From positions 1-34,888 of the forward strand of contig CANQVD010000040.1 of NCBI GenBank assembly GCA_947627215.1: a DNA stretch of 34,888 nucleotides, in the 5' to 3' direction. The notes below the pieces were generated by a model. That model was given only the letters and a program-made list of their open reading frames with translations. It searched no databases and was not told the origin of the DNA. The DNA comes from an uncultured Eisenbergiella sp. GTDB lineage: Bacteria > Bacillota > Clostridia > Lachnospirales > Lachnospiraceae. Made by a program: the position numbers and the translations under genes. Below, in pieces: positions 1 to 34,888 of this stretch (its first letter is position 1; every line of letters begins with the position of its first letter).

Positions 1-419
1 GGATCCCGCACGAAATAGCCGAAGATCGTGGCGCCCTTTTCCCGCTGGGCAGCCTGCTTCAGCACCCTGGAAAAGCTCTGCCCATAAAAAATATTGTCAC
101 CCAACACCAGCGCCACGCTGTCCGTGCCGATGAAATCCGCGCCAATGAGGAACGCGTCCGCCAGCCCTCTGGGATACTCCTGCACCGCATAGGACATGGA
201 CAGTCCCAACTGCTCCCCCGTGCCGAACAGCTCTTCAAATACCGGAAGATCCCTGGGCGTGGAAATGATCAGAATCTCCCTTATCCCCGCCAGCATCAGC
301 GTGGAAAGAGGATAATAGATCATGGGCTTGTCATACACCGGCATGATCTGTTTGGAAATCGCCTTGGTCAGCGGATAGAGCCTGGTTCCAGATCCGCCCG
401 CCAGAATAATGCCTTTCAT
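1..419 (-). CDS. rfbA: Glucose-1-phosphate thymidylyltransferase, cut by window edge
   Basis: The first 139 codons of RmlA/RfbA, which joins dTTP and glucose-1-phosphate to give dTDP-glucose, the first step toward dTDP-rhamnose and other dTDP-6-deoxy sugars. The protein opens with the nucleotidyltransferase signature [13 protein letters not shown], followed by [18 protein letters not shown] and, near residue 110, LGDNIFYG, all typical of the family. Start is the ATG at 419, with AAGGAG at 431-436. The gene runs off the left edge; full-length relatives have about 290 residues, so the C-terminal half is missing here. It lies 108 bases downstream of rfbB on the same strand. rfbC and rfbD are not in the window and could lie beyond the edge. 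Confidence 0.96.
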
Positions 420-527
420 TTGCAGATTTGCTCCTTATCATCGAAATTATCAGATTTATAAGTACGGCAGTTCGATATTTCTTTGGTTCTCGTGCCGCGG
501 CATCCGGACGCGCCCGATACCATATGT

Positions 528-1613
528 TTATTTCTCCGTTTTATACATTTCCTCATAGTACTTCTGATAATCACCGCTGGTCACATTGGCCATCCATTCC
601 TCATGTTCAAAGTACCAGGCGATGGTTTTTTTGATGCCTTCTTTGAACATAGTTTCCGGATACCAGCCGATCTCCGCCTTGATCTTGTCGGGCGCAATGG
701 CGTAGCGCCGGTCATGACCCTTGCGGTCCTCCACATACGTGATCAGATCCTCCCTGACCAGGGCCTTCCTGGGATCGGAATCCGGCAGCATCTCCTGCAG
801 CGTCTCCAGAATGATATGAATAATCTCAATATTCTGCTTTTCATTGTGACCGCCCACATTGTAGGTTTCAAACAACCGCCCCTGCTCCTGCACCATATCG
901 ATGGCCTTGGCATGGTCCTCCACGAACAGCCAGTCTCTTACATTTTTCCCGTCGCCGTATACCGGCAGCTTCCTGCCGTGCAGCGCATTGTTGATGATCA
1001 GCGGGATCAGCTTCTCCGGAAACTGATAAGGGCCGTAGTTGTTGGAACAGTTGGTGATATTGGCCGGAAAATGATAAGTGTCCATATAGGCCTTCACCAG
1101 CATGTCCGATCCTGCCTTGCTGGCGGAATAAGGGCTGTGCGGCGCATAAGGCGTCGTCTCATAAAAATAGCCGCCGTCCTCCTCCAGCGAACCGTAGACC
1201 TCGTCCGTGGAAACATGGAGAAATTTCTTTCCTTCCCTGAATGTGCCGTCCGGCAGCTCCCAGGCCGCTTTCGCGCAGTTGAGCATCACCGCCGTCCCCA
1301 GCACATTGGTCTGTACGAACACCTCCGGATTTTTAATGCTGCGGTCCACATGGCTCTCCGCCGCGAAATGCACGACGCGGTCGATATCATTTTCTGCAAA
1401 AATATTTGAAATTGCTTCTTTATCGCATATATTTGCCTTGATGAACGTATAATTAGGGTGATTTTCCACATCCTTTAAATTCTCCAGATTGCCCGCATAG
1501 GTCAGCGTATCCACATTGATGATGCGGATGGCATCGCCGTATTTGCGGAACATGTAGTGGATGTAGTTGGAGCCGATAAAGCCGGCGCCGCCGGTTACGA
1601 GATAGGTTCTCAT
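528..1613 (-). CDS. rfbB: dTDP-glucose 4,6-dehydratase
   Basis: A 361-residue extended SDR enzyme that converts dTDP-glucose to dTDP-4-keto-6-deoxyglucose in the cytoplasm. The Rossmann motif TGGAGFIGSNY is at the N-terminus; STDEVYG and the catalytic YSASK (Tyr-x-x-x-Lys) are both present, as are the usual NCSNNYGPYQFPEKLIP and NVGGHNEKQN stretches. I chose the ATG at 1613 (MRTYLVTGG) because AGGAGG lies about 8 bases upstream; a longer in-frame TTG start at 1646 would place that ribosome site inside the gene. rfbA follows directly. A 190-base gap separates it from the GT2 gene upstream, and a promoter-like sequence sits in that gap, so rfbBA may be transcribed partly on its own. Confidence 0.97.
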   Translation of the reverse strand: MRTYLVTGGAGFIGSNYIHYMFRKYGDAIRIINVDTLTYAGNLENLKDVENHPNYTFIKANICDKEAISNIFAENDIDRVVHFAAESHVDRSIKNPEVFVQTNVLGTAVMLNCAKAAWELPDGTFREGKKFLHVSTDEVYGSLEEDGGYFYETTPYAPHSPYSASKAGSDMLVKAYMDTYHFPANITNCSNNYGPYQFPEKLIPLIINNALHGRKLPVYGDGKNVRDWLFVEDHAKAIDMVQEQGRLFETYNVGGHNEKQNIEIIHIILETLQEMLPDSDPRKALVREDLITYVEDRKGHDRRYAIAPDKIKAEIGWYPETMFKEGIKKTIAWYFEHEEWMANVTSGDYQKYYEEMYKTEK

Positions 1614-1686
1614 CCTGAAATATCCTCCTGAAACTGTTTCACTCAATAAACAAAATATTACAATGACTCAATGCACATCTTACATC

Positions 1687-1715
1687 AGTGTACCATATCC
1701 CGGAAAATTTTCCAA
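1687..1715 (-). promoter_or_regulatory. Candidate sigma-70/SigA promoter for rfbBA
   Basis: On the minus strand TTGGAA (1710-1715) and TACACT (1687-1692) are separated by exactly 17 bases. They lie 74 bases upstream of the rfbB start, in one of the few sizeable intergenic gaps of the operon. The spacer holds the palindrome GGAAAATTTTCC. Just upstream (about 1750-1790) is an imperfect CCGG...CCGG stem followed by a short T run, which could be a weak terminator of the preceding transcript. The call rests on sequence match only. Confidence 0.45.
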
Positions 1716-1804
1716 TCTGAAAATACGAATCTTCCGCATTCGGTGAAAAACATATCAACCGGCTCTTTGTATGAAACGGACAAACCGGAATATCGCCTCA
1801 CCCC

Positions 1805-2701
1805 TCATTTCCCGTACTTTCCTATCCAAATCCTCTGAATCACCCACGCCGGGATCAGGCACAGCCAGAACAGACAGCCGCACTGCACATCGCTTCTCAT
1901 CCGGCCGGTTTTCCACCCGGCACATCTCCCGTAAACCTGATATAACAACATCATTTTTATTTTCGTCTTCCGGTTCACAGCCGCATCTTCCAGATAGGCT
2001 CTGGACCGTGCCATCATTCCCAAAGGAGATCTCATCTTCATCCGGCGGCCGGACCTGGTCAACCCGCCTTCCAGATAATCACTGAAATAAATGCACTCAT
2101 TGATGTGCACCATCCGGTAAGGGCCCGACATCTTCACCCAGACCAGATCCTCCGGCAGAAAACGTTCCTGCCCGAATACCGGAAACGGATACTGTTTCAG
2201 GACCTCCGTCCGAAATACCTCCGCCTTATCGCCGCCAATACCCCCATTGATCCGCACATCAACATAAGTGCCGATCTCTTCTTTTTCCGGAAAACAGGCT
2301 GTATTCACCGTTCCGTCCGGATAACAGCGCAGGAAGCTGTAGCCGCACAGATCTTTCCGGTCCCGGTATTTCTCATGATAATGCAGGATACGCTCCACCG
2401 CATTTCCCGGCAGCCAGTCATCGCTGTCCACAATAAACGTGAGCTCCGTATCGATCTGCGCGATGCCGAGATTCAGTGCCGTATGCTTTCCACCGTTCTC
2501 TTTATATAAATATCGAAAATCAAGCCTGCCTTCCTGCTGCCACTGCTTAGCCAGAGAAGCCGTATGATCCTGACTCCCATCATCTATCAAAAGCCAGCAG
2601 AAACGGAGATCGGATTGTTGCTTTAAACTTTCGTACAATTTGGGTAAATATTCTGACCTATTGTATGTTGTCGTTAATATTGTCAGATATCTTGTATTCA
2701 T
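1805..2701 (-). CDS. Glycosyltransferase family 2
   Basis: A 298-residue cytoplasmic GT-A fold transferase that should add one sugar to the growing lipid-linked repeat unit. The N-terminal half has the GT2 pattern: LTILTTTYNRSEYL (residues 5-19), LLIDDGSQDHT (37-47) with the nucleotide-binding Asp pair, and VDSDDWL (91-97), the metal-binding DxD. No membrane helix is evident except a hydrophobic patch near the C-terminus. Start is ATG 2701; no good Shine-Dalgarno sequence is visible in the AT-rich leader. Donor and linkage cannot be read from the sequence. Confidence 0.88.
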   Translation of the reverse strand: MNTRYLTILTTTYNRSEYLPKLYESLKQQSDLRFCWLLIDDGSQDHTASLAKQWQQEGRLDFRYLYKENGGKHTALNLGIAQIDTELTFIVDSDDWLPGNAVERILHYHEKYRDRKDLCGYSFLRCYPDGTVNTACFPEKEEIGTYVDVRINGGIGGDKAEVFRTEVLKQYPFPVFGQERFLPEDLVWVKMSGPYRMVHINECIYFSDYLEGGLTRSGRRMKMRSPLGMMARSRAYLEDAAVNRKTKIKMMLLYQVYGRCAGWKTGRMRSDVQCGCLFWLCLIPAWVIQRIWIGKYGK

Positions 2702-2796
2702 ATTCTGTTATTTTCTGAATTATCTATTCTTAATTATTTGTATTCCAGATTAGTGTATTCAACATCGGCGATACCCAACCACACAATCTATTTTTC

Positions 2797-3960
2797 TCAT
2801 CCAAATTCTCCCGCACTGCGGGCTCCCTGTTCCTTTAGAATCATCTGTACGACGCGGTAATACCGTTCAAACTGAAAATTCTTTTTCACATGCTCATAGG
2901 CCGCTCTGCCCATCTCCAGAAGCGCTTCTCTGTCCTGAAGAATCCGCTCCATCTTTCTCTCCAGATCCTGCTGATCGCAGTCCCGAAACACATATCCCGT
3001 CTTTCCTTCCAGGATATAACTGGCGCTGCCATTATCGCTGCCGCTGATTACCGGAATCGAAAAGGCCATTCCTTCGATCACTGTAATAGAAATGGGCTCC
3101 CCCGTACTGGGGATCACATACAGATCCGCATTGGCATATTCTTCCATCACTCTTGTCCGATTCAGATTCGTATAAAGCGTCACCCGATCCGACAGGCCCT
3201 TCTCCTTTACATAGTCCGTGATCTTATCATAGTACTCCTGATGAAAGCGGTTCGACAGTTCTCCCGCGATCACCAGATGCAGCGGATATTTGCCGGAAAG
3301 CGCCTCTATTGCATGGACCATCATCCATAAATTCTTGCGTTCCTGATATTTCCCAATGCAGAAAACATTGATCCTCCCGTTTTTGAAATAAGTTCGTTCC
3401 TCCGGCGAAAGCTGCGGCTCCATGAGAAAAGGCGCCCAATAGCTTTTCTCATCCTTCTTCTTGCCCTGATAATCCGTCCCCACAATGTCGGTAGGCGTCA
3501 TCCGATATTGCGGCGTCAGTCTGCGGACGATCCGGTGCGCCAGGTCATTTTTGAACTGCGTATCCCAGACCGGGCTCAGATTATAAAGGATCGTCGGGAT
3601 ATGATAATGCCTGCAGAGCGCCGTCATACAAATTGTATAAACTGACCTTTCCCGGAGAATCGCCACATCCGGCGCAAAATCCCGAATAACCTTCGCCGCC
3701 CTTCTCACAGGCGGCCAGCCGCATTTCAGGCGCATATCCATCGCGAAGGGTCTGCTGCGAAACAGTACATTGACATATATCCAATCCAGGACACGGAACA
3801 GCGTCCCATATCCCAGAATGACCGGCTTCACATAAGTATAGTCCTCGATCTTTCCGGCATACTGACTGATAAAACAGATTTCATGCCCGTTTTCCTTCCA
3901 TCCCTTCATGATCATATTCTGATTGGTATGATACCGGTGGGACATATATAATACTTTCAT
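2797..3960 (-). CDS. Glycosyltransferase family 4 (GT-B)
   Basis: A 387-residue GT-B transferase. The C-terminal half carries the GT4 donor-site region: GKYQERKN near 203-210 (the usual lysine-bearing loop), then E288 and E296 in GEPISITVIEG, the E-x7-E motif of retaining GT4 enzymes. The N-terminus, MKVLYMSHRYHTNQN, is a typical first Rossmann strand. Start is ATG 3960 with GGGAGAG about 12 bases upstream. The next gene upstream ends 33 bases away. The acceptor is unknown. A 95-base AT-rich spacer separates this gene from the GT2 downstream. Confidence 0.9.
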   Translation of the reverse strand: MKVLYMSHRYHTNQNMIMKGWKENGHEICFISQYAGKIEDYTYVKPVILGYGTLFRVLDWIYVNVLFRSRPFAMDMRLKCGWPPVRRAAKVIRDFAPDVAILRERSVYTICMTALCRHYHIPTILYNLSPVWDTQFKNDLAHRIVRRLTPQYRMTPTDIVGTDYQGKKKDEKSYWAPFLMEPQLSPEERTYFKNGRINVFCIGKYQERKNLWMMVHAIEALSGKYPLHLVIAGELSNRFHQEYYDKITDYVKEKGLSDRVTLYTNLNRTRVMEEYANADLYVIPSTGEPISITVIEGMAFSIPVISGSDNGSASYILEGKTGYVFRDCDQQDLERKMERILQDREALLEMGRAAYEHVKKNFQFERYYRVVQMILKEQGARSAGEFG

Positions 3961-3993
3961 GAAATTACATCTCTCCCAAAATCATATCTAATA

Positions 3994-5046
3994 TTATAAT
4001 AATTCAATGTATTTTTTTGCAATTTCCGATATTTTGTATTTATTTTTAATCATTTCAGCATTTATTGATATATTTTCAGAATATTCAAAATTTTCTGCAA
4101 TTTTCTTCATCGCATTTGTCAGCGAAGCTGCATCCCCCATCGGTACCAGTATTCCATTCCTGTCATTTCGGATACAGGCCCTGCTTCCGCCGATCGGACA
4201 ATCCGTGGATATCACCGGAAGCCCCATTGCCATTGCCTCCAGCAGTGAATTGGACAGTCCCTCATAATCTGAGGACAGGACAAACATGGCGCTGTCCCGA
4301 ATTTCTTCTCTCATATCTTTGCAAAATCCGTGAAAAATCACCTTTCCAGCGATTTCGAGCTGCCCGGCATATTTCCGCAATTCCTCTTCCAGATAACCCT
4401 TTCCGTAAATATCCAGCAAATATGCAGGATGTTCCTTTGAAAATGCCGCAAAAGCCTCCAGCAGCAAACGGTGATTTTTCTGGGGCTCCAGACGTCCCGC
4501 CGTAACGACCCTCTTTTTTCGCTCCCCTTCGAACCGGGACGGAAGATCAGGACTGACGGGGTTCCCGATCACCACCGCTTTCTTCCGCAGAGCTTTGGGA
4601 AAACACTCCACACAGTCCTGCGTCTGACAAACCAGACGTTTCGCAAAAAGGTAGAAAAAATTCCGATACAGCTTATGATCACAGCTCCCGGGATCGATCC
4701 GTTCCGACACGATCATATCCCGTTTCATGAACAGCGTGGAAAGCACCACAAATCCCGTGCCGTAAGTGCTGAAAGAAAAGATATGACATCCTCTGTTTTT
4801 TTTGAAATAGGCCCGCATATTTGCAAGCCTTTTCAGGCGTATGGCCATACTTCCCCCGGAAGCGCCGCCTGCACTGACCGTTTCCACCCGGGGGTCCAAC
4901 GGATAAGCCTGTTGAGAGCCTGCAAAAGAAAGAATCGACACAGAAATTCCCCATTCGGCAAACTGATTTGCCAGAAGAGAGATCACACGTTCCGTACCGC
5001 CTCCGGCCATATCCGGAACTACAAATACGATTTTCATTTCACTCAT
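3994..5046 (-). CDS. Glycosyltransferase family 4
   Basis: A 350-residue GT-B enzyme of the type annotated as N-acetylgalactosamine or galactose transferase in capsule loci. The glycine-rich acceptor loop VVPDMAGGGTERVI lies near the N-terminus, GRLEPQKNHRLLLEAF in the middle, and EGLSNSLLE gives the E-x7-E motif, followed by AMAMGLPVISTDCPIGG. The reading frame is open for 61 codons further upstream, but that part lies inside the preceding gene. I take the ATG at 5046 because it overlaps the upstream stop as ATGA; the ATG at 5037 (MKIVFVVPD) is an alternative. Donor specificity is not readable. Confidence 0.9.
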   Translation of the reverse strand: MSEMKIVFVVPDMAGGGTERVISLLANQFAEWGISVSILSFAGSQQAYPLDPRVETVSAGGASGGSMAIRLKRLANMRAYFKKNRGCHIFSFSTYGTGFVVLSTLFMKRDMIVSERIDPGSCDHKLYRNFFYLFAKRLVCQTQDCVECFPKALRKKAVVIGNPVSPDLPSRFEGERKKRVVTAGRLEPQKNHRLLLEAFAAFSKEHPAYLLDIYGKGYLEEELRKYAGQLEIAGKVIFHGFCKDMREEIRDSAMFVLSSDYEGLSNSLLEAMAMGLPVISTDCPIGGSRACIRNDRNGILVPMGDAASLTNAMKKIAENFEYSENISINAEMIKNKYKISEIAKKYIELL

Positions 5047-6587
5047 CCAACTTTCCGGGCTTTCCTGACATACCCCTGCCGCCTTTGCCGGATCCGGCAT
5101 TGCAGCAGCTTCAGCGCGAGTATATATACCATGGACCAGAAAGGCCCAAATCCATAAATCATATACCGCTGCATTCCGAAGAAAAGCATACACATCGTCA
5201 GGATCCATATCCAGTTTACAGCAATGCATGCCATCATGCCCTCCCAGTATCGGGGCGCCTCTTTCCGCCGCCTATACCAGATGATCATCAGCAGCGCCGC
5301 CCCCAGATACGCACCAAAGGCAAAAATATGACACGCCAGATAGATCTCTTCAATCTGGAAAAACACGGTGCATAAGGTTCCCACCGGGATCAGGCATAGG
5401 AAATGATAAAGAATTCTCGGCCAGTGAGCCCGCAATAATTCCATGCAGATCTGATTCACCGCCTTTTCATAGTCCAATCCGCAATCCGGATGGGCAGCCT
5501 GATATTCTCTGATTTCCGCATTCAGAATATCAGTGCCGCCCGCGATCCCATTCATGATGTCCTGCCACTTCCACAATCCCTCTCTCGCATAGACATATCG
5601 GTTTCGCTCCATTTCCATCTGCTCAAAAACGGCCAGATAAAACCGCTGCAGCTCCTCCTCCTCAAACAGCCGATAATCCTCATAATCCATCTCATATAAC
5701 GTTTTATCTATCAGAAGGCTCCCATACTGAACCGTTACGTTATTCTCACGCTTTCCCTCATTTTCCGTTTTTTCATTGTCTTCCTCATTTCCTGTATCCT
5801 GTTCATCTCCGGCATTTCCACTATTTTTATAATTCTCCTCAGCCGCCCTTTCCTCCGCGGTTTCTTCCGCAATCCCCTCTGAACTCGTCAAGGAAATGAC
5901 CGTCTGTCCCACCTCATTGATGCTCAATAAAATCAATATCAATGCGAGGAAAATCCCAGCGCACTGACAGACCGTAACAAATGCTTTTGTTAATTTGTAC
6001 GATAATTTTTTCCCATCGCACCTTCTCCACCTGATATAGAACCAAACGGCCGCCGCAATCACAAAGGTAAGCTGCATCTGCGTCCTTACCATCGCCATCA
6101 GACAGGAAAAGATACAGACTTTTATAAACATCCGATTCGTCTTTTCGGAGACAGCCCGAATCACAAAAATCATAAAGATATAAAACAACGGGTAAGAAAA
6201 CGCTTCTGTCAATATCTCCCGATTCACCATAGATATGGGCAGATTGATTGTCAGCGGTGTCAGGATCGCTATCAGCAGGGGCAGCGCCTCAACCCTTTTC
6301 ACCGCATAATATTCCCGCAGAAAGTGAAAAAAAACTACACAGCATACCGCTGCAAACAAAGTCTGCTCAATTGCTGCCGCATATAAAAAGGCTGACTCTC
6401 CAAAAAGGATCCGATTTCCCTGCAGAAAAATCTGGTAAAACGGCATGACCCCCACGCGCTTCGCATAGTTTAAATACGCCGCACTGTCTTTATACAGCGA
6501 ATAAAATCCCTCCCCCGGCAGGAGCAGAAACAAAAATATGCCTATGCTTATGATGGAGTAATAAATCCTGTCTTTTTTCGTCGTCAT
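5043..6587 (-). CDS. Multi-pass membrane protein, GT-C-like, with acidic loop
   Basis: A 514-residue integral membrane protein of no family I recognise firmly. A first helix (about 10-23) is followed by a loop with DSAAYLNYAKRVG (34-46), an acidic-first-loop arrangement seen in GT-C glycosyltransferases, then about eight more hydrophobic segments. Residues 236-282 form a striking low-complexity loop rich in Glu, Asn and Asp, between two helices. The last part (about 400-490) is again membrane-embedded. The context of other large membrane proteins and a lipid-linked sugar synthase fits transfer on the outer face of the membrane, but this is inference. Start is ATG 6587 with AAGGAG 12 bases upstream; it overlaps the next GT4 by 4 bases. 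Confidence 0.75.
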   Translation of the reverse strand: MTTKKDRIYYSIISIGIFLFLLLPGEGFYSLYKDSAAYLNYAKRVGVMPFYQIFLQGNRILFGESAFLYAAAIEQTLFAAVCCVVFFHFLREYYAVKRVEALPLLIAILTPLTINLPISMVNREILTEAFSYPLFYIFMIFVIRAVSEKTNRMFIKVCIFSCLMAMVRTQMQLTFVIAAAVWFYIRWRRCDGKKLSYKLTKAFVTVCQCAGIFLALILILLSINEVGQTVISLTSSEGIAEETAEERAAEENYKNSGNAGDEQDTGNEEDNEKTENEGKRENNVTVQYGSLLIDKTLYEMDYEDYRLFEEEELQRFYLAVFEQMEMERNRYVYAREGLWKWQDIMNGIAGGTDILNAEIREYQAAHPDCGLDYEKAVNQICMELLRAHWPRILYHFLCLIPVGTLCTVFFQIEEIYLACHIFAFGAYLGAALLMIIWYRRRKEAPRYWEGMMACIAVNWIWILTMCMLFFGMQRYMIYGFGPFWSMVYILALKLLQCRIRQRRQGYVRKARKVG

Positions 6588-6615
6588 GCCGCCGGCGCTC
6601 CTTCTGCAATATTAT

Positions 6616-7629
6616 CTATTCCCGTGCCTCCGGAATGAAGGAATTCTCCCCCAGACTGTACTTCCCGCCCTTTAAGAACTTATGCTTCACCACCCACCAG
6701 CCAGGCACCCAGATGTATTTGTGCATGGCCGGGGAAGCGCTGCCGATCATCCAGCAGTTGCGGTCGCATTTACGGGTACATTCCCGCACCGCTTCCGCCT
6801 GGCCGGAATTCCACAGCTCCTCCCAGCTCTGACGGCGCAGGTTGCCCATCACCGCCTTTTTCTCCATGCCGTTGCAGGGAAGCACATCACAGAAGGGATC
6901 GATGAAAAACGCGTTTCGGGACATGTCACAGGGCAAAAGCCGTTTATTGCCGTAAATATAATTGATCAGACCGTGATTGAAATAAGCCCGAAACCATTTT
7001 TTCGGCGAATTGCTTTTCAGCAGTTCATTGATCAGCTTCTCGAAATTTCGTGAAACCTTCAGTTTATCCTCAATCTTATTGTCCGCTTTGCGAAAATAAA
7101 AGGAATTGTGCAGGGTCGCCGTGGCGAATTCCATCCCCATATCATCGGCAATATTGTACAGCGGCACCAGATCCTCACAATTCATATCCTGTACCGTCAT
7201 ACCGAAGCCCACGTCCGGATGTCCCATCTCCACCAGCGTTTTTAATGTCCGATATCCCCGATTGAAGCCGTCCGGTATCCCGCGGATCCTGTCGTTGGTT
7301 TCCTGCAGTCCCTCGATGCTGATGCGGATGCCGACCTTCGGGAACTCCTTGCAGAGCGCAATGATACGGTCTGTGAAATACCCGTTGGTGGAAATCACGA
7401 TCCGATCCGATTTCCGATAGAGTTCCCGTACGATATCCGGTATGTCCTTCCGGATAAAAGGCTCCCCTCCCGTGATGTTGGTAAAGGCCATCTCCGGCAG
7501 CTTCCGGATCTCCGCCAGCGTGATCTCTTCCTCCGGTCTGCTGGGATCCTTAAAACAGTCACACATATTGCACCGCGCATTGCAGCGATATGTTACAATC
7601 ACCGTACCCCACAGTGTTCTTCTCGCCAT
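6616..7629 (-). CDS. Radical SAM/SPASM domain protein
   Basis: A 337-residue protein with the radical SAM cluster motif C16-x3-C20-x2-C23 (YRCNARCNMCDC), then NITGGEPFIRKD, the GGE SAM-binding motif. The C-terminal part has Cys-rich clusters (PCDMSR, FCDVLPCNGMEKKAVMGNL, ECTRKCDRNC) of the SPASM type, which bind one or two auxiliary 4Fe-4S clusters. NLRRQSWEELWNSG is the usual SPASM spacer. Such enzymes modify peptides or sugars by radical chemistry; the substrate here is unknown. Lying among glycosyltransferases, it may act on a sugar nucleotide, a lipid-linked sugar or a protein acceptor. Start is ATG 7629 with only a weak purine-rich site (GAGAG). Gaps to its neighbours are 28 and 85 bases. 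Confidence 0.9.
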   Translation of the reverse strand: MARRTLWGTVIVTYRCNARCNMCDCFKDPSRPEEEITLAEIRKLPEMAFTNITGGEPFIRKDIPDIVRELYRKSDRIVISTNGYFTDRIIALCKEFPKVGIRISIEGLQETNDRIRGIPDGFNRGYRTLKTLVEMGHPDVGFGMTVQDMNCEDLVPLYNIADDMGMEFATATLHNSFYFRKADNKIEDKLKVSRNFEKLINELLKSNSPKKWFRAYFNHGLINYIYGNKRLLPCDMSRNAFFIDPFCDVLPCNGMEKKAVMGNLRRQSWEELWNSGQAEAVRECTRKCDRNCWMIGSASPAMHKYIWVPGWWVVKHKFLKGGKYSLGENSFIPEARE

Positions 7630-7714
7630 ACTCTCTCATCCCCGCTCCATCTGCCTGCGGCAGACATCTTTTTTAATATTCAGACCGTTTTATGAAGCGT
7701 CTGAACAAATCCCC

Positions 7715-8923
7715 TCAGGAGGCATCCCGATATATCTCCTTCACCAGCTTTTCGCAATACTGCTCCACGGTGGAAAAGGAAACGTTTCTGCAATTCTCCG
7801 TCAGCCTTTTTAACCTGTCCCGCTCTGCCCAGAGCGCGGCGAGCTTTTCCCGCAATTCTGATTCGCTGCCGCCGGAAAACAAAATTCCCGTCACACCGTC
7901 CTCTAAAAGCTCCGGCGTCCCGCCCAGATCGGAAGCCAGCACCGGCGTCCCGCAGAGCTGCGTTTCCATCACGGAAAAAGGACAGTTCTCATACCATTCT
8001 GAAGGAAACACTGAAAACCGGGCCTTCCGGACAGTATCCCAAAGCGCTTTTCCGGATAAGAACCCTCTGTTCTCGATGTTGGGAACCGCATTCACCTCAT
8101 CCTCCATGGGCCCCGTCCCGGCGAACACAAACGGGATCTCCGGAAGACTGCGGCACACCCGAAGCAGCGTTCCGGTTCCCTTTTCTTCGCAGAAGCGGCC
8201 GAAATAAAGCACATAATCCTCTTTCACGACCGCTGCTTCCTCCGGAGCGTCCGCAAAATTGTGCATCACCACGGTACGCCCCCGCAAATCCGGATGAGTC
8301 TCCAGCTTGTCCTGCATGAAGCGGCTGGGACAAATGACCGCGTCCAGCATCCGATAGGCGTGGAGTCCCCGATAGAGCGCTCCTTCTGCGCTTCCCAGAA
8401 TGCTTCTGAGCTTTGAGCCGTGTATACAATTATGCCTCACACAGTTTAAAACAGGTCCGTCCAAACACCGTCTGCATCGCTCCTTCGTGGCGGGAACCAT
8501 CAGCAGATGGTTCGGACAGACAAGCTGGTAATCATGCGCCGTATATACCAGCCGGACCTTCTTGCCCGTCCTATTCCCGTAACGCCGAACCGCATACAGG
8601 ATTGACGGCGTGAGCTGAAAATTGAAATTATTCACATGCACCGCGTCCGGCGCGAAATCCTCCAGCACCCTTTCCAGCTTCCTGCCTGCCTCTCCGGAAT
8701 AGAGAATTCGAAAAGGATACAGCAGTCTTTTCCATCCGTTGGCATGAAAGTCCATGTCAGAAGTATAACACTCCAGCCGGTTTCCCACAACCCTTCCTTC
8801 ATGTTCCATGCCAAAATACTGCACCTGATGCCCCATCTTCTGAAGCTGTTTCCCGATCTCAAAGATATAGGTCTCGGAACCGCCGTTGGGATATAAAAAC
8901 TTATTGACGATCAGAATCTTCAC
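7715..8923 (-). CDS. Glycosyltransferase family 4
   Basis: A 402-residue GT-B enzyme. The N-terminus VKILIVNKFLYPNGGSETYI has the acceptor-side GGSE loop. YFGRFCEEKGTGTLL marks the start of the donor domain and ENCPFSVME gives E-x7-E, followed by TQLCGTPVLASDLGGTPELL. A Cys-rich stretch (CPNHLLMVPATKERCRRC) near the middle, preceded by TAHDYQLV, is common in one subgroup of these transferases and could bind a metal. I chose the GTG at 8923 because it matches the usual first residues of the family and has AAAGGAA upstream; a TTG at 8953 would add ten charged residues. The sugar transferred is unknown. Confidence 0.9.
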   Translation of the reverse strand: MKILIVNKFLYPNGGSETYIFEIGKQLQKMGHQVQYFGMEHEGRVVGNRLECYTSDMDFHANGWKRLLYPFRILYSGEAGRKLERVLEDFAPDAVHVNNFNFQLTPSILYAVRRYGNRTGKKVRLVYTAHDYQLVCPNHLLMVPATKERCRRCLDGPVLNCVRHNCIHGSKLRSILGSAEGALYRGLHAYRMLDAVICPSRFMQDKLETHPDLRGRTVVMHNFADAPEEAAVVKEDYVLYFGRFCEEKGTGTLLRVCRSLPEIPFVFAGTGPMEDEVNAVPNIENRGFLSGKALWDTVRKARFSVFPSEWYENCPFSVMETQLCGTPVLASDLGGTPELLEDGVTGILFSGGSESELREKLAALWAERDRLKRLTENCRNVSFSTVEQYCEKLVKEIYRDAS

Positions 8924-8986
8924 TGTCCGCCGTTCCTTTCCTTTTCTCGCCAACCAGACCGCAAATTTCCTTCCGGCCGCTCTTTC

Positions 8987-10660
8987 TCATCGTCCCTGCC
9001 GCAGGCCGCTCCCCGGCCGGCCCTGTACCAAAAGCCAGAGCACAGCGCCAGCTGCCGCCCCCAGCAGCGCATATCCCGCAAGATTTCTGATCTGCTCCAG
9101 CTTCACGATGTTTCCGGCGAACGAAAACATCTCTCCCTCAGGACCCTGATACCCGATGACCAGACTGTTGAACCCTTCCGGCACACGCTCCAGATCCAGC
9201 GTCACCCGATCCTCCCCGCGATGATCCGTCAACCCCCGGGCCACATAAACGCTGTCCGGCGTCTTCACAAAAAGAAGACAGATCAGCAGGCCGCACAGGG
9301 CGCCTCCCGCCCCTGCGGTCAGGAGCCGCCTGCGTCCGGCCAGGCTCCGCGCTCTCCTCCCGGCCTCACCGTCCGCCGCCGCGGCAGCGCCGCCGGACAG
9401 GCCGGCCAGCCATTTTCCAACCGCCTGCTGCCAGCCCGCGATGACGGGCGAAAGTCTTTCTTCCCCCCATACACGGAACCCGGGAATCAACGCAAAGGGC
9501 CGGTTCCACCAGCGTTCCTGGTTCCCGTGCGCCAGAAGATCCGTGAACAGCACTTCTCCCATGAGCAGCAGGCTGAGATTTTTAAAGGAAAGATTGAATA
9601 AAAACTGCTCCGTGACTCCGGCCACGACCATGGCCAACACCATGGCCAGTTCCCTTCTGCGCTGCCTTTTTGTGAGAAAATACACCAGATACAGCAGCCC
9701 GCCGGAAAACAGCACAAATCCCAGCTTTCCGTAATACATCAACAAATAGGCGAAGGAGCTGTCCAGCGACAGATGCGCATTCCCGGTATACGTAACCCTC
9801 GTTCCCAGAAGAGTCGGCGGATAATCGTGGAAAAGATTCCATACCTGTTCAAACCGGTAATTAAACAGCTCATTCAGAAACATGAACAGCGTATGGTTGT
9901 GCACATTCAGCCAGAGAGGCGCGGCAACGGGAAACAGGATCAGTACCGCCGCTGCCGCCGCGAACAGCAGGCCCTCTCCGGAATACAGCTTTTTCCGGCA
10001 GTCCAGATACAGATTCAGGACCAGATACCCGCTCACCAGCAGCACGCCGGTATAGCTGAGAGAATATAAAAACACAAGCAGATTTCCCGCCATCAGAATT
10101 GCCGAAGCCCTCAGCAGCGTCTTCCCATGCCATTCAAAAACGCAGAGCAGAAGCGCGGCCAGGATAAAATAGGAAACATGCAGCACATTCGGATGGGTAT
10201 ACCCCAGGGACCAGCGCACCAGCGGGCCCAATCCCAGCTTCTCGTGTACAACCACCACACCATCCCGGATATGCAGGATGCCGGCCGCCGCCGAAGCTGC
10301 GAACGCGGCACTCCAGATCCCCAGGCAAAGCTTCATCAGCCGCTTCACAGATACATCCTTCATCCCGATGATGACCAGCATGGCCCAGCAGGCCGCCCTC
10401 TCTCCGGAGCTTTTGCATATACAGAGCCCCAACAGCACAAGGAGGAACATGACAGTCCATTCCCGGAAGGAGTGTGCCGTCAGGCAGAGCTTGACCGCAA
10501 GGCAAAGCAGCGCTGCCAGCAGGCAGACGGAAAACAGACCATCCCCTTCCGTCAGTCCCACGCCCTTTGCGGCGAACAGAATGCCGAAAAACAGGTCATA
10601 AGCGAACTCCTTTGCCGTGACCTTTGTATTCACATTATCACATATTTCCCGACTGTTCAC
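8987..10660 (-). CDS. O-antigen/capsule polymerase-like membrane protein (Wzy type)
   Basis: A 557-residue protein with about 11-12 hydrophobic segments. The middle resembles Wzy/O-antigen ligase proteins: helices, then a large outward loop (about 270-330, with NHTLFMFLNELFNYRFEQVWNLF and GNAHLSLDSSFAYLLMYYGKLG), then further helices. SLDSSFAYLLMYYG fits the polymerase pattern of a polar motif at a helix start. An Ala/Gly/Arg-rich cytoplasmic stretch (about 435-465) precedes two more helices and a soluble domain between them. The start is GTG 10660, overlapping the stop of the upstream gene as GTGA. It would join repeat units on the outer face of the membrane. Base composition is markedly GC-rich compared with genes beyond 18 kb. 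Confidence 0.75.
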   Translation of the reverse strand: MNSREICDNVNTKVTAKEFAYDLFFGILFAAKGVGLTEGDGLFSVCLLAALLCLAVKLCLTAHSFREWTVMFLLVLLGLCICKSSGERAACWAMLVIIGMKDVSVKRLMKLCLGIWSAAFAASAAAGILHIRDGVVVVHEKLGLGPLVRWSLGYTHPNVLHVSYFILAALLLCVFEWHGKTLLRASAILMAGNLLVFLYSLSYTGVLLVSGYLVLNLYLDCRKKLYSGEGLLFAAAAAVLILFPVAAPLWLNVHNHTLFMFLNELFNYRFEQVWNLFHDYPPTLLGTRVTYTGNAHLSLDSSFAYLLMYYGKLGFVLFSGGLLYLVYFLTKRQRRRELAMVLAMVVAGVTEQFLFNLSFKNLSLLLMGEVLFTDLLAHGNQERWWNRPFALIPGFRVWGEERLSPVIAGWQQAVGKWLAGLSGGAAAAADGEAGRRARSLAGRRRLLTAGAGGALCGLLICLLFVKTPDSVYVARGLTDHRGEDRVTLDLERVPEGFNSLVIGYQGPEGEMFSFAGNIVKLEQIRNLAGYALLGAAAGAVLWLLVQGRPGSGLRQGR

Positions 10661-12645
10661 TCTGTCTCTCCGCCCCGCCGGTGCTTTTTACGGAAATTCC
10701 TGTTTTCCCGGCACTTTTCGTAGACATACAGCGTACGCCTTACCACGTCGTCCCAATTATAGCGCCCACAGATATAGTCTGCGCTGCGTTCCCTGTATTT
10801 CTGCCGGATCTCCGGACAGTCCATCAGCATCTGCAGCTTTTCCCGCAGGTCCGGCACGTTTCCCCTTTGAAAGGTGAGCGCATATTCGCCCACCACTTCC
10901 GTGTTTTCCTGGATATCGCTGACCAGGCAGCAATTTCCGTAGCTCATGGCCTCCAGCAGCGTCACCGCCATGCCCTCCACGTCACTGGGCAGCACAAACA
11001 GCGCCGCATTGGAGCACAGCTCTTCCAGCACCCTTCCCTGCACGAAATCCGTCATGAGAATTCTCTCATCCATGGCCGCCATGGTTTTGATCTTATTCAT
11101 GTATTCCTGCGAATGGCTCACGCCGCCGGCGATCACCAGCCTCCTGTCGGTTTTTACCTGATGGAAGGCCTCGATCAGATAATGCAGTCCCTTCTCCGGC
11201 ACGATCCTGGCCAGAAACAGAATATAACCGTCCTTTTCCAGCCCGTACTTCTCCCGGATCACATCTGCCTCCGCACGCTGCGGACGGTTCACGCCGTTGG
11301 GAATGAACAGGGTCCTGCGGCCATAGGTCTGTAAAAAATAATCCTGCACATGATGAGAAAGCACGATCACCGCATTCGCCCGTCTGGCCGCCATCCGTTC
11401 GCCGAATTTCAGCACGGCAGCCGCAAAGCCGCCCCATTTGGATCGCTGCCAGTCCAACCCGTGAATCGTCGCCACCACGGGGATCCCGAACAGTCTGGGC
11501 AGCCAGAGCATCGTGCATGGCCCTTCCGCGTGATAGTGTACGACATCATACCCACCGAAAAGCAGTCGGAACGAAGCAAGGATCGAATAAACCATGGCGT
11601 TCAGGCTACTGCTCTTAAACGTGGGAATCGTGATCAGCCGGATCCCTTCATAAAGCTTCCCGCGGCTCTCGTCAAATTCCTTTCCGGACACATGATAACC
11701 GGAACGGTTATAGGCATCTACCTGATGCCCCAGCTTTACATAGCGGGTGGAAAGCTCGTCCACCACCACCTCCACGCCGCCTTCCCGGGACGGAATGCGC
11801 TTCTGTCCCACCATGGCGATCTTCAGGGGACGTACGTTCCCCGGCTGCTTCGCCCTTCTTCCTTCTTTCTGTATCCCGGCCGCATTTTCCTTCTTTCTGA
11901 GCTCCCTGTTTTCCCGGAACAGATAAAGCAGAAAAGAAGTATTGGTATCCAGATATCTCCACAGAAGCCGTCTTGGATCCTGCGCCAGCCGATACAGCCA
12001 TTCCATGCAGCACTCCTGTACCCATTTGGGAGCGCGCTTCACAGTCCCCGCATGGAAATCGAAGCCAGCCCCTACGCCGATCATGACTCCCCGAAACCGT
12101 CCGGCATGCTCCGCCATCCAGTATTCCTGCTTGGGCGCGCCGAGCCCTACCCAGATGAAATCCGGATCGGCTTCCCGTATTCTGCGGGTGACCTCCGCAT
12201 CCTCCTCCGCCGTCAGCGGCCGGTAGGGCGGAGAATAAAAACCTGCCAGCCTCAGGGCCGGATATCGCTCCCGCAGCTTTTTCTCCAGCTCCCGGATCGT
12301 TTCAGGGCTGCTGCCGTAAAAATAATGGGTGTATCCCTTTTCTTCCGAAAGCGCAAACAGCCTTGGCATCAGGTCCGGTCCCGGCACACGCGCCGCTTCC
12401 TGAAAGCCCCGCGCCCGCTGCACAATGGACAGCGGCTTGCCATCCGGCAGATTCAGAGCGCTTCCGTTCTGCACCTTCCGGTACGCAGGATCCCGATAGG
12501 ATGATACCGTGGTATGCACATTGGCAACACAAATATACTGCCCGCGCAGCTCCTTCAAATGTCCGTCCAGATAGCAAACGGTTTTGTCCATGGAAAGGAT
12601 GTTGATCCTGGTTTTCAGGATTTCGGTATAAGGCAATTGGTTCAT
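10657..12645 (-). CDS. Fused glycosyltransferase: GT26 (WecG/TagA/CpsF) plus GT4
   Basis: One 662-residue frame with two complete glycosyltransferase modules. Residues 1-245 are a WecG/TagA/CpsF (GT26) enzyme: NVHTTVSS (42-49), NLPDGKPL (65-72, with the family's key Asp at 68), YFYGSSPET (108-116), WVGLGAPKQEYW (165-176) and GVGAGFDFHAG (190-200). Residues 246-273 are a charged linker. Residues 274-650 are a GT-B GT4: MVGQKRIPSREGGVE, NGVNRP, LFLARIVPEKGLHYLIEAF and EGMAVTLLE (E-x7-E, 557-565). GT26 proteins are usually stand-alone enzymes of about 240-250 residues that add the second sugar to an undecaprenyl-PP-linked sugar; the GT4 half could add the third in the same polypeptide. Start ATG 12645 overlaps the upstream stop as ATGA. 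The gene is GC-rich. Confidence 0.93.
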   Translation of the reverse strand: MNQLPYTEILKTRINILSMDKTVCYLDGHLKELRGQYICVANVHTTVSSYRDPAYRKVQNGSALNLPDGKPLSIVQRARGFQEAARVPGPDLMPRLFALSEEKGYTHYFYGSSPETIRELEKKLRERYPALRLAGFYSPPYRPLTAEEDAEVTRRIREADPDFIWVGLGAPKQEYWMAEHAGRFRGVMIGVGAGFDFHAGTVKRAPKWVQECCMEWLYRLAQDPRRLLWRYLDTNTSFLLYLFRENRELRKKENAAGIQKEGRRAKQPGNVRPLKIAMVGQKRIPSREGGVEVVVDELSTRYVKLGHQVDAYNRSGYHVSGKEFDESRGKLYEGIRLITIPTFKSSSLNAMVYSILASFRLLFGGYDVVHYHAEGPCTMLWLPRLFGIPVVATIHGLDWQRSKWGGFAAAVLKFGERMAARRANAVIVLSHHVQDYFLQTYGRRTLFIPNGVNRPQRAEADVIREKYGLEKDGYILFLARIVPEKGLHYLIEAFHQVKTDRRLVIAGGVSHSQEYMNKIKTMAAMDERILMTDFVQGRVLEELCSNAALFVLPSDVEGMAVTLLEAMSYGNCCLVSDIQENTEVVGEYALTFQRGNVPDLREKLQMLMDCPEIRQKYRERSADYICGRYNWDDVVRRTLYVYEKCRENRNFRKKHRRGGETE

Positions 12646-13535
12646 AGGTGATCTCTCATTTCCCCGGAAATCGTAACCTCACAGCATACCTGCTCCAGAT
12701 ATTCCCAATACCCGGCTTTTTCATTCGCCTCTCGTCCGATCACCGTATGCTTCGGTATTTTTTCCTTTTGATCCGCTCCGTGCAAAAACCATTCATACTC
12801 CATATCCAGATTCCCGATATCAAGAACCCGATATCCCCTTCTGACCAGATCGTCAGCCAATACCTTGGCCGTACTGCCAAGGGAAACGAGAAACATCTTT
12901 TCCGTTCCAAATTCCAGACAGGCCTCCAGGATCTGATCATAGACAAACCAGGCATTCGCAGAGGGACAAATGATCCGCTTCAGACCTTTGACATTATCCA
13001 GAAGATCATTTCCAACCCCGTTATGGGTTCCTGTTCCTTCCACTACTACGATCTCTTTTCCCTCCCACACTTTCCGGAACTTGTCAATCCATCCAGCACA
13101 CAAACTTTTATCCGCAAAGTTATAATACATCCGGGAAACAAATGTATTGCCATACTTCCGCTCCGTTGTACAGTATTTCTTATAAACACGCCGGAACATC
13201 AGTAAATGATTCTTCCAGAAGCGCTGACTTTTCGGAGTATAGAGCGAAAGGCCGTCAAAAATATCCGATACCGTCACCAGCAGATCGTCCCGATCGAAAT
13301 GCAGGATACGCGCAATTCTCTCCCCAAGCTCCGGATCCTTATCCTGCCAGGCGACCTTTCTTCCGCATATCGTGACGATATCGCCGTCGCCAAAACGAAC
13401 CAGACTTTTCCCATGATAGAGCAGTTCGTCCAGCGTCTCGTCCACGCTCATCACATGGATACGGTTCTTGAATATCCCTTTTTCATATAACCAGTAAACA
13501 AGGTCTGCTAAAACTGCTTTTATTTTCTCCTTCAT
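12642..13535 (-). CDS. GT-D fold glycosyltransferase (DUF1792/SP_1767 type)
   Basis: A 297-residue protein matching the DUF1792 family, whose characterised streptococcal member (the dGT1 type) is a glucosyltransferase of GT-D fold with a metal-binding acidic motif. Visible marks: MSVDETLDELL (29-39), SLVRFGDGDIVTI (44-56; the family has RFGDGE or a close variant, here GDGD), VVVEGTGTHNGVGNDLL, RIICPSANAWFVYD and MFLVSLGSTAKVLADDL, then DIGNLDMEYEWF, where HIGH-type (D-x-G-x-x-D) residues sit in the family. Start ATG 13535 with GGGGG about 12 bases upstream. A degraded frame upstream ends in an ATGA overlap with this start. It probably adds a hexose to the repeat unit. Confidence 0.82.
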   Translation of the reverse strand: MKEKIKAVLADLVYWLYEKGIFKNRIHVMSVDETLDELLYHGKSLVRFGDGDIVTICGRKVAWQDKDPELGERIARILHFDRDDLLVTVSDIFDGLSLYTPKSQRFWKNHLLMFRRVYKKYCTTERKYGNTFVSRMYYNFADKSLCAGWIDKFRKVWEGKEIVVVEGTGTHNGVGNDLLDNVKGLKRIICPSANAWFVYDQILEACLEFGTEKMFLVSLGSTAKVLADDLVRRGYRVLDIGNLDMEYEWFLHGADQKEKIPKHTVIGREANEKAGYWEYLEQVCCEVTISGEMRDHL

Positions 13536-13708
13536 ACGAATTTAATACCCCCTTCAATAAGCTCATGGGATACTCGTGAGGGATTATATTCCTGCATCAA
13601 GCCACCTGCCCAACATATTTTATCTTCAACGGCCACCAGTTTATACGGTCCAAAAACCAGAACAGTAATATTAAGAAAAAAGTACCAGCAAATAATATTG
13701 TTTGTTTT
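13532..13708 (-). pseudogene. Open 3' tail of a lost gene, overlapping the GT-D start
   Basis: A 58-residue open frame without its own credible start, ending in a TGA that overlaps the GT-D ATG as ATGA, exactly like intact coupled genes in this operon. The tail reads as plausible protein (FGPYKLVAVEDKICWAGG, then MQEYNPSRVSHELIEGGIKF). It also overlaps another short frame encoding a hydrophobic stretch. I do not recognise the family. It may be the C-terminus of a deleted gene, or chance. Together with the next pseudogene it fills the 527-base stretch between GT-D and the ThDP enzyme. Confidence 0.35.
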
Positions 13709-13721
13709 TTATTCTGCCCTG

Positions 13722-13988
13722 TCACATAAAATCCACATCTACCGTATCCCGCAGCACCAAAATATATTCCGCCCGGCCTCGCCTGACCGCTGCCGATACA
13801 GTAAACCGCCCTGTTCTTTCCCCGTTCCCCCCATCAGCCGCAGCGCACGGGCAGCATCTCCGCTATAGAGATAATCCTATTTCTGCTGTCCAGGCGTAAA
13901 AGCAGGGATTTTCCCGGACAGGAACCCACGAATCGCGGATAAGCGCGATCCCGACCGCTCCGGTCGCTCCGGTTATCACAACACGCAT
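13722..13988 (-). pseudogene. Decayed NAD-dependent epimerase/dehydratase (SDR)
   Basis: The ATG at 13988, with AAGGGGG about 9 bases upstream, starts MRVVITGATGAVGIALIRD, the Rossmann start of an extended SDR. The frame stops after 41 codons. In other frames the same DNA continues with recognisable C-terminal SDR motifs in the right order: FTPGQQ, a TAG, then DYLYSGDAARALRLMG; next VYCIGSGQARP; then AEYILVLRDTVDVDF. Intact relatives have about 300 residues; here roughly 190 internal residues are deleted and at least two frameshifts and one stop have accumulated. It lies 74 bases downstream of the ThDP enzyme gene, on the same strand. The original substrate is unknown; by position it may have reduced or epimerised the product of the CDP-sugar module. 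Confidence 0.8.
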
Positions 13989-14062
13989 TCCATTGCCCCC
14001 TTACCTGTGCCCGGTTTTCCTATTCTTTCTTCCTCTCCAACATGCCCTGAATCGGATCTTTC

Positions 14063-15859
14063 TCATTTCTGCCACAGCGGGATCAACATATTCTCTTTCA
14101 TTTCCTTTTCACTGATCGGCGGATTCATATATTCCAACGGCATTGACTCCATCTGTCCATCTGAACGCTTATAAGAAACTTGTTTTGGAACCGCGGTAAG
14201 ACCAATCGGCGTCATGACCTCACAGATCACAGGCCCCTCATAATTCAACACTTCCTGAACTCTGACATCCAGATCCTGATTAGAAGAAATCTGGATCGTT
14301 TTCAGTCCAAACGCCTCTGCCACTTTTGAAATCTCAGGGAGCTCCAGATTAGAGGTACGGTCACACGCGACGAGATTTCCCTGAAACAAATTTGTCTGTG
14401 TTGCCTTTATCGCGCCATATCCCCGATTGCTTAAAACAAATATCTTAATCGGCAGATTCAGCCTGTAAATCGTCTGCAATTCCTGTATATTCATCACAAA
14501 ACCGCCGTCTCCATTCACTCCAACGGTCCTTTTCCCTCCGCTGGCAAGGCAGGCCCCGATCGCTGAAGGCAGTCCATAGCCCATGGATGCGAGACCCTTC
14601 GTGCAAAAAACACGCTGCCCTTTCTTGACCCGGAAGGTCTGCATGGAAATATCAATGCAGCTTCCTGAACTCCCTGATACATAGATGTCATCCGGTCCCA
14701 TATGCTTTGAGATCGTTTCCAAAAGGCAATAAGTATTCACCAATTCCTCCTGCTGCCAATACTCATCCTTTACGATCGGATATTTTTCTTTTAACCGACG
14801 CCCATATGCAAACCATTCCTCCCGATCTTTCCGAACGATTTTTTCTTTATTTACGATCAACAGCCGCATGAATTCTCTGGCGTCCGCACATATCGGAATA
14901 TCAGGACGTACATTCGTCTTATGCAGCTCAGTACTGTCGATATCGACCATTACTTTCACTGCTTCTCTGGCAAATCCGTCAAAATTATATCCTGTCTGCA
15001 GCAAATTCAATCGTGCACCGATGCTCATGAAAAAATCCGAATTCTGCTGAAGAAAGTTCGCATATCTATGTCCAAGGCCTCCCGGCCTTCCAAAATATAC
15101 CGGATTGTCTTCTTCAATGAGATCAATCCCATTCCATGTAGTGAGAACCGGGATCCTCAAAATATCCGTCAACTGCTCCAACTCTTCCAGGCCATTTGCC
15201 AGTCGAATCCCATTTCCGATCAACAGCACCGGACGCTCTGAACGATTCAGCAGATCTATGACCTGCCATACCTGCTTCTCAAGATGTGTATTGAGCGGCA
15301 TCTCAAACGGATGATAACCGACCAATTGCGTTTCATCTACCATTGTTGCCTGTACATCAAGCGGAATATCCAACCAGACAGGCCCTTTTCTTCCATGGGT
15401 AGCTTCATATAAGGCACGTTCCATATGATAGCGAATCATCATAGGATCATCTACCAGCGCACAATATTTCGTTATGGAACGGACAACAGAAATAATATCC
15501 AGTTCCTGCATCCCCTGCTGCCGAATTCCCTGATGATTGATCATATCCGCTCGTTTTACCTGACCGGAAACGACAAATACCGGCGTGGATTCCAGATATG
15601 CGCCGGCCACTCCGGTCACCGCATTTGTTCCTCCCGGTCCTGTCGTCACCATAAGCAGCCCCAGTTTATTGTTTACCCGCGCATAGGCCTCCGCCGCAAT
15701 GGCGCAGGCCTGTTCATGCAAACAACAGACATATTCTATCAAGGAGCTTCGGCCAAGCGAATCATTTAAATGCATTGCTCCGCCGCCGGGCAGCATAAAC
15801 ATATGTCTTACCCCTGTCTCTTCCAGTTTTTTAATCACATAATCAGATACCTTTATCAT
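14063..15859 (-). CDS. ThDP-dependent acetolactate synthase-like enzyme, YerE-like
   Basis: A 598-residue three-domain thiamine-diphosphate enzyme. The N-terminal domain has FMLPGGGAMH and the cofactor-activating Glu49 in HEQACAIAAEAYAR. The central domain (about 190-340) matches the acetohydroxyacid synthase fold. The C-terminal domain has the ThDP motif GDGGF (450-454) ending at N478. In Yersinia, YerE is an acetohydroxyacid-synthase-like flavoenzyme that moves a two-carbon unit from pyruvate onto CDP-3,6-dideoxy-4-ketoglucose in yersiniose biosynthesis. The neighbours here (rfbF, rfbG, rfbH) make that type of acceptor, so a carbon-branching role is likelier than valine/isoleucine synthesis; no small regulatory subunit is present. 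ATG 15859 has GGAGGAG upstream. It is 17 bases from the aldolase gene. Exact substrate is inferred. Confidence 0.85.
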   Translation of the reverse strand: MIKVSDYVIKKLEETGVRHMFMLPGGGAMHLNDSLGRSSLIEYVCCLHEQACAIAAEAYARVNNKLGLLMVTTGPGGTNAVTGVAGAYLESTPVFVVSGQVKRADMINHQGIRQQGMQELDIISVVRSITKYCALVDDPMMIRYHMERALYEATHGRKGPVWLDIPLDVQATMVDETQLVGYHPFEMPLNTHLEKQVWQVIDLLNRSERPVLLIGNGIRLANGLEELEQLTDILRIPVLTTWNGIDLIEEDNPVYFGRPGGLGHRYANFLQQNSDFFMSIGARLNLLQTGYNFDGFAREAVKVMVDIDSTELHKTNVRPDIPICADAREFMRLLIVNKEKIVRKDREEWFAYGRRLKEKYPIVKDEYWQQEELVNTYCLLETISKHMGPDDIYVSGSSGSCIDISMQTFRVKKGQRVFCTKGLASMGYGLPSAIGACLASGGKRTVGVNGDGGFVMNIQELQTIYRLNLPIKIFVLSNRGYGAIKATQTNLFQGNLVACDRTSNLELPEISKVAEAFGLKTIQISSNQDLDVRVQEVLNYEGPVICEVMTPIGLTAVPKQVSYKRSDGQMESMPLEYMNPPISEKEMKENMLIPLWQK

Positions 15860-15876
15860 GCCTGTACTCCTCCGGA

Positions 15877-17487
15877 TTAACGGAATATGCTTTCTGTTAT
15901 AAATTTAATAGATATACGGTCCTGTGTCGTCGCTTTAAAATCCTCGAACATATCCTTGATCTCAACATTTAATTCATCCCATCTGTTTTCCGGATTTAAA
16001 TTCGGAAGTGAACTGTCTGAGTAGTTCTGCGCATAGTCAGAACTGAAACCATCAAACCCGGCAATGGAAATCTCTTTTACATGGAGCTTGTTCATCAACC
16101 GCAGACACAATATGACCGCATTGTCAAAATGCTCCCATCCCCGTTTGATCAACAAATTAAAATTAATGATAATATCCTTTTTATCCGCTTTTGTCTTTAC
16201 ATTAGATACAATTATTTTGTCAGTCGAATCAAAAGCGTCCGGATAAATCTCTTTCGCATACTGATATCTTGTCTTATTGCTGAAAAACAGATAATCACAC
16301 TGATAGTCCCCACAGACAGCATTGATCCCGATTACGGCAGGGTGATATTCGGCAATATATTTCTTTATTTGCTCCTTATCTCTGGAAATAGAGCTTCCCG
16401 GAGCCAGAAGCAATACCTCACGTCCCTGCAGCATCCGACACAGATATGCAGCCTGCGCTTCATCATCAATCCCCTTATTCTGATATTCTATATATTTCTT
16501 TTCCAGAAGATCATAATTATATTTATGCCTGTCCTCAACCGAAAGTGACTCAATAATATTGCGCATATCCTTCGCATTTGTTCTGTGATTCTCAAGCAAA
16601 TAGGCGATATTATTCACATGTGTGCAATACAGTCCGGCAATAAAGTAAGGCGTAGAATATCCCCAGGAATAATTGGCGCTGAAATATCCCATATACATAT
16701 CTATTGCATCCAATATGACATTCATATCATAATTACACTTATATTTCCTGTCAAGATAACTGGCAATCAGCTCTGTCGTTGTATTGCCGGCCCCTCTTCC
16801 CATTCCGCACAAACTCGAATCAACGATGAGGCTCCTCTCTCCCCCATATAGTTTCTCCACAAACTGTGTGGTCAAAGAAAATGACAACTGCTGGTTATTA
16901 TGAGAATGAAATCCCAGCTTAATATCCCGATCAAGCTCAGCATCCAAAACAGAGATAATCCGGGACAAATCCTCCCAGTACATTGCACCAAACGTATCTA
17001 CAATTGAGAGTGCCAATGGTTTTGCATGATTGATCTCTTTCGCAAGACACCGCAAGTCCTCATCACTGTATCCCAGCGTATTCGCAGCCTGAAACAACAC
17101 CTGATATCCCTTTTCCCTGATCACAGTGCCAAGCGCGATCCCCTCTCTGAATTTTTCTTTTGGGAATACAACGCGAATCGCATCAATGGTTCTCCCATCA
17201 TAATCCGGCAGAGAATCCAGATCATAACGATCCCAGTCTATCATCACAGTATATAAAGAATCCGGATTTTTTTCTAATAAATACTTCTTCAAATCATCCG
17301 GAACGTGAAAAAAGGAAGTTCCGTCCCGATGCGGCGCATTCTTCAGCCAGCCGCATTCAATGATATCTATATTGGCATCCTGCATTTTTTTTATTATCCC
17401 CTTAATCGCAGGAGTTCCGAAATCTGCATTTACAATATAGGCACCGTCGCGAAGAGTACAGTCTAACAACTGTATGTTTTTTTTCAT
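15877..17487 (-). CDS. HMGL-type (DRE-TIM) aldolase with C-terminal Rossmann-like domain
   Basis: A 536-residue protein of two parts. Residues 1 to about 275 form a DRE-TIM metallolyase domain like 4-hydroxy-2-oxovalerate aldolase: LLDCTLRDGAYIVN with the metal-binding Asp and catalytic Arg, then GFHSHNNQQLS with the HxHNN metal site, and SLCGMGRGAGNTTTE. The remainder (from about 340) has VLLLAPGSSI, IGINAVCGDYQCDYLFFSN and IAGFDGFS, a Rossmann-like pattern recalling DUF115/MptE-like domains in surface-sugar loci. Such aldolases cleave or form bonds to pyruvate-type units, so it may serve the ThDP enzyme next door, by supplying or adding a keto-acid unit. I chose ATG 17487 (GGGAGGGAAT just upstream); a GTG at 17520 is less likely. 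Confidence 0.82.
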   Translation of the reverse strand: MKKNIQLLDCTLRDGAYIVNADFGTPAIKGIIKKMQDANIDIIECGWLKNAPHRDGTSFFHVPDDLKKYLLEKNPDSLYTVMIDWDRYDLDSLPDYDGRTIDAIRVVFPKEKFREGIALGTVIREKGYQVLFQAANTLGYSDEDLRCLAKEINHAKPLALSIVDTFGAMYWEDLSRIISVLDAELDRDIKLGFHSHNNQQLSFSLTTQFVEKLYGGERSLIVDSSLCGMGRGAGNTTTELIASYLDRKYKCNYDMNVILDAIDMYMGYFSANYSWGYSTPYFIAGLYCTHVNNIAYLLENHRTNAKDMRNIIESLSVEDRHKYNYDLLEKKYIEYQNKGIDDEAQAAYLCRMLQGREVLLLAPGSSISRDKEQIKKYIAEYHPAVIGINAVCGDYQCDYLFFSNKTRYQYAKEIYPDAFDSTDKIIVSNVKTKADKKDIIINFNLLIKRGWEHFDNAVILCLRLMNKLHVKEISIAGFDGFSSDYAQNYSDSSLPNLNPENRWDELNVEIKDMFEDFKATTQDRISIKFITESIFR

Positions 17488-17532
17488 ATTCCCTCCCAGA
17501 TCATTTCTATATACACGCACATGATTTTTATG

Positions 17533-18651
17533 TCATATCTTTATAGCCGCATCGAGGTACCTGCGAATCTGCTCATCCGTATATTCCTTCATTTCTTCAC
17601 CGTTTAACAAACAATAATACCAATCCGTCGTCATTTCTACAGTTTTTTCAATATTCCACACGGGTTTCCATCCAAATACGCTCCGAATTTTCGAACAGTC
17701 CAGACGCAAGAGATTCGCCTCATGCGGCCCCTGGTCTTCCTGTATGCTCCAAGCCTGATATCGTCCTGATAGTTCTCTCCATCTTCTGCAGAACAGGTCC
17801 GCCATCTCCCCCGACGTAATACAGTCCGATTCATTCGGGCCGACATTATAAGCGCCTTCCAAACACTTTTCTTCATATTGCCCCGCTGCAATCATCAAAT
17901 ATGCTGTCACAGGCTCCAAAACATGCTGATAAGGTCTGACTGCCCGCGGATTTCTAATTACGATATCCTTGCCAGTACCTGCCGCACGCACACAATCCGG
18001 AATGATTCTGTCTTTTGCAAAATCCCCCCCTCCGATTACATTTCCAGCCCGGGCCGTTGAAACAGCAAGATCCTGATCCCGAAAAAAGGAATTCCTGTAG
18101 GAACCAGTAACTAATTCGGAACAGGATTTACTATTGGAATACGGGTCATACCCATTTAGCTCCTCATTTTCACGATACCCCCATATCCATTCCCTGTTGA
18201 GATATACTTTATCTGTTGTCACATTCACAAATGATCGTACGCAATCACTGTTCCGGATCGCCTCCAGAACATTCACTGTCCCCATCACATTCGTCTCATA
18301 TGTGTACCTGGGCGCAACGTAGGACTCCCGAACAATCGGCTGCGCCGCCATATGGATAACAACTTCCGACTTAGATTCCACAACTGAGGTTTTCAATTTT
18401 TCATAATCACGAATATCACCTGTAATAGAACGCACCTCCTCACCCAACCCCAATACATCAAAAAGTGAGGGGCCTGATGGTGGTTCCAGCGCATATCCAG
18501 TTACCTCCGCGCCCGCTCTCAGCAATATTTGACACATCCAACTGCCTTTGAATCCAGTATGACCGGTGATAAAAACCTTCTTTCCGTTATAGAATGATAA
18601 CCAATACTTCTGGAATCTTCTTTTCTTAATTTCCCCAACTGCTCTACTCAC
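17533..18651 (-). CDS. rfbG: CDP-glucose 4,6-dehydratase
   Basis: A 372-residue extended SDR that turns CDP-glucose into CDP-4-keto-6-deoxyglucose. VFITGHTGFKGSWM (the family's Rossmann signature), HMAAQPIVRESY, VTTDKVYLNREW and the catalytic YSNSK all match RfbG/DdhB. The start is GTG 18651, overlapping the stop of the upstream gene as GTGA. The normal family N-terminus begins near FYNGKKVFITG; here about 18 extra residues (including GEIKKRRFQKYW) precede it, and their DNA (18605-18645) repeats a segment next to the IS200-type tnpA at 34339-34379. No closer start codon is apparent. It acts between RfbF and RfbH. Confidence 0.95.
   Translation of the reverse strand: MSRAVGEIKKRRFQKYWLSFYNGKKVFITGHTGFKGSWMCQILLRAGAEVTGYALEPPSGPSLFDVLGLGEEVRSITGDIRDYEKLKTSVVESKSEVVIHMAAQPIVRESYVAPRYTYETNVMGTVNVLEAIRNSDCVRSFVNVTTDKVYLNREWIWGYRENEELNGYDPYSNSKSCSELVTGSYRNSFFRDQDLAVSTARAGNVIGGGDFAKDRIIPDCVRAAGTGKDIVIRNPRAVRPYQHVLEPVTAYLMIAAGQYEEKCLEGAYNVGPNESDCITSGEMADLFCRRWRELSGRYQAWSIQEDQGPHEANLLRLDCSKIRSVFGWKPVWNIEKTVEMTTDWYYCLLNGEEMKEYTDEQIRRYLDAAIKI
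18605..18645. repeat. Copy 1 of a 41-base repeat (rfbG 5' end)
   Basis: Bases 18605-18627 are identical to 34339-34361 over 23 positions; the next 18 positions match at 12, giving 35 of 41 overall. Both copies are in the same orientation. On the minus strand this copy encodes the IKKRRFQKY stretch of the unusual RfbG N-terminal extension. Confidence 0.7.
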
Positions 18652-19961
18652 TTTACCCTAACCTCCTCCTTCCTATTGTCGTTCCAGACAGACCACGCAA
18701 AGAAAACAGCCAATATACTTCCAAATAGTATTCTGTACACAAAGTGATAGTGTACTCTTGAATGCTCCGCAAACAGAAACATCCACAAAAATGGCAAAAT
18801 AATGATTAGTCCGTAATCCGCAAAAGTAATCAGAAATTCCTTTCCGGCCGCTTCCCGAATCATTTTCCCTGCACCCAAGATCCCAATGAAAAACAGCGGC
18901 AAAGTTGCCGGAGATTCCAACAGACCCAACACATTATGTCCTGAGCCGATTATAAAATCCAAAATATGCTGCAAAAAACCACTGTTCAATGAGGCTCTCT
19001 GCGCAATATGATTTGAAATGTCTAAAAAAAAATCTGCATTCCCGGAAACAATCCAGGTTAATACCCATTTGGATATCCATGTCAAAGTATAACCCAGGCT
19101 CCAAAATACCCCAGATGACAGGATAACCCGCAGGGAATCCCTACTGTGATAACCTTTTTCCTTTCTGTAACGGGTCACAAGAATTGTGACCGGAACGGTA
19201 AAGGTAATAAGCGGGGTCGTCAGGAAATCAATATAGTTCACAATGCTGCCAACGACAAAAAAAGCAATGCATAATTTCCCCGTTTCCGGCAGATCTTTCC
19301 TAAGGCACCATAACGAGAACAGCAACATAACAGAAAAGCAACTCACGTACTGCATGGAAATCGGGACAGCATAAAAATGAACTGACACCAGTCCCAAAAA
19401 TGTGATTATGCAGTAAATCTTCCCCAGTCTGAAATAAATATAATACAAAAAGGAAGAAAAAAGAAATAGCATAACCAGATACGCCAACGCCCGTATCTGA
19501 GAAATATTAAAAAAATACAGCAGTGGAAAAAGAATCACTGTCATTCCCTGCCAATATCTTCCATAAGACTTTTTTTCAACACTGATCTTTCTTTCGTCCG
19601 CTTTTGCGTTCAAAATTTCGATCAGATTCTCCACACCCAATAAGGGCGGATTCGCGCCTTCTATTTCACAATAATTCGCCTGGAAAGCAGACCTGACAGT
19701 ACCCCCCTCATCCGCGTGATACGCCATATTCCACCAATAGCCGTCCGACCAGTTTTCCGTCTGCGCAACATCTATACATGAGAAAAATCTTTTATAATTT
19801 CCCTCTTCCGCAATCAGTTCCCTACTTTCCTCCAAATGCGCCCTCGCATTGGAAGCTGGAATGCTCCATGCCAGAATCAATAAAACGCTATAAAAAAATA
19901 TAAGCGAAAAAAAAATCAAAATTAATCTGCCTGTATTTTTGCCCGTGAATTCAAATTTCAT
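18648..19961 (-). CDS. Multi-pass membrane protein, GT-C-like
   Basis: A 437-residue protein: one helix (about 11-32), an outward domain of about 110 residues (including AHLEESRELIAEEGNYKRFF, ENWSDGYWWNMAYHADEGG and NANPPLL-like ANPPLLGVEN), then about nine further hydrophobic segments. An N-terminal helix, a soluble loop and many helices is a layout found in GT-C glycosyltransferases that use polyprenyl-phosphate sugars, but I cannot name a family. It lies between rfbH and rfbG inside the CDP-sugar module, so it could handle the product of that pathway. Start ATG 19961 has AGGATC about 13 bases upstream. Its stop overlaps the rfbG start. The DNA is AT-rich. Confidence 0.72.
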   Translation of the reverse strand: MKFEFTGKNTGRLILIFFSLIFFYSVLLILAWSIPASNARAHLEESRELIAEEGNYKRFFSCIDVAQTENWSDGYWWNMAYHADEGGTVRSAFQANYCEIEGANPPLLGVENLIEILNAKADERKISVEKKSYGRYWQGMTVILFPLLYFFNISQIRALAYLVMLFLFSSFLYYIYFRLGKIYCIITFLGLVSVHFYAVPISMQYVSCFSVMLLFSLWCLRKDLPETGKLCIAFFVVGSIVNYIDFLTTPLITFTVPVTILVTRYRKEKGYHSRDSLRVILSSGVFWSLGYTLTWISKWVLTWIVSGNADFFLDISNHIAQRASLNSGFLQHILDFIIGSGHNVLGLLESPATLPLFFIGILGAGKMIREAAGKEFLITFADYGLIIILPFLWMFLFAEHSRVHYHFVYRILFGSILAVFFAWSVWNDNRKEEVRVK

Positions 19962-19996
19962 TGATATATGATCCTATTATTCAAACATAAATATTG

Positions 19997-21346
19997 TCAA
20001 ACATCAGAATATCTCACAATATCCTTGATACTCCCCACCATATAATCAAGCATTAACTGCGTCATTCCCGGATACACGCCGATCCAGAAAGAATCCCTCA
20101 TAATCCGATCTGTATTCTTTAACTGGCCGACAACCCGGTATCCAACGCCATTCCTACGCATTTCATCAAAACAGGGATGCCTCAACAGATTTCCAGCAAA
20201 CAGCATACGGGTCTGGATCCCTTTCTTTTCCAACTGCTGTACTATCTCGTTCCTGTCAATTCCCTCCCGACATGTAATCAGGAAACCAAACCAGCTCGGA
20301 TCCGAATCAAGACAAGGCTCCGGAAGAATCAGCTTATCAGTAACGGAGCTAAGGCCTTCCTTCAGATATGAAAAATTTTCTTTCCTGCGCGCAATAAACA
20401 TCGGGAGCTTTTCCAGTTGTGCACAACCGATTGCCGCCTGCATATCCGTTGCCTTCAGATTATAGCCCAAATGAGAATATACATATTTATGGTCATATCC
20501 CAACGGGAGTTCTCCGTACTCCCTGTCAAATCGATGCCCGCACAAATTATCCCGGCCGGATGGGCAGGAACAGTCCCGCCCCCAATCACGGAAGGATCGA
20601 ATACACTTATGGAGAAGCGGATGATTGGTGTATACCGCGCCCCCCTCTCCCATCGTCATATGATGCGCCGGATAAAAACTGGATGTCCCGATATCCCCCA
20701 CCGTTCCTGTATAATGCGCTTTTCCATCCAGATAATAGATCGCGCCCAGAGCATCGCAATTGTCCTCGATCAGCCAAAGCCCATGCTGATCACAAAACCG
20801 TTTCACTGTTCTCAGATCAAAAGGATTCCCCAGCGTATGCGCGATCATAACGGCACGCGTTTTCTCTGACAAAGCTTCTTCCAGCAGCTTCACATCAATA
20901 TTATACTGCGGTATCGTTACGTCCACAAAAACAGGAACGGCGCCGTACTGAATAATCGGCGCCACCGTGGTCGGGAACCCCGCCGCCACTGTAATCACCT
21001 CATCGCCCCTTTTTATTGCGCGTTCCTTAAGCAACGGAGATGTCAGCGCCATAAAAGCGATTAAATTGGCGGAAGATCCGGAATTCACCAAGGAACAATA
21101 TCTGACGTTCAGATATTGCCCTAATTTTGCTTCGAACTCATCTGTATAACGTCCGGAAGTAAGCCAAAACTCCAGCGCACTGTCCACGAGATTCTGCATT
21201 TCTTTTTCATCGTATACCCTGGACGCATAGGGGATCCGATCCCCCGGCTCATACCCTTTTTTCCCGCTGTGAAAAGCCCGAAAATATTCTCCCGTAAACT
21301 CTAAGATTTTTTCCCTCGCCTGTGCTTCAGTCATATTTTCAAACAT
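19997..21346 (-). CDS. rfbH: CDP-4-keto-6-deoxyglucose 3-dehydrase (E1)
   Basis: A 449-residue PMP- and iron-sulfur-dependent enzyme removing the C3 hydroxyl of CDP-4-keto-6-deoxyglucose. In the stretch SSFYPAHHMTMGEGG, His228 replaces the Schiff-base lysine of ordinary aminotransferases, the hallmark of E1. The four expected 2Fe-2S cysteines are all there: C197, C259, C261 and C269, i.e. C-x61-C-x1-C-x7-C; the Yersinia enzyme has C-x57-C-x1-C-x7-C, so only the first spacing differs, by four residues. I chose ATG 21346 (GGAG 5 bases upstream); the frame is open 17 codons further but into rfbF. The partner reductase E3 (AscD/DdhD type) is not in the window. Confidence 0.95.
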   Translation of the reverse strand: MFENMTEAQAREKILEFTGEYFRAFHSGKKGYEPGDRIPYASRVYDEKEMQNLVDSALEFWLTSGRYTDEFEAKLGQYLNVRYCSLVNSGSSANLIAFMALTSPLLKERAIKRGDEVITVAAGFPTTVAPIIQYGAVPVFVDVTIPQYNIDVKLLEEALSEKTRAVMIAHTLGNPFDLRTVKRFCDQHGLWLIEDNCDALGAIYYLDGKAHYTGTVGDIGTSSFYPAHHMTMGEGGAVYTNHPLLHKCIRSFRDWGRDCSCPSGRDNLCGHRFDREYGELPLGYDHKYVYSHLGYNLKATDMQAAIGCAQLEKLPMFIARRKENFSYLKEGLSSVTDKLILPEPCLDSDPSWFGFLITCREGIDRNEIVQQLEKKGIQTRMLFAGNLLRHPCFDEMRRNGVGYRVVGQLKNTDRIMRDSFWIGVYPGMTQLMLDYMVGSIKDIVRYSDV

Positions 21347-21348
21347 GT

Positions 21349-22134
21349 CTACTCCATATCCTTCCATACTTTCCAGGGCGCAGTTCCTTCTTCCCACAAC
21401 CGCTCTAGATAATCCCGATCATGCACTGTATCCATAGGCGCCCAAAATCCCTCATGCCGATACGCTGCCATCTGACCATCCCGAGCCAGCTTCTCAAACG
21501 GTCCCGCCTCAAGCATTTGGCTCCCATCTCCCAAATAATCAAATATTTCCCGATTCAGAACCATATAGCCAATGTTGAGCCAAACCTGATCTCCCCTATC
21601 CTTTTCTCGAAATCCCTGCACCAAACCGTTGGCAGATATCTGCAAACCTCCAAATCTCCCTTCCGGCTGCGTAACAGATATCGTAGCGATTTTTCCCTGT
21701 CGCCGATGGAAATCCCACAGAGCGTCAAGATCAATATTTCCCACTCCATCCCCGTATGTCAGCATAAATTCTTCGTCTTTTCCAAGATATTCCCTGATCC
21801 GCAAAATACGGCCGGCCGTCAATGTGTTCTCACCGGTATCGGCCAATGTAACACGCCATGGCTCCACTCTGGAAAAATGTGTCTGCTCGGAATCACTCCC
21901 CATATTAAATGTCAAATCAGTCTGATGACGGTAATATCTGGTGAAATACTCCTTGATCATCCTGCCCTTATATCCGCAGCAAATGATAAAATCCCGATAT
22001 CCATATGCGGAATATATTTTCATAATATGCCATAAAATCGGTTTTCCGGCTATTTCCACCATTGGCTTTGGACGGAAACGAGACTCCTCGCTTATGCGCG
22101 TCCCTTTTCCCCCCGCCAATATCACTGTTTTCAT
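21349..22134 (-). CDS. rfbF: Glucose-1-phosphate cytidylyltransferase
   Basis: A 261-residue nucleotidyltransferase making CDP-glucose from CTP and glucose-1-phosphate. MKTVILAGGKGTRISEES followed by RPKPMVEIAGKPILWHIMK is the RfbF signature; DFIICCGYKGRMIKEYF, EPWRVTLADTGENTLTAGR, FMLTYGDGVGNID and the closing GFWAPMDTVHDRDYLERLWE also match. ATG 22134 overlaps the stop of the upstream paralogue (ATGA). rfbH begins 2 bases after its TAG stop. This is the copy expected to be catalytically active. Confidence 0.95.
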   Translation of the reverse strand: MKTVILAGGKGTRISEESRFRPKPMVEIAGKPILWHIMKIYSAYGYRDFIICCGYKGRMIKEYFTRYYRHQTDLTFNMGSDSEQTHFSRVEPWRVTLADTGENTLTAGRILRIREYLGKDEEFMLTYGDGVGNIDLDALWDFHRRQGKIATISVTQPEGRFGGLQISANGLVQGFREKDRGDQVWLNIGYMVLNREIFDYLGDGSQMLEAGPFEKLARDGQMAAYRHEGFWAPMDTVHDRDYLERLWEEGTAPWKVWKDME

Positions 22135-22913
22135 CTTCGCTCCTGTTCCCAGACTTTCCATGGCGCCATGCCCGCATTCCAAAGGTTTTCCATTTCACTT
22201 CTGTCTCTGACCGTCTCTACCGGCATCCAGAACCCCCGATGTTTATAAACATGTATCTGATCCAATTGCTTCAAAACCCTAAATAACTGATCCTCCAGGC
22301 TGTAATTTCCATTCAGATAATGGAAAATCCTCTTATTAAACACATAAATATTCGCGTCGGTCCACGCCTCAAATTCCTCTTTTTGTTCTTTTTTTTCCCT
22401 CAAACAATCCCGACCGTCGACAACGATCAACTGATTTCTCCCTGTAGGAGCCGCCGCAGCCATTGTAGCCATCCGTCCGGCTCCATGATGTTCCTCTACC
22501 AATTTCCGGACATCTAAATCTGACAGGCAATCCCCATAGGAAACGACAAACTCTTCTTCTTTGATATATTCCCGGATTCTGCTAATCCGTTCTCCTGTCG
22601 CAGAATAAAGCCCGGTATCCACAATTGTGACCTTCCAATCCTCCGATACTTTTTTATGTATTTCTATTTTGTTATTCAGAAGGTCTACCGTAATATCTGA
22701 GTTATACAGATAAAAATCCGCAAAATAATCCTTGATTATCTCAGCCTTATAACCGCCGCAGATGATAAACTCATGAAATCCATACCAAGAAAACTCTTTC
22801 ATAATATGCCACAGGATTGGCATTTCTCCAATCAACGCCATCGGTTTGGGGATCTCTTCCCTGCCGCTTGCAATCGTGCTTGGCTGGCCGCCCGCCAAAA
22901 TTACGACTTTCAT
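22131..22913 (-). CDS. RfbF-like nucleotidyltransferase paralogue with altered active site
   Basis: A 260-residue homologue of the neighbouring rfbF: KPMALIGEMPILWHIMKEF, EFIICGGYKAEIIKDYF, DWKVTIVDTGLYSATGERI and GFWMPVETVRDRSEMENLW align along the full length. The nucleotide-binding signature, however, is LAGGQPSTIASGREEIPKPM: the usual G-T-R is P-S-T, so the catalytic Arg is gone while the PKP Lys is kept. GDGV is GDCL, and the FGG/EKP segments are also lost. It may be a non-catalytic partner or regulator of RfbF, or use another substrate. ATG 22913 has a strong AAGGAG site; its stop overlaps rfbF, so the two are made together. Confidence 0.85.
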   Translation of the reverse strand: MKVVILAGGQPSTIASGREEIPKPMALIGEMPILWHIMKEFSWYGFHEFIICGGYKAEIIKDYFADFYLYNSDITVDLLNNKIEIHKKVSEDWKVTIVDTGLYSATGERISRIREYIKEEEFVVSYGDCLSDLDVRKLVEEHHGAGRMATMAAAAPTGRNQLIVVDGRDCLREKKEQKEEFEAWTDANIYVFNKRIFHYLNGNYSLEDQLFRVLKQLDQIHVYKHRGFWMPVETVRDRSEMENLWNAGMAPWKVWEQERR

Positions 22914-22987
22914 AAAACTCCTTTTCTTTCTAAAAACACTAAGCCGCTATAGATACCTTCCCGATACATGATGCCTTTGCCTGTTAT

Positions 22988-23992
22988 TCATTCCTTCATG
23001 TAATGCAGATATAAATAATCATCCATATTCAAATACTCTTGCACTCTGTGATAATTATCTAAAATCGCCGGAAGACGCTGTTCATATTCCTTTGCATTAC
23101 ATTGCTGCAGGACACGTCTTATGTCCTGCGGATCAGATGTTTCCAATTTAATTATTCCATCCATATTAAAAAATTGATGGATCTTTCTGGCTCCCATATA
23201 AACAGGAATCGTCTGCGCAGCAAAACAATTCGTCAGCTTCTCGCAAAAGAAATAATCAGATATCTGGTTCTCAATCGCAATACTATATCTGTAATCCGCC
23301 AGCGTATCTTCGATGGGACAAACCATCCCACCGTCCAGCGTTCCATATACATCGGCCAACTTTTCCTTTTGACAGATACGGGCCACTTCAATCCGAAAAC
23401 GGTGCAAATCACACTGTAACTTATTTGACGAAACAATAGAAACATTTCGCGTCTTTTTTTCATACTGCCTGTCATTTAACACGGCCTTGCTATCATCCAC
23501 GCCATACCAAACTGCAGCGCAGACCGGATAAAATTTCGCATTCTCTATCTCGTTTAACAATTGATCATCGTATGTGAAAACCGCCAGGAACTCTTTTTCC
23601 AACCCCCTATTCTTTCGAAAGATATGATAGTCATGCGGCACAATCGCCCTGGACTCTAACATAATACCATATTTTCTGGTTGGACACCCCATTGTTTCCA
23701 ACATCGCCTGATGAGAATAAAAATGTGTATCCAATCCGTAATTATAACGATCCCAGATGAAATATCTGCTGTTATTCCAATACGGATTGCTGGCGCGATG
23801 AAAATCGCGGATGAAAAAACTATCCATCCGCTCTCCCGCCTGATTGTATATTTTCAGCTTTCTTGGACTCATCTGAGCGTTAATGTTGTATAAGGGATAG
23901 TAAAAAAACATATCACCTTGATGAAATTTATTGTAAATATTCCTAAGAAAGCGTGAGTTATACGTTCGGCTGCGGATAATTTTCTTATTCAT
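22988..23992 (-). CDS. GT10-like (fucosyltransferase-type) glycosyltransferase
   Basis: A 334-residue protein. Residues 234-268 (YRYSIAIENQISDYFFCEKL then CFAAQTIPVYMGA) match the most conserved block of GT10 alpha-1,3/1,4-fucosyltransferases, where the pattern is a [F/Y]xxExS...EK...P[V/I]YxG. VSIVSSNK (184-191) and the RFRIEVARIC region fit the start of the donor domain. Upstream residues are basic and unlike well-known members. No GDP-fucose genes are in the window, so the donor may come from elsewhere or differ. ATG 23992 overlaps the previous stop (ATGA). Confidence 0.8.
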   Translation of the reverse strand: MNKKIIRSRTYNSRFLRNIYNKFHQGDMFFYYPLYNINAQMSPRKLKIYNQAGERMDSFFIRDFHRASNPYWNNSRYFIWDRYNYGLDTHFYSHQAMLETMGCPTRKYGIMLESRAIVPHDYHIFRKNRGLEKEFLAVFTYDDQLLNEIENAKFYPVCAAVWYGVDDSKAVLNDRQYEKKTRNVSIVSSNKLQCDLHRFRIEVARICQKEKLADVYGTLDGGMVCPIEDTLADYRYSIAIENQISDYFFCEKLTNCFAAQTIPVYMGARKIHQFFNMDGIIKLETSDPQDIRRVLQQCNAKEYEQRLPAILDNYHRVQEYLNMDDYLYLHYMKE

Positions 23993-24855
23993 GATTTTCC
24001 CATCTCACTATACATCCTTCTCTGATGAAACCATTGATACCAATACCACTCTTCCCGTTTTTCCCTGAAAACATACAAAATCCATCCAATATCGTGTCGC
24101 TTAATCCCAGACCAAATATCACACCAAAATTTTTTTCTTTGCATCTTTTTAATATCTTTTACAGATAATAACAGAGAATGATGATAAACGCAAAAAAACG
24201 GAAAAGGGAATTGCTCAATGCAGGGAATTCCATTTCTCCCCATAAGCAAAGAAAGAATACTCTGATCGTGTCTATGCTCTCGGAACCCCTCGTAATTATC
24301 TCTTCCATATATATTCGGACTATCTGTTATCAGTTGATATTTTTGACACCAGGAAAGCCACTCCTCAACGAACTTTATAGTCTCCGCAGTCTTTTTTAAA
24401 ATTAACAGTCCCGCATGACACTGTGTTTGGCTGATATAAGGTTCCCTATCCAACCCCAATGCGATGAACACATCTCTTTTCGTCCAATCCTTCTCAGAAT
24501 ATCCTCCGCGCTTACTCCCCGCCATATCTATATGTTGCTTCTCCATCCATTGTATCACATTTCTAACGCTGTTTCTATAATAAAAGCTTCCCCCATCCAA
24601 ATAAATCAGCCAATCCCCATATTCAATCATATCTAATGCTTTTCGGATAAAATACGGTTTCCAAAGATAACAACTCTTTCGCCGTCCTACACCTGCAGCA
24701 AAAATTTCCGCGTTTTTTTTTCGAAACTCTTCATCAATATTTTCTAAATGAAACCCCAGCGTCTTATCCACTTTCCCTTTTTTCCTGGCTGTTTCCAACT
24801 GAAATCGTACAGATGGATAATATTGATTATCACCACAGGCCATTGCATAAATCAT
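23989..24855 (-). CDS. Putative GT-A type glycosyltransferase, family unassigned
   Basis: A 288-residue protein I do not recognise by name. YLWKPYFIRKAL followed by DWLIYLDGGSFYYRN looks like the donor/metal site of a GT-A transferase (acidic residue after a hydrophobic strand), and REHRHDQSILSLLMGRNGI near residue 210 resembles the H-D-Q-S element that closes the active site of several such families. SQTQCHAGLLILKKT also fits. There are no membrane helices. ATG 24855 has AGGAGG 6 bases upstream. It follows a 240-base gap in which I see no gene, and is coupled by ATGA to the GT10-like gene. Role: probably one sugar transfer in the repeat unit. Confidence 0.6.
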   Translation of the reverse strand: MIYAMACGDNQYYPSVRFQLETARKKGKVDKTLGFHLENIDEEFRKKNAEIFAAGVGRRKSCYLWKPYFIRKALDMIEYGDWLIYLDGGSFYYRNSVRNVIQWMEKQHIDMAGSKRGGYSEKDWTKRDVFIALGLDREPYISQTQCHAGLLILKKTAETIKFVEEWLSWCQKYQLITDSPNIYGRDNYEGFREHRHDQSILSLLMGRNGIPCIEQFPFPFFCVYHHSLLLSVKDIKKMQRKKFWCDIWSGIKRHDIGWILYVFREKREEWYWYQWFHQRRMYSEMGKS

Positions 24856-25095
24856 CCTTGCCCTCCTATTATGTTATGAAGTAATTTTTGTCAAGAGGTA
24901 AAGCCATACTTTACATTTTTTCCCCCTAACAAGTCTCACATTTTGATCTTCTGACAGCACTGGAAAAAGATTCTGATTTCACAGTCCCCCGCCATTGGCC
25001 GCTCTGGTATTCGTGGATTAGTTATCTACAAATTAATAGTCCGCCGAAATGCCCCGGCATGTAAAAGCATACTTTTAAGACCAGTTATGTTTTAT

Positions 25096-26724
25096 TTATA
25101 AACCATTTTCAAATACCAACACTGTAAAATTACCAATATAGAGTATATCCGTCATCCCCGAATAATGTTCCAGAATGGAATCTAACGTATCACAATAACT
25201 ATATACGGTGAATGGATTATATCTACCCAAATGATTCAGATTCTCCGTCACTATATAGGCACATTTTGCATTCTCCCCATGTTCACTTTTTACTTCCTCC
25301 GGAGAATGATACGCTCGTTTTGTTCCATCTCCTAACGCAGACAAACGTGAAGCCACCCAATATGTGGACAACACATGGCCATAGTCCGTCCAATCAATAT
25401 ACTCTCTTATCTCTTTTAAATCGGCCCCCCAATCATCCGGGGCCTGATAAGACCAAACATTTCCTGCGCTGCAAACACAGCATACGGCCATACAGATTCC
25501 TACCCATTTATAACTTACTGTCTTCAATATTTCTAACTTCATTACTTCAGGAAATCGAAACAGATTTCTGCACAATAAAACCGTCATTATCGATGTCATT
25601 CCTGCAAAATATCTCATAAATGGAGATGCGCCATAATCTGTAAAAAGAAAAATGAGGGAGAGCAAAAGATACGCCCATGCCAGAACCTCATCAACAAAAC
25701 CATACTGTATTCTGTCTTTTCGCCATATACTGCATTTTATAATATGAAATACAAATATATAACCAACCAGCAGCATACATAATCTAACAATATCTACAAC
25801 CGTATACAAACTTATTACTGGAGAACCATCAAGGTGAATATCAAATAAAATATAATTCAGCTCAATATAATTTCGGAAATGTTCTCCCAACATATCGATA
25901 GAGCTCCAGTTAGTCCCGCCACGAACGGCCCCATAAACTACTGCGCGTTCTCTCGTCCACCCTCCCGGTATTGCATCAAACGGCAGCACCCGGCTGACCA
26001 ACAAAAGCCCAAAAGCAAATACAAATACACCGCATACATATTTTTGCCATTCCGGTTTATACAGTATGCGTAAAACAGTTACAATCATTACCGGAATCAG
26101 AAATACCACCCACCAAATCAGATCCCTTTGCCATACTGCATACAGAACAGATGCCATACACATGATAAACCAGAATATTCTGTATTTTCCGGTACAAGAT
26201 AAGAATCTTGAAACTACCAAAAGGCAAATAAATGCCCAGATTCGTGCAGAATAGTGATAAATAAACGGCCACAAATATATCAAACTGCCCCCCCCACTAT
26301 CCTGAAATATTTGAGGATTAAGTAAGGCCGGAAACAGAACCACAGAAAACAAAGCTACCACAGGCAGAAGAAAAGCGCCTTTCTTTTTTCCCTTTTCAGA
26401 CAACGAAAAATACAAAACAAAACACATATTAATCGAATATAAAAAGGTGAAGTGCAATCTCGCGGCAAACTCAGTCATATTTCCCAAAACCGTTGCTGCC
26501 AACGCGCAAATTATATATATAAAATCAAAGTTATTATATTTTGCCCCATAATGCAGGGATGAGTACATTGCTTCGACCGTCATCAAATCTTCTGCGTTCA
26601 ATGGATACTGCAACAGCAGACCATAATGATAAACAGACGCTCCCACGATAAATCCCAGTAATGCTATTATCCATAAAATATTCGTATAGAAAGAATTCAT
26701 CCTCAAAGTAATTTTGCTCATCAT
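25096..26724 (-). CDS. Large multi-pass membrane protein, function unknown
   Basis: A 542-residue protein with about 11-12 hydrophobic segments and a C-terminal soluble tail of roughly 110 residues (from about 430, including DDWGADLKEIREYIDWTDYG). The first outward loop has YPLNAEDLMTVEAMYSSLHYG, with acidic residues where GT-C enzymes keep theirs, and another loop has QDSGGGSLIYLWPF. This layout resembles hypothetical membrane proteins in capsule loci that may be GT-C glycosyltransferases. Start ATG 26724 lies directly after AAGAGG, so the adjacent ATG at 26721 may be used instead. The DNA is AT-rich. Confidence 0.7.
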   Translation of the reverse strand: MMSKITLRMNSFYTNILWIIALLGFIVGASVYHYGLLLQYPLNAEDLMTVEAMYSSLHYGAKYNNFDFIYIICALAATVLGNMTEFAARLHFTFLYSINMCFVLYFSLSEKGKKKGAFLLPVVALFSVVLFPALLNPQIFQDSGGGSLIYLWPFIYHYSARIWAFICLLVVSRFLSCTGKYRIFWFIMCMASVLYAVWQRDLIWWVVFLIPVMIVTVLRILYKPEWQKYVCGVFVFAFGLLLVSRVLPFDAIPGGWTRERAVVYGAVRGGTNWSSIDMLGEHFRNYIELNYILFDIHLDGSPVISLYTVVDIVRLCMLLVGYIFVFHIIKCSIWRKDRIQYGFVDEVLAWAYLLLSLIFLFTDYGASPFMRYFAGMTSIMTVLLCRNLFRFPEVMKLEILKTVSYKWVGICMAVCCVCSAGNVWSYQAPDDWGADLKEIREYIDWTDYGHVLSTYWVASRLSALGDGTKRAYHSPEEVKSEHGENAKCAYIVTENLNHLGRYNPFTVYSYCDTLDSILEHYSGMTDILYIGNFTVLVFENGL

Positions 26725-26770
26725 CCTCTTTATGTTTCCTTTTATTTCGAATTTTGGCGATGGCTCTGTC

Positions 26771-28729
26771 TCATTTTAATCCAAATTCGCTCACGGTCTT
26801 TCGATAAGCGACCGCATTCCCCAGATCAAATGATTTCCCTTCTGGCAAAAATGCCATTATTCCCTGCTTTTCACATACATATTCCAATGCCTCCGTCAAT
26901 CCTATTTCCCCCTTTGCATCCACGATATTATTTTGTACGGCCTCATCCAGCCGATCAAACACCGCCTCTGTAATGACATAAGCCCCAAAAGCGGCATAGT
27001 AATTCTCTCTGCACTTTTTAGAGGATACACACAAAAAATCCTGCGCCATATTTCGATTGGGCTTTTCCTCGATTCGCACCACTTTGAGTACCGTCTCTTC
27101 TTTATTTTCCCATATACCGCTGAAAATACCGTAATTCGTGACCTCCGACAACGTTATCTTCTGCAGGGCTACCATGCTTTGCCCATATTGCTCATAAGCG
27201 TCTAAAAGCTGTCTTGTACAGGGAACTCCTGTATCGCTTTGATAAATAGTGTCCCCAAGCAACAGCAAAACCGGTTCACCATCGGCAAAATCTCTCGCCT
27301 GATATACCGCATGTCCAAATCCTTTTTGTTCATCCTGATAAACGAATTGCAGTTTCTGCGCGATCCTCCTGATCTTCTTTTCATATTGTTTCATATTTTC
27401 CGGTAATTTCTCATAATGTTCCTCCGGCAACTGCTGAAAGAAAAACGATTCATAATATGCCTGTTCCTGTCGATTCAGAATCAGGCAGATTTCCTCAATT
27501 TCCACCGCATCCAGTTCCTCCAGCAGAACCAGAATCCCCGGCTTCACAAGACCATCTCTGTCAACAACCGGACAGAACTCCTTTTTTACTCCTCTCGTTT
27601 CAGGATACAATCTCGTTCCAAATCCTGCCACTGGAATAACCGCCTTGCGGACGCTCCGATTCGGCTTAAGTGTAAGCGAATAAGCGGTCATCCCCCGCAC
27701 ATTCCGAAGATAATCCATTAATCTGCGCTGAGACAGTTCATCCTTTGCTAAAAGCTGTACCGTTCCATCTCCCTGTGACCCAACACCCTTTGCGCCATAT
27801 ATGAATTCTTTGACCCTCTCATCTGTCAAAACAGAATGCAGCACCGGCGCCGTCAATTCTTCCGGACACATAGGCGCTACTTTCTCATCGAATAGTGCCT
27901 GGGCCTCCTCCATTAGCGCTCCAAGCCTCCGCGCATCCCCAGATGCTATATACTCGATCGCTCTTTCCGTGATTCTCTGGTTATCAACTCCCAGGGCATC
28001 ATGCAGCTCCCTTTCCATATCATTTCCAGCAAACGGATATGCCCGATTCAGATCCGCCAGAATCTTCACCGTATCCTTCCCAGCCATCAAATCTGCAAAC
28101 ACATAATATAGCGGCTTTTTTACGGAAATTCGCTCCACATCCAATTCATTTCCGTCAAAGATCATGGATACCGGATTCACGCCAAAAGCACATGCCTGGT
28201 CCAGCCGTCCGCAGCGCGAAGGGGTCCTCTGCTCCCCCCAATATGCGATGTTCATCACTCCCAACGTATTCAAATGAAGTTCATATAGCAGGTTAAACGC
28301 TTTCGTGACCATCACACAAATAGCGGCGGAAGAAGAGAGTCCGCTTTTCATCGGCAAATCCATCTTCGTAATGTCCAAATGAAGTCCGCCGACATGATAC
28401 CATTCGCATATATAAGAAGCCACTCCGGCAACATAGGAAAAGAAGCCGCCCTCCTTCGCGGTGGCTTTCAGCTTTCCAATATCCATTTCACAGGAAAAAG
28501 ACGCCCCCTTATACTCCGGCAATTCGCTGGATACGGAGAAAGCCTCGTCTTTTCGCGCCACACCGTATATTCCCTGCTCTATCCCTGTCACGATCGCACG
28601 CCCAGGAATAATTGCCGCATTCATATTCCTGTTCAGACCGGCCCAGTCACTATGCTCTCCAAAAAGACACAGCCTTCCCGGCACAAAAAGCTCTATTTCC
28701 GTTTCTGTTCCCTGCTTTTTTTTATTCAT
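26771..28729 (-). CDS. Fused GHMP sugar kinase and sugar-1-phosphate nucleotidyltransferase
   Basis: A 652-residue bifunctional protein. Residues 12-355 are a GHMP kinase: PGRLCLFGEHSDWAG (17-31, compare the GEHTD of galactokinase), LPMKSGLSSSAAICVM (125-140, the ATP-binding loop) and GAKGVGSQGDGTVQLL (312-327). Residues 360-652 are a GalU/RmlA-type nucleotidyltransferase: KAVIPVAGFGTRLYPETRGVKKE (362-384, with the G-T-R and Lys), LLLLGDTIYQS (488-498), VVRIEEKP (550-557) and a final KSFDLGNAVAYRK resembling GalU. The obvious reading is phosphorylation of a free sugar at C1 and its activation, probably with UTP, i.e. a salvage enzyme. The bifunctional FKP enzyme of Bacteroides has the two activities in the opposite order. 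Sugar identity is unknown. ATG 28729. Confidence 0.9.
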   Translation of the reverse strand: MNKKKQGTETEIELFVPGRLCLFGEHSDWAGLNRNMNAAIIPGRAIVTGIEQGIYGVARKDEAFSVSSELPEYKGASFSCEMDIGKLKATAKEGGFFSYVAGVASYICEWYHVGGLHLDITKMDLPMKSGLSSSAAICVMVTKAFNLLYELHLNTLGVMNIAYWGEQRTPSRCGRLDQACAFGVNPVSMIFDGNELDVERISVKKPLYYVFADLMAGKDTVKILADLNRAYPFAGNDMERELHDALGVDNQRITERAIEYIASGDARRLGALMEEAQALFDEKVAPMCPEELTAPVLHSVLTDERVKEFIYGAKGVGSQGDGTVQLLAKDELSQRRLMDYLRNVRGMTAYSLTLKPNRSVRKAVIPVAGFGTRLYPETRGVKKEFCPVVDRDGLVKPGILVLLEELDAVEIEEICLILNRQEQAYYESFFFQQLPEEHYEKLPENMKQYEKKIRRIAQKLQFVYQDEQKGFGHAVYQARDFADGEPVLLLLGDTIYQSDTGVPCTRQLLDAYEQYGQSMVALQKITLSEVTNYGIFSGIWENKEETVLKVVRIEEKPNRNMAQDFLCVSSKKCRENYYAAFGAYVITEAVFDRLDEAVQNNIVDAKGEIGLTEALEYVCEKQGIMAFLPEGKSFDLGNAVAYRKTVSEFGLK

Positions 28730-28739
28730 CTCTTATCCC

Positions 28740-29168
28740 TCATTTGCGAATCAATTTCTCCTGCTGCCATTTGACCATTCTGCGATACCCTACAAAATAT
28801 CCCAGATGATTCAAATTATTACCGATCTGATCCAAAAACAAATGCAGAGTATATCCCACCGCGATCCCCCGCAATTCGCCGCTCTTTCGCAACCGGTCGT
28901 TCAATAATATCATACTCCACAATATTATTGCAGCCTCCCATGAATGAAAAATGACCTTCACCGTGCCTTTTGTATTAAAATAACTTCCCGAGGCAAACTC
29001 GTTCCAGTCCCATTTTCCTTTACAATAGGATGCATATTCTATCAGATGATCCATGTCGACCAACACTCCAGCGGCCATGCATGCGACCGGCATTTTAAGA
29101 TTTCGGAAATGAATGTACAAAACTCCCGCCGCGGCAGCACTATAAGCCAAATGCCTGAAAGGTCCCAT
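28740..29168 (-). CDS. Small membrane protein, YdjM-like (metal-dependent hydrolase fold)
   Basis: A 142-residue protein with three to four hydrophobic segments. AAGVLVDMDHLIEYASY, VIFHSWEAAIILW and AVGYTLHLFLDQIGNN contain Asp/His pairs (D-x-D-H, H-S, H-x-x-x-D) spaced as in the YdjM/DUF457 family of predicted membrane-bound metal-dependent hydrolases. Its substrate is unknown; here it could process a lipid carrier or lipid-linked sugar. ATG 29168 has GAGGAG 6-11 bases upstream. It sits 10 bases before the kinase-nucleotidyltransferase and 9 bases after the GT2. Confidence 0.6.
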   Translation of the reverse strand: MGPFRHLAYSAAAAGVLYIHFRNLKMPVACMAAGVLVDMDHLIEYASYCKGKWDWNEFASGSYFNTKGTVKVIFHSWEAAIILWSMILLNDRLRKSGELRGIAVGYTLHLFLDQIGNNLNHLGYFVGYRRMVKWQQEKLIRK

Positions 29169-29177
29169 CGTCTCTCC

Positions 29178-30200
29178 TCACTGCTTCCAGTTATCACGGT
29201 TCGCCTGTTCCTTTTTAAACAAACCGGAAATCACCCCAACCCCATATACCCAAAGTGTCACCCAGCACGCCACAATATGGTAAGCCCACGCCCGCAGATC
29301 CCGTTTTCTCGCATAACCGATCCCCGCCTGTATCAGAAGGGGAAAAACGGTGATACAATATAGTACAAATTTCAGGATCCTCGTTTTATGAATTCTGTTC
29401 CAGGGATATTTTCTCCCCTTCGCATCGCTGAAATATAGAAAATCCCGGATCCGTCGATTCTGTTTTCGATAAAACGTCTTCGTATCCGGACAAAAAAGAT
29501 GGATAATTCCGGTTTTTACCTTTGCAACACGCAGTTGGGAATTGTTCCGGAACAATTCCCATAAAATATCAATATCAAAGAGATAATCCCCTTCAAAATT
29601 ATCCAGCAGTTCTTTTCGACGTATCAAAAAACCGTTGGCCCCAATCGTCGGTATCATATTTTCATAAAACCGGACAGAAAGATACTCCCCTTTATCAAGT
29701 TCTTCCCGTTTTACTTCCGTCCATTTTCCAGTCACCATACAATATCGGTCATAATTACCCGCGAACATACAAAGAGGATCATTCATTCCAATCAGGGCAC
29801 AATACCGATTAATCACACTATCCGATTTTCTCCAAGTATACATTATCGGTTCAGATGCGACAATAACTTTCTCCTCAAACGGCCCGCACATCCGGCTCAG
29901 CCAATGCGCATCCGGCATAATATTATCCGAATCCAGCAGGCAGACCATATCCCCCTTCGCCCACCGTACCCCCACCGCTTTCCCTGCCTCCGCCGTCCGC
30001 AGCGGATTAGGATACACGTTGATCGATATATCCTGTTCCTCTCTATATTGTTCTATCCGCTGCACGGTTCCGTCCGTGGAACCGCCATCAGCAAAAATCA
30101 ATTCCAACCTGTCATGCGGGTAATCCTGCTGAAGAATCGCCGACATATATTCCTCTAAGGTTCGCATGGAATTAAATGTCGGCGTTACAATTGAAATCAT
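29178..30200 (-). CDS. Glycosyltransferase family 2, membrane-attached
   Basis: A 340-residue GT2: MISIVTPTFNSMRTLEEYM at the N-terminus, LIFADGGSTDGT with the nucleotide-binding Asp, then CLLDSDNIMP as the metal-binding motif, and FLIRRKELL in the acceptor region. Two hydrophobic segments near the C-terminus (FVLYCITVFPLLIQAGIG and HIVACWVTLWVYGVGVI) should hold it to the membrane. I chose ATG 30200 because it overlaps the upstream stop as ATGA, like other genes here; ATG 30209 gives three more residues. Donor and acceptor unknown. Confidence 0.88.
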   Translation of the reverse strand: MISIVTPTFNSMRTLEEYMSAILQQDYPHDRLELIFADGGSTDGTVQRIEQYREEQDISINVYPNPLRTAEAGKAVGVRWAKGDMVCLLDSDNIMPDAHWLSRMCGPFEEKVIVASEPIMYTWRKSDSVINRYCALIGMNDPLCMFAGNYDRYCMVTGKWTEVKREELDKGEYLSVRFYENMIPTIGANGFLIRRKELLDNFEGDYLFDIDILWELFRNNSQLRVAKVKTGIIHLFCPDTKTFYRKQNRRIRDFLYFSDAKGRKYPWNRIHKTRILKFVLYCITVFPLLIQAGIGYARKRDLRAWAYHIVACWVTLWVYGVGVISGLFKKEQANRDNWKQ

Positions 30201-31198
30201 GAATTGCATCTCTTTCGTTTAAATACCCCCTTTAATTTTTCCATAACTCTCAAATGGCTCATGAGGTAAAAGTTCCACGCCAAAAAAACCGTTGCGAATA
30301 TACAAACTATGTTCAACCAAAAATCAGAGAAATACTGCCTGAAAATATCAATTATCATTCCATGAAGCAAGAATATATACAAACTGAGTTTACCAAGATA
30401 TGACATAACTTTGTTTTTCAGGCTTACTCGCGTCGACAGTGTCAAAAACAGCAGGACCGCAAATATTGAAATCAAAACACGCAAAAGATACATCTCCACG
30501 CTTTCCTGTTCCGGAGTATGTATTTGCAAATAAACAATTCCACAAATAAATGAGCCCGGAATACATATTCCACAGAGCCGTCTGATATTTTGGGCAAGAA
30601 AGTTCTGCAGCGGTTTTCTAAACACAGCCGCAAGACTTCCATAAACAAACCCCCACGACTGTGCCGGCCATCCAAAATATTCATTGGGATAAATACGCAT
30701 AAGGACTGCATATAACACCCAAAATACAGCCACGATATATGCGCCATACCCCCCCCCAAAGGAATATGCCAGAAAAAAAACAATATAAGACAGCAACAGA
30801 CAATTAAACCACAAAATCCCGCCGGAAAACATATTTTCCGTTAAAACAAATTTCATAAACAGCACAATTCCATACAGTATCACTAATCTGAGAATCCGAA
30901 ATGGAATTCCTTTAATATATGACCTGTCCGCATTGCTTCTTACCGTAAGCCCATACGCAGAGAAAAAAGAAAACAATGTGACTATGGAAAAAGCCGAAGC
31001 CCCCCAGAGACAATTCAGCCACACGCTGGAAACCGGGACATGAAATAACAGAATTATGATACTAAAATAGCCCTTTAATGCTCGGACGCACTCATTATTC
31101 AGGAAACAGGAAGCGTCCTTACATATATGCAGGCTTTTCAATAACCAGACGACTATTAATCCCTGCAATATGATAGCCCCCCAGAAACTAAAATTCAC
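30197..31198 (-). CDS. Acyltransferase 3 family membrane protein
   Basis: A 333-residue multi-pass protein with about 10 helices. ALKGYFSIIILLFHVPV (about 39-55) carries the conserved His of the acyltransferase-3 family, and the later YLGKLSLYIFLLHGMIIDI segment matches the family's last helices (S-x-x-x-Y-x-x-H). Such proteins O-acetylate or otherwise acylate surface glycans, usually with acetyl-CoA as donor. The start is GTG 31198, with GGAGG about 9 bases upstream, overlapping the GT2 upstream by 11 bases. The likely role is acetylation of the polysaccharide or its lipid-linked precursor. Confidence 0.82.
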   Translation of the reverse strand: MNFSFWGAIILQGLIVVWLLKSLHICKDASCFLNNECVRALKGYFSIIILLFHVPVSSVWLNCLWGASAFSIVTLFSFFSAYGLTVRSNADRSYIKGIPFRILRLVILYGIVLFMKFVLTENMFSGGILWFNCLLLSYIVFFLAYSFGGGYGAYIVAVFWVLYAVLMRIYPNEYFGWPAQSWGFVYGSLAAVFRKPLQNFLAQNIRRLCGICIPGSFICGIVYLQIHTPEQESVEMYLLRVLISIFAVLLFLTLSTRVSLKNKVMSYLGKLSLYIFLLHGMIIDIFRQYFSDFWLNIVCIFATVFLAWNFYLMSHLRVMEKLKGVFKRKRCNS

Positions 31199-32153
31199 GC
31201 GGATTATCCTCCATTTTTATATTTGTTTCCTTCACAATATATATCGGACGCCGTTTTACTTCCATATAAATTCTCGCCAAATACTCACCAATTACTCCCA
31301 ATATAGTAATAATAGCTCCTCCCAGAAACAGCAATAACAGCACGACGGTAGCCCTTCCGGTACTCAGTTCGGGATGCCTCCAAACACTTATCGCGGTATA
31401 CATCGCATAACAAAAAGCCCCTAATACAATAAATACTCCCATCCATATTACCATTCTCAGCGGAGTCGTCGAAAAGGCAACAATTCCGCTGCACGCATAA
31501 TTAAACAATCCCAACAATGACCACTTAGACTTTCCGGCAATCCGGGAAACATTTTCATAAGGAACCCATTTGGTTCGAAAGCCTACCCAGGCATAAATCC
31601 CTTTTGTAAAGCGCTCTCTTTCGGATAATGACAATATCGCATTCACCATCTGCCGGGTCATCATACGAAAATCCGTACTCCCCGGCACCAATCCCAAAGC
31701 AGTAACCCTATTGATTGCATAGTAAAAAGCCTTCGAGAAAAAACTCTTAACTATAGGTTCCCCTTTTCTGTTTGTTCTTCTGGCCGCACAACTGTCATAA
31801 CCTTCTTCTTCAATGGCCCTGATCATTTCCGGCAGCAATTCCGGCGGATGCTGTAAATCCGCATCCATCACCACCACCAACTCCCCTGTACTCTGCTGCA
31901 GGCCCACATATATCGCCGATTCTTTTCCAAAATTTCTAGAAAACGACAAATAGGATATTCGTTTATCATCCGCGGCTTCAGCCAGCATCTTAATCTTTGC
32001 CAGAGTATGGTCAACGCTTCCATCATCAACAAAAAAGAGTTTATAAGCGTATTGCGGCAAAAATTTTTTAAATATCTCAACAATTTTAGAATAAAACAAC
32101 TCGACACATTCCTCTTCATTATAGCAGGGAACGATAATCTCTACAGTCTTCAT
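31188..32153 (-). CDS. GtrB/DPM1-like undecaprenyl-phosphate glycosyltransferase (GT2)
   Basis: A 321-residue GT2 with two C-terminal helices (about 230-250 and 265-285). VEIIVPCYNEEECV, FVDDGSVDHT, FSRNFGKESAIYVGL and MDADLQHPPELLPEMI are diagnostic of the DPM1/GtrB branch, and GEYLARIYMEVKRRPIYIV is the usual C-terminus. It moves a sugar (glucose, GlcNAc, Ara4N or similar) from a nucleotide to undecaprenyl phosphate, for use outside the cell by GT-C enzymes. I chose ATG 32153 because AGGAT lies 8 bases upstream; ATG 32165 has no ribosome site. It is the first intact gene of the operon as seen in this window. Confidence 0.92.
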   Translation of the reverse strand: MKTVEIIVPCYNEEECVELFYSKIVEIFKKFLPQYAYKLFFVDDGSVDHTLAKIKMLAEAADDKRISYLSFSRNFGKESAIYVGLQQSTGELVVVMDADLQHPPELLPEMIRAIEEEGYDSCAARRTNRKGEPIVKSFFSKAFYYAINRVTALGLVPGSTDFRMMTRQMVNAILSLSERERFTKGIYAWVGFRTKWVPYENVSRIAGKSKWSLLGLFNYACSGIVAFSTTPLRMVIWMGVFIVLGAFCYAMYTAISVWRHPELSTGRATVVLLLLFLGGAIITILGVIGEYLARIYMEVKRRPIYIVKETNIKMEDNPREF

Positions 32154-32248
32154 ATTTATCCTCATTGATACCGGGCAAACAATTCATTATGACAGAAACA
32201 CGGAAACACCTTTCCGGCATAGGAACTATCCTAATTGCAGGCCGCTTT

Positions 32249-32499
32249 TTATTTCCTTTGGTTATCAAATGTAATCCTCATGATACCTCTTCTATAATAT
32301 GGCTTTTTGCTGGAAAAACCTGCCAGCTTCATAATATAACCATAGGCATATTCTAACTTATAATCGTAACGTTTAATAAAGCGTAGTATTCTTTCTATCT
32401 AACGTTGTATTTTTTTGTCGTTAGATCAGAGACATATTCTTTAATCATTTTAACTTTATCTCTATAAGGATAAAAAGTCAATGACAAAGCTTCTAATTA
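32249..32499 (-). pseudogene. Possible C-terminal remnant of a disrupted gene
   Basis: On the minus strand two adjacent frames read like protein: from about 32499 to about 32410 LTFYPYRDKVKMIKEYVSDL... ending at a TAG, and then, in a second frame, IERILRFIKRYDYKLEYAYG, MKLAGFSSKKPYYRRGIM and RITFDNQRK, ending TAA at 32249. A run of seven A lies at the switch point. It is immediately upstream of the GtrB-like gene and ends where the transposon patch begins, as expected for an operon gene broken by insertion. I recognise no family; chance is possible. Confidence 0.35.
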
Positions 32500-32502
32500 T
32501 TA

Positions 32503-32523
32503 ACCCCCATTTCAAATGGGGGT
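32503..32523. repeat. Perfect hairpin, possible IS200/IS605 end or terminator
   Basis: ACCCCCATT and AATGGGGGT pair perfectly around a 3-base loop, flanked by AT-rich DNA (TTATTA on the left, AATTTTA on the right). The setting TATTA-hairpin-TAATNTTA recurs at the hairpin 34257-34276 next to tnpA, so this may be the end of a related element. A terminator is the alternative, as the trailing tract is T-containing but not a clean T run. Confidence 0.5.
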
Positions 32524-32669
32524 AATTTTAACCTCTCCGGAATATGTTGCTGATGCCGCTAAAGAGGGCTCGCAGTCATCATATTACTGTCTGCCTCCCA
32601 TGGAAAGCTCGTTTACTTTATCCCATCTTCTAATTTGTCGTATTCTTCCTTCTACAATAAGATTGTGGT

Positions 32670-32702
32670 GGTTAGATACCTAACAGCCAGTTAGGACTAA
32701 CC
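32670..32702 (+). repeat. Nested double hairpin upstream of IS110 transposase
   Basis: GGTTAG (32670-32675) pairs with CTAACC (32697-32702), and inside it CCTAAC (32679-32684) pairs with GTTAGG (32690-32695) around AGCCA. Two perfect 6-bp stems stacked with small internal loops make this a strong structured element 19 bases before a TATAAT box. Possible RNA or DNA recognition structure of the IS110 end. Confidence 0.65.
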
Positions 32703-32720
32703 GTTTCATTGCTTAAGCTG

Positions 32721-32726
32721 TATAAT
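32721..32726 (+). promoter_or_regulatory. Candidate -10 box of an IS110 promoter
   Basis: A perfect TATAAT at 32721-32726, preceded by TG directly adjacent. No good -35 element lies 16-18 bases upstream (the sequence there belongs to the nested hairpin). It would drive the structured leader and then the transposase. Confidence 0.4.
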
Positions 32727-32924
32727 GGGGGGCATTGGTGTGACGGTTTCCTCCTTGGACCATCTGGTGTCCGTAGAACAGCCTGTCAGCCAGCCTTCCA
32801 TTTGCAGCCGTTCGATTTATGCAGGTTGGACTGCCTCTCGCATGTCCGCGTAATACCCCAGGAGATTGAATCGGCAATAGATAACCGCTGGTACCATGCA
32901 ATTCTCTCTTTCGGAGGTACGACC
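32727..32924 (+). ncRNA. Candidate IS110 bridge RNA region
   Basis: About 200 bases between the TATAAT box and the transposase start (ATG 32925, GGAGG at 32913-32917) lack a convincing gene, though the frame happens to be open. Short hairpins can be drawn (for example GGAC...GTCC near 32757-32774). IS110-family recombinases use a bridge RNA encoded in the noncoding end, and in the IS110 group this end is upstream of the gene, so this is the place to look. The two guide loops were not identified by me. Confidence 0.35.
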
Positions 32925-34136
32925 ATGTTGAACGCAGTCGGTATTGATGTCTCAAAGGGTAAGAGCACCGTGACAGTCCTGCAGCCCGGCGGCGTCTCCC
33001 TCAGGAAACCTTTTGATGTGACTCACTCTTTCAGTGGACTGAACAGCCTTAAGGATTACATCCTCTCCCTTGACGGCGATACCAGGGCCGTTATGGAATG
33101 CACCGGCCGCTATCACGAACCCAGCCTTCGCTGCCTGGCTGACGCCGGCATCTTCGTCGCCGCTGTCAATCCACACCTCATCCGCAACTTTGGCAAAAAC
33201 TCCATCCGCAAGGTCAAGTTCGATCCCGCTGATTCCAAAAAGATCGCCCGCTACACGCTTGACAACTGGGCCGATCCGCGAGAGTATTCTCCTATGGATA
33301 ACATTCGAACCCAGCTTAAAACACTCAACGCGCAGATGGACTTCTTTACCAAACAGAAAGTCGCTGCCAGGAACAACCTCATCTCGCTTCTGGATATGAC
33401 CTATCCGGGCGTGAACTCTCTTTTCACCAGCCCCGCCCGCGAGGACGGTTCTGAGAAATGGAGTGACTTTGCCGCTTCCTTCTGGCATGTCGACTGTGTC
33501 CGCAAAGCCGGCCTGAAAACCTTCACTGGGCGTTACAGGGCCTTCTGCAGGAGGGAAGGCTATAACTTCAGCGAGGCGAAAGCAAAGGAGCTTTTCGAGG
33601 CTTCCAGGGATCTTGTTGCGGTGTTCCCAAAGGAAAAAACCTATAAAGACCTCGTCGAAATGAGCATCCGCCAGTTCCGTACGCTCACCGAGACCACCGT
33701 CCTCATCCGCAGTGAGATGAATGAACTTGCAACCACGCTTCCTGAATACGATACGGTCATGGCCATGTGCGGCGTCGGAAAGACCCTTGGGCCGTAGCTC
33801 ATTGCTGAGATCGGCGATGTCTCACGCTTCACCCACAGGGAGGCCATCACAGCCTTTGCAGGTGTTGATCCCGGCGTGGATGAATCTGGAAAATACGTCT
33901 CGAAAAGCAACCGGTCATCCAAATGCGGCCCCGCCCGTCTGAGGAGGGCCCTCTTTCTGGTCATGTCAGTCCTGCTGCAGACGAAGCCGGATGACACGGT
34001 TTACCATTTCCTGGATAGGAAACGTTCCGAGGGCAAACCGTACAATGTCTATATGACTGCCGGCGCGAACAAGTTCCTGCGGATCTATTACGGGAAAGGC
34101 AAGGCGTATCTGGCTGCGCAGGAAAAAACGAATTGA
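32925..34136 (+). pseudogene. IS110-family transposase interrupted by an amber codon
   Basis: A frame of 403 codons with one internal TAG at 33795-33797 (codon 291). The N-terminal RuvC-like DEDD domain is intact, with D8 (GIDVSK), E58 (MECTGRYHEP) and D100/D103 (FDPADSKKIARY). The C-terminal Transposase_20 part lies beyond the stop and carries the expected S321 in DESGKY. The stop follows GVGKTLGP and precedes LIAEIGDVSRF; relatives have a Gln here, so CAG to TAG is the simplest change. The frame is otherwise perfect, so the event is recent or the stop is read through. The ATG 32925 has GGAGG 8 bases upstream. Without suppression the protein lacks the serine and is probably inactive. Confidence 0.9.
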
Positions 34137-34226
34137 ATCAATCCAGCATACACCTTTCCAAACCGGCTAATACAGGCGGTCTTATTTTGATACCTTGAAA
34201 CCAAACACAAAATTCTTTCAAAGTCA

Positions 34227-34338
34227 GCAACCATCAGTTCAACTGGTGGTTTGCTATTAGCCCTCAAAAGGGCTAATATTACTGCTCGCCCCGCAGGGCG
34301 GTGTCGCAAGCTTTGTCACTGGTCCGCTTATAAAGCGG
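34227..34338. repeat. Cluster of four hairpins downstream of tnpA
   Basis: Four stem-loops in 112 bases: 34227-34254 (about 13 bp, one bulge and one mismatch, around AGTT/AACT), 34257-34276 (TTAGCCCT/AGGGCTAA, perfect), 34287-34300 (CGCCC/GGGCG) and 34324-34338 (CCGCTT/AAGCGG). One of them probably is the right-end hairpin recognised by TnpA. The region also forms the 3' side of the IS110 unit, so ownership is unsettled. Confidence 0.6.
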
Positions 34339-34379
34339 TACTTCTGGAATCTTCTTTTCTTGATTCCTCCGCCTACTCT
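34339..34379. repeat. Copy 2 of a 41-base repeat (tnpA 3' flank)
   Basis: Matches 18605-18645 at 35 of 41 positions, the first 23 without mismatch. On the minus strand it covers the TAG stop of tnpA and the bases after it. In the frame used by rfbG it would encode GGIKKRRFQKY, very like the RfbG extension GEIKKRRFQKY. Confidence 0.7.
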
Positions 34380-34756
34380 TTTATGTACTTCTGTACTGCT
34401 TCGTCTGTAATATTGCCAATTGTCTCAACGTAATACCCTCTTGCCCAGAACGCTTTATCCCACTTACTCTGCAATTCTGGATGCCTGTCATATATCATTA
34501 ACGTGCTTTTCCCTTTCAGATATCCCATGAAATTCGATATGCTGATCTTCGGCGGAATTGCTACACTTAAATGTATATGATCGACACATACTGCTCTTGC
34601 TATGATATCCACACTTTTGTACTCGCACAGTGTACTTATGATCTCCCACACATCATCCCGTATTTTTCCATACAATACCTTTTTACGATATTTGGGGATA
34701 AAAACGATATGATACTGGCATTTCCATTTGGTGTGTGATAAACTTTTATTGTCCAT
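34373..34756 (-). CDS. tnpA: IS200/IS605 family transposase TnpA
   Basis: A 127-residue Y1 HUH transposase. The HUH pair is in VDHIHLSVAIPP and the catalytic Tyr in FWARGYYVETIGN; SHTKWKCQYHIVFIPKYRKKV is the usual N-terminus, and SNFMGYLKGKSTLMIYDRHP the middle. It cuts and rejoins single-stranded DNA at the element's hairpin ends. The ATG 34756 has AGGAGG about 7 bases upstream. Relatives often run 15-25 residues longer; here TAG follows YIKE, and the frame then continues AEESRKEDSRSTAL, so a CAG to TAG change may have trimmed the tail. The catalytic part is complete. Confidence 0.95.
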   Translation of the reverse strand: MDNKSLSHTKWKCQYHIVFIPKYRKKVLYGKIRDDVWEIISTLCEYKSVDIIARAVCVDHIHLSVAIPPKISISNFMGYLKGKSTLMIYDRHPELQSKWDKAFWARGYYVETIGNITDEAVQKYIKE

Positions 34757-34766
34757 TTGGGCCTCC

Positions 34767-34816
34767 TCCTATGCATGAAATTTGGCTTGCGACACCAATT
34801 TCATTGTAGCATAGGA
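34767..34816. repeat. Left-end hairpin of the IS200-type element
   Basis: TCCTATGC (34767-34774) pairs with GCATAGGA (34809-34816); inside, ATGAAATTTGG pairs with CCAATTTCAT with one bulge, around CTTGCGACA. The stem is interrupted by a few bases (TGTA) on one side. It lies directly upstream of the tnpA ribosome site, so it may also hide the site in mRNA. Confidence 0.7.
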
Positions 34817-34822
34817 GCTTCC

Positions 34823-34850
34823 TGTATAATACAAACATAGGGGATTCCAA
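34823..34850 (-). promoter_or_regulatory. Candidate tnpA promoter
   Basis: TTGGAA (34845-34850) and TATACA (34823-34828) on the minus strand, 16 bases apart, upstream of the left-end hairpin and about 67 bases from the tnpA start. Alternative -10: TATTAT with a short 13-base spacer. Confidence 0.35.
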
Positions 34851-34888
34851 GGAAGGTGGTTGATAAAAAGATACCTCAGAGTAAAATA

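Follow-up and report, generated by a model that had tools for sequence, protein, structure and literature searches.

What kind of sugar is made by a locus in which genes for a CDP-linked dideoxy sugar are combined with both a ThDP enzyme resembling acetohydroxyacid synthases and an HMGL-type aldolase? Such an operon is present in an uncultured Eisenbergiella sp., on the 34,888-nucleotide stretch of DNA that was analysed here as a whole (hereafter, the window). An earlier note on this DNA had assigned rfbF, rfbG, rfbH, the aldolase and the ThDP enzyme to one operon, and these genes indeed form one closely spaced run on the minus strand (Table 1). The note had further suggested that, because of the aldolase, the branch of the sugar may differ from that of yersiniose, and this suggestion is strengthened by the gene neighbourhood, gene fusion, a slot swap and the reported donor preference of ErwE. 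With a probability of roughly 0.7, the product of the operon is not yersiniose but a CDP-activated 3,6-dideoxy sugar of the erwiniose/caryophyllose type, whose long, hydroxylated branch is attached at C-4 and derives from a donor supplied to the ThDP enzyme by the aldolase.

Table 1. Features of the operon, with coordinates in the window
Feature	Coordinates	Strand	Basis
rfbF2 (degenerate rfbF paralogue)	22131-22913	-	TIGR02623 271.9 bits, below cut-off
rfbF, canonical glucose-1-phosphate cytidylyltransferase	21349-22182	-	TIGR02623 366.8 bits vs cut-off 300.25
rfbH, PMP- and iron-sulfur-type CDP-4-keto-6-deoxyglucose 3-dehydratase	19997-21397	-	NF011936 722.4 bits vs cut-off 423
437-aa protein, membrane protein by eye	18648-19961	-	no Pfam/NCBIfam match
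rfbG, CDP-glucose 4,6-dehydratase	17533-18651	-	TIGR02622 437.8 bits vs cut-off 278.45
HMGL-type aldolase	15877-17520	-	PF00682; N-terminal ~330 aa + C-terminal domain
YerE-like ThDP carboligase, 598 aa	14063-15859	-	JanthE-like by profile and tree
Ketoreductase remnant (NAD-dependent epimerase/dehydratase type), broken	13759-13985	-	tblastn

The identities proposed for RfbF, RfbG and RfbH hold, all three exceeding the curated cut-offs, and the locus contains the complete rfbF/G/H set for CDP-3,6-dideoxy-4-ketohexose that is expected of a member of the erwiniose/caryophyllose-type pathway. RfbG carries the GHTGFKG and TTDK motifs, and RfbH the motif PAHHMTMGEGG at 243, with a His in PAHHMT at the position where PLP aminotransferases carry Lys. 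The cysteines of RfbH (C214, C276, C278 and C286) show the spacing C-X61-C-X-C-X7-C, the gap of 61 being common to 61 of the 62 RfbH rows.

The ThDP enzyme is YerE-like and groups with JanthE, apart from IlvB and AHAS. The residues that had been pointed out in it, E49, G450-D451-G452 and N478, are all present. In a profile search against the sequences of solved structures, it reaches 634 bits to JanthE and 404 to the best acetolactate synthase, and by sequence search, too, the best solved relative is JanthE (8rph, 400 bits, vs 265 for AHAS); the match is near full-length, C-terminal tail included, with K559 aligned to JanthE K567, and the identity of JanthE to the locus ThDP rows is 40% at most. 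Grouping with IlvB had been named in advance as the outcome that speaks against the proposal; the tree instead places the enzyme with JanthE and the locus relatives, and the 106 locus ThDP enzymes together with JanthE (107 rows) are split from the six IlvB/AHAS rows with SH-aLRT support of 100. In this tree, JanthE alone represents the characterised YerE-like enzymes; L108 and L115 were excluded from both trees, and L111, which is in the wrong reading frame and formed a long branch beside JanthE in the first tree, was dropped from the second. That the enzyme is an ordinary acetolactate synthase, present in the locus by chance, is hardly credible: its Pfam domains and top NCBIfam matches are indeed acetolactate synthase ones, but it scores 373 bits against the 538.35 bits of the IlvB cut-off (TIGR00118), the genome contains two further IlvB-like genes (30-31% identity to the ThDP enzyme), and identification as a true IlvB was rejected on these grounds along with the profile and the tree. 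Among the 25 NCBIfam models listed, there is none whose cut-off the enzyme reaches.

The HMGL enzyme has PRK08195 (4-hydroxy-2-oxovalerate aldolase) as its best NCBIfam match, below the cut-off (79.1 vs 229 bits), and its matches in the PDB start with 3dxi, followed by 4-hydroxy-2-oxovalerate aldolases. R24, D25, H205, H207 and GMGRGAGN 239-246 are invariant across 39 HMGL sequences. In the alignment, Tyr28 occupies the position where the 4-hydroxy-2-oxovalerate aldolases carry His after TLRDG, so that the enzyme lacks both this His and an above-cut-off NCBIfam score, the hallmarks of DmpG/BphI; on such features, it forms a family separate from the DmpG/BphI 4-hydroxy-2-oxovalerate aldolases, although it may work in a similar way. 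The characterised enzymes of its nearest family join pyruvate to aldehydes. A Claisen role, as in isopropylmalate or citramalate synthase, is less likely because such profiles and structures score under the aldolase ones. The C-terminal domain yields weak matches alone, to SteA-like proteins and others.

The partners of the aldolase give indirect support to a 4-hydroxy-2-oxo acid as the donor. Among 161 sampled rows, including the window, HMGL is accompanied by a YerE-like ThDP enzyme in 84 and by a KdsB/NeuA-like CMP-sugar-acid transferase in 65, with both in none and neither in 12, and the partner type switches at least five times on the tree by parsimony. Fusion of HMGL to KdsB is seen in 38 of the 59 viral loci, and one fusion was confirmed by domain search. 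In the genome loci, which were fetched with HMGL alone as the query and come mostly from Clostridia, the ThDP enzyme recurs on the retrieved stretch in 60 of 68, which puts the pairing beyond chance; in 39 of these 68 loci, the two genes are direct neighbours with the same orientation. None of rfbF/G/H lies on the retrieved stretch in 27 of the 68, which counts against the long-branch reading. A cultured relative, Roseburia faecis M72 (L003), also bears the parts, with its ThDP gene on a separate contig. The clade of the window's ThDP enzyme comprises 36 rows, 35 of which have a window-type aldolase within 9 kb; the other, L184, has the aldolase on another contig. In the sister ThDP group, NeuB and a KdsC-like phosphatase replace the aldolase in three of the four rows, and the gene order in L210 is rfbF-rfbG-rfbH-NeuB-[KdsC/GmhA-like]-ThDP, with NeuB in the HMGL position, so that another maker of 2-keto-3-deoxy acids fills the aldolase slot. 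ThDP rows with HMGL more often have a HAD phosphatase at a distance of up to 5 kb than those that lack HMGL (20 of 71 against 1 of 28; p=0.006, the rows being not independent). The partner pattern, which, like the families, the operon and the YerE-like grouping, was computed directly, is consistent with the production of 2-keto-3-deoxy (4-hydroxy-2-oxo) acids by the aldolase.

In the pathway that we infer, with each of its reactions, their order, the donor and the product, RfbF would charge glucose-1-phosphate with CTP, RfbG would form CDP-4-keto-6-deoxyglucose, and RfbH would take off the hydroxyl at C-3. The donor for the ThDP enzyme would be made alongside by the HMGL-type enzyme, which would form a 4-hydroxy-2-oxo (2-keto-3-deoxy) acid from pyruvate and an aldehyde. 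The ThDP enzyme is proposed to transfer an acyl unit, taken from a 2-oxo acid, onto the ketone at C-4 of the CDP-sugar: it would decarboxylate the 4-hydroxy-2-oxo acid and join the resulting 3-hydroxyacyl anion to this ketone, giving a tertiary alcohol. The branch, which would carry a ketone, a CH2 and a hydroxyl group, would be of the erwiniose/caryophyllose type. Pyruvate is probably the substrate of the aldolase rather than the ThDP donor. According to a review (PMC12247030), ErwE does not use pyruvate; its preferred donors are 4-hydroxy-2-oxo acids, and MMAR_2332 behaves similarly. The branch of caryophyllose is a 1,3,4,5-tetrahydroxyhexyl group (PMC5706390), with CH2 beside the coupling carbon, a pattern that we would expect of an aldol product derived from pyruvate. 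JanthE can use pyruvate, and the acids taken by MygE range from C3 to C8 (PMC12247030); the presence of an aldolase next to a YerE-like enzyme therefore does not imply that this enzyme rejects pyruvate.

The erwiniose system of Pectobacterium, which resembles the window's by published description, not sequence, combines a YerE-like ThDP enzyme, ErwE, with a CDP-4-keto-3,6-dideoxyglucose acceptor and, as reported, a 4-hydroxy-2-oxo acid donor (PMC12247030), but in a Gram-negative host. The YerE system of yersiniose A in Yersinia, also compared by description, shares the CDP-3,6-dideoxy-4-ketoglucose acceptor and the enzyme type but uses pyruvate as the donor and yields an acetyl branch, with no aldolase mentioned in the passages of the review on this pathway (PMC12247030). 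JanthE (PDB 8rph-8rpj), the closest solved relative, reportedly accepts 4-hydroxy-2-oxovalerate together with benzaldehyde (PMC12188165), but has a CDG motif in place of the GDG of the window's enzyme and also takes pyruvate (PMC12247030, PMC12188165). In Mycobacterium marinum, the long hydroxylated branch of caryophyllose arises via the YerE-like MMAR_2332, and its pattern fits a 2-keto-3-deoxy acid donor (PMC12247030, PMC5706390); this system, likewise compared by description, belongs to another phylum and to a lipooligosaccharide, and the review, which cites a survey of over 200 YerE-like enzymes, describes the acceptance of ketones by MMAR_2332 as still unproven (PMC12247030). A different kind of likeness is that to Kdo-type activation (KdsA-KdsC-KdsB): HMGL relatives occupy what looks like the place of KdsA, either fused to KdsB or in the neighbourhood of KdsB and KdsC-like genes. 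In Kdo-type activation, however, the intact keto acid is activated with CMP, whereas in the window's pathway it would lose its carboxyl group and have its carbon chain attached to another sugar.

A pathway of the yersiniose type, in which the ThDP enzyme takes pyruvate, as YerE does (PMC12247030), and acetylates CDP-4-keto-3,6-dideoxyglucose while HMGL serves another sugar, is unlikely but deserves consideration. Several loci of the window's family (e.g. L145, L193, L198, L200, L203) combine rfbF/G/H with a YerE-like enzyme and have no HMGL on the stretch, and at 29 of the 44 YerE-like places in 150 family genomes, no aldolase is found at E 1e-60 up to a distance of 10 kb; the ThDP step can hence proceed in its absence. 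Against this stand the same-strand adjacency of HMGL to the ThDP gene, its proximity in all but one of the clade rows, and the window itself, where no KdsB, NeuA-like or NeuB relative that could use or replace the HMGL product was found by tblastn or among the Pfam matches of the window ORFs. That HMGL acts after the coupling, lengthening an acetyl branch on the CDP-sugar instead of making the donor, is very improbable: reaction order is not fixed by gene order alone, but both the fusion to KdsB and the exchange for NeuB/KdsC suggest that the 2-keto-3-deoxy acids are made as free compounds, and joining pyruvate to aldehydes is what the nearest-family enzymes do.

The acceptor could be questioned on account of the reductase. 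In the yersiniose pathway, RfbH is served by an RfbI/DdhD-type reductase, of which the window's pathway shows no counterpart: FAD_binding_6 (PF00970) is absent from the genome searched (97% complete), hence no ordinary RfbI was found, with the control search positive in 8 of 14 known genomes, and Fer2 gives one match alone, in a 529-aa frame. It is accordingly conceivable, though quite unlikely, that the product is something other than a 3,6-dideoxy sugar and that, by the same donor logic, the unit joins CDP-4-keto-6-deoxyglucose or another keto sugar. The operon, however, holds a full RfbH with its cysteines, and other electron donors can serve enzymes of this type, as with SpnQ. Known C-4-branched sugars are said, in ambiguous wording, to vary in the C-3 hydroxyl, the one from Rhodopseudomonas palustris being a 3-O-methyl derivative (PMC9912281), which favours such an acceptor.

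Directly after the ThDP gene, the relatives hold a whole ketoreductase gene (intact beside ThDP in L001 and L061), and what is left of it in the window is, judging by the alignments, not a working gene: the ketoreductases of L199 and L061 match at no more than 50% identity over 56 aa by tblastn, with the pieces in different frames and most of the gene absent. The ketoreductase for the branch in the yersiniose pathway is YerF, and this broken remnant alone represents such an enzyme in the locus. The pathway in this genome may therefore be incomplete or altered, and the branch ketone may persist or may be reduced by a homologue from another part of the genome, where a different locus encodes one (56%).

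An ErwE-type donor acid needs a source, and a dedicated, exchangeable aldolase or synthase beside the coupling enzyme would supply one. If the erwiniose/caryophyllose-type reading is true, the branch type would be predictable from gene content and long C-branched sugars would be among the surface sugars of common gut bacteria. A broader scheme, which we offer tentatively and consider somewhat more likely wrong than right, is combinatorial, and the locus would be one of its members: gut Clostridia and microbial viruses would use an exchangeable module (the HMGL aldolase, or NeuB with a KdsC/GmhA-like phosphatase-isomerase) to build a Kdo/nonulosonate-type 2-keto-3-deoxy sugar acid that is decarboxylated and C-C joined to a nucleotide-dideoxy sugar instead of being CMP-activated. 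Under this scheme, surface glycans would include undescribed higher-carbon sugars; by our own arithmetic, those of the NeuB variant could reach ~15 carbons, provided that the aldehyde is a heptose. No report of the aldolase-ThDP pairing or the NeuB swap was found in the literature searched, and because the search was incomplete, priority is not established.

Several smaller observations were made along with these. Pocket residues were tried as a marker of the aldolase and dropped: the window's ThDP enzyme has M117/L287 (aligned to JanthE V121/P293) vs D/R in many aldolase-free relatives, but the D/R type also occurs alongside the aldolase, in 10 of 59 rows with a window-type aldolase, and on the tree, residue type and aldolase presence change in the same direction in about two of eight independent pairs, with no difference in six. 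Plasmid searches gave no match to the ThDP enzyme at E 1e-80 and seven matching records for HMGL, four of which were examined; a distant HMGL relative on a Priestia plasmid has degradation-gene surroundings and neither a ThDP nor a CMP-transferase partner, and was counted against the donor-maker reading. The 'Gram-positive capsule' setting of the locus is suggested by the taxonomy of its relatives, mostly Clostridia. The earlier note did not include rfbF2, the operon membrane protein or the ketoreductase remnant; the membrane protein is possibly a glycosyltransferase or a transport part. In rfbF2, the GxGTR loop is lost (GxPST in the window); the loop is altered in all six rfbF2 rows, in five of which rfbF2 lies at most two genes from canonical rfbF, and a non-catalytic partner subunit of rfbF is a possible role.

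The locus is best read as one of YerE-like CDP-sugar branching, most likely with a long branch, in which a dedicated aldolase would supply the donor. The observation of the earlier note is confirmed, and the CDP-sugar branching proposed there is strengthened by both the grouping of the ThDP enzyme and the company of the aldolase. The seven closely packed ORFs called on the minus strand encode, in order, RfbF2, RfbF, RfbH, a 437-aa protein of membrane-bound appearance, RfbG, an HMGL-type protein (the aldolase) and the ThDP enzyme. RfbF, RfbG and RfbH exceed their NCBIfam cut-offs, and the catalytic marks reported previously for the locus enzymes are present. The run is flanked by several glycosyltransferase families, a GT-D protein, rmlB and transposase genes, which identifies the setting as a polysaccharide locus. 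Judging by record titles, the related loci (L numbers) come mainly from Lachnospiraceae and other Clostridia of the gut or rumen. One ORF of the window combines a GHMP-kinase half with a GalU-like nucleotidyltransferase half, and the right edge of the locus carries two transposases, one of IS200 type and one IS110-like that does not reach its NCBIfam cut-off.

Coordinates and occurrence of the features discussed
Feature	Locus	Positions
Seven-ORF run, minus strand	window	14063-22913
Degenerate RfbF paralogue (rfbF2)	window	22131-22913
Degenerate RfbF paralogue (rfbF2)	L003, L004, L023, L058, L196	
Ketoreductase remnant	window	13759-13985
GHMP kinase/GalU-like ORF	window	26771-28729
IS110-like transposase	window	32709-33797
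IS200-type transposase	window	34373-34756
HMGL paralogue, host genome	L070/L180	C6:48061-49629
NeuB and HAD (KdsC-like)-SIS (GmhA-like) fusion in ThDP strand run	L210	7387-9274
NeuB and HAD-SIS fusion in ThDP strand run	L188	13344-15300
NeuB and HAD-SIS fusion in ThDP strand run	L185	13504-15391
SDR/AroB-related/FGGY trio	L005, L008, L009, L015-L018, L024, L028, L038, L059, L062	

Among proteins of solved structure, the ThDP enzyme comes closest to JanthE (400 bits, compared with 265 for the next), a YerE-like enzyme that has been characterised, and a profile of 44 ThDP sequences gives JanthE 634 bits versus 404. Among the 25 best NCBIfam models listed, no acetolactate synthase model reaches its cut-off with this protein, and the two further IlvB-like genes of the host genome show 30-31% identity to it. 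In a tree built by a quick method without bootstrap, from which YerE and ErwE are absent, 106 locus ThDP enzymes including that of the window, together with the long-branched JanthE, are split from six IlvB/AHAS sequences (SH-aLRT 100), so that the enzyme falls on the side of the YerE-like JanthE, apart from IlvB; grouping with IlvB was the outcome by which the earlier note would have been refuted. A residue pattern in the ThDP enzymes, examined as a marker of aldolase company, was dropped after a tree test.

The N-terminal part of the aldolase belongs to the HMGL superfamily; the closest solved relatives are the putative aldolase 3dxi and then 4-hydroxy-2-oxovalerate aldolases, with citramalate, isopropylmalate and homocitrate synthases ranking below. 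Across 39 relatives, R24, D25, H205, H207 and GMGRGAGN never vary. Membership of the DmpG family proper was rejected: the score misses the cut-off, and the His of DmpG is replaced by Tyr28. Profile searches recognised no kin of the C-terminal domain. We infer that a branch reading hydroxyl, CH2, hydroxyl would result if a pyruvate aldol were transferred with loss of its carboxyl group and the ketone were then reduced. In the review PMC12247030, ErwE is reported to reject pyruvate in favour of 4-hydroxy-2-oxo acids, with MMAR_2332 behaving similarly. JanthE is described as accepting pyruvate and also 4-hydroxy-2-oxovalerate (PMC12188165), caryophyllose as 3,6-dideoxy-4-C-[1,3,4,5-tetrahydroxyhexyl]-hexopyranose (PMC5706390) and erwiniose as a ten-carbon branched sugar (PMC8657720).

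The main argument for the nature of the donor comes from a replacement of the aldolase within the ThDP tree. The clade of the window's ThDP enzyme consists of 36 rows (support 97), 35 of which have a window-type aldolase within 9 kb; in the remaining one, L184, the aldolase is on another contig of the genome. The sister group (support 97; joint support 100) consists of four ThDP rows near NeuB. The gene order in the L210 operon is rfbF-rfbG-rfbH-NeuB-[HAD-SIS fusion]-ThDP, and the fused protein resembles KdsC and GmhA; in L188, NeuB and the fusion follow RfbH in a same-strand run with ThDP, and L185 has such a run with no RfbH on the stretch. The fourth, L196, encodes a NeuB-cupin protein next to ThDP and no HAD-SIS fusion. 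Phosphoenolpyruvate is the source from which NeuB-family enzymes build 2-keto-3-deoxy sugar acids; that unrelated enzymes for producing such an acid occupy the same position argues for the acid as donor of the ThDP enzyme. The proteins in this slot pass the Pfam cut-offs but miss those of the NCBIfam models of NeuB, KdsC and GmhA, so the exact substrates differ. Three more ThDP rows near NeuB are found elsewhere in the tree. In L185, a possible nucleotidyltransferase was seen by eye farther off, which would allow a second use of NeuB there.

The general pattern of aldolase partners is of more interest than this single locus. A ThDP relative is present on the stretch in 60 of the 68 genome loci retrieved with the aldolase alone (39 adjoining on the same strand, 20 farther on the same strand, one on the opposite strand); 25 of the 68 combine ThDP with all of rfbF, rfbG and rfbH, and 27 show no rfb gene on the stretch. 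The eight ThDP-free loci include two on contigs shorter than 5 kb and L003, whose genome encodes a 71% ThDP relative at another place. In 150 sampled genomes from the family of the window, 31 aldolase and 44 ThDP places are listed, with 15 pairs within 10 kb by hand count and 16 aldolases and 29 ThDP enzymes unpaired at the thresholds applied. The ThDP-free aldolases mostly lie alongside KdsC-like phosphatases and CMP transferases of KdsB or NeuA-like type, and the aldolase-KdsB-HAD order also occurs on two named Leisingera plasmids; a Desulfobaculum plasmid carries rfbH, a split transketolase and the aldolase.

An independent sample of 59 environmental viral loci (L219-L277, several of them near-copies), retrieved with the aldolase profile alone, gives a hand count of 46 with a CMP transferase, nine with ThDP and four with neither at the stricter threshold. 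Aldolase and KdsB form a single ORF in 38 of the 59, one of which was verified by domain searches that found both halves. The nine loci with a YerE-like ThDP enzyme (L220-L228), of which L220 adds a dTDP-glucose dehydratase-like gene and RfbH, possibly represent a virus-borne branched-sugar cassette, perhaps with another nucleotide. Over all samples, counting the 161 aldolase ORFs that have D[CSA]TLRDG within their first 90 residues and setting aside those that do not, the partner is ThDP in 84, a CMP transferase in 65, neither in 12 and both in none (ThDP/CMP transferase/neither: 60/1/6 in the 68-locus scan, which is biased to the ThDP kind, being drawn with the window's own protein; 14/14/3 in family genomes; 9/48/2 in viral loci at the looser threshold, none with both; 0/2/1 on plasmids; plus the window). 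Removal of near-copies leaves 134 rows, and by parsimony a tree of 133, with 35 of 130 inner branches well supported, requires at least five partner switches. A distant aldolase relative on a Priestia plasmid, lacking the motif and left uncounted, lies amid degradation genes and has neither of the two partners. Further HMGL paralogues are encoded in the host genome (L070/L180 and L071), one of which, scored as 'neither' at the threshold of the tally, lies by cluster labels between NeuA-like and KdsC-like genes, suggesting from gene content that a second host locus makes a Kdo- or nonulosonate-like sugar.

The neighbours of 71 aldolase-positive and 28 aldolase-negative ThDP rows were compared, with p values that are optimistic because the rows are related and partly selected by aldolase: a HAD phosphatase within 5 kb is found in 20 versus one (p=0.006), which would fit phosphorylation of some of the aldehydes. 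Both sets often have an epimerase-type ketoreductase (38 versus 20, p=0.12), which would fit a role after the coupling step. Other genes differ between the sets too, however: another SDR (20 versus none, p=0.0007), an AroB-related gene (14 versus none, p=0.009) and, in 19 versus two (p=0.03), an FkbM methyltransferase. A trio of an SDR, an AroB-related phospholyase (TIGR04425-like, below cut-off) and an FGGY kinase recurs beside aldolase and ThDP, with labels by cluster only in L016 and others and the SDR farther off in L017 and L024; this trio may make the aldolase's aldehyde.

Of 24 ThDP rows of the window's type, counting the window itself, 19 have a ketoreductase within 5 kb. Right after ThDP, the window retains frame-shifted pieces of a ketoreductase, most of the gene being gone, which shows that an ancestor had the usual order with the ketoreductase after ThDP and leaves the odds of the main reading unaltered. 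In another polysaccharide locus of the host genome, a 56% ketoreductase relative lies next to a family-2 glycosyltransferase, and such a pair follows ThDP in L001 and L061; the step may have moved elsewhere, or this strain may keep the branch ketone. For an RfbI-type reductase, the host genome (97% complete) yields no PF00970 match and a single Fer2 match, in a long frame.

The second RfbF, which the earlier note did not mention, scores under the NCBIfam cut-off. The GxGTR nucleotide-binding loop is altered in all six rfbF2 rows (five have GxPST, L023 a variant), and a canonical rfbF is at most two genes away in five, the sixth (L004) being at the end of its stretch. Sugar-nucleotide pyrophosphorylases exist as catalytic and non-catalytic pairs, and by analogy rfbF2 may be a partner subunit of rfbF in a two-subunit enzyme. 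Outside the window, the canonical RfbF of the rfbF2-bearing loci is 58-62% identical to that of the window, compared with 46-57% elsewhere.
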